Shown here: positions 1-64,000 of the stretch, piece after piece | Numbering within the stretch: the first letter of the stretch is position 1 | Layout: each line of letters begins with the position of its first letter | From: Xanthomonas sacchari | Lineage (GTDB): Bacteria > Pseudomonadota > Gammaproteobacteria > Xanthomonadales > Xanthomonadaceae | Assembly (NCBI RefSeq): GCF_040529065.1 | Contig: NZ_CP132343.1 | Location: 496,001 to 560,000 of the forward strand | DNA length: 64,000 bases | Direction of reading: 5' to 3' | Program-made: the position numbers and the translations under genes | The notes under the pieces: model-generated | The model's database searches: none | What the model was told of the DNA's origin: nothing | The model's input: the letters and a program-made list of their open reading frames with translations, nothing else

Positions 1-509
1 TCGCCAGCGGCGGCTTCGGCACCCAGGTCACGGTGGAGACCGACGAAGGCTTGAAGAAGGTGCTGGGCGGGCTGGCCTACCTGGTCACCGGCATGAGCCG
101 GCTGGGCCGGATCGATCCGATCCGGGCGCGCTTCGAAGGGCCGGACTTTGCCTGGGAAGGCGATTTCATCGCGCTCTGCCTGGGTAACGGCCGCCAGGCC
201 GGCGGTGGCCAGGTGCTGTGCCCGGAGGCGCTGCTCGACGACGGCCTGCTCGACCTGACCCTGGTGCCCGAGCTGACCGGCGAGGTCGCCGCGACCCTGG
301 GCACCCTGGTCACGTCCGGCAAGCAGGCCGCACTGGAGCGGGTGGCGGTGCGTGCGCGCCTGCCATGGCTGCGGATCGAGGCGGCGCAGCCGCTGACCCT
401 GAACCTGGACGGCGAGCCGGAAACCTCGCGCCACTTCCGCATCGACTGCGTGCCCGGGCGCCTGCGCATGCACCTGCCGCCGGACTCGCCGCTGCTGCAG
501 GCGCGCTGA
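1..509 (+). CDS. yegS: YegS-type lipid kinase, C-terminal part (5' end outside window)
   Basis: The reading frame is already open at the window edge, so the GTG at 33 is an internal codon rather than a start. About 169 C-terminal residues are present. The stretch GGFGTQVT followed by the [23 protein letters not shown] segment is typical of the C-terminal beta-sandwich of YegS and related diacylglycerol-kinase-like lipid kinases, where it helps form the metal and lipid site. These enzymes phosphorylate lipids such as phosphatidylglycerol in vitro; their physiological substrate is unclear. The N-terminal nucleotide-binding domain (GGDGT motif) would lie upstream of the window. It is on the same strand as trpE but separated by about 470 bp containing two REP-like elements, so co-transcription is unlikely. 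Confidence 0.85.
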
Positions 510-569
510 CGCCAGCAGGTCGCAGCGCCTGCCATCCATCTCCTTTCGTGCTGCTCGCGTGCTGCTCTT

Positions 570-653
570 GTAGGAGCGGCTCTTGTCCCCTGTTGTGGGA
601 TCAGCCGCGACAGGCATTCCCGGTAATGCCCGTCGCGGCTGAAGCCGTTCTTA
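570..653. repeat. REP-like inverted pair, left copy interrupted
   Basis: Two oppositely oriented copies of the window's REP-like palindrome. The right copy (633-653) reads CGCGGCTGAAGCCGTTCTTAC. The left copy starts GTAGGAGCGGC at 570 but is split from CAGCCGCGAC (601-610) by about 21 bp of unrelated sequence. Apart from these elements and the one at 756, I see no gene between 510 and 979. Confidence 0.8.
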
Positions 654-755
654 CGACAGGCGGCGTGGCGAGGATCGGTTCGATCGTGGACGCGCACGCG
701 ATGACCAGATCGCGTACCTCAGACTCCGCACGGCGCACCAAGGCGAGTGCGCCCC

Positions 756-786
756 TGTGGGAGGGGCTTCAGTCCAGACGCGACGC
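756..786 (+). repeat. REP-like element, GTGGGAGGGGCTTCAG variant
   Basis: Single copy of the variant palindrome that begins GTGGGAGGGGCTTCAGTCC. Similar variants occur at 40725 and 53066. It lies in the noncoding stretch between the lipid kinase and trpE. Confidence 0.7.
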
Positions 787-979
787 CCTCACCGACCACC
801 TCCGCACCGCACTCGAACGGTCGCGCCTGCAACCGTTGCCAGTCGCCGCAGTTGCGGTAAAGTAGCCGCCGTGTCCAGTCTGACGACCCCGCGTTCCTTC
901 ACTTCCGCTCGCCGTGCGTGGCGATGGTGGCCTGCAGCCGTCGTCCGCCCTGTCACCGAGTCCCGGAAGGAAAGCCGTC

Positions 980-2455
980 TTGATTACCCGCGAGCAGTTC
1001 CAGCGCTACGCCGCTGAAGGTCACACCCGCATCCCCGTCGTCCGCGAAGTGCTGTCCGACCTGGACACGCCGCTGTCGGTCTATCTCAAGCTCGCCGACG
1101 CCCCGCACACCTATCTGTTCGAATCGGTCGAAGGCGGCGAACGTTTCGGGCGCTACTCGATCATCGGCCTGCCGGTGCGCCGCGTGTACACCTTCCGTGG
1201 GCACACCCTGGACGTGCGCGACCATGGCGAGCTGATCGAGCGCCGCGAGGTCGCCGATCCCTTCGCCGAGGTCGAGGCGCTGCGTGCCCAGCATGTGGTG
1301 CCCAAGCTGGCGGGCGTGCCCGGCTTCACCGGTGGCCTGGTCGGCTGGTTCGGCTTCGAATGCATCGGCTACATCGAGCCGCGCCTGGCCGGCGCCGTCG
1401 CCCGCGACGAGCTGGACACCCCGGACATCCTGCTGATGCTGTCCGAGGAAGTGGCGGTCTTCGACAACCTCAAGGGCCGCCTGTACCTGATCGTGCATGC
1501 CGACCCAGCCGAGGCCGACGCCTGGGAACGCGCGCAGGCGCGCCTGGATGCGCTCACCACCACGCTGCGCCAGCCCGGCGCCGGCTACCCCGCGCCGCTG
1601 GCGCGCGATGTGCTGGACGAGAGCGACTTCGTCTCCGGCTTCACCCGCGAGGGCTTCATCGCCGCAGTGGAGAAATCCAAGGACTACATCCGTGCCGGCG
1701 ACATCTTCCAGGTGGTGCTGAGCCAGCGCCTGAGCGTGCCGTTCGCCGCGCGCCCGGTGGACGTGTACCGCGCGCTGCGCGCATTGAACCCGTCGCCGTA
1801 CATGTATTTCCTCGACGTCGGCGACACCCAGGTGGTCGGCTCCTCGCCGGAGATCCTGGTGCGGCTGGAGAACGGCCAGGTCACCGTGCGCCCGATCGCC
1901 GGCACCCGGCCGCGCGGCAAGACCCCGGAAGAGGATCAGGCGCTGGAGGCGGAACTGCTCGCCGATCCGAAGGAGCGCGCCGAGCACCTGATGCTGATCG
2001 ACCTGGGTCGCAACGATGCCGGCCGGGTCTCGCAGGCCGGCAGCGTCGCCGTCGGCGAGCGCTTCGTGATCGAACGCTACAGCCATGTCATGCACATCGT
2101 CAGCGAAGTCACCGGCACCCTGCTGCCCGGCCTCAGCTACGCCGACGTGCTGCGCGCCACTTTCCCCGCCGGCACCGTCAGCGGCGCGCCGAAGATCCGC
2201 GCGCTGGAAGTCATTCGCGAGCTGGAGCCGATCAAGCGCAACGTCTACGCCGGCAGCATCGGCTACATCGGCTGGCACGGCGACGCCGATACCGCCATCG
2301 CCATCCGCACCGCCGTGATCAAGCACGGCCGCCTGCACGTGCAGGCCGGCGCCGGCATCGTCTACGACTCCGACCCGCAGACCGAATGGGACGAGACCAT
2401 GAACAAGGGCCGCGCGCTGTTTCGCGCGGTCGCCGAAGCGGCGAAGGGGCTGTGA
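980..2455 (+). CDS. trpE: Anthranilate synthase component I
   Basis: Converts chorismate plus glutamine-derived ammonia to anthranilate, the first committed step of tryptophan synthesis; partner of TrpG (7910-8491). 491 aa from a TTG start preceded by GGAAGGAAA at 966-974, which fits better than the longer open frame from 914. The N-terminal domain carries YLFESVEGGERFGRYS (tryptophan-binding region, equivalent of the LLES feedback motif). The C-terminal chorismate-binding domain carries VLSQRLS, IAGTRPRGKTPEED, LIDLGRNDAGRV and PAGTVSGAPKIRA. The stop overlaps the GTG start of the next gene, implying translational coupling. A cluster of three Trp codons lies upstream at 919-930 (see findings). 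Confidence 0.97.
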   Translation: MITREQFQRYAAEGHTRIPVVREVLSDLDTPLSVYLKLADAPHTYLFESVEGGERFGRYSIIGLPVRRVYTFRGHTLDVRDHGELIERREVADPFAEVEALRAQHVVPKLAGVPGFTGGLVGWFGFECIGYIEPRLAGAVARDELDTPDILLMLSEEVAVFDNLKGRLYLIVHADPAEADAWERAQARLDALTTTLRQPGAGYPAPLARDVLDESDFVSGFTREGFIAAVEKSKDYIRAGDIFQVVLSQRLSVPFAARPVDVYRALRALNPSPYMYFLDVGDTQVVGSSPEILVRLENGQVTVRPIAGTRPRGKTPEEDQALEAELLADPKERAEHLMLIDLGRNDAGRVSQAGSVAVGERFVIERYSHVMHIVSEVTGTLLPGLSYADVLRATFPAGTVSGAPKIRALEVIRELEPIKRNVYAGSIGYIGWHGDADTAIAIRTAVIKHGRLHVQAGAGIVYDSDPQTEWDETMNKGRALFRAVAEAAKGL

Positions 2456-3522
2456 GCGCCGCCGCGCCGCGGATCGGCTTCCGCAACGACTACAGCGAAG
2501 GCGCGCATCCGCGCCTGCTCGCCGCCCTGGCCACCGCCAGCGCCGAGCAGAATGCCGGCTACGGCCTGGACCGGCACAGCGCGCGCGCCGCCGAACTGAT
2601 CCGTGCCGAGATCGGCTGCGCCGACGCCGATGTGCACCTGCTGGTTGGCGGCACCCAGACCAACCTCACCGCCATCGCCGCGTTCCTGCGTCCGCACCAG
2701 GCGGTGATCGCTGCGGTCTGCGGCCACATCGCCACCCACGAGACCGGCGCGATCGAGGCCACAGGGCACAAGGTGCTCACCGTGGACGCGGCCGACGGCC
2801 GGCTCACGCCGGAGCGGATCGCGCCGTTGCTGGCCGAGCACGGCAACGAGCACCTGGTGCAGCCGCGGCTGGTCTACGTGTCCAACACCACCGAGGTCGG
2901 CACGATTTACCGCAAGCACGAACTGCAGGCCTTGCGCGTGTTCTGCGACGCGCACGGCCTGATGCTGTTCCTGGACGGCGCGCGCATCGGCAGCGCGCTC
3001 ACCGCCGACGGCAACGACCTGCGCATGGCCGACATCGCCGCGCTCACCGATGCGTTCTATATCGGCGGCACGAAGAATGGTGCGCTGCTCGGCGAGGCGT
3101 TGGTGATCCTCCATCCGGCCTTAAAGGCGGATTTCCGCTATCTGCTCAAGCAACGCGGCGCACTGCTGGCCAAGGGCATGGTGCTGGGCACGCAGTTCGC
3201 CGCGCTGTTCGAGGACGGCCTGTTCTACGAACTGGCCGCGCACGCCAACCGCATGGCCACGCGGTTGCGCGACGGGTTGGCCGCCGCCGGTGCGCAGTTC
3301 GCCTCGGATTCGCCGACCAACCAGCTGTTCGTGATCCTGCCTGCCGCCGCGGTCGAGACGCTGGCGCAGCGCTACGACTTCGAGCGCTGGCAACTGCTGG
3401 GCGACGGCCGCTGGGTGATCCGCTTCGTCACTTCGTGGGCGACGCAGGACGCGGCGGTCGATGCACTGATCGCGGATTTCGCCACGCTGCTCCACTCCGG
3501 CACGCAGCGTGCGGCCGGCTGA
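2452..3522 (+). CDS. Low-specificity threonine aldolase family protein (PLP)
   Basis: 356 aa from a GTG that overlaps the trpE stop (GTGA at 2452-2455); the open frame continues upstream only as a shadow of trpE. A fold-type I PLP enzyme of the beta-eliminating lyase/threonine aldolase group, cleaving L-threonine or allo-threonine to glycine and acetaldehyde. Visible features are the start FRNDYSEGAHP, the G-GTQTN phosphate-binding loop (LLVGGTQTNLTA), LDGARIGSAL, and the PLP lysine in YIGGTKNGALLGEA. The overlap with trpE suggests translation from the same mRNA, although the enzyme is not part of tryptophan synthesis. Substrate specificity cannot be read from sequence. Confidence 0.9.
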   Translation: MSAAAPRIGFRNDYSEGAHPRLLAALATASAEQNAGYGLDRHSARAAELIRAEIGCADADVHLLVGGTQTNLTAIAAFLRPHQAVIAAVCGHIATHETGAIEATGHKVLTVDAADGRLTPERIAPLLAEHGNEHLVQPRLVYVSNTTEVGTIYRKHELQALRVFCDAHGLMLFLDGARIGSALTADGNDLRMADIAALTDAFYIGGTKNGALLGEALVILHPALKADFRYLLKQRGALLAKGMVLGTQFAALFEDGLFYELAAHANRMATRLRDGLAAAGAQFASDSPTNQLFVILPAAAVETLAQRYDFERWQLLGDGRWVIRFVTSWATQDAAVDALIADFATLLHSGTQRAAG

Positions 3523-3543
3523 CATACCCCCAAGGAGAGGAAG

Positions 3544-4311
3544 ATGAAAATCCGTACGCTTGTTGCCTGGGCCGTTGCCGCAGCGCTGGCCTTGCCGGCC
3601 GTCGCCGGTGCGCAGGTCAACAGCCTGCCGTCGCAGCCGCATCTGTTGGTGAAGGGGGAGGCTGAGCGCGAGGTGGTGCCGGATCGCTTCGGTCTGACAA
3701 TCACCCTAAGCGCCGTGGATGCCGACCCGGGTGCGGCGCGTAAGCGTGTGCAGTCCAATGCCGAAAAGGTGCTGGCCGCGTTCGCACAGCGCCACGCGCT
3801 GGCAGGCAGCGTGCAGGCCACGACGCTGTCGATCGCACCCGAGCGTCGCTACCAAGAAGGCAAGCAGCTGTTCGAAGGCACGCGCGTGCAGCGCACGCTC
3901 TCCGCCGACTTCGCCGCATTGGGCGATGTACGCGCTTTGCTGGGCACATTGGCCACAAGCGAGGAAGTGCAGGTGTCGGGGATCGCGCCGCGTTACAGCG
4001 GCGAAGCCGCGCTGCGTGCCGAGCTCAAGCGCCAGGCGGCCGAGCAGACCCGCAGCTCCGCGCAATCCCTGGCCAAGGCCTATGGCGTGCGTCTGGGCGG
4101 CCTGTACACCATCTCCGAGGTGGCACCGAACTTCGCGTATGGCATCCAAGCCGGACGCTGGCCGTCCGAGTCGGTCTCGATGCAATTGGTGAGTGCGCCA
4201 GCCCCGCCTTCTGCATTTGGGTATGCCGCATCGCCCGCCGCCGAATCCCTCGAAGCCGGCAGCCTCACCCTCTCCGAAAACGTCTATGCGGTCTTCCTGA
4301 TCGCGCAATGA
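3544..4311 (+). CDS. SIMPL domain (DUF541) periplasmic protein
   Basis: 255 aa, with a clear signal peptide (MKIRTLVAWAVAAALALPAVAGAQ) and a GGAG-like RBS (AAGGAGAGG at 3532-3540). The mature part has the SIMPL/DUF541 layout: an early VKGEAEREVVPDRFGLTITL strand, a central helix-rich part and a C-terminal LSENVYAVFLI strand. Family members are periplasmic or outer-membrane-associated, with poorly defined roles, some linked to oxidative stress. It starts 21 bp after the threonine aldolase and probably shares its transcript. Function not assigned beyond family. Confidence 0.85.
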   Translation: MKIRTLVAWAVAAALALPAVAGAQVNSLPSQPHLLVKGEAEREVVPDRFGLTITLSAVDADPGAARKRVQSNAEKVLAAFAQRHALAGSVQATTLSIAPERRYQEGKQLFEGTRVQRTLSADFAALGDVRALLGTLATSEEVQVSGIAPRYSGEAALRAELKRQAAEQTRSSAQSLAKAYGVRLGGLYTISEVAPNFAYGIQAGRWPSESVSMQLVSAPAPPSAFGYAASPAAESLEAGSLTLSENVYAVFLIAQ

Positions 4312-4404
4312 GTCCTTCGCCATGCGGTGCGCGGCGGACACCGACGCAGTTCGCCGGCTGATCCGCCCGGCGCGCGCGATGGCACCCAGGCATGAGCCCG
4401 TCGC

Positions 4405-5187
4405 TCACCGCGCCACGTCGCGTGCCGCGCGGTCGATGAAATCGGCGACCACCTGCGGGTGCGACACCAGCGACAGGTGGCTCGACGCCAGATGCTGGAC
4501 CTGGGCACCGATGTCGTGCGCCAGTTGCCGCTGCACCGTCGGCGGCAGGGCGTGATCCTTGTCGGTGACCAGATACCAACTGGGCTTGCTGCGCCATGCC
4601 GCATGCGACACCCTGTCGGCGAAGGCGCGCGCGGCGATGGGCTGCTGCGTGGCGGCGAGCACACGCACCTTGTCCATCGGCACATCGCCCGCCATGACGG
4701 TTCGAAAGGCGGTCGGCGCGTCGAGCCACAGCCATCCGTCCGCATCGGGCGTCAGGCCGTCCATGGGTGCGTGCAGCCGGGTCAGCAGGTCGGCGACCGA
4801 TTCGTTGCTGTCGGGCACGAGGGCGGACAGATAGACCAGGCCGCGGACGTTGTCGGCATTGCCGGCTTCGGTGATGACCGCGCCTGCCCAGGAGTGCCCG
4901 ACGAGCAGAACAGGTCCGCGCTGCCGCGCCAGCACGCGGCGGGTTGCGGCGACGTCGTCGGCCAGCGAGGTCAGCGGGTTCTGCACGGCCGTCACGTGGT
5001 AGCCCTTGCGCTGTAGTCGCCGTACGACCTCCGCCCAGCTCGATCCGTCGACGAATGCGCCGTGCACCAGCACGATGTTCGGCACGGCACCGCGGAGCGT
5101 CTCGGCCCGGCTTGATCGCGGAAACACACTGGCAGCGAGCACGCCGGCGACCGCAAGGCCCGCAAGAAGCTTGGTGGGGAACGCCAT
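4405..5187 (-). CDS. Exported alpha/beta hydrolase
   Basis: 260 aa. N-terminal signal-like segment (MAFPTKLLAGLAVAGVLAASVFPRSSRA), then an alpha/beta hydrolase core: IVLVHGAFVDGSSW (oxyanion HG), the nucleophile elbow GHSWAG, and a C-terminal SHLSLVSHPQVVADFI with the catalytic-His region. Related to the esterase/EstC group often annotated simply as alpha/beta fold hydrolase. It is the last gene of the azoR-yciI-hydrolase operon (21 bp after the YciI gene), divergent from the LysR gene at 6319, which probably controls it. Natural substrate unknown. Confidence 0.85.
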   Translation of the reverse strand: MAFPTKLLAGLAVAGVLAASVFPRSSRAETLRGAVPNIVLVHGAFVDGSSWAEVVRRLQRKGYHVTAVQNPLTSLADDVAATRRVLARQRGPVLLVGHSWAGAVITEAGNADNVRGLVYLSALVPDSNESVADLLTRLHAPMDGLTPDADGWLWLDAPTAFRTVMAGDVPMDKVRVLAATQQPIAARAFADRVSHAAWRSKPSWYLVTDKDHALPPTVQRQLAHDIGAQVQHLASSHLSLVSHPQVVADFIDRAARDVAR

Positions 5188-5208
5188 GAGAATTCCTTTG
5201 CCGTTTGC

Positions 5209-5532
5209 TCAGGCGGGCTGGGCGCTGACCACGGCGGCGGCGCTTGCCCAGCGTGCCGCCAGTGCGTCGGCGCGGATCGACGGCTCGAAACCTTGTACCG
5301 ACACCGCGACCAGCCCATGGGTCACGAACGGATCCTCCGCCATCATGGCGTCGAGTTCGACGCGGCTCGTGCATGACGCCAGCACGATCCCGCCGGATTT
5401 GTCCGAATTTGGTCCCGCCGCCAGGATGCGGCCTGCCTGGATATGGTTCGCCAGCCATCGGCGGTGAGCATCGAGATGCGCCTGGATGTACTCGGGCGGG
5501 CGGAGGTAGGACAACGCGACGATGTAGATCAT
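5209..5532 (-). CDS. YciI family protein
   Basis: 107 aa; ferredoxin-like YciI fold. It has the family pattern MIYIVALSYLRPPEYIQAHLDAHRRWL, with the conserved His-Asp pair, followed by AGRILAAGPNSDKSGGIVL and DPFVTHGLVAVSV. YciI-like proteins are small cytoplasmic proteins, some with dehalogenase-like chemistry and some dehydratase-like; the reaction here is unknown. Middle gene of the operon with azoR (27 bp upstream) and the hydrolase (21 bp downstream). Confidence 0.88.
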   Translation of the reverse strand: MIYIVALSYLRPPEYIQAHLDAHRRWLANHIQAGRILAAGPNSDKSGGIVLASCTSRVELDAMMAEDPFVTHGLVAVSVQGFEPSIRADALAARWASAAAVVSAQPA

Positions 5533-5559
5533 CTGGATTCCTCGAGAAAGTGCGGGTGA

Positions 5560-6186
5560 TCAGTGCAGGGCGATCTGGCGCGCAACGTCGGCCGCGGCAC
5601 TGCGGGCGGCGGACATGGCCTGCGTGGCCAGTACATCGCCCTTCGAAAGGGGTTCGGCGCGAACGACATGCACATCGGTGATGCCCAGGAAGCCCAGCGT
5701 GGCCTTGAGATACGGCTCCTGGAAGTCCAGTGGCGCGAGGGGGCCGCTCGTGTAGACGCCGCCGCGCGTGGTCACGATCACCACGCGCTTGCCAGTGGCC
5801 AGTCCTATCGGACCGTCGGGCGTGTAGCGGAAGGTCCGGCCGGGCTGCACGATCCGGTCGATCCACGCCTTCAACTGCGTGGCGACCGAGAAGTTGTACA
5901 TCGGTGCGCCGACAACCACGACGTCGCTGGCCAGGAATTCGGTGACCAGCGCTTCGGATCGCGCGTGCTCGGCGGCTACGCTTGCCGTGTCCGCCGGTGC
6001 GGTCAAGGGGCGAAATCCGGCCGCGACGGGGCCATCGAGATGCGGAATCGCTTCGGCGACGAGGTCGCGGTAGCGGATCTGTGCCGCTGGTACGTGCGCC
6101 AGCAGCTCTGCGACAACCAATGCCGTCAGCGCTCGGGACGCCGACGCATCGCCGAGGATGCTCGAATCGAGGTGGAGGATGTGCAT
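5560..6186 (-). CDS. azoR: FMN-dependent NADH azoreductase / quinone reductase
   Basis: 208 aa, starting MHILHLDSSILG at 6186; the frame stays open upstream only because of GC bias. Flavodoxin-like fold with the FMN-phosphate loop SSILGDASASR, GAPMYNFSVATQLKAWID and TTRGGVYTSGP typical of AzoR. The family reduces quinones, and azo compounds in vitro, by two-electron transfer from NADH and is usually induced by electrophile stress. First gene of a three-gene operon divergent from the LysR regulator at 6319, an arrangement typical of LysR control of a detoxification operon. Confidence 0.9.
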   Translation of the reverse strand: MHILHLDSSILGDASASRALTALVVAELLAHVPAAQIRYRDLVAEAIPHLDGPVAAGFRPLTAPADTASVAAEHARSEALVTEFLASDVVVVGAPMYNFSVATQLKAWIDRIVQPGRTFRYTPDGPIGLATGKRVVIVTTRGGVYTSGPLAPLDFQEPYLKATLGFLGITDVHVVRAEPLSKGDVLATQAMSAARSAAADVARQIALH

Positions 6187-6318
6187 GGTGCTCTGTCCGC
6201 TGTTGGGTGAGTGAAGCTGCGCGTGGGCGCCGGCTCGGCGATGCGGAGGATGGCCGCCCGGTCGCTGGGCGTCCAAGACGGAATATGGGAAAGTTGAGAC
6301 CCAAAAGGACACACCCCA

Positions 6319-7224
6319 ATGCTCGACCTGCGCCAGCTTCGGTATTTCGTTGCGGTGGCCGAAACCGAGAACGTCGGTCGTGCGGCCGAGCAGTTGTACA
6401 TCTCGCAGTCGCCGCTGAGCCGGCAGATCAAGCAACTGGAGGAGCAGTTGGGCGTGCTGTTGTTCGAGCGCAGCAAGCAGCGCATTCGGCTCACTCAGGA
6501 GGGGCGCGATCTGCTCGGCGAGGTGCGGACGCTGATCGCCAATGCCAATCGGGTCGAGACCTTCGCACGGCGCCTCGGTGCAGGCAGTGCCGGGCGCCTG
6601 GCGATCGGCTACGTGGAGGGCGCGATGTATGCGAACGTGGTCAGCCCGAGCGTACGCGCGTTCCGGATCGCCAGCCCGTCGGTGCTGCTGTCGCTGCAGG
6701 GATTGGGGACCGCGGTGCAGTTCGATTACCTGCGCCGGCACATGCTCGACGTGGGGCTCGCCTACCGGATGCCGGAACGCGATACCGGCCTGAGCAGCGC
6801 ACTGGTGCTGGACGAGCCGTTGACGCTGGCGATCCCGAAGGGGCATCCGTTGTGTCGTTCGCGCAGCATCACCCCGGCGCAGCTCGACGGGCAGACCTGG
6901 ATCGCGGTGACGCGCCAGCCGGTGGATACGATTCGCCCAGCATTGCTCGCCGCCTGCCAGGATGCCGGTTTCACGCCGGACATCGCCTACGAGACCTCCG
7001 ATCCACTGGCCTCGCTGTATCTGGTGAGTGCCGGCCTCGGTGTGGCGCTGGTCCAGTCCGCGTTGAAGGAGCGCGCGCCGGCCGGCATCGTGTTCCGCGA
7101 TCTGCCTTGGCTGAGACTGCGGGTGAAGCTGTATCTGGTCTGGCGCAGCGACGATGCGCGTCCGATCGTCGCCACCTTCCGCGAGGCGGTCGCCACCTTT
7201 GCCGGGCACGCGCTGGACGTTTGA
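6319..7224 (+). CDS. LysR-family transcriptional regulator
   Basis: 301 aa. N-terminal winged HTH (MLDLRQLRYFVAVAETENVGRAAEQLYISQSPLSRQIKQLEEQLG) and a C-terminal periplasmic-binding-protein-like effector domain (from about residue 90). Closest to the LysR group with a CynR/BenM-like first half. Transcribed divergently from azoR across 132 bp (6187-6318), which should hold both promoters and the LysR site; no single T-N11-A box stands out. The inducer is not predictable. Confidence 0.93.
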   Translation: MLDLRQLRYFVAVAETENVGRAAEQLYISQSPLSRQIKQLEEQLGVLLFERSKQRIRLTQEGRDLLGEVRTLIANANRVETFARRLGAGSAGRLAIGYVEGAMYANVVSPSVRAFRIASPSVLLSLQGLGTAVQFDYLRRHMLDVGLAYRMPERDTGLSSALVLDEPLTLAIPKGHPLCRSRSITPAQLDGQTWIAVTRQPVDTIRPALLAACQDAGFTPDIAYETSDPLASLYLVSAGLGVALVQSALKERAPAGIVFRDLPWLRLRVKLYLVWRSDDARPIVATFREAVATFAGHALDV

Positions 7225-7394
7225 GCGCCGTGCCTGCGGCGTCCGGCGGATCGGAAGATCGACCGGTCTGCCTTGCTGTCGAGGAGTGCGGTAACGGGCC
7301 GCAGGCGCGGCGTGCTCGCCGTCGCCGCGGTGCTCGCGTGGTCCGCTGCCCGCGGCGACACGACCGGCGTGGCGCGCAATCGACACTGTCGAAC

Positions 7395-7526
7395 ATGGGC
7401 ATTACACTCGGGATCGGCCTGTCGCCGCTGCCTGCAGCGGTGGCCGGACCCTCCATCGATCAAGTGGCCGAGTGCATGACCCGCAACATCCCGTTCAACG
7501 TGGTGCATTGGTGGCGCTTCTCCTAG
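7395..7526 (+). pseudogene. Possible remnant of an exported protein
   Basis: A 43-codon frame encodes ITLGIGLSPLPAAVAGPS, IDQVAECMTRNIPFNVV and then a stop. The signal-like end followed by DQVAxCMxxNIP resembles the N-terminus of small exported lipoprotein-sorting-like proteins of xanthomonads, but nothing coherent follows in any frame. It may be a decayed gene start or chance. Apart from this, 7225-7909 holds no gene or terminator that I can support. Confidence 0.22.
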
Positions 7527-7909
7527 AAGCGGCGCACCCCTGCGGTCCATGACTGCACGATCGCCGCCCTGACCGGTGGCGGCTTCCCTCGGCTCCCGGC
7601 ATGGCGGCTCCCAACGAAGGAGAGTTGTCTTGTCCCCCACCAGATCCACGCCTCCCATGCCTGCCGCGCGTCACGGCGCCTGCCCGGTTTCCCGCGTCTG
7701 CGGAGCCGGCGCCTCCCGCCACGGATCGGTGGCATCCATGCGTGAGGACCGAACCGCTCCTGGTGCTGTCGTTGCGGGTGCTGCGCGGCAACGATGGCGG
7801 GCGCGAACGATGCTGCGGTTGCGCCGCACCCAGCCATCGCGCGTCAGTGCTGCACGCGGATCGGCTTTCTCTCTCCAAGACATGCAATGAAAATCAATGA
7901 GTTAAGTCG

Positions 7910-8491
7910 ATGACCGTCTTGATGCTGGATAACTACGACAGCTTTACCTACAACCTCGTGCAGTACCTGCAGGCGCTCGGCGCCGAGGTCAAGGTGGTGC
8001 GCAACGATGCGCTCAGCGTGGACGAGATCGAGCGCCTGGCGCCCGAGCGCATCGTCATCTCGCCGGGGCCGTGCACGCCGAACGAGGCGGGGGTGTCGCT
8101 GCAACTGATCGAGCGGCTGGGCGAGCGCACGCCGATCCTGGGCGTGTGCCTGGGCCACCAGAGCATCGGCCAGGTCTACGGCGGGCAGGTGGTGCGTGCC
8201 GGCACCATCATGCACGGCAAGACCTCGCGCATCCGCCACGAAGGCCGCGGCGTGTTCGCCGGCCTGCCGGACCGCTACGAGGCCACCCGCTACCACTCGC
8301 TGGTGGTGGAGAAGACCACGCTGCCCGACTGCCTGGAAGTGACGGCCTGGACCGAACACGACGACGGCACGGTGGAGGAGATCATGGGTCTGCGCCATCG
8401 CCAGTTCCCGGTCGAGGGCGTGCAGTTCCATCCCGAGTCCATCCTTACCGAGCATGGTCACGCCCTGCTGAAGAACTTCCTGGAGCGCTGA
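7910..8491 (+). CDS. trpG: Anthranilate synthase component II (glutamine amidotransferase)
   Basis: 193 aa, class I glutamine amidotransferase supplying ammonia to TrpE. Catalytic nucleophile Cys80 in GVCLGHQ and the His174-x-Glu176 pair in QFHPESI are intact; the N-terminus [17 protein letters not shown] is typical. It is 5.4 kb from trpE rather than adjacent, as in other Xanthomonas. Begins the trpG-flavin reductase-trpD-trpC-HAD series. Being alone of its kind in the window, it may also serve aminodeoxychorismate synthase (PabA role); that is inference. Confidence 0.96.
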
Positions 8492-8540
8492 GCGCGCCGC
8501 GCCGGCGTCGCCCACTTCCCGTCACTGCCGGATCCTGCCG

Positions 8541-9179
8541 ATGCACGAGCGCACCGACGCCTTCCATTTCTACGAACCGGCCAATGGCCACGGCTTGCCG
8601 CACGACCCGTTCAACGCCATCGTCGGGCCGCGGCCGATCGGCTGGATCGGTTCGCGCGGCGCCGACGGCGTCGCCAACCTGGCGCCCTACAGTTTCTTCA
8701 ACGCCTTCAACTACGTCCCGCCGATCGTCGGCTTTGCCAGCATCGGCTGGAAGGACAGCGTGCGTAACATCGAGGCCACGGGCGAGTTCACCTGGAACCT
8801 GGCCACGCGGCCGCTGGCCGAGGCGATGAACGCCAGTTCCGCCGCGGTGGCGCCGGAGGTGGACGAGTTCGCGCTGGCCGGCCTGACTGCTGCGCCGTCG
8901 CGCCTGATCGCGGCGCCGCGGGTGGCCGCCAGCCCGGTCAGCTTCGAATGCCGGCTCAGCCAGTTACTGCCGCTGCAGAGCGCACGCGGCGAGCCGATCC
9001 AGACATGGCTGGTGCTGGGCGAGGTGGTCGGCGTGCACATCGCCGAGCATGCCCTGCAGGACGGCATCTACGACCCGGCTGCGGTCGCCACCCTGCTGCG
9101 CGCCGGCGGCCCGGCCGACTACTTCGAGGTGCTGGCGCAAGGGCGCCTGCGCATGCCGCGGCCGACGCCTCCGCGCTGA
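8541..9179 (+). CDS. Flavin reductase-like domain protein
   Basis: 212 aa, FMN-binding split-barrel flavin-reductase-like domain. Segments include PFNAIVGPRPIGWIGSRGADGVANLAPYS, SFFNAFNYVPPIVGFAS and the HIAEHALQDG late region typical of the DIM6/NTAB group. Members bind FMN and some supply reduced flavin to oxygenases; the partner is unknown here. Placed between trpG and trpD with 49 and 47 bp gaps, so probably in the same transcript without an evident role in tryptophan synthesis. Confidence 0.88.
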   Translation: MHERTDAFHFYEPANGHGLPHDPFNAIVGPRPIGWIGSRGADGVANLAPYSFFNAFNYVPPIVGFASIGWKDSVRNIEATGEFTWNLATRPLAEAMNASSAAVAPEVDEFALAGLTAAPSRLIAAPRVAASPVSFECRLSQLLPLQSARGEPIQTWLVLGEVVGVHIAEHALQDGIYDPAAVATLLRAGGPADYFEVLAQGRLRMPRPTPPR

Positions 9180-9226
9180 CTCGCGCCGCCTTTTCCTCAT
9201 TCGCCTAACCGCAGACCGTCTTCGCC

Positions 9227-10264
9227 ATGACCATCACCCCCCAGCAAGCCCTGCAACGCACCATCGAGCACCGCGAGATCTTCCACGACGAGATGGTCGG
9301 GCTGATGCGGCAGATCATGCGCGGCGAGGTCTCGCCGATGATGACCGCGGCCATCCTCACCGGCTTGCGGGTCAAGAAGGAAACGGTCGGCGAGATCGCC
9401 GGCGCGGCGCTGGTGATGCGCGAGTTCTCGCGCACCGTGCCGGTTGCCGACCGCACCCACATGGTCGACATCGTCGGCACCGGCGGCGACGGCTCGCACA
9501 CCTTCAATATCTCCACCTGCGCGATGTTCGTCGCCGCGGCGGCCGGTGCCAAGGTCGCCAAGCACGGCAACCGCAGCGTCTCCTCCAAGTCCGGCAGCGC
9601 CGACGCGCTGGAGGCGCTGGGCGCGGCGATCGAGTTGCAGCCCGAGCAGGTGGCGCAGGCGCTGGCGGCCACTGGCATCGGCTTCATGTTCGCGCCGGTG
9701 CACCATCCGGCGATGAAGGTGGTGGCGCCGGTGCGGCGCGAGATGGGCGTGCGCACCATCTTCAACATCCTCGGTCCGCTGACCAATCCGGCCGGTGCGC
9801 CGAACATCCTGATGGGCGTGTTCCACCCCGACCTGGTCGGCATCCAGGCACGCGTGCTGCAGGAACTGGGCGCCGAGCGCGCGCTGGTGGTGTGGGGTCG
9901 CGACGACATGGACGAGCTCTCGCTCGGCGCCGGCACCCTGGTCGGCGAACTGCGCGACGGCCAGGTCCGCGAGTACGAAGTGCACCCGGAGGACTTCGGC
10001 ATCGCCATGTCGGCCAGCCGCAACCTCAAGGTCGCCGACGCCGCCGAATCGATGGCGATGCTGCGCGCCGTGCTCGACAACGTGCCCGGCCCGGCGCTGG
10101 ACATCGTCGCCTTCAACGCCGGCGCCGCGCTGTACGTGGCCGGCCTGGCTGCCGACATCGGTGCCGGCATCGCCCTGGCGCGCGCGGCCATCGCCGACGG
10201 CCGCGCGCGGGCCAAGCTGGAGGCCTACGTGGCCTGCACCCGCGGCCTGGTCGGGCTGGACTGA
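9227..10264 (+). CDS. trpD: Anthranilate phosphoribosyltransferase
   Basis: 345 aa, transfers the phosphoribosyl group of PRPP to anthranilate. Family motifs: [17 protein letters not shown] (PRPP diphosphate loop), [21 protein letters not shown], and [30 protein letters not shown]. Length is normal for the family. Followed by trpC after 87 bp. Confidence 0.97.
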
Positions 10265-10351
10265 ACCGCCTTCGCCAGCGCCCGATCCCGGTTCTCACCC
10301 CCGACACCCTGCATCGCCGATAATCCGGCCATCCCCCAGGATTCCCACCGC

Positions 10352-11149
10352 ATGAGCAGCGACATTCTCCGCACCATCCTCGCGCGCAAGGCCGACGAGA
10401 TCGCCGAGCGCAGCGCGCGCGTGCCGCTGGCCGAGCTGGTCGCCCGCGCCGAGGCCATGCCGCCGACCCGCGGCTTCGCCCGCGCGCTGCAGGCGGCCAT
10501 CGCCAACGGCGACCCGGCGGTGATCGCCGAGGTCAAGAAGGCCAGCCCGTCCAAGGGCGTGATCCGCCCTGACTTCCACCCGGCCGACATCGCGGTCAGC
10601 TACGAGTTCGGCGGCGCCGCCTGCCTGTCGGTGCTGACCGACGAGGATTTCTTCCAGGGCCACGACCGCTATCTGCAGCAGGCGCGCGACGCCTGCACCC
10701 TGCCGGTGCTGCGCAAGGATTTCACCATCGATCCGTACCAGGTGTACGAGGCGCGCACGCTCGGCGCCGACTGCATCCTGCTGATCGTGGCCGCGCTGGA
10801 CGACCTGCAACTGGCCGAGCTGTCGTCGCTGGCGCTGCAGCTGGGCATGGACGTGCTGGTGGAAGTGCACGACATCGACGAGCTGGAACGCGCGCTGCAG
10901 GTGCCGGCGCCGCTGATCGGCATCAACAACCGCAACCTGCGCACCTTCGAGGTGTCGCTGCAGACCACCCTGTCGATGCAGAACGCGGTGCCGCGCGACC
11001 GCCTGCTGGTCACCGAAAGCGGCATCCTCGGCCCGGACGACGTGGCGCTCATGCGCGGCGCCGGCGTGCACGCGTTCCTGGTCGGCGAGGCGTTCATGCG
11101 CGCCGAGGAGCCGGGCGAGGCGCTGCGCCAGCTGTTCTTCGCGGCATGA
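10352..11149 (+). CDS. trpC: Indole-3-glycerol phosphate synthase
   Basis: 265 aa single-domain TIM barrel (no TrpF fusion). Carries [16 protein letters not shown] (catalytic Lys and phosphate region), [27 protein letters not shown] and [28 protein letters not shown], covering both active-site lysines and the C-terminal phosphate-binding loop. The stop overlaps the next start (ATGA at 11146-11149). Confidence 0.97.
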
Positions 11150-11883
11150 GCGGGCAGGCGCCGAGCCCGTACCCGCTGCCGCGCGCCGACGCGCCGCTGG
11201 TGGTGTTCGATTTCGACCACACCCTGTACGACGGCGACTCCGGCAGCCATCTGTTCGCCTGGCTGATCAAGCGCAATCCGCTGCGCCTGGCCGCCGCGGT
11301 GCTGGCCACGCCGTTGCTGGGGCCGCTGGTGGCGATGCTGCCGACCCGCCGCACCGGCATCTCGGGCTACGTCTGGATCGCCAGCTTCGGCCTGCGCCGC
11401 GCCCGCGAGTTCAACCGCATCATCGACCAGTACGTGCTGCAGCATCAGGCGCAGATCCGCGAGCGGCTGCTGCCGCAGGCGCTGGAGGTGTTCGCCCGGC
11501 ACCGCGCCGCCGGCGATCGCGTGGTGGTCGCCACCGGCGCGCCGCCGGAACTGGCGCGCGCCATCCTCGGCTTCGTCGCGCACCAGGACGTGCCGGTGGT
11601 CGGCAGCCTGATCGGCCCGCGCCTGGGTGCGGTCACCGCCACCCGCCACTGCCACAACGAGGAAAAGATGCGCATGCTGCGCGAACTGGGTTACGGCGAG
11701 ATCGCCATGGCCTATTCCGACAGTACCGCCGATCTGCCGCTGCTGCAGGCCGCGGCCGCGCCGGTGGTGGTCAATCCCAAGCACGGCGCGGTGGCGGTGT
11801 TCCGCCGGCTGCTGCCGTCCGGCACGCCGATCCTCAACTGGGGCTGCCGCGACCGCGCCGGCGACGCCGTCGGTTCCCGTTAG
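11146..11883 (+). CDS. HAD-family phosphatase, SerB/HAD-IB type
   Basis: 245 aa. HAD motif I is [13 protein letters not shown] (DxDxT-type nucleophile pair), motif II is [10 protein letters not shown], and motif III/IV lies in EEKMRMLRE...[12 protein letters not shown]. The layout (IB subfamily, helical cap after motif I, extra hydrophobic stretch near 45-65) matches the phosphoserine-phosphatase-like HAD hydrolases adjacent to trpC in xanthomonads. Translationally coupled to trpC through ATGA. Substrate unknown. Confidence 0.88.
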
Positions 11884-11910
11884 GGCGCGCCGCGGCGGGG
11901 AAGGCCGGCG

Positions 11911-12924
11911 TCAGCCGCCGGCCCCGCGGTAGGCGCTGTCGCTGCCCACCAGCGCATGGTGCAGCGGCGCGACCCACTGGCCGCGATCGATGTCGTAGGC
12001 GCCGAAGCTGCCCTCGAATTCCCAATACGCCCAGGCGAAATGGCGTTTCTCGGCGGCGTTGACCACCGCCACCGTCCAGGCCAGGCGATCGGCCGGCGGC
12101 GCCTGCTCGTAGGCACCGAACTCGCCCAGCAGTACCTGCCGATGGTGCGCCTTGGCCCAGGCCGCGATGCGGTCGAATTCGCCGTACAGCTTGGTCCGGT
12201 CGGCCGCACTGCCCCAGGTCACGCCGGTGTGGTCGCGGATGTCCGCCGGGGCCCACGGCGCGCCCTGGTGGGTGAAGCGGAACGGGTTGTAGTAGTGCAC
12301 GGTGACCAGCAGGTGCGCATCGTCATCGGGCAGGCGCAGGCTGTCGAGCGCGGTGAAGGAATTGCTGCTGGCCGGGCCCACCACCACCGTGCGGGTCGGA
12401 TTGTCGCGGCGGATGATCTGCAACGCATCGCGCAGCAGATCGTTCCACACCGCGCTGGTCATCTGGCCGTTGGGCTCGTTGAGGATCTCGAACAGCACCG
12501 ACGGCGGCGCGTGGCGGTAGCGCGGGGCGATCTGGCTCCAGAACGCCAGCAACTTGGTCCGGCACATCGCCGCGTCGGCCGCGCAGGGGTGGAAGTCGTG
12601 TTCGTCCAGGATCACGTTCAGGCCCGCGGCGGTGGCCTGGTCGACCACCGTGTCCAGCGTCTTCAGCCAGGTCGGGTCGAGCCGGTTGTCCGCGTCCATG
12701 TGCGCGAACGCCTGCAGGTTGACCCGCACCGTGCGGAAGCCGCCGTCGCGGATCGTGCGGTACAGCGGCGGGCGGAAACGTGCCTTCGCCGGGTCGTTCC
12801 ACAGCGGGTCGTAGCCGAGGATGTTGACCCCGCGCCCGAGCCGGGCGAAGGCGTCGTCGGCCCGTGCGCGCGGCGCAGGCAGCGCCAGACACAACAAGGC
12901 CAGGAGCAATGGGATGGCACGCAT
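11911..12924 (-). CDS. Secreted glycoside hydrolase family 5 (cellulase-like)
   Basis: 337 aa with start at 12924, chosen because it gives a signal peptide (MRAIPLLLALLCLALPAPRARA). GH5 catalytic barrel: LGRGVNILG start, VNLQAFAHM, the acid/base Glu in FEILNEPNGQ and the nucleophile Glu in VLLGEFGAY, with HYYNPFRFTHQG before strand 7. Probably exported to the periplasm or medium to hydrolyse beta-glucan or cellulose-like chains. No CBM or linker is seen, unlike the large EngXCA endoglucanase, so it should not be equated with it. Convergent with the HAD gene. Confidence 0.9.
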   Translation of the reverse strand: MRAIPLLLALLCLALPAPRARADDAFARLGRGVNILGYDPLWNDPAKARFRPPLYRTIRDGGFRTVRVNLQAFAHMDADNRLDPTWLKTLDTVVDQATAAGLNVILDEHDFHPCAADAAMCRTKLLAFWSQIAPRYRHAPPSVLFEILNEPNGQMTSAVWNDLLRDALQIIRRDNPTRTVVVGPASSNSFTALDSLRLPDDDAHLLVTVHYYNPFRFTHQGAPWAPADIRDHTGVTWGSAADRTKLYGEFDRIAAWAKAHHRQVLLGEFGAYEQAPPADRLAWTVAVVNAAEKRHFAWAYWEFEGSFGAYDIDRGQWVAPLHHALVGSDSAYRGAGG

Positions 12925-13084
12925 GGCGGTCTCGCGGGGCAGGGGAGTGGCGAGACGCGCGGCCATCGGCGGCGGCGTCCCGGCCGCGATCATCGCGCGG
13001 TCCACCCATGAAAAAGCGAACGCGGCCTGACCGCAGATCAGCTCAACAGAGAAGGTGCCTCAGACGCCACGAACGCCGCCGTTA

Positions 13085-13114
13085 CGAATCCCCAATCCCC
13101 AATCCCGACTCCCC
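13085..13114 (-). repeat. GGGATTG-type heptamer array (about 4 units)
   Basis: Read on the minus strand, four imperfect 7-bp units (GGGAGTC, GGGATTG, GGGATTG, GGGATTC with extra G) just after the stop of the TauE-like gene. GGG tracts every 7 nt match a G-quadruplex pattern. Confidence 0.75.
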
Positions 13115-13118
13115 ACCT

Positions 13119-13877
13119 TCAGCCCACCCAGCGATACAGCGCCCCACCCACCTGATACAGGCTGATGCCCAGCACCAGCAGGCCCACCGCCACCAGCACC
13201 CAGCGCTCGCGCACCCGCTTGACCAGCAACGCCGCCAGCGGCGCGGCGAGCATGCCGCCGACCAGCAGGCCGAGCACGATGTCCAGGTGCTGCACGCCCA
13301 TGGTCAGCAGGAAGGTCAGCGAGATCGACAGCGTCACCAGGAACTCGGCGGCGTTGACCGTGCCGATGGTGGTGCGTGCCTGGCCGCCGTGGGCGAGCAG
13401 GGTCGAGGTCGCCACCGGGCCCCAGCCGCCACCGCCGCTGGCGTCCAGCAGGCCGGCGACGAAACCTAGTAGCGGCACCCGCCGCACCTCGCGGCGCGGC
13501 AGCGCACGGCCAGCCGCGCGCAGCAGGATCAGCACCGCCAGGGCGAGCAGGTACAGATAGACGAAGGGGCGGATCAGTTCGCCCGGCAGTTGCGTCAGCA
13601 CGTAGGCGCCGGCGATGCCGCCGACCATGCCCGGCAGCGCCAGGCGCAGGAACAGCCGCTTGTCGACGTTGCCCAGGGCCAGGTGCGACAGGCCGGAGGC
13701 GCCGGTGGTGAAGACTTCGGCGCTGTGCACGCTGGCGCTGACCACGGCCGGCGGCAGGCCCAGGCTCAGCAGGACCGACGAGGAGACCAGGCCGAAGGCC
13801 ATGCCCAGCGCGCCGTCCACCAGTTGCGCGGCCAGGCCGACCAGCACGAACCAATAGAACGTCTCGCTCAGCAGCAT
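13119..13877 (-). CDS. TauE/SafE-family membrane transporter
   Basis: 252 aa with about seven hydrophobic segments and the TauE/SafE (DUF81) repeat signatures: VDGALGMAFG near the N-terminus and LLDASGGGGWGPVATSTLL around residue 150. The family exports sulfite, sulfonates or other organosulfur/organic acids across the inner membrane; the actual substrate is not deducible. Lies directly downstream of clp (27 bp), same strand. Confidence 0.88.
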   Translation of the reverse strand: MLLSETFYWFVLVGLAAQLVDGALGMAFGLVSSSVLLSLGLPPAVVSASVHSAEVFTTGASGLSHLALGNVDKRLFLRLALPGMVGGIAGAYVLTQLPGELIRPFVYLYLLALAVLILLRAAGRALPRREVRRVPLLGFVAGLLDASGGGGWGPVATSTLLAHGGQARTTIGTVNAAEFLVTLSISLTFLLTMGVQHLDIVLGLLVGGMLAAPLAALLVKRVRERWVLVAVGLLVLGISLYQVGGALYRWVG

Positions 13878-13904
13878 CGCGCCGGGTCTATCGCCCCATG
13901 GCGG

Positions 13905-14594
13905 TCAGCGCGCGCCGTACAGCACCACGGTCTTGCCGCGGGCATGCAGGATGCCGTCGACCTGCAGCTTCTTCAGCACCCGGCCGGCCATCTCGCGCGA
14001 GCAGCCGACCAGCCGCGCCAGTTCCTGCCGCGACACGCGCAACTGCATGCCCTGCGGATGGCTCATCGCCTCCGGCTCCTGGGCCAGGTCGTGCAGGGTG
14101 CGCACGATGCGGTCGGTGACGTCCAGGAACGCCAGGCGGCTGGCCTTGCGCGAGGTGTCCAGCAGGCGCTTGGACAGCTGCACGCCGATCGCGTACAGCA
14201 CCCGCGGCGCATCGGACGACAGCGAGCCCAGGAACAGCTGGTGCAGGCGCTCGTAGCTGATCTCTGCCAGTTCGCAGGGCGTGCGGGTGCGCAGGATCAC
14301 CTCGCGCTGGTCGGACTCGATGAACAGGCCCATCTCGCCGACGAACTCGCCGCTGCCGAAATAGCCCAGCACCAACTCGCGGTCGTCATCTTCCTCGGCG
14401 ATGATGCTGACCGAGCCGCTGACGACGTAGTACAGGGTGCCGGCCGGGTCGCCAGGCCTGAACACATCCGTCCGCGCCGGATAGCGGCGACGGTGGCTGT
14501 GGGCCAGGAAGCGGTCGATGGTGGCGGTGTCCAACGTCAGAGGACTTGGAGCGATGCGCACAGGTGCTGCAGTGGATGTGTTTCCGGGGCTCAT
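13905..14594 (-). CDS. clp: CRP-like global regulator Clp
   Basis: 229 aa from ATG at 14594. Near identical in pattern to Xanthomonas Clp: cyclic-nucleotide-binding-like domain (FLAHSHRRRYP...PGDPAGTLYYVVSGSVSII...GEMGLFIES) and C-terminal Crp HTH (VSRQELARLVGCSREMAGRVLKKLQ). In Xanthomonas this protein activates genes for extracellular enzymes, exopolysaccharide and virulence, and c-di-GMP, not cAMP, prevents DNA binding. The Glu of REVIL (residue 98 here) appears to correspond to the Glu99 implicated in ligand response. Divergent from speD over 144 bp. Confidence 0.96.
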   Translation of the reverse strand: MSPGNTSTAAPVRIAPSPLTLDTATIDRFLAHSHRRRYPARTDVFRPGDPAGTLYYVVSGSVSIIAEEDDDRELVLGYFGSGEFVGEMGLFIESDQREVILRTRTPCELAEISYERLHQLFLGSLSSDAPRVLYAIGVQLSKRLLDTSRKASRLAFLDVTDRIVRTLHDLAQEPEAMSHPQGMQLRVSRQELARLVGCSREMAGRVLKKLQVDGILHARGKTVVLYGAR

Positions 14595-14738
14595 GGCGGC
14601 TTCGCTACGGCGTAATTCCCGAAGCTTAACGGGACGCGTTCGCGGCGGCAAACAAGAGACGGGCGCCACGTTTCGCAGCGGAGCCATTTGGCTCATAATT
14701 GAGTGTCTTTCCCCACCCACTTCCAGAGGATCCACGCC

Positions 14739-15533
14739 GTGGTCAAGCCGTTGCCTCGCCTGAGGCTGCAAGGTTTCAACAACCTCACCAAGGCGTTGAG
14801 CTTCAACATCTACGACGTCTGCTACGCGATCTCCGAAGAGGAGCGCCAGCGCTACATCGAGTACATCGACGAGCAGTACGACGCCGACCGCCTGACCCAG
14901 ATCCTCACCGATGTGGCCGAGATCATCGGCGCCAACATCCTCAACATCGCGCGCCAGGACTACGATCCGCAGGGCGCCTCGGTGACGATCCTGATCTCCG
15001 AAGAGCCGGTCATCGACAAGAAGGCCGCCGGCAAGGAGATCATTTCCGATGCCGTGGTCGCGCACATGGACAAGAGCCACATCACCGTCCATACCTACCC
15101 GGAAACCCACCCGCAGCACGGTATCGCCACGTTCCGCGCCGACATCGATGTCGCCACCTGCGGCGTCATTTCGCCGCTGAAGGCTCTCAATTACCTGATC
15201 GAGAGCCTGGAATCGGACATCGTGATCATGGATTACCGCGTGCGCGGCTTCACCCGCGACGTGAAGGGCAAGAAGCACTACATCGACCACAAGATCAACT
15301 CGATCCAGAACTTCCTGGCCAAGAACGTCAAGTCGCGCTACGAGATGTTCGACGTCAACGTCTATCAGGAGAACATCTTCCACACCAAGATGCACCTGAA
15401 GGACTTCGACCTGGACCAGTACCTGTTCGAGGAGAAGGCCAAGAACCTCTCGTTCAAGGAGCGCATGCGCATCGAGGCGCTGCTCAAGCGCGAGATCGAG
15501 GAGCTGTTCCACGGGCGCAACCTGTCCGAGTAA
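14739..15533 (+). CDS. speD: S-adenosylmethionine decarboxylase proenzyme
   Basis: 264 aa from the GTG at 14739 with AGAGGA at 14725-14730; this gives [16 protein letters not shown], aligned with the known start of class I SpeD, and the same length as the E. coli enzyme. Produces decarboxylated SAM for spermidine synthesis. The pyruvoyl-generating serine lies in [12 protein letters not shown], and the STCGV-like region ([17 protein letters not shown]) is present. No speE is seen in the window. Followed by a strong hairpin at 15594. Confidence 0.96.
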
Positions 15534-15593
15534 GCAGCCTCCACACCGGCGGGACGACCCGCCCGCAGCCTGCGCTGCGACCTCTGCCGACGG

Positions 15594-15623
15594 CGGCCCG
15601 ATGTGCAGACATCGGGCCGTTTT
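15594..15623 (+). terminator. Rho-independent terminator after speD / ahead of sugE
   Basis: Perfect 11-bp stem (CGGCCCGATGT at 15594-15604 with ACATCGGGCCG at 15609-15619), loop GCAG, then TTTTCGTTTTC. It lies 60 bp after speD and 33 bp before the sugE start, so it may end speD transcription, attenuate sugE, or both. Confidence 0.85.
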
Positions 15624-15651
15624 CGTTTTCATTTGTCTACGGAGAAAGACA

Positions 15652-15969
15652 ATGCCCTGGATCTACCTGTTGCTGGCCGGCCTGTTCGAGATCGGCTTCG
15701 CCCTCGGCCTCAAGTACAGCGAAGGCTTCACCCGGCTGTGGCCGTCCCTGGGGACCATGGCCGGTGCCGGCCTCAGCCTGTGGCTGCTGACCCAGGCGCT
15801 CAAGCACATCCCGCTGGGCACCGCCTATGCGATCTGGACCGGCATCGGGGCGCTAGGCACGGCCGTGCTCGGCGTGGTCCTGTTCGGCGACAGCGCCTCG
15901 CCGGCGCGGCTGGCCTGCATCGGCCTGATCGTGGTCGGGGTGATCGGCCTGAAACTGGTCGGGCACTGA
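15652..15969 (+). CDS. sugE: SMR-family transporter, SugE/Gdx type
   Basis: 105 aa, four predicted TM helices, start ATG at 15652 after GGAGAAAG. Begins MPWIYLLLAGLFEIGFALGLKYSEGFTRLWPS, with the membrane Glu (E13) of SMR proteins and a G-x-K-x-S-GF pattern characteristic of the SugE/Gdx subfamily, which exports guanidinium and some quaternary ammonium compounds as a dual-topology dimer. No guanidine riboswitch consensus was recognised upstream; only the hairpin at 15594. Confidence 0.93.
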   Translation: MPWIYLLLAGLFEIGFALGLKYSEGFTRLWPSLGTMAGAGLSLWLLTQALKHIPLGTAYAIWTGIGALGTAVLGVVLFGDSASPARLACIGLIVVGVIGLKLVGH

Positions 15970-15993
15970 GCGCTGTCCGCGCGAGCGCGGGCC

Positions 15994-16503
15994 TCAGGCG
16001 GCGGCGATGCGGCGTCGGGTCAGCACCCGGCCGATCAGCAGCCGGTGCGCCACCACCGCCAGCAGGGCGGCGATCGACAGCGCGATCATCGCGCGGGTGA
16101 ACACGCTGCCGAGGTTGCCGGCATGCTGCAACTGGTCCAGCCGCCCGAAGCGCGCGGGGTCGGCGTTGGCGTAGGCGATCTCGACGGTGGCGCCGTCCAG
16201 CAGCAGCGGCGCGGCCTCGGCGCCGCTGGCCTCGAAGGCGCCACTGTGCAGCCGGCCCCTGCTCTCGAACACATAGTGGAAGCGGTAGCGCACCAGCGGC
16301 TCGGTCTGCACGCCGAAGGCGCCGTCGGCGATCACCGGCACGGTCGCCACCGAATGGTCGCGCAGGATCGCGCTGGCCTGGCGGTAATCGCCGAGCAGGT
16401 GGTGCAACAGGGTGCCGCCGCCGATCGCGAACAGGGTCGCGAACAGCAGGCGCGACAACCAGCGGGTGCGGGGCGATGGCAGGTGGAGCGTGGATGCGGG
16501 CAT
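15994..16503 (-). CDS. DUF3592 domain membrane protein
   Basis: 169 aa with start at 16503. Two TM segments flank a central soluble beta-rich domain: about residues 17-35 (LSRLLFATLFAIGGGTLL) and 135-155 (FTRAMIALSIAALLAVVAHRL). The soluble part has VRYRFHYVFESRGRLHSGAF and DGATVEIAYANADPARFG, the DUF3592 pattern. Function unknown. Convergent with sugE; the 117 bp toward coq7 hold only short GCCGGC palindromes. Confidence 0.72.
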   Translation of the reverse strand: MPASTLHLPSPRTRWLSRLLFATLFAIGGGTLLHHLLGDYRQASAILRDHSVATVPVIADGAFGVQTEPLVRYRFHYVFESRGRLHSGAFEASGAEAAPLLLDGATVEIAYANADPARFGRLDQLQHAGNLGSVFTRAMIALSIAALLAVVAHRLLIGRVLTRRRIAAA

Positions 16504-16686
16504 GGCAGTCGGCAGGCGGAGCGCACGCGGACGCGGCTCGGCACGGGTACATCGGTGGCTGCGGCACATGGCGGTGCTGCGGCCGAAACGGCGTGCGCCG
16601 ACGCGGAATCAGTCAGCGTTCGTTCACTTTACCCCCATCTGGCCGGCAATGCCAGCCGGCGCATCGCCGGCCCGACCGGCGGGCGG

Positions 16687-17331
16687 CTACAGCCGATAGG
16701 CGACGGCCTTCATCAGTCGCGAGGCGGCCGCCATGACCGTGGGGATCGGCGGCGGCAGGCGCCGTGCGCCGGCCTGTTCGGCATGCTCGGCGTGGCGGGC
16801 CTCGTCGGCCTTCATCACTTTCAGCACGTCGCGGCTGCGCAGGTCGGCCGGCGGCAGGGTCTGCAGGTGTTCGTCCAGGTGCGCCTCGACCTGACGCTCG
16901 GTCTCGACCACGAAGCCCAGGTTCCAGCCGTCGCCACGCAGGCCGGCCAGGGTGCCGATCGCGTAGCTGCCGGCGTACCACAGCGGATTGAACAGGCTGG
17001 GGCGGCTGTCCAGCTCGCGCAGCCGCGCCGCGCACCAGGCCAGGTGGTCGGTCTCTTCCTGCGCCGCCTCCAGCAGGTGCGCACGGGTGGCCGGATCGCG
17101 CGCGACCGCGGCCTGGCCGAAATACAGGCCCTGCGCGCAGACCTCGCCGACGTGGTTGATGCGCATCAGGCCGGCGGCATGGCGGCGCTCGTCCGGCGCC
17201 AGCACCACATCGGCGGTGGCCGCGGCCGGGTAGGGGCGCTGCGCCGGCGGGTCGCCGAATACGGTCTCCAGCGCGCGCTGGGCCTCGACCAGGGCGCGAT
17301 CGAGCGGGGAATGCTGGCGGCTGGTCGTCAT
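16687..17331 (-). CDS. coq7: 2-polyprenyl-3-methyl-6-methoxy-1,4-benzoquinol hydroxylase
   Basis: 214 aa with start at 17331 ([14 protein letters not shown]). Ferritin-like di-iron hydroxylase of ubiquinone synthesis. The two ExxH-type pairs are visible: [40 protein letters not shown] and [14 protein letters not shown]. Peripheral membrane enzyme. It is divergent from rplM; the 215 bp between them contain the rplM promoter. Confidence 0.93.
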
Positions 17332-17429
17332 ATGGGCAAGCCCGGAAGCGGTGGGGAGCCCGATTTTCGCCGCCGCCTGACGCACTGCCAAGCGCCGCCT
17401 GCCCGATCTCCGCCCGTCAATGGGTGGAC

Positions 17430-17458
17430 TTGCGCCGGCCGGCCGGGCCACGTAGAAT
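17430..17458 (+). promoter_or_regulatory. Probable sigma70 promoter of rplM-rpsI
   Basis: TTGCGC (17430-17435), 17-bp spacer, TAGAAT (17453-17458), about 90 bp ahead of the rplM start. The transcript would have a leader of roughly 80 nt, long enough for an L13-type autoregulatory structure, though none was identified. Confidence 0.6.
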
Positions 17459-17546
17459 TTCGCCTCTTGCGTTTTTGCAATTCACAACGCGTGGCAAAGT
17501 TCCGGCCGTTCGCTGCAGGAATCCGCCCGACCAACCGAGTCTGATC

Positions 17547-17975
17547 ATGAGCACCTTCACTGCTAAGTCCGAGACCGTCCAGCGCGACTGGTATCTCGTC
17601 GACGCCGCCGGCAAAACGCTGGGCCGGCTTTCCACCGAACTGGCCCGCCGCCTGCGCGGCAAGCACAAGCCGGTCTACACCCCGCACGTCGATACCGGCG
17701 ATTACCTGGTGGTGATCAACGCCGAGAAGATCGTCGTCACCGGCAACAAGCTCAAGGACAAGAAGTATCACCGCTTCACCGGCTACATCGGCAACCTGAA
17801 GACCGAGAGCCTGGAGCAGGCGCTGGAGCGCCACCCGGAGCGCGTGATCGAAATCGCGGTCAAGGGCATGCTGCCCAAGGGCCCGCTGGGCCGCGCGATG
17901 TACCGCAAGCTCAAGGTCTATTCCGGTGCGGAGCATCCGCACGCCGCTCAGCAGCCGCAGGTTCTGGATATCTAA
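17547..17975 (+). CDS. rplM: 50S ribosomal protein L13
   Basis: 142 aa, full length. Begins [20 protein letters not shown] and carries [31 protein letters not shown] and [20 protein letters not shown]. Large-subunit protein, first gene of the conserved rplM-rpsI pair; 2 bp separate it from rpsI. The longer open frame upstream is not conserved in the family. Confidence 0.99.
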
Positions 17976-17977
17976 TC

Positions 17978-18370
17978 ATGGCGATTTCGCAAAACTACGG
18001 CACTGGCCGCCGCAAGTCCTCCACCGCCCGCGTGTTCCTGCGCAAGGGCACCGGCAACATCTCCGTCAACGGCCGTCCGCTGGACGAGTTCTTCGGCCGC
18101 GAGACCGCGCGCATGATCGTGCGCCAGCCGCTGGAGCTGACCAAGAACACCGAAAGCTTCGACATCCTGGTCACCGCCACCGGCGGCGGCACCACCGGCC
18201 AGGCCGGTGCGATCCGCCTGGGCATCGCCCGCGCGCTGGTCGAGTACGATGAAACCCTGAAGACCGAGCTGCGCAAGGCCGGCTTCATGACCCGCGACGC
18301 CCGCGAAGTCGAGCGTAAGAAGGTCGGTCTGCACAAGGCCCGTCGCGCCACCCAGTTCTCCAAGCGCTGA
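17978..18370 (+). CDS. rpsI: 30S ribosomal protein S9
   Basis: 130 aa, full length. Begins [21 protein letters not shown] and ends with the basic tail [17 protein letters not shown], whose final residues reach the P-site tRNA in the ribosome. Co-transcribed with rplM and followed by a strong terminator. Confidence 0.99.
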
Positions 18371-18418
18371 TCCATCGCGCCTGGCGTGGGCTCCTTCGGG
18401 AGTCTGCTGGGACCACGC

Positions 18419-18444
18419 AAAAGCCCGGCTTCGGCCGGGCTTTT
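18419..18444 (+). terminator. Rho-independent terminator of rplM-rpsI
   Basis: AAAAGCCCGGC (18419-18429), UUCG tetraloop, GCCGGGCTTTT (18434-18444): an 11-bp perfect stem flanked by A and T runs, so it can work in both directions. Confidence 0.95.
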
Positions 18445-18676
18445 GTCGTTCTGGGGCGTGGCTTGTGCTGGCTGGTGCAGTGGTGGTTGTCGAGGCTCTT
18501 CCTTGTTGGATCTGCTCACAGGACTTGGTCGATCGCCGGCCTGATTGGATATCCGAGGTTGCTTGGAGTTCCTGCATCAAGCACGGGGTCGCGCGCCCCT
18601 GCGGCCGAAATGCTTCCGATGAAGTTCATTGGGCTCGCGCCTGCTTCCGACGATCCGCATTCCATCTGGTGGAGTA

Positions 18677-18786
18677 GCCCCCTTGGAGTCCAAGGGGGCG
18701 CGCCGACAGGCGCGGGGATGTGGAAGCGGAAGGGCTGGGGCCCACCTCTTGCGCAGCAAGAGGTGGGGCGTAGGCGCGAAGCGCCT
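18677..18786. repeat. Cluster of four tandem palindromes
   Basis: Within 110 bp are an 11-bp perfect inverted repeat with a 1-nt centre (18677-18699, core CCCCTTGGAGTCCAAGGGG), CGCGCC-GACA-GGCGCG (18699-18714), CCCACCTCTTGC-GCA-GCAAGAGGTGGG (18741-18767) and AGGCGC-GAA-GCGCCT (18772-18786). No coding potential is credible; 18445-18676 shows nothing else recognisable. Confidence 0.75.
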
Positions 18787-18800
18787 GCGCAAACCCCGCG

Positions 18801-18852
18801 CCAAACAAAAAAAGAAGGCCGATCTTTCGATCGGCCTTCTTTTTTTGTTTGG
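18801..18852 (-). terminator. Bidirectional terminator of the tRNA pair
   Basis: A perfect 24-bp inverted repeat (arms 18801-18824 and 18829-18852, 4-nt loop) with a GGCCGATC core and 7-nt A and T tracts. It directly follows tRNA-Gln on the minus strand; its outer right arm includes the three bases encoding that tRNA's CCA end. Confidence 0.92.
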
Positions 18853-18924
18853 CTGCCCCGGATGGATTCGAACCACCGAATGCCTGAGTCAGAGTCAGGT
18901 GCCTTACCGCTTGGCGACGGGGCA
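18850..18924 (-). tRNA. tRNA-Gln (anticodon CTG)
   Basis: Minus-strand cloverleaf, 75 nt including encoded CCA. Acceptor TGCCCCG pairs with CGGGGCA, D-arm GCCAAGCGGTAAGGC, anticodon stem CCTGA/TCAGG with loop CTCTGAC, T-arm GGTTCGAATCC. Anticodon positions 34-36 read CTG (glutamine, CAG codons). Downstream of tRNA-Met in the same unit. Confidence 0.95.
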
Positions 18925-18965
18925 ATGTGGACTGCAAGTATCGCACGCCTTGGGCGTACACACCA

Positions 18966-19042
18966 TGGTGGCTATGGGTGGACTCGAACCACCGACCCCA
19001 GCATTATGAGTGCTGTGCTCTAACCGGCTGAGCTACATAGCC
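18966..19042 (-). tRNA. tRNA-Met (elongator, anticodon CAT)
   Basis: Minus-strand cloverleaf, 77 nt with encoded CCA. Acceptor GGCTATG/CATAGCC, D-arm TAGCTCAGCCGGTTAGAGCA, anticodon stem CAGCA/TGCTG with loop CTCATAA, T-arm GGTTCGAGTCC. The paired 1-72 end indicates an elongator, not an initiator; an Ile2 (lysidine) identity is less likely but not excluded by sequence alone. Confidence 0.93.
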
Positions 19043-19162
19043 CTGGTGAACCGCCAATTCTTATGGAGAAGCGGGCGGCTGTCAACGGGTTTCTGCGCTG
19101 CTTGTGGCCCGGCCGCAGCCATGGCAGAGTCGGAGCCAGTAGATTTTTCAGGAGTCCGCATC

Positions 19163-19774
19163 GTGATCGATCCGGACGGCTATCGACCGAACGTAGGCAT
19201 CGTGCTGATGCGGCCGGATGGTCAGGTGTTCTGGGCACGCCGTGTGCGCCGGGACGGCTGGCAGTTCCCGCAGGGCGGCATGAACACCGACGAGACCCCG
19301 GTGGAGGCCATGTACCGCGAGTTGCGCGAAGAAACCGGGCTGTTGCCCGAGCATGTGGAAGTGCTCGGCGCCACCCCCGGTTGGCTGCGCTATCGCCTGC
19401 CCAGCCGGGCCATCCGCCGCAACGAGCGCCAGGTCTGCATCGGCCAGAAGCAGGTGTGGTTCCTGCTGCGGATGCAGTGCGACGAGAGCCAGCTGAACCT
19501 GGAACTGACCGAGACGCCGGAGTTCGACCACTGGCGCTGGGTCGATTTCTGGTACCCGGTGGAGCACGTGGTGCTGTTCAAGCGCGGGGTCTACGCGCGG
19601 GCGCTGCGCCATCTGGCGCCGCTGGCGCAGACCATCGCCGGCGCCGGCATCCGCGCCATGCCGACCCTGGCCCAGGAGGCCTGGTTGCCGGGCAATACCG
19701 CCGGCCACGAGCGCCCGCGCAAGCGTCCGCGCAAGCGCGGCGGGCCTTGGGCAGCGCGTATTAATAACGATTAA
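19163..19774 (+). CDS. rppH: RNA pyrophosphohydrolase
   Basis: 203 aa from GTG at 19163, preceded by AGGAG (19150-19154). This start gives [16 protein letters not shown], the usual RppH beginning; the frame further upstream runs into the tRNA-Met region and cannot be coding. The Nudix box [20 protein letters not shown] is intact. It removes pyrophosphate from mRNA 5' ends and so initiates RNA decay. The C-terminal basic tail ([11 protein letters not shown]) is typical of xanthomonad RppH. Confidence 0.95.
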
Positions 19775-19783
19775 CGGGCGGAA

Positions 19784-19812
19784 TTGACAACCATTCTCAC
19801 TTTGGTTTGAAT
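19784..19812 (+). promoter_or_regulatory. bfd promoter with overlapping Fur-like box
   Basis: TTGACA (19784-19789), 17-bp spacer, TTGAAT (19807-19812). Overlapping the -35 and spacer, TGACAACCATTCTCA (19785-19799) forms a 7-1-7 inverted repeat close to the Fur consensus TGATAATNATTATCA. This arrangement would repress bfd when iron is plentiful. Confidence 0.7.
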
Positions 19813-19854
19813 GGGCGCCAGGCGCAGTCCGCGCCGTCTGCCGCCAAGACTGCC

Positions 19855-20064
19855 GTGTACGTCTGCATCTGCAATGGGGTCACCGATCGCCAGATCCGCG
19901 AAGCCGCCGAAGCCGGCTGCCGCAGCGTGTCCGAACTGACCATGCGCACGGGCTGCGGCGCCACCTGCGGCTCCTGCCTGGACATGGCCGGCGAGCTGCT
20001 CGAGCGCGCGCTGAGCCGCGAACTGCCCTTGCCGGTGCTGGGCGGCCTGGCCCGCGCCGCCTGA
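19855..20064 (+). CDS. bfd: Bacterioferritin-associated ferredoxin
   Basis: 69 aa from GTG at 19855; upstream in-frame codons lie inside the promoter. Begins MYVCICNGVTDRQI. The [2Fe-2S] ligands C4, C6, C38 and C41 follow the Bfd C-x-C-x31-C-x2-C spacing. Bfd binds bacterioferritin and delivers electrons for iron release; the bfr gene lies 105 bp downstream. The Fur-like box in the promoter fits induction under iron limitation. No strong Shine-Dalgarno precedes the GTG. Confidence 0.88.
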   Translation: MYVCICNGVTDRQIREAAEAGCRSVSELTMRTGCGATCGSCLDMAGELLERALSRELPLPVLGGLARAA

Positions 20065-20169
20065 GTGCGTCTGCCGCGCTGCGGCGCGGGATGATCACGA
20101 TTCGCGTTCCTTCACGTCGCGGCGCGATTCGCTAGAGTCTGCGCTTTCCGGATTTACGCGAGCGACAGC

Positions 20170-20640
20170 ATGAAGGGCGACAGCAAAGTCATCGAGTTCC
20201 TCAACAAGGTCCTCTACAACGAGCTGACCGCGATCAACCAGTACTTCCTGCACGCCAAGATGCTGAAGAACTGGGGCCTGAAGGAACTGGCCGAGCACGA
20301 GTACAAGGAGTCCATCGACGAGATGAAGCACGCCGACAAGCTGGCGGACCGCATCCTGTTCCTCGAGGGGCTCCCCAACTTCCAGGCGCTGGGCAAGCTG
20401 CGCATCGGCGAGAATCCCAAGGAAATCCTCGAGTGCGACCTGGCGCTGGAGCAGGACGGCACGGTCACGCTGCGCGAGGGCATCGCCTACGCCGAATCGA
20501 TCCAGGACTACGTCAGCCGCCAGCTCCTGGCCGACATCCTGGAATCGGAAGAAGAACACATCGACTGGCTGGAAACCCAGCTCGACCTGATCGACCGCAT
20601 CGGCGAGCCGAACTATCTGCTGACCAAGATCGACGACTGA
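20170..20640 (+). CDS. bfr: Bacterioferritin
   Basis: 156 aa, full length. Ferroxidase-centre residues E18, E51, H54, E94, E127 and H130 are all at canonical positions, and Met52, the inter-subunit haem ligand, is present. Assembles into a 24-mer iron-storage shell. Paired with bfd, its reductase partner. Confidence 0.97.
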
Positions 20641-20778
20641 ATCGTCGGCGCAGGATGCCGCGGCGCTGGCCTAGGCCTCGCCGCGATCTAGCGTGTTCGC
20701 TGCTGCAGGCAGCGATTGCGTCGATCCCGCCGTGCACGAACAGGGACGGTTTCAGACGCGATGCGGTGTCGGTGAAGC

Positions 20779-20950
20779 GTCGCGGCTGAAGCCGCTCCTA
20801 CACAAATCGAACAAGCGGCTGAATCGCGCTGCCTCAGTCATGTGCGATCACAGACCCCGATCGTGCGACGAGAGCAGGTCAGGAAGGCGCATCGCGACGC
20901 CCATGTCAGCGCCGCGTCGCTCTTGCTGTAGGAGCGGCTTCAGCCGCGAC
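20779..20950. repeat. Inverted pair of REP-like elements
   Basis: Copies at 20779-20801 (GTCGCGGCTGAAGCCGCTCC orientation) and 20928-20950 (opposite orientation) are exact reverse complements separated by 126 bp. Together they occupy the noncoding stretch 20641-21111, in which no gene is supported. Confidence 0.9.
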
Positions 20951-21111
20951 GCGTGGCATCAGAAGCCGCGGCGGATCCGGAAAGCGACAAGCGCCGTTCG
21001 CTACGCGGGCAACCTGCATGCGTCAGGTCGTGCGCTTCGCTCCACTTGACCGTCATCCTCTGCGGGCGTGGACGGCGGAACGCATGGAGCGTCCTCAGAT
21101 CTCCGGACGCC

Positions 21112-23814
<2,703 letters not shown>

Positions 23815-23816
23815 GG

Positions 23817-25781
23817 CTAGAGCACCGCGTTCTGGAAGTCGAAGTTCAACTGGTCGCCGACCGATTGCACCAGGTTACCCTGGATGAAGTCGACCCCGCC
23901 CATCCACATCGCCGCCGCGGCCTGCGCCTGCTCGATCTGCTGGCCGATGATCAGCAGGCCGGCGCGGTGCGCCAGATCGATGGTGGCGCGCAACTGGTCG
24001 CGCAACTCGGGATCGGCATGCGCGCCGGCGAAGCGCGCCGACAGGCGCAGATAGCCCAGCGGAAGGTGCGCGAGCAGCGCCTCGGCCTCCGCGCCCGGTT
24101 CGAACTGGCTGACGCAGAACTGCACGCCCAGCGGCATCAGCCGCGCGCAGAACTGCTGCAGCGTGGCGGTGTGGACCAGGGCGTCGTCCAGGCGCAGGTC
24201 GATCACCAGCGAGGTGCCGGTGACGCCGCGGCGGCCGATGGTGTCGATCAGCCACTCGGCGAAGGCGGTACGCGCCAGCGTGCGCGATGACTGCGAGACG
24301 AACAGGCGCAGCGGCGGCGTGGCGTGCTGGTACAGGTGCAGCAGGCCCAGCGCGTGATCGAGCACCTGCTGGTCGAGGTCGGCGATGCGGCCGCCCGCCT
24401 CGGCGGCCGGCAGCACCTGGCCGGCCGAGAGCAGGCTGCCGTCGCGCTGGCGCAGGCGCAGCAGCACCTGGTACTGGGCGATGTCGCCGCCGGCGACGGC
24501 GACGATCGGCTGGTAGGCCGGTTCCAGCTGTCCTTCCAGCATGGCGATGCGCTGCAGGTCCTCGTCCGCGCGCGGCGGCACGTACGCGGCGATGCCCTGC
24601 GGCTGCAGCCGCGCCTGCAGCGCGGTGCGCTCGACCGCCTCCAGCGCGCTGCCGGCGTCCTCGAAGCCATGGCCGAAGTCGGCGTAGCCGATCGCGCAGC
24701 GCAGGTGCAGTGCCTCGTCCTCGCGCAGCGGGAAGGCGTGGCCGGACAGCGCGTCGCGCAGGCGCTGCGCGCACTGCAACTGCGCGTCGGCCTCGGCGTC
24801 CTCGGCCAGCAGCAGGAAACTGTTGTCGTTGAGCCGCGCCAGCGGCTGCGGCGCGGTGACGCCGGCCAGGCGGCGCCCGGCCTGCACCATCAGTCGCTCG
24901 AACGCGGCGTAGCCGTAGCGTTCGCGCAGGCCGAGCGCGCTGGCGATCTCGATGAAGTACAGGCTGCCGGGGCGGTGGGCGCGCAACGTCGTGTCCAGCA
25001 ACTGCAGCACATGCGCGCGGGTCGGCAGGCCGGTCTCGGGATTGTTCAGCGGCGCCGCCTCGGCGTGGCCGTGCTGGGCTTGCTGGCGGGCGCGGCGGAT
25101 ACGGTTGGACACCGCGGCGATCAGGTGCCGCGGCCGGATCGGCTTGGTCAGGAAATCGTCGGCGCCGCTGTCGAGCACTTCGTATTCCAGCTCCGGATCC
25201 GCGTCGCCGGACAGGAACACGATCGGCAGCAACTGGTGCTGCGGCTGCTGGCGGATCAGCGCGGTCAGGCGCATGCCGTCCAGGCCCGGCATGTGCAGGT
25301 CCATCAGGATCAGGTCCGGCCGATAGTCGGCGATGGCCTGCTGCACGCCTTCGGCCTGCATCTGCACCTGCGCGTGCATGCCGGCCCCGTGCAGCACGCT
25401 CTGCGCGAACAGCGCCTGCGCGCGGTCGTCCTCGACGATCAACACGCGGTACGGCGCGGCGGCTGCAGCCTGTGCGGAGGAATCGGCGGTGGCGTTGGCG
25501 ACCACGAAGGCGGCCGCGTTGGCGTCGGCTGCGCCGTCGTCGTGCTCGTTGCCGGCCGGCGGCGTGGCGTCGGCGGTCGCGGCGGTGGACGCAGGATCGG
25601 CGATGCCGGCAGCAGAGGCGACATCGGCGGGGGTGGCGCGCGCTGCATCGCCGACCCAGCGGCGCCAGTAGTGCGGCGGTGGCGTCTCCGCGCGGACGTG
25701 ACGCGCGCGGGTGTCCTCGCGAGGGGAAAGCGGAGCGGTGTCGTTGGCGGGCATCGCGTCTGGTTCCTGGGGCGCGTCCAA
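23817..25781 (-). CDS. REC protein with degenerate GGDEF and EAL domains (FimX/FilP-like)
   Basis: 654 aa. Ala-rich disordered N-terminus (1-108), REC with D161 (LILMDLHMPGLDG) and K213, a GGDEF-type domain whose signature is NDNSF (318-322), and an EAL-type domain in which EAL is replaced by QVL (438-440). Without those residues it should neither make nor cleave c-di-GMP; the family (FimX, and FilP of Xanthomonas oryzae) uses the EAL fold as a c-di-GMP sensor controlling type IV pili or virulence. The late DFIQGNLVQSVG motif is FimX-like. Co-transcribed with the hybrid kinase downstream (2-bp gap). The first Met is assumed; M10 is possible. Confidence 0.87.
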   Translation of the reverse strand: MDAPQEPDAMPANDTAPLSPREDTRARHVRAETPPPHYWRRWVGDAARATPADVASAAGIADPASTAATADATPPAGNEHDDGAADANAAAFVVANATADSSAQAAAAAPYRVLIVEDDRAQALFAQSVLHGAGMHAQVQMQAEGVQQAIADYRPDLILMDLHMPGLDGMRLTALIRQQPQHQLLPIVFLSGDADPELEYEVLDSGADDFLTKPIRPRHLIAAVSNRIRRARQQAQHGHAEAAPLNNPETGLPTRAHVLQLLDTTLRAHRPGSLYFIEIASALGLRERYGYAAFERLMVQAGRRLAGVTAPQPLARLNDNSFLLLAEDAEADAQLQCAQRLRDALSGHAFPLREDEALHLRCAIGYADFGHGFEDAGSALEAVERTALQARLQPQGIAAYVPPRADEDLQRIAMLEGQLEPAYQPIVAVAGGDIAQYQVLLRLRQRDGSLLSAGQVLPAAEAGGRIADLDQQVLDHALGLLHLYQHATPPLRLFVSQSSRTLARTAFAEWLIDTIGRRGVTGTSLVIDLRLDDALVHTATLQQFCARLMPLGVQFCVSQFEPGAEAEALLAHLPLGYLRLSARFAGAHADPELRDQLRATIDLAHRAGLLIIGQQIEQAQAAAAMWMGGVDFIQGNLVQSVGDQLNFDFQNAVL

Positions 25782-25795
25782 TTATGCGATGAAGT

Positions 25796-26425
25796 TCACG
25801 ATGGCAGGGCGCCCGTGTGCGTGGCGTTGCCGGGTGCGGGGGCGGGCGAGGCCAGCAGGCGGCGCATGCCCCGCCACAGCAGGCGCCAGATCCACCACAC
25901 CAGCAGCGCGCCGAGCACGCTCGCCGCCAGCACCACCGCCAGCGCCAGCCACGGGTGCGCCAGCGCCAGGGCCAGCGCGGCGATTACCACCGAGTCCTCG
26001 GCCAGCGAGGCGATCCAGTTGCTGGCCGGTTCCGGGGAGGTGTTGAGCAGGGCGCGGGTGCCGGCCTTGAGCGCATGGCTGGTCAGCGCCACGCCCGCGC
26101 CGGTGGCCAGCGCGCCGGCGCCGAGTTGGCCGTCGGGCGAGAGCGTGGCCGCGGCCAGGAACGCACCGGCCGGGATCCGGGTCAGGGTCTGCAGCAGGTC
26201 CCAGACCGAGTCCACGCCGGGGATCTTGTCGGCGAAGAATTCCGCCAGCGCCAGCGCGCCGGAGGTGCCGAGCACCCACCATGACTGCGTCGCCTGCAGC
26301 GCCGGCGGCAGCTCCAGCCAGCCGAGCAGGCCGGCCAGGCCGATGCCGAACACGGTCAGGTACACCCGGATGCCGGCCAGCCAGGCCAGCAGGATGCCGA
26401 TTACGAAGAGATGGGCGTCGGTCAT
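25796..26425 (-). CDS. DUF4126 family membrane protein
   Basis: 209 aa with start at 26425 (MTDAHLFVIGILLAWLAGIRVYLTVFGIGLAGLLG). Four to five hydrophobic segments and the DUF4126 pattern LALAEFFADKIPGVDSVWDLLQTLTRIPAGAFLAA, then SNWIASLAEDSVVIAALALAL. Inner-membrane protein of unknown function. It precedes the REC protein by 14 bp on the same strand, so it may be the first gene of that operon. Confidence 0.85.
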   Translation of the reverse strand: MTDAHLFVIGILLAWLAGIRVYLTVFGIGLAGLLGWLELPPALQATQSWWVLGTSGALALAEFFADKIPGVDSVWDLLQTLTRIPAGAFLAAATLSPDGQLGAGALATGAGVALTSHALKAGTRALLNTSPEPASNWIASLAEDSVVIAALALALAHPWLALAVVLAASVLGALLVWWIWRLLWRGMRRLLASPAPAPGNATHTGALPS

Positions 26426-26616
26426 GGCAGGCGCTCCTGCAAAGCACGGGTATCGGCCACTATCGGCCATGCCTGCCGCGAAGGCCAGCCCGCGGGGCGG
26501 GGCGTGGGATGCGGTGCAGTCCGGCGCCGCTCAGGAGGGTGGCTTACACTAGGTGGCCCAGCAGGCCGACCCGCGAGGATCGACGCCGGCGCCGCCTCGG
26601 TGGCGTGGCAGTGCGC

Positions 26617-27351
26617 ATGAACCGACCCGTTCCCCGTTTCCAGATCGTGCCCAATGGCGCCGCGCCCCGCCGCGGCCGCGGGCTATGGCTGCTGCTGGCC
26701 GCGCTGTGGCTGCTGTCGCTGGCGCTGACCTGGTGGCTGGCCAGCCGCCAGGCCGCGCCGCGGTTGAGTGCGGTCAGCGCGCAGTTGCGCGAGGCCGAAC
26801 GCAATCTGCAGGCGCAGCAGCGGCAGATCGAGACGCTCAACCAGCGCCAGGCCACCCTGGCCCGCTCCGACCAGATCAGCCGCGCCGCCAACAACGAGGT
26901 GCAGAGTTCGCTGGCCGAGCGCGACGAGGAGATCGCCGGGCTGCGCGCCGACGTGGCGTTCTACGAGCGCCTGGTCGGCGCGACCAGCCAGCGCAAGGGC
27001 CTGAGCGTGCATTCGGTGGAGTTCTCCGCCGAGGCCGGCGGCACCTGGCGCTACAACGTGGTGCTGACCCAGAACCTCAACCGCGGCGCGATCAGCCAGG
27101 GCCAGCTGCGCCTGACCGTGGAAGGCGTGCGCGGCGGCAAGCTGACCAGCGTGGGCTGGGACGAATTGCACCAGAAGACCGGTGTGCCCGGGCAGGACTA
27201 CTCGTTCCGCTACTTCCAGCAGCTGGATGGCAGCGTGATCCTGCCCAAGGGCTTCACTCCGCAACGGGTGCGGGTGGTGCTGAGCGGCGGGGGGGCGCCG
27301 GTCAGCCAGACCTTCGATTGGACATTGGCCGGTAACGGCAAAGGGGAATAA
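26617..27351 (+). CDS. DUF6776 family membrane-anchored coiled-coil protein
   Basis: 244 aa from ATG at 26617. One TM helix (about 24-43, LLLAALWLLSLALTWWLAS), then a coiled coil (48-115, rich in QLREAERNLQAQQRQIETL heptads) and a C-terminal beta domain (YNVVLTQNLNRGAISQGQLRL). Upstream of the bactofilin gene by 7 bp, an arrangement conserved in xanthomonads and suggestive of a shared envelope or cell-shape role. The reaction, if any, is unknown. Confidence 0.8.
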   Translation: MNRPVPRFQIVPNGAAPRRGRGLWLLLAALWLLSLALTWWLASRQAAPRLSAVSAQLREAERNLQAQQRQIETLNQRQATLARSDQISRAANNEVQSSLAERDEEIAGLRADVAFYERLVGATSQRKGLSVHSVEFSAEAGGTWRYNVVLTQNLNRGAISQGQLRLTVEGVRGGKLTSVGWDELHQKTGVPGQDYSFRYFQQLDGSVILPKGFTPQRVRVVLSGGGAPVSQTFDWTLAGNGKGE

Positions 27352-27358
27352 TCAACCT

Positions 27359-27808
27359 ATGTTTGGGAACAAGAACAGCCGCAGCAGCGGCCAGACCGTG
27401 GTCGACACGCTCATCGGCGCGCAGGTGGTGATCCGCGGCGACCTGGTGTTCAGCGGCGGGCTCTACGTGGAAGGGCGCATCCTCGGCAAGGTCATCGCCG
27501 AAGACGGCGCGCCGGCCACGCTGACCCTGTCCGAGCACGGCAGCATCGAGGGCGAGGTGCGCGCGCCGGTGGTCATCATCAACGGCCAGCTGATCGGCGA
27601 CGTGCACGCCGCCGAGCGCGTGGAACTGGCGTCCAAGGCGCGGGTGCAGGGCAACGTGCACTACCAGGTGGTGGAGATGAACGCCGGCGCGCAGCTGACC
27701 GGGCGCCTGATCCACGCCGGCAGCCTGGCTGCGCTGGCGCCGCCGGAAGCGCATCGCGAGGCCGCCGGCGACGCCGAGCCGCCGCGCGCGTTGACCGCCG
27801 AGGCTTGA
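27359..27808 (+). CDS. Bactofilin (polymer-forming cytoskeletal protein)
   Basis: 149 aa. Central right-handed beta-helix bactofilin domain: [80 protein letters not shown]. Bactofilins polymerise without nucleotide and scaffold cell-wall or polar complexes. Follows the membrane-anchored coiled-coil gene and precedes erpA. Confidence 0.93.
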
Positions 27809-27839
27809 TTCGGGCGTCGGCCGTCCCCATTCTGCCGCC

Positions 27840-28226
27840 ATGAGCACTCTCGTATCCCTGCCAGGCGCCGCGCCCACGCCCGACTACCAGTCGCTGGATC
27901 GGCCGTTGAACTTCACCGCGGCCGCCGCGGCCAAGGTGCGCGAGCTGATCCGCGAGGAAGGCAACGATGCGCTGGCGCTGCGCGTGTACATCCAGGGCGG
28001 CGGCTGTTCCGGCTTCCAGTACGGGTTCGAGTTCGACGAGAACCGCGCCGAGGACGACTTGGCGGTGCAGACCGACCAGGTCACCCTGCTGGTCGACCCG
28101 CTCAGCCTGCAGTACCTGATGGGCGCGGAAGTGGATTACAGCGAGGGCCTGCACGGCGCGCAGTTCGTGATCCGCAATCCCAACGCCAAGACCACCTGCG
28201 GGTGCGGCAGCAGCTTCAGCGTGTAG
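27840..28226 (+). CDS. erpA: Iron-sulfur cluster insertion protein
   Basis: 128 aa A-type carrier. Begins with an N-terminal extension, then [15 protein letters not shown]; the three cluster-binding cysteines are C56 (GGGCSGFQ), C120 and C122 ([10 protein letters not shown]). Delivers Fe-S clusters to apoproteins, including isoprenoid enzymes. 31 bp after the bactofilin gene. Confidence 0.94.
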
Positions 28227-28274
28227 ACACGCTGCGGCTTGCGGGACGCCCGGTTTGCCTGCACCCTGCGGCGC

Positions 28275-29204
28275 ATGTCCGATCCGACGCTTGACTCCTT
28301 CGCCTTCGCCGGTCCTGCGATCGACCGTGCCGATGCCGTGCGCAACGACGCGGCCGCGCTGCGCCAGGCCTGGGACCAGGCGCGGGTGCTGGTGCTGGAG
28401 GCCGATGGCCATGCGCATGCCGAGGCCGACGGACGCCCGCTGATCGCCAGCGGCGCCGCGCTTGGCGCCCTGGTGGAGCAGGCGCTGTTCCTCGGCCTGG
28501 ACCACGGCCAGGCCTGGTTTGCGCTGGCCACCGACGCGGTGCCGCAGTTGCCGTCGCCGCCGCAGCGCATCGACCTGCGCCGCGCCGCCGCCGAGTGGCC
28601 GGCGCGGGAGGCCGGACTGTTCGCCTACGCCCGCGCAATGCTGCATTGGCAGTCGCGGACGCGCTTCTGCGGCGTCTGCGGCGGCGCCATCGCCTTGCAG
28701 CGCGGCGGCTTCCTCGGCGTCTGCACCCAGTGCGCCAGCGAACATTACCCACGGGTGGATCCGGCGGTGATCGTCGCGGTCAGCGACGGCCGGCGCCTGC
28801 TGCTGGGGCGCCAGGCGAGCTGGCCGGCGCGACGCTATTCGGTGATCGCCGGCTTCGTCGAACCGGGCGAATCGCTGGAGCAGACGGTGGCGCGCGAGGT
28901 GGCCGAAGAGACCCAGGTGCGGGTACGGCCCGGCAGCTGCCGCTACTTCGGCGCGCAGCCGTGGCCGTTCCCGGGCGCGCTGATGCTCGGCTTTACCGCG
29001 CAGGCAGAGGCGGACACGCCGCAGGTGGACGGCGAGCTGGAAGACGCGCGCTGGTTCGAGCGCGAGGAAGTCGGCGCCGCGCTGGCGCGCCTGGCCGCGC
29101 ACGGCGACAGCGCCGACGATGGCCACGGCCTGCGTCTGCCGCCGCGCATCTCCATCGCCCGCGCGCTGATCGAGGACTGGTACCGGCACGGCGCGCCGGC
29201 CTGA
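28275..29204 (+). CDS. nudC: NAD+ diphosphatase / NAD-capped RNA hydrolase
   Basis: 309 aa from ATG at 28275. Zinc ribbon with two CxxC pairs (FCGVCGG and VCTQCASEHYPR), Nudix box GFVEPGESLEQTVAREVAEE, and the NudC signature AQPWPFPGALMLGF just after it. Hydrolyses NAD(H) and decaps NAD-RNA. A variable N-terminal domain precedes the ribbon. Confidence 0.93.
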   Translation: MSDPTLDSFAFAGPAIDRADAVRNDAAALRQAWDQARVLVLEADGHAHAEADGRPLIASGAALGALVEQALFLGLDHGQAWFALATDAVPQLPSPPQRIDLRRAAAEWPAREAGLFAYARAMLHWQSRTRFCGVCGGAIALQRGGFLGVCTQCASEHYPRVDPAVIVAVSDGRRLLLGRQASWPARRYSVIAGFVEPGESLEQTVAREVAEETQVRVRPGSCRYFGAQPWPFPGALMLGFTAQAEADTPQVDGELEDARWFEREEVGAALARLAAHGDSADDGHGLRLPPRISIARALIEDWYRHGAPA

Positions 29205-29256
29205 CCGCGCCGGCGCGCTGCGCGCATCCGTTTCAGAATGGTCCCGGAGGACCTGC

Positions 29257-30153
29257 ATGTTCACGACCCTCGTCGCTGTGATCGTCGCCCTGGTGCTGGG
29301 CCATGTCGCCCCCGGCATGGTGGCCTCGTTGCGCCGCTTCGACGCCTTCGGCGACTGGCTCAGCTGGCTGGACACGCATGCCGGCGAGGGCAGTGCCTGG
29401 CGCGGCCGCTACGGTATCGCGCTGGCGCTGCTGCCGCCGCTGCTGCTGGTCGGCCTGCTGCAGTGGCTGCTGGCCGCGCCGCACCTGGGCCTGCTGACCC
29501 TGCTGTTCGGGATCGCGGTGCTGGCCTTCAGCTGGGGGCCGCGCGACCTGGACACCGATGTGGAGGCTATCATCGACGCCGACGATGCCGCGGCGCGGCA
29601 ACTGGCGGTGGCGCGGTTGCAGGCCGATGGCGGGCCGCTGCGCGCCGATCCGGCCGGGTTGGTCGAGGCGGTGGCGGTCAGCGCGCTGCGGCGCTGGTTC
29701 GCGGTGCTGTTCTGGTTCCTGCTGTTGGGGCCGTTCGGTGCGCTGGGCTACCGCTTGCTGGCGCTGGCCGCGGTTGGTCCGTACGCGTCACGGCTGCCGC
29801 CGTCCACTGCCGCCGGCGCGCGGGCGCTGCTGACGGCGCTGGAATGGCCGGTGGCGCACCTGATGACCTTCTCGCTGGCCCTGGTCGGCAATTTTGAGGC
29901 GGTGTTCGGCGCCTGGCGCGCCGCCGGCAGCAAGCGCTGGCAGTTGGACGTCGGCTTCCTCGGGCCGGTGGCCTGCGCCAGCGTGCGCGGCGAACTCGAT
30001 GCCGAGGCGCACGACTACAGCGACGCGGGCATGGTGGTGCCGGCGCTGCGGCGCCTGCCCGAACTGCGCGATGCGATGAGCCAGGTCTGGCGGGTGCTGC
30101 TGCTGTGGCTGGTGCTGCTGGCGCTGCTGGTGATCGCCGGCTGGGTCAGCTGA
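29257..30153 (+). CDS. ampE: AmpE/CobD-like membrane protein
   Basis: 298 aa with about four TM helices. It matches the AmpE layout: N-terminal FTTLVAVIVALVLGHVAPGMV, a W-L-x-H region (LDTHAGEGSAWRGRYGI), a central LFGIAVLAFSWGPRDLDTDVEAIIDAD segment, and a C-terminal TM (VLLLWLVLLALLVIAGWV). AmpE is an inner-membrane protein linked with AmpD in beta-lactamase induction; no ampD or ampC is adjacent here, so the role is by homology only. Confidence 0.8.
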   Translation: MFTTLVAVIVALVLGHVAPGMVASLRRFDAFGDWLSWLDTHAGEGSAWRGRYGIALALLPPLLLVGLLQWLLAAPHLGLLTLLFGIAVLAFSWGPRDLDTDVEAIIDADDAAARQLAVARLQADGGPLRADPAGLVEAVAVSALRRWFAVLFWFLLLGPFGALGYRLLALAAVGPYASRLPPSTAAGARALLTALEWPVAHLMTFSLALVGNFEAVFGAWRAAGSKRWQLDVGFLGPVACASVRGELDAEAHDYSDAGMVVPALRRLPELRDAMSQVWRVLLLWLVLLALLVIAGWVS

Positions 30154-30213
30154 GGCCGCTCTCGACATCAGGGCACCTCTGACAACCTGCTTCGCCACGC
30201 ATGAGGTTGTCGC

Positions 30214-30277
30214 GTAGGAGCGGCTTCAGCCGCGACGGATTTGTCGGGAACGCCTGTCGCGGCTGAAGCCGCTCCTA
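30214..30277. repeat. REP-like inverted pair (BIME-like)
   Basis: Copies at 30214-30236 and 30256-30277 in opposite orientation with a 19-bp gap; together they can fold into one long hairpin between the convergent ampE-like and DUF2752 genes. Confidence 0.9.
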
Positions 30278-30367
30278 TAGGGCGCATCCCGAAGCGATGC
30301 GAGGCGCCCATCGGCCGTGTGGTGCAAGCCTGCTACCGGACACGACGAGGCGGACGTGTCAGGCCGG

Positions 30368-30775
30368 CTAGTGCGGCGCCAGCAGAGTGAAGGGGAACCA
30401 CGGCAGATTGCGTGCGATCCAGTAGCCCGGCAGTGCGATCAGCCAGAAGTTCGGCCGCGACACCACGCCGACCACCGGCGCGAACCAGGCCGCGCGCCAG
30501 CCGGCCTTCCAGGCGATCAGGCCCGGCAGCAGGGCCAGGCCCAGCATCGCGCCGGGATTCATCGCGAACGCCCCGACCGGGTCCAGGTGCACCAGCGCAT
30601 GCAGGGCGCGGGTCATGCCGCAGCCCGGACAGTAGTAGCCGGTGAGCGCATGGAACATGCACGGCGCGAACGGATTGTTCGCGGCATTGGGATCGAAGCG
30701 GTACAGCAGCGTGGCGCCGCCGGCCGCGAACGCGGCGGCGGCGCCCAGGCACGCCCGTTGTTGCCAGGCGCGCAT
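30368..30775 (-). CDS. DUF2752 membrane protein (copy b)
   Basis: 135 aa with start at 30775. Three to four TM segments and the DUF2752 signature FHALTGYYCPGCGMTRALHAL (CPxCG-x-TR). Ends RNLPWFPFTLLAPH, almost identical to the copy at 31199. Membrane protein of unknown function; CPGCG suggests metal or redox chemistry but this is unproven. Last gene of a five-gene CD225/DUF2752 series, 5 bp after a CD225 gene. Confidence 0.85.
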   Translation of the reverse strand: MRAWQQRACLGAAAAFAAGGATLLYRFDPNAANNPFAPCMFHALTGYYCPGCGMTRALHALVHLDPVGAFAMNPGAMLGLALLPGLIAWKAGWRAAWFAPVVGVVSRPNFWLIALPGYWIARNLPWFPFTLLAPH

Positions 30776-30780
30776 GCCGA

Positions 30781-31122
30781 TCAGCTCGCGTGCTGCATCT
30801 GTTGGATGTACTGCATGTAGCTCTGCATGCCGCCGGTGGCGACCATGACGGCATTGATCAGCACGCCGATGATGGCCAGTGCGGTGGTCACCCAGCACCA
30901 GGTCTTGGCGGTGTTGGAGGCGCGACGCGCGCCCTCCAGGTCGCCCTGGTTGAGCAGGCCGTTGACCTTGCTGGAGAACACGATGGCGACGATGCCGGTG
31001 ATCAACGACGGGCAGCAAAAGCAGAAGCCAAGCACCGTCGAGATGATCGCCCAGGCCAGGTGGTTGGGGACCGGAGCGGGCACGGGCGCGGGCGGGGGCG
31101 TGACGGGGCTGACGGTGCTCAT
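30781..31122 (-). CDS. CD225/dispanin family protein (copy c)
   Basis: 113 aa. Pro-rich N-terminus (VSPVTPPPAPVPAPVPNHL), then the CD225 pattern: amphipathic/intramembrane helix LAWAIISTVLGFCFCCPSLI, conserved loop IVFSSKVNGLLNQGDLEGARRASNTAK and a C-terminal TM (WVTTALAIIGVLINAVMV). This is the superfamily of vertebrate IFITM proteins and bacterial homologues of unknown function. Paired with the DUF2752 gene immediately downstream. Confidence 0.88.
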   Translation of the reverse strand: MSTVSPVTPPPAPVPAPVPNHLAWAIISTVLGFCFCCPSLITGIVAIVFSSKVNGLLNQGDLEGARRASNTAKTWCWVTTALAIIGVLINAVMVATGGMQSYMQYIQQMQHAS

Positions 31123-31198
31123 GTGGATCTCCTCGATGGGTGGTGCACGGCAGCCGCTGAGTCTAGACGAGTCGCTGCGGTGCGGGCATGGCGCGCCG

Positions 31199-31621
31199 TC
31201 AGTGCGGCGCGAGCAGGGTGAAGGGGTACCAGGGCAGGTTGCGCAGCAGCGCGTAGCCGAGCAGGACCCACAGCCACAGGCGTGGGTCGGCGAGAATCTT
31301 CAGCAGCGGCGCCAGCGGACGCAGGCGCAGGCCGGCGGCGTTGAGCGCCATGATCGCCAGCAGCGGCAGCGCCACCACCAGCAACGGATTGCTGGCCCAG
31401 GCGTGGGCCAGATCGAAATGCACCAGCGCATGCAGACAGCGGGTGCTGCCGCAGCCGGGGCAGTACAGGCCGGTGAGGGCGCGGAACGGGCAACCCGGTA
31501 GTGGATTGCCGGGGACATTGGGATCGACGCGGCGCAGCACGACGGTGGCGACCACAGCGGCGCCGCTCAGTGCGGCCAGCGGCAGCCAGCGGGGCAGGGA
31601 CTGCAGGCGCTGAAGGGACAT
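31199..31621 (-). CDS. DUF2752 membrane protein (copy a)
   Basis: 140 aa with start at 31621. Signature FRALTGLYCPGCGSTRCLHAL and C-terminal RNLPWYPFTLLAPH. Paralogue of the copy at 30368. Lies 56 bp downstream of a CD225 gene and 76 bp upstream of another. Confidence 0.85.
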   Translation of the reverse strand: MSLQRLQSLPRWLPLAALSGAAVVATVVLRRVDPNVPGNPLPGCPFRALTGLYCPGCGSTRCLHALVHFDLAHAWASNPLLVVALPLLAIMALNAAGLRLRPLAPLLKILADPRLWLWVLLGYALLRNLPWYPFTLLAPH

Positions 31622-31677
31622 GGCAGGCGGAGGATCGCGTGGTCGGCCGCCGTCGCAGGCGACGGCGGCCGCAGTCC

Positions 31678-31962
31678 TCAGGACATGGACGACTGCTGCA
31701 TCATGCTGCCCAGACCGCCCAGGGCGAAGATCAAGATCAGATAGATGACCAACGCCACTACAGCGCCGATGACCGAGTAGATCGCCCACTTCTTGGCCTT
31801 GTCCGCCGACTCGCGCGCACCGTTCACATCGCCCGCGGCGAGCTTGGTGTTGACCTGCGCGGCGTAGACGATGGACACGATGCCCAGCGGCAGGCAGCAG
31901 AACAGCGTGGTCAGGATCGCCCAGACGAGATTGTTGGACACTTGCGGTGCGGTGGTATTCAT
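31678..31962 (-). CDS. CD225/dispanin family protein (copy b)
   Basis: 94 aa. NNLVWAILTTLFCCLPLGIV, then SIVYAAQVNTKLAAGDVNGARESADKAKKW and a C-terminal TM (VVALVIYLILIFAL). Two-segment CD225 topology with the double Cys of the intramembrane helix. Very similar to copy a (32009), pointing to tandem duplication. Confidence 0.9.
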   Translation of the reverse strand: MNTTAPQVSNNLVWAILTTLFCCLPLGIVSIVYAAQVNTKLAAGDVNGARESADKAKKWAIYSVIGAVVALVIYLILIFALGGLGSMMQQSSMS

Positions 31963-32008
31963 CCGTGTTGCTCCGATGGTTGGGTGGTGAAACGGGAAAC
32001 GCTTGGCG

Positions 32009-32308
32009 CTAGTGGTTGGTCAGGCTGCCGAGGAAGGCCAGGCCGCCGAACAGCAGGAACCACAGCGCCATCAGGATCGGCAGTGCGAACGCGGACCACA
32101 GCGCCCACAGGCCGGCCTTGCGCGAGGCCTCGCGGGCGCCGGCGATGTCGCCCGCGGCGCGGCGGCCATCCACCTGCGAGGCGTAGACGATGGAGACGAT
32201 GCCCAGCGGCAGGCAGCAGAACAGCGTGGACAGGATCGCCCAGACGAGATTGTTGGGCACATACACGCCCGTCGCGTTGGGCGCTGGTGGTGGTGCGACG
32301 TGGTTCAC
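32009..32308 (-). CDS. CD225/dispanin family protein (copy a)
   Basis: 99 aa. NNLVWAILSTLFCCLPLGIV then SIVYASQVDGRRAAGDIAGAREASRKAGLW and a C-terminal TM rich in Leu/Phe. First gene of the five-gene series; 46 bp precede copy b. Function unknown in bacteria. Confidence 0.9.
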   Translation of the reverse strand: MNHVAPPPAPNATGVYVPNNLVWAILSTLFCCLPLGIVSIVYASQVDGRRAAGDIAGAREASRKAGLWALWSAFALPILMALWFLLFGGLAFLGSLTNH

Positions 32309-32404
32309 TTTCCGCGCGGTCCTTCGTGATGGACGCCACCGCTTGTGGCGTCTCCCCTGCGGCTAATTTACCCCAAGCGCGCGCCTGCGGCACCTGCGCC
32401 GCAC

Positions 32405-34327
32405 TCAGGCGGCATCGCCGCGCAGGCGCCGCACCTGCGCTTCCAGGCTCTCGGCGCTGGCCTGCGCGCCGGGAACCGGTGCGTCGGCGATCACCTCGAC
32501 ATGCGCGCGGAAGCGCCGCGGCACGCGCATGCGCCGCAATCGCGAGTCGCGCTTGCTCCACATGCTGGTCCACATGTTGCGCAGGGCCATCGGCACCACC
32601 GGCACCGTGCGCCGGGCCAGGATCTTCTCCACGCCGGACTTGAACGCGGCGATCTCGCCGTCCTTGGTCAGCGCACCCTCGGGGAAGATGCACACCAGTT
32701 CGCCCTCGGCCAGCGCCGCGTCGATGGCGTCGAACGCGCGCTGCATCAGTTCGGGATCCTCGCGTGCGCCGGCGATCGGGATCGCCTTGGCGGTGCGGAA
32801 GATCCAGCGCATCACCGGAATGTTGAAGATGCGGTAGTACATGACGAAGCGCACCGGCCGCGGAATCGCCGCGGCCAGCACCAGCGCGTCCATGTAGCTG
32901 ACGTGGTTGCACACGATCAGCGCCGCGCCCTCCTCGGGTACATGCCGCTCGATGCCGTGCAGGCGCAGCCGGTACAGGGTGCGCACCATCACCCAGCTGA
33001 GGAAGCGCATCAGGAATTCGGGGACGATGCTGAAGATCCAGATCGCCACCACCGCGTTGGCGATGGCCAGCGCCAGGAACACCTGCGGGATGCTCAGCCC
33101 GGGCATCGGGATGCGCGTGCCGAACAGGTGCAGTTCCTGCATCTGCAGGACGATGCCGATCATCGCCGCCAGCACGATGAACAGCGAGTTCTGGATGTTG
33201 AGGCCGGCGATGACGCGCGACAGCTCCGCTTTCGGCGTGCGGCTCTGGATCAGCGCGAACAGCGGCACCACGAACAGGCCGGTGCACAGGCCGATGCCGA
33301 CCAGGTCGAGCATGATCCGCCAACTGCCGGCCTGGTGGACGAACTGGCCGATGCCCAGGCCGGTCTGCAGCGCGGCGCCGGGCCGGGCGAAATACAGGTC
33401 GAGCATGAAGGCGCTGATGCCGAACGCGCCCAGCGGCACCAGGCCGATTTCCACGGTGCGCCCGGACAGCTTCTCGCACAGCAGCGAGCCGGTGCCGGTG
33501 CCGATGGAGAACAGCGCCAGGGCGAAGATGTACAGGTCCTGCGCGCCGCCCAGGTTGAGTTCGGCGTAGGTCGGCAACTGCGCGGTGAGCACGGTGCCGA
33601 CGAACCAGAACCAGGACACGCCGAGCACGGCGTTGCGCACCGCCAGCTGGCGCCGGGTCAGGCGCATGATCGCCAGCGATTCCGGCAGCGGGTTCCAGTT
33701 GATCTTCAGCTCGGGCGCACCGGCGTCGACCTTGGGGATGCAGCGCGCCATCAGGTTGCCGGTGACCGCCAGCGCCACCACCGCGGTGGCCGCGGCCACC
33801 GGCCCGTGGCTGCCGGCGATCTGGAAGATCAGCCCGCCCAGGATCATGCCGCACAGGATCGAGATCGAGGTGCCCATCTCGACCAGGCCGTTGCCGCCGG
33901 TCAGTTCCTCCGGCTTGAGCACCGACGGCAGGATCGAATACTTCACCGGGCCGAACAGGGTGGACTGCAGGCCGGTGCAGAACAGCGCCACCAGCAGCAC
34001 CGCCATGTTCTCGGTCAGGAAGCCGACCGCGGCCAGCGACATGATGCCGATCTCCATCGTGGTGGTGATGACCACCAGCCGCGACTTCTCCAGTTTCTCG
34101 GCGATCTGCCCGGCCAGCGAGGAGAACAGGAAGTACGGCAGGATGAACAGTGCCGGCGCCAGGTTGGTGTACAGCGTGCGCTGCTCCGGGGTCACGCCCA
34201 GGTAGAACAGCAGGCCGATGATCGCCTGCCGGTACACGTTGTCGTTGAACGCGCCCAGCGACTGGACCACGAAGAACGGCAGAAAGCGGCGTTGCCGCAG
34301 CAGGGCGAACTGGCTGTGGGCGGACAT
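32405..34327 (-). CDS. MFS transporter fused to PlsC-type acyltransferase (LplT/Aas-like)
   Basis: 640 aa. Residues 1-420 form a 12-TM MFS domain (FFVVQSLGAFNDNVYRQA near the start, the LplT family pattern, and SKGPVKYSILPSVL-like loop FGPVKYSILPSVLKPEEL). Residues 430-620 form a 1-acylglycerol-phosphate acyltransferase domain with NHVSYMD (HX4D) and FPEGALTKDG. In E. coli, LplT flips lysophospholipids inward and Aas reacylates them. Here transport and acyl transfer seem joined in one chain, but the acyl-ACP synthetase half of Aas is missing, so the acyl donor would come from elsewhere. Confidence 0.9.
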   Translation of the reverse strand: MSAHSQFALLRQRRFLPFFVVQSLGAFNDNVYRQAIIGLLFYLGVTPEQRTLYTNLAPALFILPYFLFSSLAGQIAEKLEKSRLVVITTTMEIGIMSLAAVGFLTENMAVLLVALFCTGLQSTLFGPVKYSILPSVLKPEELTGGNGLVEMGTSISILCGMILGGLIFQIAGSHGPVAAATAVVALAVTGNLMARCIPKVDAGAPELKINWNPLPESLAIMRLTRRQLAVRNAVLGVSWFWFVGTVLTAQLPTYAELNLGGAQDLYIFALALFSIGTGTGSLLCEKLSGRTVEIGLVPLGAFGISAFMLDLYFARPGAALQTGLGIGQFVHQAGSWRIMLDLVGIGLCTGLFVVPLFALIQSRTPKAELSRVIAGLNIQNSLFIVLAAMIGIVLQMQELHLFGTRIPMPGLSIPQVFLALAIANAVVAIWIFSIVPEFLMRFLSWVMVRTLYRLRLHGIERHVPEEGAALIVCNHVSYMDALVLAAAIPRPVRFVMYYRIFNIPVMRWIFRTAKAIPIAGAREDPELMQRAFDAIDAALAEGELVCIFPEGALTKDGEIAAFKSGVEKILARRTVPVVPMALRNMWTSMWSKRDSRLRRMRVPRRFRAHVEVIADAPVPGAQASAESLEAQVRRLRGDAA

Positions 34328-34354
34328 GCAGGCTCCTTTGCGAACGCGCGCAGC

Positions 34355-35299
34355 CTAGCAGGTTCGCCGCGCGCGCAGGCGCGGCGCGCGGCGGCCCGCC
34401 CCGGCGCTGCCGGCCGCCGCCTGGATGGCGTCGCGCCGCGCGTGCAGCAGGGCGATGAAGGCGCGTGCGGCCGGGGTCGGGTCCGGACGCCACACGGCAT
34501 AAGTGAGGAAGCGGAAGCGCTCGCGCAGCGCCACCGTGGCCACGCCGTGCATGCCGGTGGCCATGGTCTGCGGCACCACCGCCAGGCCCAGGTCCTCGGC
34601 CACCAGTTGCCGCTGCAGGTCGGCATGGGTGACCTCGTATTGCAGGCGCTGGCGCAGGCCGGCGGCGGCGAAGGCGCGGTCGATGATGCCGCGCACGCCG
34701 GCGCCGGGGGTCAGCCCGGCCATCGGCGCATCTTCCAGGTCGCGTAGCGACACCTCGCGACGCGCGGCGAAGCGGTTGCCGGGCGCGGCGATCAGCGCCA
34801 GCGGCTCCTCGTGCAGCAGCAGGTGCTGCGGCGGCAGCGCTACGTGCGGGCCGACCCCGACCAGGGCCACGTCGAGCCGGCCTTCGCCCAGGTCCAGCAG
34901 CAGCGCATCGCTCATGCCGGTGCGCAGGTGCACGTCCACCGCGCTGTGCGCCTCGCGGAACTGGCGCAGCACCGCCGGCACCTGCACCGCGTTCAACGAG
35001 GAGATCTGCCCGATCTGCAGGCGGCCGCGCACCGTGCCCAGGGTCTGCGCCATCTCCTCGTGCAGGCGTTCGGCGGCGCGCAGGGTGGCGCGGGCGTTGT
35101 GCAGGAACACCTCGCCGGCGGCGGTGGCGCGCACGTGGCGCGCACCGCGCTCGAACAGCCGCGCGCCCAGCGCCTGCTCGATCTTGGCGATCTGGTGACT
35201 CAGCGCCGATTGCACGGTGTGGCAGCGGCGTGCGGCGGCGGTGAAGCTGCCTTCCTCGGCGACGGCGACGGCGAATTCGAGCTGGCGCAAGGTCAGCAT
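34355..35299 (-). CDS. LysR-family transcriptional regulator
   Basis: 314 aa. HTH MLTLRQLEFAVAVAEEGSFTAAARRCHTVQSALSHQIAKIEQ and an effector-binding domain from about residue 90. The C-terminal tail (GAGRRAPRLRARRTC) is Arg-rich. It precedes the MFS-PlsC gene by 27 bp on the same strand, so it may be co-transcribed; its target is not evident. Confidence 0.92.
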   Translation of the reverse strand: MLTLRQLEFAVAVAEEGSFTAAARRCHTVQSALSHQIAKIEQALGARLFERGARHVRATAAGEVFLHNARATLRAAERLHEEMAQTLGTVRGRLQIGQISSLNAVQVPAVLRQFREAHSAVDVHLRTGMSDALLLDLGEGRLDVALVGVGPHVALPPQHLLLHEEPLALIAAPGNRFAARREVSLRDLEDAPMAGLTPGAGVRGIIDRAFAAAGLRQRLQYEVTHADLQRQLVAEDLGLAVVPQTMATGMHGVATVALRERFRFLTYAVWRPDPTPAARAFIALLHARRDAIQAAAGSAGAGRRAPRLRARRTC

Positions 35300-35387
35300 G
35301 ATGGCGCCTGGCGTGCGTCGCGCCGATGTGGCAGCCGATCGGCACTGCTGCCGCAGGCGTGCGTCGCCCGTGGTCGCGGCGCGCGCC

Positions 35388-36314
35388 TCATGCCGGGCGC
35401 CCCAGCCGCCTGCGCCATTGCTGGCGCAGCCACAGGCGGATGTTGTAGCGGCGCTTGCGGCTCATGAACGGGTAGCGCAGGCTCATGCCGAGCAGGCCGC
35501 GCAGGGTGTCCAGCCGCGGCGCCTGCGCGGGCAGGGCGTCGCAGCGCACCGAGATGCGGTCGCAGCCGGCGTCGTGGGTGCGGTGGATGACGTCGGCGCG
35601 CATGATCAGCAGGTCGCCGACGGCGAGCTGCGGCACCACCTTGTGCGCTTCCAGGTCGAAGCCGATCTTCCAGCCGGGGCTGGCGTCGTGCAGGTCCTCG
35701 ATCGCATACCAGTCGCCGATGGTGATGGCCTGCCCGGGAAAGCGCAGCCGGAACCAGTCCAGCGTGTCGGCCTCCACGCAGCGGAAGCGCAGCGCGCCGC
35801 GGCCCTGGATGCGCTGGTGCAGGTGCGGATCCAGGCGCGCGACCACGTCGTCGGCGACGATCGCCACGTTGGCCAGGCCGGCGTCGGGCTTGAACACCGG
35901 CATGTAGCAGATCAGGTAGTTGCGGTGGTCGGCGTGCAGGAAATAGCTGAAGTGGTCCAGGTGCCAGTTGAGCGCGCCGCCCGGCGCGGTCTTCGGGTCG
36001 CGGTGCGGGTCGAACGGCAGGCGCAGGCTCGGCGCGGCATGGCTCTCGCGAATGCGGATGGCGCAGTAGCCGAAGCGGTCGGCGGCGATCGCCAGGCCCA
36101 TGGCCGCGGCCACCGCCGGCACGGTGGCGGCGATGCGCGCCTGGATCCGCTGCATGTCCGCCGCCGGCAGGTTGCCGATCACGCCATCGTGGAACTTCTC
36201 GGCGCCTTCCAGGAAGCGCAGCAGGCCGTCGGGAATGTCGCCGTCGCCCAGGAAGCCGCGGACTACGGCGTAGCCGTGCCGGTGCAGCGCCTCGGCGATG
36301 TCGGTGCTGGGCAT
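35388..36314 (-). CDS. PhyH-like Fe(II)/2-oxoglutarate oxygenase
   Basis: 308 aa. Double-stranded beta-helix oxygenase pattern: LNWHLDHFSYF supplies the HxD iron ligands, and VIHRTHDAGCDRISVRCD the distal His and the Arg that would bind 2-oxoglutarate. N-terminus HRHGYAVVRGFLGDGDIP is typical of phytanoyl-CoA dioxygenase-like proteins. The C-terminal 40 residues are very basic (RKRRYNIRLWLRQQWRRRLGR). Substrate unknown; neighbours give no clue. Confidence 0.65.
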   Translation of the reverse strand: MPSTDIAEALHRHGYAVVRGFLGDGDIPDGLLRFLEGAEKFHDGVIGNLPAADMQRIQARIAATVPAVAAAMGLAIAADRFGYCAIRIRESHAAPSLRLPFDPHRDPKTAPGGALNWHLDHFSYFLHADHRNYLICYMPVFKPDAGLANVAIVADDVVARLDPHLHQRIQGRGALRFRCVEADTLDWFRLRFPGQAITIGDWYAIEDLHDASPGWKIGFDLEAHKVVPQLAVGDLLIMRADVIHRTHDAGCDRISVRCDALPAQAPRLDTLRGLLGMSLRYPFMSRKRRYNIRLWLRQQWRRRLGRPA

Positions 36315-36457
36315 GGGGTAGGTTCCTCGGAAGCTGCGGTGCCGCGGGCCGCGCTCACGCTATCTCAAAAACAGATGGCAGTGGTGAAAAAAATGCGTTT
36401 GAACGATCGCTGCCGCCGCCACAGACTGCGCCCCTCTCTTCGATCCGGTTCCCTTCC

Positions 36458-37669
36458 ATGGACACGACCTCGCATCCGCCGATACGCCGCGGCCTGGTGT
36501 TGCTGATGGCCACCGCCACCGGCCTGGCGGTGGCCAGCAACTACTACGCGCAGCCGCTGCTGGAGGTACTGGCGCAGACCTTCGCCATCGACGTGCGCCA
36601 TGCCGGCGCGGTGGTCACCACCGCGCAGCTGGCCTATGCCGCCGGCCTGCTGTTCCTGGTGCCGCTGGGCGACCGCTTCGAGCGCCGCAGCCTGATCGTC
36701 GGGCTGTATGCGCTCAGCGCGGTCGGCCTGCTGGTCAGCGCGATGGCGCACAGCTTCGCGCTGCTGCTGCTGGGCACGCTGATCACCGGCCTGAGTTCGG
36801 TGGCGGCGCAGATCCTGGTGCCGTTCGCCGCGACGCTGGCCGCGCCGCACGAGCGCGGCCGGGTCATCGGCACGGTGATGAGCGGGCTGCTGCTGGGCAT
36901 CCTGCTGGCGCGCACGGTGTCCGGCCTGCTGGCCGGGATCGGCGGCTGGCACACCGTGTACTGGGTGGCGGCGGCGCTGATCCTGGTGGTGTTGGGCCTG
37001 CTGTGGCGCGGCCTGCCGCGGCATCCGGGCAATCCGCAGCTGTCCTATCCGCACCTGATCGGCTCGGTGCTGGCGCTGCTGCGCGACGAGCCGGTGCTGC
37101 GCGCGCGGGCGGTGCTGGGTGGGCTGATCTTCGCCGGTTTCAGCATGTTCTGGACCACGTTGGCGTTCCTGCTGTCCGGCCCGGACTACCGCTACGGCAC
37201 CGCAACCATCGGTCTGTTCGGGTTGATCGGTGCGGCCGGCGCGTTCGCCGCCAACCTGTCCGGCAAGCTGTCCGACCGCGGTGCCGGCCATCTGGTCGGC
37301 TGGGGTGGCCTGGTCATGCTGCTGCTGTCGTGGTTGCTGCTGCTCGGCGCGCCGCACTCGCTGTGGCTGCTGATCGCCGGGGTGGTGCTGCTGGACGTGG
37401 CGGTGCAGGGCGTGCACATCGGCAACCAGAGCGTGATCTACCAACTGGATCCGGCCGCGCGCAACCGCATCACCTCGGCTTACGTCACCTGCTACTTCAT
37501 CGGCGGTGCGATCGGCTCCAGCCTCGGCACCGCGGCCTATGCCTACGCCGGCTGGCGCGGGGTGGCGATCGGTGGTGCGGCGCTGGCGGTGGCGGCGCTG
37601 CTGTGGATGGGCCTCAGCGTGCGGCCGGGGCGGCAAGCGCCGGCGCCGGCGGCACCGGTGCGGCACTGA
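36458..37669 (+). CDS. MFS transporter (drug/sugar-efflux type)
   Basis: 403 aa, 12 predicted TM segments. Motif A-like loop GDRFERRSLI after TM2, and the N-terminal ASNYYAQPLLEVLAQTF seen in the YbfB/YdeE-like and arabinose-efflux-type MFS permeases. Substrate unknown. Its 3' end overlaps the convergent FUSC gene by 56 bp. Confidence 0.9.
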   Translation: MDTTSHPPIRRGLVLLMATATGLAVASNYYAQPLLEVLAQTFAIDVRHAGAVVTTAQLAYAAGLLFLVPLGDRFERRSLIVGLYALSAVGLLVSAMAHSFALLLLGTLITGLSSVAAQILVPFAATLAAPHERGRVIGTVMSGLLLGILLARTVSGLLAGIGGWHTVYWVAAALILVVLGLLWRGLPRHPGNPQLSYPHLIGSVLALLRDEPVLRARAVLGGLIFAGFSMFWTTLAFLLSGPDYRYGTATIGLFGLIGAAGAFAANLSGKLSDRGAGHLVGWGGLVMLLLSWLLLLGAPHSLWLLIAGVVLLDVAVQGVHIGNQSVIYQLDPAARNRITSAYVTCYFIGGAIGSSLGTAAYAYAGWRGVAIGGAALAVAALLWMGLSVRPGRQAPAPAAPVRH

Positions 37670-39854
37670 CCGCCTGCGCGGCGGCGCGCAGCTTGGGCAG
37701 CAGGCGCAGGGTCAGCGCGAGCTGGTTGCGCACCAGCCGGCGCTTGGCCTCGTCGATGCCGTCCTCGCGCTCCAGCGCCTCGGCCAGGGCGATCTCGGCG
37801 GGTTCGTCGGCGGCCGGTAGCGTGCGTCGCTCGGCCAGTGCGTCGGCCAACGCGCCCAGCGCCTGCGGCAGGTAGTCGCCGGCGCGGGCGATGTCCGGAT
37901 CGGTCTCGCCGGCCAGCGCGGCGCGGTGCGCGCCCAGCGCCGACAGGTAGCCGAGCAGGGTGTTGGACAGGGCCAGGAAGCGGAAGCCGGCATCCAGGTT
38001 GCGGCGGTAGCGGCCGGGTTCGCGCAGCATGTTCGACAGCGCCACCGACAGCGCGGCGTCGGCGTTGTGCATGTCGCGGCGGGCGATGCGGTAGGGCAGG
38101 TCGTCGCGCATGCCGCTGCGGTACTGCTCCAGCACCTGCGCCAGGTAGCGCGCGCTGCTGGACAGCACCGTCGCCAGCACCTGGTGGAGGCGCCGGCCCT
38201 GCCAGTCCGGCAGGATCAGGAACGAGGCGGCGGCGGCGATCGCGCAGCCGATCAGGGTGTCGAGCAGGCGCGGCCAGATCAGCATGAAGCCGTCGCCGAT
38301 CAGGTTGAAGCAGAACAGCGCCATCACCGTGATCGCCGCGGTGGCGAGCATGTAGCGGTCGGTGCGGGTGACGAAGAACACCAGGGTGCCGAGCAGGGCG
38401 AACAGCAACTGCAGTTCGGTGCCGGGGAACAGCTGCATCAGTGCCCACGCCGCGCCCAGGCCGATCAGGGTGCCGGCCATGCGCTGAACCAGGCGCAGGC
38501 GGGTGGCGCCGTAGTTGGGGCGGCACACGAAGGCGGTGGTCAGCAGGATCCAGTAGCCGTTGCTGGCATGGATCGACTGCATGACGACGTAGCCCACCAC
38601 CAGCGCGATGGCCATGCGCAGGCCGTGCCGGAACAGCACCGAGCCGGGCGTGAGCTGCTGGCCGAGGCGCCGCAGCATCTCGCGCAGGGTGTGCGGCGAG
38701 GAGTCGCGCAGGCGGGTATCGAGGGTATCGCTGGTGGTATCCGATTGCGCGGCCTCGGCCAGGCGCCGCTCGATGCTGTGCAGGTTGGTCACCAGCAGCT
38801 CCAGCGAGCCCAGCAGGCGCGCCTGCCGCGGATCGGCGCGGGCGTGCAGGAAATCCAGCGACTGGCGCAGGTCGGTGGTGGCCTGCTGGGTCTGTTCGCC
38901 GTAGTCGAACGGCTGCCGCAGCCGGATCGCCTCGCCCAGCGCCGCGCAGGCCTTGCCCTGCAGGGCCAGCAGGCGCTGGCAGCGGTACAGCACGTCGCTG
39001 TGGAAGAACGCGTCGGTCAGCGCCTCGTACGGGTAGTGCGAGGAACTGGCGCGCTCGTGGAAGTCCTGCGCCATGTAGTACAGGCGGAAATACAGGCCCG
39101 ACTGCACGCCGGGCCGGCCGGAGCGGCCGAAGCGGCTGATGATCGCGGTCTTGGCCGCGTTCAGCGCCGCCACCACCCGCGCGTTCTGCTCGGCCAGCGC
39201 CAGCCGCCGCGCGTGCAGGTCGCTCTGCCGCACCGGCTCGAACAGGGCCGCCTTGCACCGCAGGTAGCGGCCCAATTCCAGGTACAGCCGCGACAGCCGC
39301 TCGCGTACCGGCCGGTTGGCGAACAGCACCGTCCACAGCACCGACAGCACGCCGTACCAACTGGCGCCCAGCAACAGCAGCGCCACGCCGTGCCAGGCGT
39401 CGCCGCCGACATGGCCGTTCTGGTTGCCGTGGTCCAGGCCGATCATCGCGTAGATGGCCAGCGCCACCGTGGCCTGGGCGATCGAAGCGTAGCGTTCGCC
39501 GAGCGCGCCGAGCAGGGTCAGGGCAAAGGTGGACAGCGCCAGGCCGGCGGCGAACGGCCACGGATACGGGAACAGCAGCACCACCGCGGCGGCGGCGGCG
39601 GCGAAGCACAGCAGCGACAGTAGCACCGACTTGATCCGGCCCAGCCAGTTGTCGTCGGTCTCGGCGATGGCGCTGGCGATGGTGCCCAGGAAGATCGCCG
39701 GCACCGCCTCCAGTTGCTGCAGATGCCAGCACACGCCCATCGCCACCGCCAGCGCGATGAACACGCGCAGCCCGTAGCTGGCCTTTTCGTGGGCCCACAG
39801 GCGGCTCAGGCGGGTTTCGATCGAGGGGGTCGGCACGGGGACACGATAGCGCAC
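37614..39854 (-). CDS. yccS: YccS-like FUSC family membrane protein
   Basis: 746 aa from a GTG at 39854 (another GTG at 39836 is equally possible). Two blocks of six TM helices separated by a long cytoplasmic region: N-terminal block about 25-170 and second block about 410-530 (LRMAIALVVGYVVMQSIHASNGYWILLTTAFVCRPNYGATRLR, the FUSC signature). Belongs to the YccS/YhfK group of putative aromatic-acid-exporter-like proteins. Ends inside the 3' end of the convergent MFS gene. Confidence 0.87.
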   Translation of the reverse strand: MRYRVPVPTPSIETRLSRLWAHEKASYGLRVFIALAVAMGVCWHLQQLEAVPAIFLGTIASAIAETDDNWLGRIKSVLLSLLCFAAAAAAVVLLFPYPWPFAAGLALSTFALTLLGALGERYASIAQATVALAIYAMIGLDHGNQNGHVGGDAWHGVALLLLGASWYGVLSVLWTVLFANRPVRERLSRLYLELGRYLRCKAALFEPVRQSDLHARRLALAEQNARVVAALNAAKTAIISRFGRSGRPGVQSGLYFRLYYMAQDFHERASSSHYPYEALTDAFFHSDVLYRCQRLLALQGKACAALGEAIRLRQPFDYGEQTQQATTDLRQSLDFLHARADPRQARLLGSLELLVTNLHSIERRLAEAAQSDTTSDTLDTRLRDSSPHTLREMLRRLGQQLTPGSVLFRHGLRMAIALVVGYVVMQSIHASNGYWILLTTAFVCRPNYGATRLRLVQRMAGTLIGLGAAWALMQLFPGTELQLLFALLGTLVFFVTRTDRYMLATAAITVMALFCFNLIGDGFMLIWPRLLDTLIGCAIAAAASFLILPDWQGRRLHQVLATVLSSSARYLAQVLEQYRSGMRDDLPYRIARRDMHNADAALSVALSNMLREPGRYRRNLDAGFRFLALSNTLLGYLSALGAHRAALAGETDPDIARAGDYLPQALGALADALAERRTLPAADEPAEIALAEALEREDGIDEAKRRLVRNQLALTLRLLPKLRAAAQAVSAAPVPPAPALAAPAAR

Positions 39855-39888
39855 CGTCGCTGTATGCGATCCCCTCTGAAAGGTTGGC

Positions 39889-40566
39889 TCAGACCGCGAG
39901 TTGCCGCAGGCGTGCGTCCAGCAGCGCCGGGAAGCGCTTGTACCAGGTCTGGTTGAGCGGCGAGGGATGCGGCAGCGGGTACAGCGTCACGCGGCGGGTG
40001 CGGCGGCCGTCCTCGCTGCGCAGCTCCACCTCGGTCTGCGCCTGGAAGCGGTCCTCGCGCGCCCAGAACGCGTCCAGCGCCGCACGCACCTCGCGCGGCT
40101 GGTCGATGCCGAACCACAGGAAGGCCTCGCGGCCGAGGGTGAGGATCGCGTGGCCGCGCCACTGCTCGAGCAGCAGGCGCCGCATCAGCGGGTGGAAGCG
40201 CCGCTTCACCGGCATCGACCACGCCTTGTTGCCCACCGGCTTGTACGGCACGGTGTTGAGCCAGAAGGCGACGCGGCCGGCCCTGAGCCCGGCGGCGAAG
40301 TCGGGCATCTCCTCGCCGTGGTGCAGGTGCCGGTACAGCGCCTTGCGCACCAGTTGGCCGCCGCTGCCGACGAAGGGTTCGCCGTGTTCCACCTCGCTGC
40401 GGCCCGGGTCGCGACCGAGGATGCACACCTTCGCATCGCGGCGGCCCAGGCCGATGATGGGATCGAACGGATCCTTGCCGCAGGCGGCGTAGGCCGCGGT
40501 GTCGATGCCGTCGGTCTGCGCGGCGAGCGCGCGGAAGCGGGTGCGGAGAGCGGGAGAGAGGGCCAT
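39889..40566 (-). CDS. Uracil-DNA glycosylase-family protein
   Basis: 225 aa with start at 40566. UDG-like fold motifs: CILGRDPGRSEVEHGEPFVGSGG (motif A of family 4/5-type enzymes), FWLNTVPYKPVGNKAWS, LTLGREAFLWFG, and the motif B equivalent PLPHPSPLNQTW. No Fe-S cysteine set of family 4 is seen, so it is a divergent member; activity on uracil is plausible, not shown. 34 bp upstream of the FUSC gene on the same strand. Confidence 0.82.
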   Translation of the reverse strand: MALSPALRTRFRALAAQTDGIDTAAYAACGKDPFDPIIGLGRRDAKVCILGRDPGRSEVEHGEPFVGSGGQLVRKALYRHLHHGEEMPDFAAGLRAGRVAFWLNTVPYKPVGNKAWSMPVKRRFHPLMRRLLLEQWRGHAILTLGREAFLWFGIDQPREVRAALDAFWAREDRFQAQTEVELRSEDGRRTRRVTLYPLPHPSPLNQTWYKRFPALLDARLRQLAV

Positions 40567-40635
40567 GGGGCGTGCGCGAACCGGTAGAGGATCAAAGCTA
40601 GCGCAGGGGTGATGGAGATTGCGTGGGCGCATTCG

Positions 40636-40805
40636 CAGGAGCGGCTTCAGCCGCGACCGGCGCTCCCGGTCAGACCCCTGTCGCGGCTCAAGCCGCTCCT
40701 ACAGGGAGCGGGCTGGGCATCCTTGTGGGAGGGACTTCAGTCCCGACGCGCGACGTTGTCAGCTGTGCTTTGGGCTTCGCTCGTCGCGGCTGAAGCCGCT
40801 CCCAC
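40636..40805. repeat. Four REP-like elements, two inverted pairs
   Basis: Copies at 40636-40657 and 40680-40702 (inverted pair, 22-bp gap) and at 40725-40747 and 40783-40805 (inverted pair; the first is the GTGGGAGGGACTTCAG variant). They fill the 252 bp between the UDG-like gene and the purD stop. Confidence 0.92.
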
Positions 40806-40818
40806 ACGTGGCGACGTG

Positions 40819-42108
40819 CTACGCCCCCTGCTCGCGCGCGATCGCGCGCCAGCCGATGTCGTGGCGGTGGAATTCGCTGGCCCAGTGGATCTGCGCCACG
40901 CCGGCGTAGGCATGGCGCTGCGCTTCGGCCACGCTCTCGCCCAGCGCCGCCACGCACAGCACGCGGCCGCCGGCGCTGAGCACGCGGCCCTGCGCGTCCA
41001 GCGTGGTGCCGGCATGGAACACCTTGGCGTTGGCCGGCACCGCGTCCAGGCCGGTGATCGCTTCGCCGGTGACCGGGGTCTCAGGATACGGCGCCGCCGC
41101 CAGCACCACGCCCAGCGACGGGCGCGGATCCCACTGCGCTTCGGTCGCGTGCAGGCGCTCGTCGAGCGCGGCGTCGAGCAGGTCGAGCAGGTCCGACTGC
41201 AGGCGCAGCATCACCGGCTGGGTTTCCGGGTCGCCGAAACGCACGTTGAATTCGATCACCTTGGGCGCGCCGCTGGCGTCGATCATCAGCCCGGCGTACA
41301 GGAAACCGGTGAACGGCACGCCGTCGGCGCGCATGCCGCGCACGGTCGGTTCCACCACTTCGCGCATCACGCGTGCGTGCACCTCGGGCGTCACCACCGG
41401 CGCTGGCGAGTACGCGCCCATGCCGCCGGTGTTGGGGCCGGTGTCGCCGTCGCCGACGCGCTTGTGGTCCTGGCTGGTGGCCATCGGCAACGCGGTGTGG
41501 CCGTCGACCATGGAGATGAAGCTGGCTTCCTCGCCGTCGAGGAATTCCTCGATCACCACGCGCGCGCCGGCGTCGCCGAAGGCGTTGCCGGAGAGCATGT
41601 CGCGCACCGCGGCCTCGGCCTCGTCCAGCGACATCGCCACGATCACGCCCTTGCCGGCGGCCAGGCCGTCGGCCTTGATCACGATCGGCGCGCCCTTGGC
41701 GCGGACATAGGCCAGCGCGGCCTCGACCTCGGTATGCACGGCGTAGAACGCGGTGGGAATGCCGTGGCGCTGCAGGAAATCCTTGGCGTAGGCCTTGCTG
41801 CCTTCCAACTGCGCGGCGGCGGCGCTGGGGCCGAAGATGCGCAGCCCCGCGGCGCGGAAGCGGTCGACCACGCCCAGCACCAGCGGCACTTCCGGCCCAA
41901 CCACGGTCAGCGCGACGCCTTCGTCCTGGGCCAGCGCCAGCAGGCCGTCGAGGTCGTTCACCTTGACCGCCACGTTGCGGCACTTGGCCTCGCTGGCGGT
42001 ACCGGCATTGCCGGGCGCCACCAGCACTTCGTCGACACGGGGGGACTGGGCCAGCTTCCAGGCCAGGGCGTGTTCGCGGCCGCCGGAGCCGATGACGAGC
42101 AGTTTCAT
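40819..42108 (-). CDS. purD: Phosphoribosylamine-glycine ligase
   Basis: 429 aa ATP-grasp enzyme of purine synthesis. [19 protein letters not shown] start, [14 protein letters not shown] (ATP loop), [17 protein letters not shown], and [12 protein letters not shown] (metal/substrate). Terminal gene of the purH-lipoprotein-purD unit, typical order for xanthomonads. Confidence 0.97.
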
Positions 42109-42163
42109 CGCGGAATTCCAGATTGCAGGGGAAAGGGGAACGGCTGCACCGGGCGCGCGTGCC

Positions 42164-43015
42164 TCATGCACAGCCTTCGCGTTGCAGCGCTTCGGGGAAA
42201 TGGTAGGTCCAGGTCTTCGTGTCCAGCACGAAGCGGTGTTCGCGCTGGACCTGACGCTGGCCACAATCCACGCCGGTTTCCTCGATCAGCAGCGGCCAGA
42301 CGCGGGCGGCGGGGTCGCGGTCGTCGAAGCGCAGGGCGAAGTCGAGGTCGAACTGGCCGGCCTTGCAGTCCGCAGCCGCATCTGCGGCGTCGCAGTCGGC
42401 GGCGGCGCCGTTGTCGATGTGGCTGCGCAGGCTGCCGGCATCGACCAGGCCCTTGGGGCCGGGCAGGATCAGCGTTTGCGATTGCAGCGCGTAGCCCTGG
42501 CCAAACCAGCCGTCCTCGACGCGGAACCCGTAGAAATCGCTGCCGGCGCGGACGATGCCGACCTCGCCCGGCTGGCCGTTGCTGCCGTAAGTGCCGCCGG
42601 TGCGCTCGGCGGCGACGGCGAAGCCCTGGCCCTCGGGACGCAGCACGTAGAAGTCGATGGTGCCCGGCTCCGGATGGCCTGCATCGCGCAGCGTGCCGCA
42701 CACCGCCAGCAACTGCTGCCAGCCGTCGCCGATGACCACCGGCTGTTCGACGCAGACCTGCCAGTCCACCGCATGGCGCGCGCCATCCTGGGTCCACTGT
42801 CCCGGCCAGTGCCCGGCGAGCATGGCGGCGCTGCCGTAGCGCTGCTGCAGGAACGCCTGCAGCCGCGCGGTGCGGCTGACGTGGGCCGGCGCTGCGGCGC
42901 TGGCGGGCGCAGGTGCCGCGCTGGGTGCGGGCGTCGCGGCCGGCTTGCAGCCGCCGAGCACGAGCACGCCGGCCAGGGCCAGCACGGCGTGCGGACGGGG
43001 CGCGACAGCGGACAT
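42164..43015 (-). CDS. Putative lipoprotein of unknown function
   Basis: 283 aa with start at 43015. Signal with lipobox [11 protein letters not shown] (Cys at residue 23), then an Ala/Pro-rich linker and a soluble domain with four further Cys ([27 protein letters not shown]) and a late [21 protein letters not shown] segment. No family recognised. Sits between purH and purD with short gaps, so transcribed with them. Confidence 0.75.
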
Positions 43016-43032
43016 GCGCAGCGCTCCGGGAC

Positions 43033-44616
43033 TCAGTGCCGGAAGTGGCGCACGCCGGTAAACACCATGGCGATGCCGTGCTCGTCGGCCGCGGCGATGA
43101 CCTCGGCGTCGCGCATCGAACCGCCCGGCTGGATCACCGCCTTGATGCCGGCCGCGGCGGCGGCGTCGATGCCGTCGCGGAACGGGAAGAACGCATCGGA
43201 GGCCATCACCGAGCCTTCCACGGCCAGGCCGGCGTCGGTGGCCTTGATCCCGGCGATGCGCGCCGAGTACACCCGGCTCATCTGCCCGGCGCCGACGCCG
43301 ATGGTGCGGTGGTCCTTGGCGTAGACGATGGCGTTGGACTTGACGTACTTGGCCACCTTCCACGCGAACAGCAGGTCGTCGAACTGCGCCTCGGTCGGCG
43401 CCAGTCGGGTCACCACCTTCAACGCGTCGCGCGGCACCACGTGCGCGTCGCTGGTCTGCAGCAGGATGCCGGAGCCGACGCGCTTGCTGTCGATGCCGTA
43501 GGCGCCGTCGCCGGCGGGGATGCGCAGCACGCGCACGTTGGCCTTCTTCTTGGCGTACTCCAGCGCGGCGTCGTCGTAGTCGGGGGCGATCAGCACCTCG
43601 ACGAACTGGCGGTCCAGGATCGCCTGCGCGGTGGCCGCATCCAGCCGCCGGTTGAAGGCGATGATGCCGCCGAAGGCGCTGGTCGGGTCGGTGGCGTAGG
43701 CCAGTTCGTAGGCGTCGCCGCAGCCGGCGCCGACCGCCACGCCGCAGGGATTGGCGTGCTTGACGATGACGCAGGCCGGCGCGTCGAACTGGCGCACGCA
43801 TTCCCAGGCCGCATCGCTGTCGGCGATGTTGTTGTAGGACAGCTCCTTGCCCTGCAACTGGGTGAAGGTGGCCAGGGTGCCGGGCGTGGGCTGCAGGTCG
43901 CGGTAGAACGCGGCCTGCTGGTGCGGGTTCTCGCCGTAGCGCAGTTCCATCACCTTGACGAAGCTGGAGTTCATCTGCGCCGGGAACGGACTGCGCGTGG
44001 GCACGGCGGCGTCGCTGGCGGTGACAGCGGACAGGTAGTTGCTGATCGCCGCATCGTACTGGGCCACGCGGTTGAACGCGGCCACCGCCAGGGCGAAGCG
44101 CTTGGCCGCCGACAGCCGGCCGTCATTGGCTTCCAGCTCGGCCAGCAGCTCGGCGTACTGCGCCGGGTCGGTGGCCACGGCCACGCGGGCGAAGTTCTTG
44201 GCCGCCGAGCGCAGCATCGCCGGGCCGCCGATGTCGATGTTCTCCACCGCGTCGGCGAGCGTGCAGTCGGCCTTGGCGGTGACCGCCTCGAACGGATACA
44301 GGTTGAGCACCAGCAGGTCGATCGCGGCGATGCCGTGTTCGGCCATCACCGCATCATCGGTGCCGGCGCGGCCGAGCAGCCCGCCGTGCACCAGCGGGTG
44401 CAGGGTCTTGACCCGGCCGTCCATCATTTCCGGGAAGCCGGTCAGTTCGGACACGTCCTTCACCGCCAGCCCGGCCTCGCGCAGCGCCTTGGCGGTGCCG
44501 CCGGTGGACAGCAGTTCGACGTTGCGCGCGGCCAGCGCGCGGGCCAGGTCGATCAGGCCGGTCTTGTCGGAAACGGACAGCAACGCCCGGCGCACGGGCA
44601 GGAAATCGGAGGACAT
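43033..44616 (-). CDS. purH: AICAR transformylase / IMP cyclohydrolase
   Basis: 527 aa bifunctional enzyme for the last two steps of IMP synthesis. N-terminal MGS-like cyclohydrolase domain ([41 protein letters not shown]) and C-terminal transformylase domain ([27 protein letters not shown]). The 327 bp upstream to the divergent ynbA-like gene (44617-44943) hold no gene or repeat that I recognise, only promoter space. Confidence 0.97.
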
Positions 44617-44943
44617 GGGGCAGGGCGGGGGCAGCGGAACGGGCCGCCATTGTAGGCGCTGAGGCCCGGCGACGCCCGGCCGGCGCGCGTGCCGGACGCG
44701 CGGATCGTGCCGATGCGCCCCGGTCGGGGCGATCGCGCCGAGGGCGAGCGCCCGTGCGTAGCAGCGCTTCGGCGCCGCAGACGCTGCGCGACAATCCGCC
44801 GCGCGTCGACGACGCACACCGTTGCCTGTGCCGCTGCGCGCGCCGCCTGCCTTGGGCATCGTGGGTTGCGCGCCATCGCGCGCGCCGCCGCTGCGATGCA
44901 TTAGGCTGTCGCCGCCCCCGCCCTCGCCGCCAGGACCACGCGC

Positions 44944-45558
44944 GTGTCGATCTATGCCCTCAAAGGACGTTTCCAGGACCTGCTGCGGCCCGGCGTGCGG
45001 GTGCTGTACCGGCTCGGCGTCACCGCCAATCAGGTGACCGCGGCCGCGGCGCTGGTGTCGCTGCTGGTCGCCGCGCTGGTCTATGCGCAAGGCGCGGCGC
45101 AGCCGCTGTGGTACGCGCTGCTGCCGCTGTGGATGCTGCTGCGGATGGCCTTGAACGCGGTGGACGGCATGCTGGCGCGCGAGTTCGGCCAGCAGTCGCG
45201 GCTGGGCGCCTACCTCAACGAACTGTGCGACGTGGTCGCCGATGCGGCGCTGTACCTGAGCCTGCTCGGCGTGCCCGGCGTCGGTGCCGGCTGGTTGTGG
45301 CTGATGGCGCTGACCGCGGCGTTGACCGAATATGCCGGCGTGCTCGGGCTGATGGTCGGCGCCAGCCGTCGCTACGATGGGCCGATGGGCAAGAGCGACC
45401 GTGCCTTCGTCGTCGGGCTGATCGGCGTGCTGCTGGCCGGCGCCTGGATCGGCGCGGCCACGGTCACGGCCATCGCCATGGCCGTGGCGCTGTTGTGCGC
45501 GGCGACCGTGCTGCGCCGGGTCGCGGCGGGATTGCGCGAGGCGGCTGCGCGCGCGTGA
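44944..45558 (+). CDS. ynbA: CDP-alcohol phosphatidyltransferase, YnbA type
   Basis: 204 aa from GTG at 44944, with several TM helices. Matches E. coli YnbA along its length ([17 protein letters not shown], then LGVTANQVT, and [12 protein letters not shown] near residue 140). The CDP-alcohol motif reads NAVDGMLAR, then x8-G-x3-N-x3-D: Asn stands at the D1 and D3 metal-ligand positions. The family joins a CDP-activated lipid to an alcohol, but this subfamily is uncharacterised and the substitutions leave activity uncertain. First gene of an eight-gene operon of phospholipid-type enzymes. Confidence 0.85.
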
Positions 45559-45624
45559 GCGGGGGCGCGGCCGATGCGGCCGCGGGACACAGTGGATTCA
45601 CGGCAGACAGGACATCGGCAACGG

Positions 45625-47379
45625 ATGCGGCAGGTCAACGAAAGCGAATTCGTCAGTTTCGACGGCACACGGTTGTTCTACCGGCACTGGCCGGCCACCG
45701 CGCCGGTGGCACCGCCCAGGGCGATCGTGCTGCTGCATCGCGGCCACGAACATTCCGGGCGGGTCGCGCATCTGGCCGAGGAACTGGGCCTGGACGACTG
45801 CGCGGTGTTCGCGTGGGATGCGCGCGGCAACGGCCGCTCGCCCGGCGCGCGCGGCGATGCCCCCGGCTTCCCGGCGCTGGTGCGCGACCTGGACCGCTTC
45901 GTCGCGCACATCGGCGAGGTCCACGGCGTCGCCGTGCAGGACATTGTGGTGATCGCGCAGAGCGTGGGGGCGGTGGTCGCCAGCACCTGGGTGCACGACT
46001 ACGCGCCGCCGCTGCGCGCGCTGGTGCTGGCCTCGCCGGCGTTCAAGGTCAAGCTGTACGTGCCGTTCGCGCGGCCCGGGCTGGCCCTGATGCAGACGCT
46101 GCGCGGCAATTTTTTCGTCAACAGCTACGTCAAGCCGCAGTGGCTGACCCACGACCCGGCGCGGGTCGAGAGCTACCGCACTGATCCGCTGATCACCCGG
46201 CCGATCTCGGTGCGGGTGCTGCTGGGCCTGTACGCGGCGGCCGACCGCGTGGTCGGCGATGCGCAGGCGATCACCGTGCCGGTGCAGTTGCTGGTGTCCG
46301 GCAGCGATTTCGTGGTGCACCGCGGGCCGCAGGACCGCTTCTACGAGCGCCTGTCCTCGCCGGTGAAGGAGCGCCACCTGCTGCCCGGTTTCTTCCACGA
46401 CACCCTGGGCGAGCGCGACCGCGCACCGGCGCTGGCGCAGATCCGCCGCTTCGTGCGCGATCGCTTCGCCGAGGTGCCGGCGCTGCCCAGCCTGCGCCAC
46501 GCGCACCGCCGCGGGCCGACCTTCGAGGAAGCCGAGCGCCTGGCCTGGCCGCCGCAGCGCTACAGCCTGCAGGACCTGCGCTGGCGCGGCGTGCGCGCTG
46601 GGCTGCGCCTGGGCGGACAGCTCTCCGAAGGCATTGCCCTCGGCCTGCAGACCGGCTTCGATTCCGGCAGCACGCTGGACTACATCTACCGCGACCAGGC
46701 GGCCGGGCGCGGCCCGCTGGGGCGGATGATCGACCGCAACTACTTGGATGCGATCGGCTGGCGCGGCATCCGCGTGCGCCGCCAGCATCTCCACGAACTG
46801 TTGGGCCTGGCGATGCAGCGGCTGCGCGCCGCGGGCCTGCCGGTGCGCGCGCTGGACATCGCCGCCGGCCACGGCCGCTACGTGCTGGAAGCGCTGGCCG
46901 GCGGCAGCCAGCGCGCCGATGCGATCCTGCTGCGCGATTTCAGCCCGTTGAACGTGGAGCAGGGCCGCGCGCTGATTGCCGCACTCGGCGCCACCGATAT
47001 CGCCCGCTTCGAGCAGGGCGACGCCTTCGACCGCGACGCGTTGGCGGCGTTGCAGCCGCGGCCGACGCTGGCCGTGGTGTCGGGTCTGTACGAGCTGTTC
47101 CCGGACAACGACCAGGTGCTGCGCTCGCTGCAGGGCGTGGCTGCGGCGGTAGAGCCGGGCGGCTACCTGGCCTACACCGGCCAGCCCTGGCATCCGCAGC
47201 TGGAATTCATCGCCCGTGCGCTGACCAGCCACCGCGGCGGTGCGGCCTGGGTGATGCGCCGGCGCACCCAGCAGGAGATGGATGAACTGGTGCGCACGGC
47301 CGGCTTCCGCAAGCTGGAGCAGCGCATCGACGAGTGGGGCATCTTCACCGTGTCGCTGGCGCAGCGGATCGCGCCATGA
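45625..47379 (+). CDS. ynbC: Bifunctional alpha/beta hydrolase / SAM methyltransferase, YnbC type
   Basis: 584 aa from ATG at 45625. N-terminal monoacylglycerol-lipase-like hydrolase (IVLLHRGHEHSGRVAHL, FAWDARGNGRSPG, nucleophile S113 in VVIAQSVGAVVA, then KVKLYVPFARPGLAL), C-terminal class I methyltransferase with the SAM loop LDIAAGHGRYVLEAL near residue 410. Same two-domain arrangement and length as E. coli YnbC. Likely acts on a lipid head group or acyl chain; substrate unknown. 66 bp after ynbA and overlapping ynbD by ATGA. Confidence 0.9.
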   Translation: MRQVNESEFVSFDGTRLFYRHWPATAPVAPPRAIVLLHRGHEHSGRVAHLAEELGLDDCAVFAWDARGNGRSPGARGDAPGFPALVRDLDRFVAHIGEVHGVAVQDIVVIAQSVGAVVASTWVHDYAPPLRALVLASPAFKVKLYVPFARPGLALMQTLRGNFFVNSYVKPQWLTHDPARVESYRTDPLITRPISVRVLLGLYAAADRVVGDAQAITVPVQLLVSGSDFVVHRGPQDRFYERLSSPVKERHLLPGFFHDTLGERDRAPALAQIRRFVRDRFAEVPALPSLRHAHRRGPTFEEAERLAWPPQRYSLQDLRWRGVRAGLRLGGQLSEGIALGLQTGFDSGSTLDYIYRDQAAGRGPLGRMIDRNYLDAIGWRGIRVRRQHLHELLGLAMQRLRAAGLPVRALDIAAGHGRYVLEALAGGSQRADAILLRDFSPLNVEQGRALIAALGATDIARFEQGDAFDRDALAALQPRPTLAVVSGLYELFPDNDQVLRSLQGVAAAVEPGGYLAYTGQPWHPQLEFIARALTSHRGGAAWVMRRRTQQEMDELVRTAGFRKLEQRIDEWGIFTVSLAQRIAP

Positions 47380-48713
47380 GCATGGCGGCCGCGCGGCCGT
47401 GGCGGCGTGCGCTGGCCTGGCTGGCGCTGCTGGGGCCGTTCTTCTTCCTCAGCTACGGCCTGGCCAACACCCTGGCCGCGCGCCGTGCCGAGGTGCCGTC
47501 GTTGCCGTTCGCCTGGGAAAGCCACATCCCGTTCTGGCCGTGGACCATCGTCCCGTACTGGTCGATCGACCTGTTCTACGTGATCTCGTTCTTCGTCTGC
47601 CGCACGCGCGCCGAGCTGGACACGCATGCGCGGCGCCTGCTCACCGCGCAACTGCTGGCGGTGGCTTGCTTCCTGCTGTGGCCGCTGCGCTTTGGCTTCG
47701 AACGGCCGCCGACCGAGGGCGTGTTCGGCTGGCTGTTCGCGGTGCTGCTCGGCTTCGACAAGCCGTTCAACCAGGCGCCGTCGCTGCACATCGTGCTGCT
47801 GGTGGTGCTGTGGGTGCGCTATGCGCAGCACCTGCACGGGCTGGCGCGGTGGGCCCTGCACGGCTGGTTCGCGCTGATCGGGTTATCGGTGCTGACCACC
47901 TACCAGCATCACTTCCTCGACGTGCCCACCGGCCTGGCCGCGGGCTGGCTCTGCGTGTGGCTGTGGCCGGAGCGCATCGCCGCGCCGTGGCGGGCCGCGG
48001 CGCCGGCGCGCGATCCGCGGCGCTGGCGCCTGGCTGCGCTGTACCTGCTCGGCAGCGCGGCCTGCGCGGCTGCCGCGCGCGCGCTCGGTGGCGCCGGCTG
48101 GTGGCTGCTGTGGCCGGCGCTGTCGCTGCTGCTGGTCGCGCTCAGTTATGCGCTGCTCGGCCCGCTGGGCCTGCAGAAACGTGACGATGGCCGCCTGAGC
48201 CTGGCCGCCCGCTGGCTGTATGCGCCGTACCTGGCCGCTGCCTGGCTCAACTCGCGCGCCTGGACCTGGCGCGATCCGGCGCCGCGCGCGATCGTCGACG
48301 GCGTCTGGCTCGGGCGCCTGCCCGGTCGCGGCGAGCGCACGCGTTTCGCCGCGGTGGTCGATGTCAGTGCGGAACTGTCGTTGCGCGAGGCGCAGGCGCA
48401 CGACCGCGTGGTGCCGATGCTGGACCTGGTGGCGCCGCCGGCCGCGGCCTTGCGCATGGCCGCCGACGCGATCGAAGCGGCGCGCGCACACGGCCACGTG
48501 CTGGCCTGCTGCGCGCTGGGCTATTCGCGCAGCGCGGCAGCAGTGGCTACCTGGCTGCTGCGCAGCGGCCGCGCCACCAGCGTGGACGAGGCGCTGGCGC
48601 TGTTGCGAGCGCACGCGCCACGGATCGTGCTGGGACCGGCGCAGCGTGCCGCCATCGCCGCCGCCTGCACCACATCACCGGCGCTGCTGCAGGCGCAGGA
48701 GCTGCCGGCATGA
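47376..48713 (+). CDS. ynbD: PAP2 / dual-specificity phosphatase fusion, YnbD type
   Basis: 445 aa from ATG at 47376 (overlaps ynbC stop). An N-terminal PAP2-like membrane domain with SLHIV (H138) and YQHHFLDVPTG (H178-x3-D182), more hydrophobic helices, and a C-terminal dual-specificity/tyrosine-phosphatase loop CCALGYSRSA (C379, R385). The same fusion occurs in E. coli YnbD. It could dephosphorylate a phosphatidyl-alcohol phosphate or lipid phosphate made by the operon. Overlaps the next gene by ATGA. Confidence 0.9.
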   Translation: MSMAAARPWRRALAWLALLGPFFFLSYGLANTLAARRAEVPSLPFAWESHIPFWPWTIVPYWSIDLFYVISFFVCRTRAELDTHARRLLTAQLLAVACFLLWPLRFGFERPPTEGVFGWLFAVLLGFDKPFNQAPSLHIVLLVVLWVRYAQHLHGLARWALHGWFALIGLSVLTTYQHHFLDVPTGLAAGWLCVWLWPERIAAPWRAAAPARDPRRWRLAALYLLGSAACAAAARALGGAGWWLLWPALSLLLVALSYALLGPLGLQKRDDGRLSLAARWLYAPYLAAAWLNSRAWTWRDPAPRAIVDGVWLGRLPGRGERTRFAAVVDVSAELSLREAQAHDRVVPMLDLVAPPAAALRMAADAIEAARAHGHVLACCALGYSRSAAAVATWLLRSGRATSVDEALALLRAHAPRIVLGPAQRAAIAAACTTSPALLQAQELPA

Positions 48714-49159
48714 GCACGCCGCTGGAACTGCGCACGATGGCGGCGGTGTTGCGCCAGGCCGCGCCACTGGATCGGCTGTCGCTGCTGCTGCTCGCGGTCA
48801 GCGTGCTGCTGGCGGCGTGGTATGCCGGCACCGGTGCCGTCCTCGCCGTGTCCTGCTGTGGCGTCGCCGCGTTGGCCGGCCTGCTGCAGCGCTACTGGGC
48901 GGCGCGGGTCGGCCTGGACGTGGCGTTGCTTGAGGCAGTGCTGGCCGAACCGGACCTGCAGCGCGCCGGCGCCGACCTGGACGCGGCTCTGCAGCGGCTG
49001 AGCCTGTTGCGCACGCCGCCGCCGCCGCGCGACTGGCTGGCGCGCTGGCAGGGCATGCGCCGCCTGTTGCGGCGGCAGCTGCTGTGTTTCGCCCTGCAGG
49101 TTCTGTCACTGCTGCTGGCGCTGTGCACGGCGCCAGCGGGCTGGGAAGCGCTGCGATGA
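48710..49159 (+). CDS. Small membrane protein of the ynb-type operon
   Basis: 149 aa. Two N-terminal TM segments (about 24-60: LSLLLLAVSVLLAAWYAG and VLAVSCCGVAALAGLL), a helical cytoplasmic stretch and a C-terminal TM (LLCFALQVLSLLLALC). No family recognised. Overlaps both neighbours by ATGA, so it is translated with them; its fixed place before the TIGR04222 gene suggests a partner of that protein. Confidence 0.78.
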   Translation: MSTPLELRTMAAVLRQAAPLDRLSLLLLAVSVLLAAWYAGTGAVLAVSCCGVAALAGLLQRYWAARVGLDVALLEAVLAEPDLQRAGADLDAALQRLSLLRTPPPPRDWLARWQGMRRLLRRQLLCFALQVLSLLLALCTAPAGWEALR

Positions 49160-50637
49160 CGCGAACGCCGACGCCGCTGCTGCCGGCCAGCGTCGATCCC
49201 GATCACGCGGCGCTGTGGCAGCGCCTGCAGGCCGATGGCTTCGGCGAGGGCGACGCGGCGTTGCCGGCGTTCGAGCGCCGCGTCGCTGAGGAGGCCAGCG
49301 TGTCGCTGGCGCTGGCCGCGCACCTGGTCGAGGAATACCGGCGCTTCTGCTTCCTGGCCTGCGTCGCCGGCGAGGAGATCACGCCGAGTCCGCTGGTCGA
49401 CCAGGCCTGGCATGCGCACCTCACCGACACCCGCGAATACTGGCAGCGGTTCTGTCCGCAGGTGCTGCGCCGCACCCTGCACCACCAGCCCGGGCGCGGC
49501 GATCCGGCCGACGCTGCGCGTTTCCAGGCCCAGTACGCGGCCACCCTGGCGCAGTACCGGCACTACTTCGGCGAGCCGCCGGCGGCGTGCTGGCCGGCGC
49601 CGGCCGGCACGCGTCCATCCGTGCCGGCACCGCGCCAGGCCGGCGCGCGCCGCAGCGCGCCGGCGCGTGCCGGCGTCGCCGTGTGGGGCTGGATGCTGGG
49701 TGTTGCCCTGCTGTTCGCGGTGCTCTGGCAACGCCACGGTCCGCTGTCGCCGCTGCACTGGCCCGGACCGCCGTTTCTGCTGCTGTTCCTGGCCGGCATC
49801 GGCCTGGCCTGGAGCCTGGGCGCGCGTCTGCGCCTGGCCGTGCGCGGATTGCGCCGCGCCGTGCTCGACACGCCGCTCGACGCCACCGAACTGGCCTATC
49901 TGGCCGGCGGCAGCGAGCGCGTCGCCGACCAGCAACTGGCCCTGTTGCTCGCGGCCGGCGCTGTACGTCTGCACGCGGAGCCGCACGTGCGCCGCCAGGC
50001 GCGGCTGCAGCCCACCACGGTCGCGGTACCACCGGCGCTGCAACGCGCGCTCGCGATCGTGCGCGCGCACCCGCAGTTGCAGCAGGCGCTGGCCGCGTTG
50101 CAGCGCGATGCCGCGCCGCTGCGCCGGGCACTGGTCGCCAAGGGGCTATGGCTGGGCCATGGGCAGGCGCTGTGCGCGCGCCTGTTCGGCGCCGCGCCGT
50201 TGCTGGCGCTGTGGACCCTGGGCGTGATGAAGTTGCGGATCGGCCTGCAGTTGCAGCGTCCGGTCGGCTTCCTGGTGGCGGCGATGGTGGTGGTCAGCGT
50301 CGTTGCGCTCGGTTTCCTGCTCACGCCGCCGCGGCGCAGCGTCGCCGGCGACGCCTTGCTGGCCGACCGCGAGGCGGCCTGGCGCGATGGCGTCGCCGCG
50401 CCCTCGCTGGCGCCCGGTTCGCACCTGGCGCTGCCGCTGGCCCTGGCCCTGGCCCTGGCCGGGACCAGCGTGCTGATGACCACGCCCTGGGCCGACTATC
50501 ACGCCTTGCGTGCGCCCGCAGCCAACGGCCGCGGCGGCAGCTGTTCGACCAGCAACTGCGGTGGGGGCGGCGGCGGCAGCGACGGCGGCAGCAGTTGCGG
50601 CGGCGGTGGCTGCGGCGGCTGTGGAGGCGGCGACTGA
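49156..50637 (+). CDS. TIGR04222-type membrane protein with Gly/Cys-rich tail
   Basis: 493 aa from ATG at 49156. Residues 20-145 resemble the domain of glycine-rich-domain-like proteins (EYRRFCFLACVAGEEITPSPLVDQAWHAHL). Then come two TM helices (about 175-220), a soluble LDATELAYLAGGSERVADQQLALLL segment characteristic of TIGR04222, two more TMs near 375-400 and one at 430-450, and a 34-residue tail made almost only of Gly, Ser and Cys (about seven Cys). Function unknown. Such tails may bind metal or be modified; neither is shown. Confidence 0.78.
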   Translation: MTRTPTPLLPASVDPDHAALWQRLQADGFGEGDAALPAFERRVAEEASVSLALAAHLVEEYRRFCFLACVAGEEITPSPLVDQAWHAHLTDTREYWQRFCPQVLRRTLHHQPGRGDPADAARFQAQYAATLAQYRHYFGEPPAACWPAPAGTRPSVPAPRQAGARRSAPARAGVAVWGWMLGVALLFAVLWQRHGPLSPLHWPGPPFLLLFLAGIGLAWSLGARLRLAVRGLRRAVLDTPLDATELAYLAGGSERVADQQLALLLAAGAVRLHAEPHVRRQARLQPTTVAVPPALQRALAIVRAHPQLQQALAALQRDAAPLRRALVAKGLWLGHGQALCARLFGAAPLLALWTLGVMKLRIGLQLQRPVGFLVAAMVVVSVVALGFLLTPPRRSVAGDALLADREAAWRDGVAAPSLAPGSHLALPLALALALAGTSVLMTTPWADYHALRAPAANGRGGSCSTSNCGGGGGGSDGGSSCGGGGCGGCGGGD

Positions 50638-51290
50638 TGGCCGGTTCGACCTGGCAGGCGCGGCGCGCGCAGTGGCGTGCGCGGCTGGCGCTGGCGTTGC
50701 GCGCGCGCGGGGCCACGCCCAACGGCGTGTCCTGGAGCGGACTGGCGTGCGCGGTGCTGGCGGCGCTGATGTTCGCCCTGGCCTGGCGCGAGCCGCCGGC
50801 CAACGCCGCCGCGTTGCTGGTGCTGGCGGCGCTGGCGCTGCAGGCGCGGCTGCTGTGCAACCGCCTGGACGGCTTGATGGCGCAGCAGGCGCAGATGATC
50901 GGCCGCGCCGGCGCGGTGTACAACGAGGCGCCGGACCGGCTGTCGGACGTGGCGGTGTGCCTGGGTGTGGGCTATGGCCTGCAGCCGGTGCTGGGCATCG
51001 GCGCGGAACTGGGCTGGGCCGCCGCCCTGCTGTGCGTGGGCACCGCCTATGTGCGCATGCTCGGCCTGGCCTGCGCGGTGCGCGAACCGCTGCAGGGGCC
51101 GATGGCGCGCGCGCAGCGCATGCATTGGTTGTCGCTGGCCGCGTTGCTGGCGGCGGCCGCGCTGCTGCTGCAACACGTGGTACTGGCCCGCACGATCCTT
51201 GCCGTGGCGCTGGCGTTGCTGATCGCCGCCGCCGCCCTGACCATCGTGATCCGCGTGCGCGCCATCGTGCGCGAACTGGAGTGGAAATGA
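50637..51290 (+). CDS. Second CDP-alcohol phosphatidyltransferase-like protein
   Basis: 217 aa from ATG at 50637, overlapping the previous stop (TGATG). The motif NRLDGLMAQ-x8-G-x3-N-x3-D (residues 75-100) has Asn at D1 and D3 like the YnbA-type protein, and additionally Gln83 where the family has Arg. Five or six TM helices. The repeated loss of acidic ligands suggests altered chemistry or a non-catalytic role. Paralogue of the first gene of the operon, but distant. Confidence 0.82.
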   Translation: MAGSTWQARRAQWRARLALALRARGATPNGVSWSGLACAVLAALMFALAWREPPANAAALLVLAALALQARLLCNRLDGLMAQQAQMIGRAGAVYNEAPDRLSDVAVCLGVGYGLQPVLGIGAELGWAAALLCVGTAYVRMLGLACAVREPLQGPMARAQRMHWLSLAALLAAAALLLQHVVLARTILAVALALLIAAAALTIVIRVRAIVRELEWK

Positions 51291-51919
51291 TCGAACGCCT
51301 GATCGCCCGCGGCTGCAGTGCCGCGATCCGTCTGCTCACCGGCGCACGCGCGCTGTGGCGCGGCTGCATGCCGTCCAGCGAACGCCGGGTGTACTACGGC
51401 AACCACGCCAGCCACGGCGATTTCGTGCTGATCTGGTCGTCGCTGCCGGCGCCGCTGCGACGCGAGGTGCGGCCGGTGGCGGCGGCCGACTACTGGCAGC
51501 GCGATGCGCTGCGCCGCTACCTGATCCACGCGGTGTTCAACGGCGTGCTGATCGAGCGCGACCCGCAGCAGCGCCAGCGCGATCCGATCGCCTGCCTGTG
51601 CGAGGCGGTCGACGCCGGCGGCTCGTTGATCCTGTTTCCGGAAGGCACCCGCAACACCGAGGACGGCCTGCTGCCGTTCAAGAGCGGGCTCTATCACCTG
51701 GCGCGGCAGCGTCCGGAACTGGAGTTCGTGCCGGTGTGGATCGACAACCTCAAGCGGGTGATGCCCAAGGGCAAGTGGTTGCCGTTGCCGTTGCTGTGCA
51801 CCACCACCTTCGGCGAACCGCTGCGACTGGGCGCCGGCGAGGACAAGCAGGCCTTCCTCGATCGCGCGCGTGCGGCCTTGCTGGCCTTGGCGCCGGAGCA
51901 GGCGGAGGCGGCCCGATGA
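51287..51919 (+). CDS. Lysophospholipid (1-acylglycerol-3-phosphate) acyltransferase-like
   Basis: 210 aa from ATG at 51287 (ATGA overlap). PlsC-type motifs YGNHASHGDFVLI (HX4D), FPEGTRNTEDG (FPEGTR) and FVPVWIDNLKRVMPKG. Would acylate a lysophospholipid or related acceptor at the inner membrane. Gives the operon its own acyl transferase in addition to the YnbA-D set. Confidence 0.92.
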   Translation: MIERLIARGCSAAIRLLTGARALWRGCMPSSERRVYYGNHASHGDFVLIWSSLPAPLRREVRPVAAADYWQRDALRRYLIHAVFNGVLIERDPQQRQRDPIACLCEAVDAGGSLILFPEGTRNTEDGLLPFKSGLYHLARQRPELEFVPVWIDNLKRVMPKGKWLPLPLLCTTTFGEPLRLGAGEDKQAFLDRARAALLALAPEQAEAAR

Positions 51920-52890
51920 ATCCGATCGCGCTGAGCGAACACCTGCAGCAATCCTCGCTGCGGCAACAGACGGTGTGGCTGTTTCTTGGCATCGCCACGG
52001 TGCTGGTGGTGGCCACGCTGATCGCCGAGACCCTGCGCTGGCGCGCACGCGGACGGCCCAGCGCGGTGCTGGACAACCTGGTGGCGCGGATCCGCGCGTG
52101 GTGGGTGATGGCCGGGGTGGTGGCGCTGGCGTTCGCCTTCGGCCGGCTCGGCGTGATCGTGCTGTTCGCGCTGGTGTCGCTGTTCGCGCTGCGCGAGTTC
52201 ATCACCCTCACCCCGACCCGGCGCGGCGACTACTACGCGCTGCTGGCCGCGTTCTACGTGGTGCTGCCGTGGCAGTACTGGCTGGTGTGGAGCGACTGGT
52301 ACGGCCTGTACACGCTGCTGATCCCGGTCTACGCGTTCCTGGTGCTGCCGATCCTGGCGACCATCGGCGGCGACACCACGCGCTACCTGGAACGTACCGC
52401 CAAGGTGCAATGGGGGCTGATGATCTGCGTGTTCTGCATCTCGCATGTGCCGGCGCTGCTGAACCTGCGCATCCCCGGCTACGAGGACCGCAACCTGCTG
52501 CTGTTCGCGTTTCTGGTGATCGTGGTGCAGTCCTCGGACGTGCTGCAGTACGTGTGGGGCAAGCTGCTGGGCCGGCACCTGATCGCGCCGAAGCTGTCGC
52601 CGTCCAAGACCGTGGAAGGCTTCGTCGGCGGCATCCTCTCGGCAAGCCTGCTCGGCGCGGCGCTGTGGTGGATCACCCCGTTCTCGCCGCTGCAGGCATT
52701 CGCGCTGGCGCTGGTGGCCAACCTGATGGGCTTCTTCGGCGGCCTGGTGATGTCGGCGATCAAGCGCGACCGCGGCATCAAGGACTGGGGCCACATGATC
52801 GAAGGCCACGGCGGCGTGCTCGACCGATTGGATTCGGTGTGTTTTGCGGCGCCGGTATTCTTCCACCTGATCCGCTATGGGTGGGTGTGA
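51916..52890 (+). CDS. ynbB: CDP-diacylglycerol synthase-like protein, YnbB type
   Basis: 324 aa from ATG at 51916 (ATGA overlap), seven to eight TM helices. The CTP_transf_1 signature is complete: MSAIKRDRGIKDWGHMIEGHGGVLDRLDS. It ends FFHLIRYGWV, like E. coli YnbB. Makes CDP-lipid from phosphatidate and CTP, the substrate needed by the two transferases. It is not the housekeeping cdsA, which in this group sits with dxr/bamA. Last gene of the operon. Confidence 0.92.
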   Translation: MNPIALSEHLQQSSLRQQTVWLFLGIATVLVVATLIAETLRWRARGRPSAVLDNLVARIRAWWVMAGVVALAFAFGRLGVIVLFALVSLFALREFITLTPTRRGDYYALLAAFYVVLPWQYWLVWSDWYGLYTLLIPVYAFLVLPILATIGGDTTRYLERTAKVQWGLMICVFCISHVPALLNLRIPGYEDRNLLLFAFLVIVVQSSDVLQYVWGKLLGRHLIAPKLSPSKTVEGFVGGILSASLLGAALWWITPFSPLQAFALALVANLMGFFGGLVMSAIKRDRGIKDWGHMIEGHGGVLDRLDSVCFAAPVFFHLIRYGWV

Positions 52891-52903
52891 GGGGCGGGGA
52901 GTC

Positions 52904-52924
52904 GTGATTAGGGATTGGGGATTG
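52904..52924 (+). repeat. Short GGGATTG heptamer array (3 units)
   Basis: GTGATTA, GGGATTG, GGGATTG, beginning 13 bp after the ynbB stop, G-rich on the coding strand. Confidence 0.65.
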
Positions 52925-52963
52925 GTTGGAGCGGCGCGCGGTGCGCGTTGCGCCTGTGCGGGC

Positions 52964-53187
52964 GTAGGAGCGGCTTCAGCCGCGATGCTTTACCGAGAGC
53001 GTATAGCGGCCGATCGCGCAGGAGGACGGCATGGCTTCCGCACCCGCATCTTCAGACGATGTCGCGTCGGGGCTGAAGCCCCTCCCACAGTAGCGATGCG
53101 CGCGGTTCGGCGTTCGGTGTTTTCTTCGCTGCGGTAGTGCGTTCGGTTGCCTGGGGGTTCAGGCGTCGCGGCTGAAGCCGCTCCTAC
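52964..53187. repeat. Three REP-like elements downstream of the ynb-type operon
   Basis: Copies at 52964-52986 (+), 53066-53088 (-, GTCGGGGCTGAAGCCCC variant) and 53165-53187 (-). They occupy most of the 490-bp noncoding stretch between the ynb-type operon and fis (52891-53380), which otherwise holds only heptamer arrays. Confidence 0.9.
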
Positions 53188-53269
53188 GAGGGCGATGTGC
53201 AGGCGCTACACGCTGGGTCGCTATGTGTGTCGGATCGCTTGACACTCACGTCATGCAGGACGGCACGAT

Positions 53270-53318
53270 CCGATTCCCGATTCCCGATTCCCGATTCCCG
53301 ATTCCCGATTCCCGATTC
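53270..53318 (-). repeat. Heptamer array, GGGAATC x7
   Basis: Seven perfect tandem CCGATTC units on the + strand (GAATCGG on the minus strand), 62 bp downstream of fis. Seven GGG tracts spaced by four bases. Confidence 0.97.
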
Positions 53319-53348
53319 CCGGCCTTTCACCAGCCGCAGGCTGGTCAT

Positions 53349-53373
53349 CCCGAATCCCGAATCCCCAATCCCG
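53349..53373 (-). repeat. Short heptamer array next to the fis stop
   Basis: Three units plus GGG (CGAATCC, CGAATCC, CCAATCC on the + strand) 7 bp from the fis stop codon. Confidence 0.8.
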
Positions 53374-53380
53374 GCCTCCC

Positions 53381-54621
<1,241 letters not shown>

Positions 54622-54774
54622 GCGCGCGGACGACGACGGCGAGACCCTTATTCAAGCATGTTCAGCACGCGCCGGCGGGATTTGCAGCGCGCTGGCGGCT
54701 GGACTGCGGCCTTGCAGGCGTCAGACAGACGCGCCGATCGGCCACCGCGCGATCAGGGGCCGAGAACCTGAATT

Positions 54775-54802
54775 CGATTCCCGATTCCCGATTCCCGATT
54801 CC
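54775..54802 (-). repeat. Heptamer array, four units
   Basis: Four perfect CGATTCC units (GGAATCG on the minus strand) 27 bp after the stop of the XRE gene. The rest of 54622-54829 shows no gene. Confidence 0.92.
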
Positions 54803-54829
54803 CAACTCAAGCAACCCGCCGCGGCGCGC

Positions 54830-55204
54830 TCAGCGCGACCTGCGGGTGTCGAGCAGGTCGAGCAGGCCGGCGCGCTGGCGCGGGCTCAGGCCTTCGAAGC
54901 GCTCCAGCAGGCGCAGTTGCTGGTCGGTGAACTGGTACTGGCTGGGCAGTTCGCCGATGGCAGTGGCATCGGCCGTCGGTTCGCCGAACACGCGCTCGCC
55001 GCGGCCGGTGGCCAGGTATTCGAAGTGCAGCCCGCTGCGGCGGGCCAGGGCGATCAGGTGCTCCAGCGCCGGCGCCGTGCCTTCGGCCATTTCCCACTGC
55101 GCCACGGCGCTGCGGGTCACGCCCAGGTCCAGCGCCAGGGCCTCCTGAGTGAGGCCGGTGAGCTTGCGCGCTTCGCGCACCCGTTCGTACAGCTTGCTGT
55201 TCAC
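54830..55204 (-). CDS. XRE-family HTH transcriptional regulator
   Basis: 124 aa from the GTG at 55204, which has GGAGG five bases upstream; the GTG at 55210 overlaps that site. The N-terminal Cro/C1-type HTH is ARKLTGLTQEALALDLGVTRSAVAQWE (15-41). The C-terminal half (PSQYQFTDQQLRLLERFEGLSPRQRAGLLDLLD) is helical. Targets unknown. It lies between DUF3426 and prmA. Confidence 0.88.
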   Translation of the reverse strand: MNSKLYERVREARKLTGLTQEALALDLGVTRSAVAQWEMAEGTAPALEHLIALARRSGLHFEYLATGRGERVFGEPTADATAIGELPSQYQFTDQQLRLLERFEGLSPRQRAGLLDLLDTRRSR

Positions 55205-55390
55205 ACGCACCTCCGCAGGGGAGGCGAGATATAGCCGCGCCGGCCGATGCGGTTGGTTCGTGGCGCTGTCCAGCGAGAGAATGTTAGCGATACTGTCTTC
55301 GCTTCACTGGGCCGGCCGGCCTGGGCGCGGGCCATGCCTGGCGTGGCGAATGCCGCGCTGCGGCGCCGCTGGGCGCGTTCGCGCCCCGAT

Positions 55391-56311
55391 TCAGTGGCGG
55401 CGCACGCCGTCGATGCGCATCCAGTCGCCGTCCTGCTCGGTACGCAGCTGCGCGAACCACGGCGCGTAGCGCTGCAGCAGCTCCTGCTCCTGGCCATGCA
55501 GGATGCCGGACAGGGCGATGTGCCCGCCCGGCGCCACGCGCGCGGCCAGGGTCGGTGCCAGCGCGTCCAGCGCCGAGGCCAGGATGTTGGCCACCACCAC
55601 CGGATAGGTCGCGGCCGGTTCGTCGGCCGGTAGGTATACCGCCAGGCGCTCGCCCACGTCGTTGCGTTCGGCGTTGTCGTGGCTGGCCAGCAGCGCCTGC
55701 GGGTCGTTGTCCACGCCCACCGCGGCGGCGGCGCCCAGCTTCAGCGCGGCCAGTGCCAGGATCCCCGAACCGCAGCCGAAATCGAGCACGCGCGCCTGCG
55801 CCAGCACGCCGTCGGCGGCCAGCGCGTCCAGCCAGCGCAGGCACAGCGCGGTGGTCGGGTGGGTGCCGGAGCCGAACGCCAGGCCCGGGTCCAGGCGCAC
55901 CACCGCGGCGTCGGCGCCGCGGGCGTCCTCGGGCAGGTCGTGGTTCCACGGCACGATGAAGGTGCGCGCGCCGAAGCGCATCGGCTGGAACTGGTCCAGC
56001 CAGGCCCGTTCCCAGTCCTGGTCGTCGACCTTGCGGAAAGTGACCTGGGCCCAGTCCAGCCCGGGGTCGAACGCCTCCAGCGCGGCCAGCAGCATCAGCC
56101 CGTCCTGTTCCTCGGGGAACAGCGCGCTCAGCACCAGCGTGCCCCACAGCGGGGTCTCGCCTACGCCCGGTTCCAGGATCGCGCGTTCGTTGCTGGTGTC
56201 GGCGTCGGCATCGAGCAGGGTCACCGCCAGCGCGCCGACATCCTCCAGCGCGGTCTCGTAGCGGGGCTGGGTGGCGTCGGTGCAGCGCAGGGTCAGTTCG
56301 AGGAACGGCAT
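55391..56311 (-). CDS. prmA: Ribosomal protein L11 methyltransferase
   Basis: 306 aa with start at 56311 ([10 protein letters not shown]). N-terminal substrate-recognition domain followed by class I methyltransferase: [38 protein letters not shown] (SAM loop), GVDNDPQAL and [13 protein letters not shown]. Trimethylates L11 residues. In relatives it directly follows accC; here two + strand genes intervene. Confidence 0.96.
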
Positions 56312-56890
56312 CGGTCGGTGGGGCAATGAGGGAAGCGCGCATCTTAGACGGGCGGAGGGCCTTGCGCTGGAGATTGCCTGCCGGCGTAGGAGGGCAGGGA
56401 GCGCATTTCAGCGGGTGGCGAACGCCCATGCCCAGCCGGCAGCGTTCGGAGCGCGGCGTACGACGGCGGTGCGTGGCGTCGCGCTGGCGCCGGGCGTTCG
56501 CATGGGGAACCGGCGGGTGCGCGATCGCCATCGGGTCCGGCCGCATCGCCGTGCGGGTCGCGCCGCCCAGTCGAAAGGGCCGCCGAGCATCGCGGCGACC
56601 GGCGCGATGAGGCCGGACCGACGCGGAGCCGGGCCGCGGCGGTCGGCGGAAAAGGCCCGACAAGGCGACTAGGCGCTGAGAGGCCAGGACCCGCACTGCG
56701 ACTGGGTGCCGCGCCGCCCATCGGACCGTGCCGTTCGTCCCTGCCGCCGCTCCGCGCGTCCGTGCGCCGATGCCCGTGGCACGCACTTGGCGCATGCCAC
56801 GGCCGCGGCCTGGGGTAGACTGCCGGCTCGCAGCGGCCGGGCGACAGGGGGTCCGGCTGCGCTTCTGCCCGTTGTCCGGCTCTCTCGCGC
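56312..56890. other. 579-bp intergenic region, no feature supported
   Basis: Between the divergent prmA and the membrane-protein pair. All open frames are short, mutually overlapping and lack recognisable protein features; no heptamer array or REP element is present. It presumably carries two promoters. Confidence 0.6.
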
Positions 56891-57817
56891 ATGCCCGTCG
56901 TGTCCCGTCCAACCTGGCTGTTGCTGGCGCCCGCCGCGCTGTTGCTGGGCGTGGTCGCCTATCGCGCGCTGTCGCTGCCGGCGGCACCGGCGGTGCCCGC
57001 GGCAACGACCACGGTGGCGGCCGGCGCCGTCCCTGCGCCCGCCGCGCCGACTCGCCTGCCGATCCCGACGTCGACGCCGATTCACCCGCGTGGGAATGCA
57101 GAGGGCGAACACGGCGCCGACCTCTACCGCGCCGCGCAGCAGCTGTCGATCGCCGCCGCGCACGGCGACCCCGAGGCGTCCTGGCGGCTCAGCCGCATCT
57201 ACGACTATTGCGCCGGCTATGCGATGGACCCGATCGGCTACGGCGCCGACACCCGCGCGATCGCCGATGCGCGCCTGCCGACCTCGGCGCAGATGGTGCA
57301 GGCCCGTGCCCGCGTCGGCCGCCGCTGTGCCGGCTTCGCGCCCGACGATGGCCTGACCCGCCAGGCCATCGTGGCCCAGCGCGTGCAGGCCGCGCGTGGC
57401 GGCAACCTGGCTGCCGAAGCGGCGCTGCTGGCGCTGGGCCAGCCGCTGCATGCCGGCGCCGAGTACAAGCGCGACCTGGTCGCGCGGGTGCGCGCCTCCG
57501 GCGACCCCGATGCCTACGTGGCGCTGGCGCCGGCGATGGGCCTGGCCGCCAGCGGCGACGACAGCCTGGGCGGCAGCGTGGCCGGCACCCAGTTTTCCGA
57601 ATTGGCCTGGCAGTTGGCCGCCTGCAGGCTGGGATTGGATTGCGGCCCGGACAGCGAGCTGATGACCCGCTATTGCGCCAACGGCGGGATCTGCTCGCGC
57701 GACCCCACCCAGGACTTCAGCAGTTTTGTTTACGACGCCGCGGTGCCGCGGCAAGGCACGGACACGATGAACGACATGGTCAATCGACTGGTGGACAGCA
57801 CGGGAGCAGGCTCATGA
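56891..57817 (+). CDS. Membrane-anchored protein of unknown function
   Basis: 308 aa. An N-terminal TM/signal anchor (about 8-30, WLLLAPAALLLGVVAYRALSL), an Ala/Pro-rich linker (30-70), then an all-helical domain whose AAAHGDPEASWRLSRIYDYC and AARGGNLAAEAALLALGQPL stretches look like Sel1/TPR-type repeats. Six Cys, several paired (DYCAGYAM, GRRCAGF, AACRLGLDCG, YCANGGICS). No family recognised. The stop overlaps the next start (ATGA). Confidence 0.7.
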   Translation: MPVVSRPTWLLLAPAALLLGVVAYRALSLPAAPAVPAATTTVAAGAVPAPAAPTRLPIPTSTPIHPRGNAEGEHGADLYRAAQQLSIAAAHGDPEASWRLSRIYDYCAGYAMDPIGYGADTRAIADARLPTSAQMVQARARVGRRCAGFAPDDGLTRQAIVAQRVQAARGGNLAAEAALLALGQPLHAGAEYKRDLVARVRASGDPDAYVALAPAMGLAASGDDSLGGSVAGTQFSELAWQLAACRLGLDCGPDSELMTRYCANGGICSRDPTQDFSSFVYDAAVPRQGTDTMNDMVNRLVDSTGAGS

Positions 57818-58167
57818 ATTACCGGCGATGGCTGCACGGCGCCAAGTTCTGGTTCTGGGTCCTGGCCTTCGTCGCCTACTCGGCGGCGGCGGCGGGCCTG
57901 CTGCTGATCGACACCGCCGAGCAGCGCTACCGCGGCCTGTCCAAGGTCGAGCTGACCACCGCGCATTCCGCGCCGGACGTGCGCCGTGCCGGCGCCGCGC
58001 AGGTGGCGGCGATCTACCGCGCCAATAGCGGCATGCCGTTCTCCACCCTGGCCCCGGGCAGCACCTTCCAGATCGTCTGGCCGGACGGCTCCACCGAGAC
58101 GGTGATGATCGTCAGCCCGACCTCGAGCCTGGGCGCGGAGCCGGTGGCGGGGACGCAGGCGAAGTAG
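57814..58167 (+). CDS. Small membrane protein of unknown function
   Basis: 117 aa from ATG at 57814. One N-terminal TM helix (about 13-32, FWVLAFVAYSAAAAGLLLID), then a small soluble domain (SGMPFSTLAPGSTFQIVWPDGSTETVMIVSPTSS). Coupled to the preceding gene by ATGA, so the two probably work together. No family recognised. Confidence 0.72.
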   Translation: MNYRRWLHGAKFWFWVLAFVAYSAAAAGLLLIDTAEQRYRGLSKVELTTAHSAPDVRRAGAAQVAAIYRANSGMPFSTLAPGSTFQIVWPDGSTETVMIVSPTSSLGAEPVAGTQAK

Positions 58168-58169
58168 CC

Positions 58170-58200
58170 GGGATTCGGGATTGGGGAATGGGGATTCGGG
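58170..58200 (+). repeat. Heptamer array, four units plus GGG
   Basis: GGGATTC, GGGATTG, GGGAATG, GGGATTC, GGG, starting two bases after the stop of the small membrane protein, G-rich on the coding strand. Confidence 0.92.
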
Positions 58201-58246
58201 AGTGGCGGGCTGCGCGAGTGCAAGCCCGCTGCGATGCCAGGTGGTC

Positions 58247-58308
58247 GTAGGAGCGGCTTCAGCCGCGATGCGTCACCACTGGCAGGTCGCGGCTGAAGCC
58301 GCTCCTAC
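58247..58308. repeat. REP-like inverted pair
   Basis: Copies at 58247-58269 and 58286-58308 in opposite orientation, 16-bp gap, between the convergent membrane-protein pair and accC. Confidence 0.93.
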
Positions 58309-58406
58309 AACGCCGCGGCCGGCATGCGCCGGTCGCGCCACTCCGGATGGAGTGGCGTTTTCTTGTCAGTTTGCTTGACACCGGCATGCGCCGGCGCAGC
58401 CTCTTG

Positions 58407-58497
58407 CGAATCCCGAATCCCGAATCCCGAATCCCGAATCCCGAATCCCGAATCCCGAATCCCGAATCCCGAATCCCGAATCCCGAATCCCGAATCC
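58407..58497 (-). repeat. Heptamer array, GGATTCG x13
   Basis: Thirteen perfect tandem CGAATCC units (91 bp) on the + strand, ending 8 bp from the accC stop. On the accC transcript it reads as GGGAUUC repeats. Confidence 0.99.
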
Positions 58498-58505
58498 CGC
58501 CGTTC

Positions 58506-59870
58506 CTACAAGGCAATCGACTTGTTCTTGCGCTCGGCCAGGCGCTTTTCCAGGTAGTGGATGTTCTGGCCGCCGGCCTGGAAGCCCTTGTCGCGCATGA
58601 TCCGCTGCTGCAGCGGGATGTTGGTCTTGATGCCATCCACCACCATCTCGCTCAGCGCCACGCGCATGCGCGCGATCGCGGTCTCGCGGTCGGGGCCGTG
58701 CACGATCAGCTTGCCGATCATCGAGTCGTAGTTCGGCGGCACCTTGTAGCCGCTGTAGATGTGCGTGTCCACGCGCACGCCGGGGCCGCCGGGCGGGTGG
58801 AAGCCGGTGATCAGGCCCGGGTTGGGCATGAAGGTTTCCGGGTCCTCGGCGTTGATGCGGCACTCGATCGCATGGCCGCGCAGGACGATGTCCTTCTGCT
58901 TGATGCTGAGCTTGTGCCCGGCGGCGATGCGCAGCTGCTCGCAGACCAGGTCGATGCCGGTAATGCGCTCGGTGACCGGGTGCTCCACCTGGATGCGCGT
59001 GTTCATTTCGATGAAGTAGAAGCGCCCGTTCTCGAACAGGAACTCGAAGGTGCCGGCGCCGCGGTAGCCGATGCGGATGCAGGCGTCCACGCAGACCTTG
59101 CCGATCTCGTTGCGCAGTTCCTCGGTGATGCCCGGTGCCGGCGCTTCCTCCACCACCTTCTGGTGGCGGCGCTGCATCGAGCAGTCGCGCTCGCCCAGGT
59201 GGATGGCGCCGCCCTGGCCGTCGGCCAGTACCTGGATCTCCACGTGGCGCGGATTCTCCAGGAACTTCTCCATGTACACCTGGTCGTTGCTGAAGGCGGC
59301 CTTGGCCTCGGACTTGGTGGTCTCGATGGCGGCCTTCAGCGCGGCCTCCGAATGCACCACGCGCATGCCGCGGCCACCGCCGCCGCCGGCGGCCTTGATG
59401 ATCACCGGGTAGCCGATCTCGCGGGCGATCTTGGTGTTGGCGACGATGTCCTCGCCCAGCGGGCCGCCCGAGCCGGGCACGCACGGCACGCCGGCGGCCT
59501 TCATCGCACGGATCGCCTCGACCTTGTCGCCCATCAGGCGGATGGTGTCGGCCTTGGGCCCGATGAAGATGAAGCCGGACTGCTCCACGCGCTCGGCGAA
59601 GTCGGCGTTCTCCGACAGGAAGCCGTAGCCGGGGTGGATGGCCTGGGCATCGGTGACCTCGGCCGCGGCGATCAGCGCCGGGATGTTGAGGTAGCTCTCC
59701 GACGAGGGCGCCGGGCCGATGCACACCGACTCGTCGGCCATGGCCACGTGCTTGAGGTTGCGGTCCACGGTGGAATGCACCGCGACCGTGCGGATGCCGA
59801 GCGTATGGCACGCGCGCAGGATGCGCAGCGCGATTTCGCCGCGATTGGCGATGACGACTTTATCGAGCAT
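58506..59870 (-). CDS. accC: Acetyl-CoA carboxylase, biotin carboxylase subunit
   Basis: 454 aa with start at 59870 ([21 protein letters not shown]). ATP-grasp biotin carboxylase: [14 protein letters not shown] (ATP lid), [38 protein letters not shown], and [14 protein letters not shown] (catalytic Glu, Arg). Carboxylates the biotin of AccB in fatty-acid synthesis. Oddly, the bases immediately upstream of the ATG are a heptamer array with no Shine-Dalgarno; the four-helix-bundle frame reads through and ends 11 nt inside accC, so translation may depend on coupling. Confidence 0.97.
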
Positions 59871-60294
59871 GGGATTCGGGATTCGGGATTGGGGATTCGT
59901 AGGGGGCAACGTCCTCCCGGATGGAGTGGGCGTTGTCCAGCGAACGAATCAGGGCGTTGAGTCGGGAAAAAACGCGATCGAGCAGCGCGGCCAGCGGGGC
60001 GTCTGCGCCGCTGAAACCAAGCCTCACGGCGAGTTGGGTCTGGGTATCCAGTTCCGACAGCGAGCCACGGGCCATCGACAGGAAGCGCAGGTACTCCGCG
60101 GTGGATCTGCGGGCCGCCCCCTCGGCAATGTTGGAGGGAACACTGACGGCTGCTCGGCGCATCTGCGCGATGAGTCCGAAACGCTCGGAGTCGGGGAAGT
60201 GTTCGGTGATCCGGTAGATCGATTCGACCAGCGTCATCGCGTCGCGCCAGACGTCCAGGCGCTCGTGCGGCCGCTGTTGCGAATCCCGAATCAC
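59860..60294 (-). CDS. Four-helix-bundle protein (S23/rRNA intervening-sequence family)
   Basis: 144 aa. Core pattern [46 protein letters not shown] and [18 protein letters not shown] is that of S23-type four-helix-bundle proteins (TIGR02436), found in 23S rRNA intervening sequences and scattered in genomes, function unknown. The only usable start is a GTG inside a heptamer unit (GTGATTC at 60294-60288), and the last 12 residues ([12 protein letters not shown]) are encoded by another array and the first codons of accC. It interrupts accB-accC, normally adjacent. Overlaps accC by 11 nt. Confidence 0.85.
59871..59898 (+). repeat. Heptamer array, four units, abutting the accC start
   Basis: GGGATTC, GGGATTC, GGGATTG, GGGATTC on the + strand; the first unit begins at the base next to the accC ATG. 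Opposite in orientation to the array at 60281, so the two bracket the four-helix-bundle gene as inverted repeats. Confidence 0.95.
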
Positions 60295-60308
60295 GAATCC
60301 CCAATCCC
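60281..60308 (-). repeat. Heptamer array, four units, after accB
   Basis: On the minus strand: GGGATTG, GGGATTC, GTGATTC, GGGATTC, starting two bases after the accB stop. The degenerate third unit supplies the GTG start of the four-helix-bundle gene. Confidence 0.93.
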
Positions 60309-60310
60309 GG

Positions 60311-60793
60311 CTACTGAATCACAAACAACGGCTGGTCGAACTCCACCGGCTGGCCGCTTTCGCCCAGGATCGCGACGATGGTGCCGGAGACGTCGGCTTC
60401 GATCGGGTTGAACATCTTCATCGCCTCGATGATCGCCAGGGTCTCGCCGGCCTTGACCGCCTGGCCGACGCTGACGAAGGCCGGCTTGTCCGGGGCCGGC
60501 GAGGTGTAGAAGGTGCCGACCATCGGTGCGCGCAGCACGTGGCCCTCGGGCAGGGCGTTGCCGGGCTTGGCGCTGCCGCCGGTGGAGGCTTCGGTGGGCG
60601 AGCTCATCGGCATCGGCGCAGCGGCGGCCGGCGCGGCCGCGGGGGCGGCGGCCACGTATTGCGGCGCGCTGGCGGTCATGCCCTTGGGGGTGCGCGCCAG
60701 GCGCACGCTTTCCTCGCCTTCCTTGATCTCGATCTCGGCGAGATTCGATTCTTCCAGCAGGTCGATCAGTTTCTTGATTTTGCGGAGATCCAT
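60311..60793 (-). CDS. accB: Acetyl-CoA carboxylase, biotin carboxyl carrier protein
   Basis: 160 aa. N-terminal [26 protein letters not shown], Ala/Pro-rich linker (47-80) and C-terminal biotinyl domain with K126 in [12 protein letters not shown] and the thumb sequence [11 protein letters not shown]. Carries carboxybiotin between AccC and the AccAD transferase. Second gene of aroQ-accB-(four-helix)-accC. Confidence 0.97.
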
Positions 60794-60886
60794 AACGGCC
60801 TCGTGAGGTGACTTTTGAAAAAGACCGGGCGCGCGGCCCGGGGACTCAGACGGGGAGATGCGGTGCCGGTCCGGCGTGGGCGCGGC

Positions 60887-61333
60887 TCATGCGGCCGCTC
60901 CCAGCCGGGTCAGCGCCGCGTCCATCGCATAGCGGTAGCTGTCGGCGCCGAAGCCGCAGACCACGCCGACCGCGTGGTCGCTGAAATAGCTGTGGTGGCG
61001 GAACGGCTCGCGGCTGTGCGGGTTGGACAGGTGGATCTCGATGAACGGGATCGCCACCGCCGCCAGCGCGTCGCGCAGCGCCACCGAGGTATGGGTGAAC
61101 GCGGCCGGGTTGATCAGGATGAAGGCGGTGCCGTCGCCGCGCGCGGCCTGCACCCGCTCCACCAGCACGTGCTCGGCGTTGGACTGCAGGCTCTCCAGCG
61201 CGTGACCGGCGGCGCTGGCCTGGGCCTGCAGCGCCGCATCGATCTGCGCCAGGGTGGCATGGCCGTACACGCCCGGCTCGCGGGTGCCGAGCAGGTTGAG
61301 GTTGGGGCCATGCAGCAGCAGCAGTCGCGCCAT
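60887..61333 (-). CDS. aroQ: 3-dehydroquinate dehydratase, type II
   Basis: 148 aa with start at 61333 ([32 protein letters not shown]). Catalytic Tyr lies in EPGVYG, and the conserved [17 protein letters not shown] and [23 protein letters not shown] (catalytic His) are present. Shikimate pathway enzyme; precedes accB as in many gammaproteobacteria. The 86 bp upstream include a short AAACAAATGTTT palindrome (61413-61424). Confidence 0.95.
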
Positions 61334-61595
61334 CGGGAACAAAGCAGCGGAAAGGGCGGCAGTCTGCGCGAAGCCGGCATTGCTGTCCAGTTCGGCGAAG
61401 TTGCGGGTGTTTTAAACAAATGTTTGATTTTTCGCCGGCTCGCGTCGCGTCAGCGCAGGCATGGCGGGCGAGCAACGGGCCGCGCCACTGCCTGCGGTTA
61501 TGTCGCATCTTGCGCGGACCATGCAAGTGTCGCTGCAGCATGGGACGGCCACATTGCAGCGCCATCGCCGCCGCGCGTCGACGCGCCGGTGGAAG

Positions 61596-61607
61596 TGGTA
61601 TATACCA
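61596..61607 (+). promoter_or_regulatory. TGGTATATACCA operator, probable NagR-type site
   Basis: Perfect 12-bp palindrome TGGTATATACCA 38 bp before the GH84 start, with a further TGGTATT-like half-site on the opposite strand at 61624-61630 (AATACCA-type). TGGTATT motifs are reported operators of the GntR-type NagR regulator in the N-acetylglucosamine regulon of Xanthomonas, which fits the downstream enzyme. Confidence 0.6.
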
Positions 61608-61644
61608 TTTCAAAATCACTGAAATACCAGTCGAGGGTAGGCGC

Positions 61645-63609
61645 ATGCGAACCGAGCGTATTGGCCGTTGCGGCCTTGGCCGCCACATCCTGGCGTTCGC
61701 GCTGCTGGCCGGGGCGACCGCGCCCGCGCTGGCGGCGCCGCCGGCGACGCTGCCGGCGGTGTACCCGGCGCCGACTGCGCTGCGTCTGCTCGGGCCGGAA
61801 TTGCCGCTGGGGCCGTCGGTGGTGCTGGTCCAGGCCGGCAAGACCGACCCGGCTACCGACGCACTGGTGCGTGCGGTGTTGCGCGAGGCCGGCGTTTCCC
61901 GCATCCGCCGCGCCGGCACACTGCCGCACGACCCGCAGGCGGTGTCGGTGGTGCTCGGCACCGTCGACGCGGCGCCGGTGCGCGATGCGCTGGCCGCCGT
62001 CGACCTGGACGTGCCGGAACGCGCGGAAGGCTATGCGCTGGGCAGCATGGGCAGCATGGCCAGCGGCGGCGGCACGCGGATCGTGCTGGCCGGCCGCGAC
62101 GACGCCGGCCTGTACCACGCGGCGCAGACCTTCCGGCAATTGGTCGCGCACGGACGCGTCGCCTCGGTGGCGGTGACCGACGCGCCGGCGATGCCGGTCC
62201 GCGGCACGATCGAGGGTTTTTACGGCAAGCCCTGGAGCATGGACGAGCGCGCCGCGCACCTGGCGTTCCTGGCGCGGTTCAAGGCCAACACCTACATCTA
62301 CAGTCCGAAGGACGACGCCTTCGCGCGCGATCGCTGGCGCGCGCCGTACCCGGCGGTCACGCTGGCGGCGCTGGGCAAGCTGGCCGCGGTCGCCAACCGC
62401 GAGCACATCAACTTCGTCTACGCGCTCTCGCCGGGGCCGTCGATCTGCTACAGCGACGCGGCCGACCTGCAGGCGATCCGGCGCAAGTTCGCCGCGCTGC
62501 GCGCGCGCGGCGTGCGCAGCTTCTACATCGCCTTCGACGACATCGAATACACCAAGTGGAACTGTGCCGGCGATGCCGCCGCGTTCGGCCCGGCCGGCGA
62601 GCAGGCCGCGGCCACTGCGCAGGCGCAACTGCTCAACGCGGTGCAGGCGGACATCGCCGCGGCCGGCCACGGCGCGCTGATCATGGTGCCGACCGAGTAC
62701 TACAACGTCACCGAGTCGCCGTACAAGGCGACGCTGCGCAAGGCGCTGGATCCGCGCGTGGTGGTGCAGTGGACCGGCACCGACGTGGTCCCGGCGTCGA
62801 TCTCGGTGAGCGATGCGAAGAACGCGACCAAGGCGTTCGGGCGCAAGACCCTGCTGTGGGACAACTATCCGGTCAACGACTTTGCCGAGACCGCTGGGCG
62901 CCTGCTGCTGGCGCCGTACGACCGCCGCCAGGCCGGGCTGTCGGCGGAGCTGAGCGGCATCGTGTCCAACCCGATGAACCAGGAAGTGGCCAGCCGGCCG
63001 GCGGTGGCCGGGCTGCTGGCCTTCGCCTGGAACGACCGCGGCTACGACGCGCCGCGCACCTGGCGCGCGGCCGCGCGCGACTTGGCCGGCGGCGATGCGC
63101 AGGTCGCCGACGCGCTGCTGACCTTCTTCGACACCCAGCACCTGGCGCCGACCTTCGGCCATCTGCCCTGGCAGCCGCAGGCGCCGCGGCTCAAGGCGTT
63201 GATCGATGCGACCCGCGATGCGTTGGCCGATGGCGATCCGGCGGCCCGCAGCGCGGCGTTGACTGCACTCGGGCATGCCGCCGACGAGTTGGCCGCGGCA
63301 CCGCAGCGCATCCGTGCCGGCACCACTACCGGCGCGTTCGTGGCCGAGGCGGCGCCATGGCTGGATGCGACCGCGCTGTGGGGCCGCGCGCTGCGCCTGA
63401 GCGTGGACGGGTTGAACCAGGCGCTGGCGGGCGATCCGGCGGCCGAACAGGCCTTCGCCGCGGCCGGGAAACTCGCCGCCCAGGCGGCGGCGATTCCTTC
63501 CATTCCCGGTGCGACCCGCTTCGGCGGCCCGGTCAAGGTCGCCGACGGCGTGCTGGATACCTTCATCGCCGATGCGCCCGGCCTGGTGGAACGCCCGCCG
63601 GCACGCTAG
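61645..63609 (+). CDS. GH84-type beta-N-acetylglucosaminidase, exported
   Basis: 654 aa from ATG at 61645 with a signal peptide (about 1-30, ending APALA). Domains: N-terminal GH20b-like domain (37-180), then the catalytic GH84 barrel beginning RGTIEGFYGKPWSMDERAAHL (186-206) with the catalytic Asp pair D298-D299 in FYIAFDDIEYTKW, and a helical C-terminal region. GH84 enzymes (NagJ, O-GlcNAcase) cleave terminal beta-linked GlcNAc from glycans by substrate-assisted catalysis. Periplasmic or secreted. The palindrome ahead of it suggests GlcNAc-responsive control. Confidence 0.93.
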   Translation: MRTERIGRCGLGRHILAFALLAGATAPALAAPPATLPAVYPAPTALRLLGPELPLGPSVVLVQAGKTDPATDALVRAVLREAGVSRIRRAGTLPHDPQAVSVVLGTVDAAPVRDALAAVDLDVPERAEGYALGSMGSMASGGGTRIVLAGRDDAGLYHAAQTFRQLVAHGRVASVAVTDAPAMPVRGTIEGFYGKPWSMDERAAHLAFLARFKANTYIYSPKDDAFARDRWRAPYPAVTLAALGKLAAVANREHINFVYALSPGPSICYSDAADLQAIRRKFAALRARGVRSFYIAFDDIEYTKWNCAGDAAAFGPAGEQAAATAQAQLLNAVQADIAAAGHGALIMVPTEYYNVTESPYKATLRKALDPRVVVQWTGTDVVPASISVSDAKNATKAFGRKTLLWDNYPVNDFAETAGRLLLAPYDRRQAGLSAELSGIVSNPMNQEVASRPAVAGLLAFAWNDRGYDAPRTWRAAARDLAGGDAQVADALLTFFDTQHLAPTFGHLPWQPQAPRLKALIDATRDALADGDPAARSAALTALGHAADELAAAPQRIRAGTTTGAFVAEAAPWLDATALWGRALRLSVDGLNQALAGDPAAEQAFAAAGKLAAQAAAIPSIPGATRFGGPVKVADGVLDTFIADAPGLVERPPAR

Positions 63610-63792
63610 CGAAACCGCGAGCCGCGGCGGATCGGCGCGGTCCGCGCGCCAGTGTCCCGGCTCGCTCATGGGCATCGCCCATGTGCTGATGCCCGATCGC
63701 CATGCCGCGCAGCGCACGCATTAACCGGCGATTTACACCCGCGCGCCGCATCCGGGGCACAAAGGACGCCCCGAGCGGCCAAGGTGCGTGCC

Positions 63793-64000
63793 ATGCGAAT
63801 CGCGATCATCGGCGCAGGATTCTGCGGCAACGTGCTGGCCGCGGCGCTGGCACGCCAGGGCACCGCCAGCCGCATCACCCTGGTCGGCATGGCCGACACC
63901 TTCGGCCGCGGCGTCGCCTACGGCGCGGCGCGGCCGGAGCACCTGCTGAACGTGCGCGCCAAGGACCTGGGCGTGGATCCGCAGGATCCCGGCGGCTTCG
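63793..64000 (+). CDS. FAD/NAD(P)-binding protein, N-terminal part (3' end outside window)
   Basis: 69 residues up to the window edge, from ATG at 63793. MRIAIIGAGFCGNVLAAAL is a dinucleotide-binding GxGxxG fold, followed by DTFGRGVAYGAARPEHLLNVRAKDLGVDP, the pattern of FAD/NAD(P)-binding domain proteins of the HI0933/SidA-like (NAD_binding_9) type. Reaction unknown. 183 bp after the GH84 gene with a small CATGGGC-ATC-GCCCATG palindrome between (63667-63683). Confidence 0.8.
   Translation, partial: MRIAIIGAGFCGNVLAAALARQGTASRITLVGMADTFGRGVAYGAARPEHLLNVRAKDLGVDPQDPGGF

Follow-up and report, generated by a model that had tools for sequence, protein, structure and literature searches.

The closest described relative of the operon reported here is antagonism resistance cluster 1 of Pseudomonas aeruginosa, arc1A-F (PA2541-PA2536). 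Five of its six genes are described there as phospholipid-related, and four as resembling enzymes of phosphatidylglycerol synthesis. The cluster is induced by Gac/Rsm and needed under T6SS attack by B. thailandensis; its mutants are not impaired under heat, peroxide, salt or detergent stress, and the cluster could not be tied to one toxin (Ting et al., PMC8926400). In addition, arc1A helps to protect cells from the lipases TseL and Tle1 and is auxiliary to arc3A against V. cholerae (PMC12663445). Arc1-3 are named as Gac/Rsm targets in a preprint (PMC11888443), and a single RsmA site has been placed near the start of PA2541 (PMC4066749). PA2536 has been annotated as a cytidylyltransferase, PA2537 as an acyltransferase and PA2540 as a putative phospholipase (PMC8190622, PMC2246019, PMC5541441), in agreement with what the core gene order described below predicts.

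In E. coli, overproduction of YnbB raises the level of MPIase, a glycolipid derived from CDP-diacylglycerol, but YnbB does not replace CdsA (PMC6362211). An earlier note on the present DNA treated the ynbABCD system as uncharacterised, a view that has to be revised: judged by the annotation in the literature and by the order of its genes, the six-gene form described below would correspond to arc1, for which phenotypes have been reported (PMC8926400, PMC12663445).

Our analysis suggests that the operon is an Arc1-type (ynb-type) phospholipid operon into which two genes, T and A2, have been inserted, and that, by analogy with arc1, it may provide a dedicated route restoring or altering anionic phospholipid under envelope attack. 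We give this reading a probability of about two in three. No published description of the eight-gene form was found in a search of titles, abstract openings and passages, with subscription papers outside its range.

Layout of the operon and its six-gene core

The window, a stretch of 64,000 nucleotides from the 4.96 Mb genome of Xanthomonas sacchari, carries eight genes on the plus strand in the order A1-C-D-H-T-A2-P-B (Table 1). Six overlaps of 1-4 bases each join C through B, namely ATGA at C/D, D/H, H/T, A2/P and P/B and TGATG at T/A2, which confirms the gene order and the overlaps from ynbC onward given in the earlier note. A1 and C are separated by a gap of 66 bases, the start of C being taken at the in-frame ATG at 45625; a second in-frame ATG lies at 45574. 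All eight genes are under purifying selection, with dN/dS values of 0.03-0.50 in six comparisons.

Table 1. Features of the operon, numbered from the first letter of the window
Feature	Position	Strand	Remarks
TAGGCT, the conserved TARGCT element 5' of A1	44902..44907	+	possibly a -10 element
A1 (ynbA / Arc1A type), CDP-alcohol phosphatidyltransferase, 204 aa	44944..45558	+	GTG start; NxxDGxxAR...GxxxNxxxD motif
C (ynbC type), alpha/beta hydrolase fused to class I methyltransferase	45625..47379	+	Pfam, sequence
D (ynbD type), PAP2_3-like membrane part (PSLH ... HHxxD) and dual-specificity phosphatase (CALGYSR)	47376..48713	+	
H, 149-aa membrane protein, member of the six-gene core	48710..49159	+	homologues right after D elsewhere
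T (inserted), conserved N-terminal helical domain, TM helices, TIGR04222 domain	49156..50637	+	
Tail of T, Gly/Ser/Cys-rich, predicted disordered, ends GCGGCGGGD	50527..50634	+	alignment and pLDDT
A2 (inserted), second CDP-alcohol transferase-like protein, 217 aa	50637..51290	+	lineage of the A'-P-B cassettes
P, PlsC-type acyltransferase (HASHGD, FPEGTRN), core member	51287..51919	+	Pfam, NCBIfam
B (ynbB type), CdsA-like CDP-diacylglycerol synthase	51916..52890	+	Pfam, NCBIfam

The Pfam matches were CDP-OH_P_transf for A1 (PF01066; 35.9 bits, cut-off 22), Methyltransf_20 (507 bits) and Hydrolase_4 (228 bits) for C, DSPc for D (37.8 bits, cut-off 33.5), Acyltransferase for P (57.7 bits) and CTP_transf_1 for B (235.7 bits), and T matched the NCBIfam model TIGR04222 with 93.2 bits (cut-off 43). 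The enzyme classes that had been proposed for activation, head-group transfer, acylation, dephosphorylation and methylation are thus borne out. H gave no domain match in Pfam or NCBIfam. D of the window had no Pfam match to PAP2 at E<=0.1, such a match being found in its relatives. A2 had no Pfam match at E<=0.1, PF01066 included; its NCBIfam matches were to models of the phosphatidylinositol-phosphate-synthase type, all below cut-off. Several motifs can be read in the sequences. P contains HX4D and FPEGTR, B the CdsA signature, C the motif of a Ser-Asp-His hydrolase besides a Gly-rich SAM motif, and D PSLH/HHxxD with CX5R. As a set they would permit acylation, CDP-diacylglycerol synthesis, phosphatidyl transfer and dephosphorylation, and in addition hydrolysis and methylation. 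The pattern PS[LM]H/HHxxD is kept in every D row aligned. A weak PADLOC defence hit of C (mads_2, 5e-6) was set aside as that of a generic methyltransferase.

When 398 genomes of Pseudomonadota were scanned for PF12147 (gene C), 27, including that of the window, were positive. The regions around the other 26, together with 40 further members of the family, were typed with profiles from the window genes, and the absence of a gene was judged within a stretch of 8 to 18 kb per locus. C, P and B without T were present in 38 loci, and T with C, P and B in 31 (27 of them distinct, window included); the remainder comprised 17 loci with A, P and B only, 36 with T only and five with C but an incomplete set. 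Among the 38 core loci without T, 36 carry all six core genes, and in 32 of the 38 these stand on one strand as A-C-D-H-P-B. The widespread unit is one of six genes: a CDP-alcohol transferase, a hydrolase/methyltransferase, a PAP2/phosphatase, a small membrane protein, a PlsC-type and a CdsA-like enzyme. All six are present and co-directional in the window, as in the Arc1 / ynb-type gene set. Homologues of H lie directly 3' of D in loci of the Pseudomonas family, Shinella, Burkholderia and Citrobacter. The genes called additional in the earlier note hence fall into two kinds, since the second transferase and the TIGR04222 gene are indeed inserted but the acyltransferase and the 149-aa gene, both present in 36 of the 38 core loci, belong to the core; four genes do literally lie between ynbD and ynbB, but two of them are normal operon members outside E. 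coli.

Within the family, an orthologue of YnbB (E<=1e-100) was found in 44 of 149 genomes, in 13 cases in an eight-gene and in 14 in a six-gene locus, the others being three-gene loci, four with an A of the ynbA type and 13 with a different transferase, A'. In these latter loci (L092-L104) C, D and H are absent from the stretch examined, and we regard the A'-P-B cassette that is present, judging by its genes, as a probable minimal phospholipid-synthesis unit with a transferase lineage of its own; in two of the loci (L092, L093) a partial C-like frame lies a few kb away. At the purH-fis site of another family member (L083) only A, P and B were found, C, D and H being missing.

The core set of genes is seen without T and A2 on annotated plasmids. 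The Shinella locus reads C-D-H-P-B with A divergent, and the Citrobacter (A-B-P-C-D-H) and Burkholderia (B,P / A-C-D-H) loci are rearranged. IncF plasmids of Citrobacter (L034) and E. coli (L038) carry rearranged forms of the operon; the E. coli plasmid is typed as conjugative, and in its copy D and H were not found and A is not annotated. The TIGR04222 part of T gave no tblastn match on plasmids.

All 27 eight-gene loci have a TARGCT element in the 80 nt or so upstream of the operon, where shuffling predicts 0.5, and 11 of 38 six-gene loci have one against an expectation of 0.9; as the rows are related, these counts overstate independence. It precedes conserved SIY codons by 44-65 nt in all 27 eight-gene loci. 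No match to a sigma-70-type promoter was found upstream. In the interval that separates the operon from fis, GATTCCC-type short direct repeats are present at positions 53265-53300 of the window.

Transferase motif and putative lipid route

The consensus of CDP-alcohol transferases, DxxDGxxAR...GxxxDxxxD, contains four aspartates, of which the first and third (D1 and D3) are metal ligands in solved enzymes. A1 departs from it, reading NxxDG...GxxxNxxxD, and the same N-D-N-D pattern is present in every ynbA-type protein aligned and in 13 of 13 A' proteins, whereas the canonical D-D-D-D is found in all three paralogues of the X. sacchari genome and in the solved enzyme 6h53. For A2 the 27 rows read N-D-N-D (14), N-D-S-D (7) or S-D-N-D (2), four not being registered by the pattern. 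As D1 and D3 are metal-ligand positions, the conserved Asn suggests altered metal use or an altered substrate, so that canonical chemistry is not assured.

Against the NCBIfam models of phosphatidylinositol-phosphate synthases, A1 scored 51.7 of the required 170 bits (NF045883) and 73.4 of 180 (NF040950), and A2 reached 38.7 and 47.4 bits, again below the cut-offs. That the best curated relatives of A1 are inositol-phosphate synthases and not PgsA is a point against a route of the phosphatidylglycerol type. Inositol-1-phosphate synthase (PF01658) is absent from the X. sacchari genome and was found in one of 19 genomes, with 6 of 14 control genomes positive. Home-made inositol is thus an unlikely head group, and inositol was lowered among the candidates.

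In the proposed pathway, P would acylate a lysophosphatidate-like acceptor and B would make CDP-diacylglycerol, from which A1 would transfer the phosphatidyl group to a phosphorylated alcohol; this is presumably glycerol-3-phosphate or a different sugar phosphate, and less likely an inositol phosphate made by the cell itself. D would then strip the extra phosphate to leave a phosphatidylglycerol-like anionic lipid, the most economical guess for the product from the enzymes encoded. C might deacylate a damaged or lyso-lipid, methylate the product, or both; a simple route to phosphatidylglycerol leaves no room for methylation. After the arc1 phenotype in P. aeruginosa, the pathway may restore or alter anionic phospholipid during envelope attack and would in Xanthomonas have a protective role. 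A2, with a second acceptor specificity, and T would have been added as one module in Xanthomonas/Lysobacter, extending or sensing the output. Parts of the system may work without C, D and H, as 17 loci of the family show only A, P and B (13 with A') in the stretch examined. The earlier suggestion of a self-contained lipid route stands as regards a single operon, and a single lipid route appears plausible.

A different possibility is that the operon serves the ordinary working of the envelope by making an unusual lipid, a phosphatidyl-polyol that is methylated or modified in another way, the Pseudomonas phenotype being secondary to membrane composition. This would fit the conservation of C (77-79% between the window and seven Lysobacter loci), which is second only to that of B, its 507-bit methyltransferase match, the retention of A, B, C and D without H and P in E. 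coli K-12, and the best matches of A1 and A2 to inositol-phosphate synthase models. It is unlikely, however, because arc1 mutants fail under T6SS attack and not under heat, peroxide, salt or detergent and because arc1 is Gac/Rsm-induced (PMC8926400); the lack of an inositol-1-phosphate synthase in the X. sacchari genome also speaks against it.

Pairing, origin and possible roles of T and A2

T and A2 are the inserted genes and the new part of the operon, the other six forming the core. They are paired in all 27 distinct T-containing operons, and no A2-type transferase was found in the 38 core loci without T. The exact eight-gene order, for which a search in other genomes had been advised, is kept on one strand in 26 of the 27, so that it is not due to chance; in the 27th (L115) D is disrupted, its match covering 78%, and H was seen in profile typing but not called in the order count. 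The operons with T and A2 belong to Xanthomonas, Lysobacter and one further lineage and lie mostly at one purH-fis site: of the 26 eight-gene loci besides the window, all have purH upstream and 22 have fis downstream. Since purH also adjoins 8 of the 14 six-gene loci of the family, both forms sit at the same site. In a class-wide sample A2 was matched at E<=1e-12 in 5 of 274 genomes, that of the window included.

In a tree of 113 transferases A2 forms one group (support 94). This group joins the A' proteins of the three-gene cassettes with a support of 100, and the ynbA-type rows all stand apart from it (100). A2 thus has an origin separate from that of A1, and its derivation as a tandem duplicate of A1 was ruled out. 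In the B tree all 27 eight-gene rows fall into a set of 37 that also takes in nine rows from six-gene loci and one from a three-gene locus (99), and in the P tree 19 of the 27 fall into a set of 24 with five six-gene rows (99); P and B of the A' cassettes fall apart from these sets. The T tree places 17 eight-gene loci on one side and 13 T-only rows on the other (91/90), which is not decisive. One old gain of T and A2 followed by losses would be the simplest reading of these trees, and transfer at the shared purH-fis site may be an alternative origin.

Compared with seven loci of the genus Lysobacter (L075, L077, L078, L119, L124, L133, L159), the window genes showed identities of 83-86% for B, 77-79% for C, 76-79% for P, 70-71% for D, 67-72% for A1, 55-56% for A2, 41-42% for H and 38-43% for T. 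The closest named T loci are those of Xanthomonas sp. NCPPB 1128 (T 91%) and Xanthomonas sp. F10 (82%). In L115 and two further named Xanthomonas species single genes appear disrupted or changed, T being split over several frames in L129 and the CDP-alcohol motif of A2 being altered in L109.

T and A2 could also be a passenger pair with a function of its own that merely uses the promoter of the operon. The core dispenses with them in 38 loci (36 with all six genes), T diverges faster than the core enzymes (38-43% against 83-86% for B), and 36 loci have T without core genes in the stretch examined. Against this, the pair is flanked by H and P in the window, its codons overlapping theirs, in an order kept in 26 of 27 loci, T and A2 are never separate in these 27, A2 belongs to the same class of pathway enzymes, and the 17 eight-gene T proteins lie on one side of the tree, although the last point is not decisive. 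The lack of co-conservation with the ynb genes that passengers would show was not observed, T and A2 occurring together in all 27 T-containing operons, and we consider the passenger explanation rather improbable. In Corticibacter populi (L152), C, D and H occupy 1252-5126 and T 7767-9444 on the other strand, about 2.6 kb off, with unrelated genes between H and T and no A, P or B match within 17 kb, a possible independent association of T with Arc1 genes outside the Lysobacteraceae.

The tail of T contains G485-C-G-G-C489, invariant in 30 of 30 sequences, and residues 458-493 have pLDDT values below 50 in the predicted structure. A subset of TIGR04222 proteins with a Ser/Gly/Cys tail has been proposed as substrates of MNIO enzymes (Antoine et al. 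2025, PMC12452194), and T, which shares this domain and type of tail, might likewise be a precursor that an MNIO (PF05114) enzyme modifies on its Cys-rich tail, one such enzyme being encoded elsewhere in the X. sacchari genome. This is very doubtful, as 4 of the 13 eight-gene genomes checked lack a PF05114 match although their T has the GCGGC tail, and the sole match in the X. sacchari genome (C1:3333617) is not adjacent to T but more than 2 Mb from the operon (near C1:540.9-548.9 kb). When the neighbours of the 36 T-only loci were clustered, recurrent ones were mostly limited to sphingomonad loci, and an MNIO gene may be among these neighbours.

We also compared T with GOLPH3 / Vps74 (GPP34 family, PF05719), a eukaryotic phosphoinositide-binding Golgi protein. 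With eight GPP34 loci, one of them truncated (L184), the profile scores were 25.6, 14.9 (two-sequence set) and 26.8, four unrelated families giving 10.3-14.1. With wider sets T scored 29.5 against GPP34, 12 TIGR04222 domains from outside the family of X. sacchari scored 28.2, and for the wider T set the best among 60 controls with shuffled columns reached 15.7. PF05719 matched none of 30 T proteins at E<=0.1 and nothing in the X. sacchari genome, Foldseek gave nothing significant for the T structure against the PDB, and no GOLPH3 was returned at E<=1 when PDB sequences were searched with a profile of T. T may be distantly related to GOLPH3/GPP34; the likeness is weak, and we put the probability of this link below 20%. 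Its N-terminal domain, which we had presumed to resemble glycine-rich-domain proteins (PF07173), gave no Pfam match to that family. A further reading, which is highly improbable, makes A2 the writer and T the reader of a bacterial lipid within an operon for defence against antagonism: A2 with its altered Asn/Asn active site would make a phosphatidyl-polyol-phosphate, and T would bind it through a domain of distant GOLPH3 kinship and signal through its TM helices to the GCGGC tail.

Comparison with known systems

The present analysis ties an operon known mainly by its E. coli y-names to a published anti-antagonism cluster and defines its six-gene core. The occurrence of six or eight genes at one chromosomal site in related genomes offers a natural comparison for the product of the cluster, and the family-wide Asn replacements and the strict pairing of T with A2 are directly testable features.

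T differs from GOLPH3 / Vps74 by its TM helices and its Cys tail. It is like the TIGR04222 Cys-tail proteins of PMC12452194 in its domain, its membrane segments and its Ser/Gly/Cys tail; unlike them it stands in a phospholipid operon, has a conserved N-terminal helical domain and lacks an adjacent MNIO gene. The best curated relatives of A1 and A2 are the phosphatidylinositol-phosphate and archaetidylinositol-phosphate synthases, for which solved structures such as 6h53 exist, but both proteins stay below the curated cut-offs and carry Asn in place of D1 and D3, A2 having either Asn or Ser in the latter position.

E. coli K-12 ynbABCD contains homologues of A1 (49% identity to YnbA over 165 aa), B (38% to YnbB over 296 aa), C (57% to YnbC over 576 aa) and D (43% to YnbD over 425 aa) and has the same Asn-containing transferase motif. 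Its order A-B-C-D differs from the A-C-D-H-P-B core, and within 20 kb of the ynb genes there is no significant match to H, P or T and no second transferase.

The X. sacchari genome also encodes a DUF2339 protein, the family used for Arc3A (PMC8926400); as such proteins turned up in 20 of the 24 genomes searched, 19 of them above the cut-off, whether or not the operon was there, this co-residence says little. The arc1A-F genes are, as far as annotation goes, of the same kinds and in the same order as the six core genes, and six-gene loci also occur in the family that we take to be that of Pseudomonas (f7). The operons of Xanthomonas/Lysobacter differ from arc1 in carrying T and A2, which follow the small membrane gene and precede the acyltransferase.
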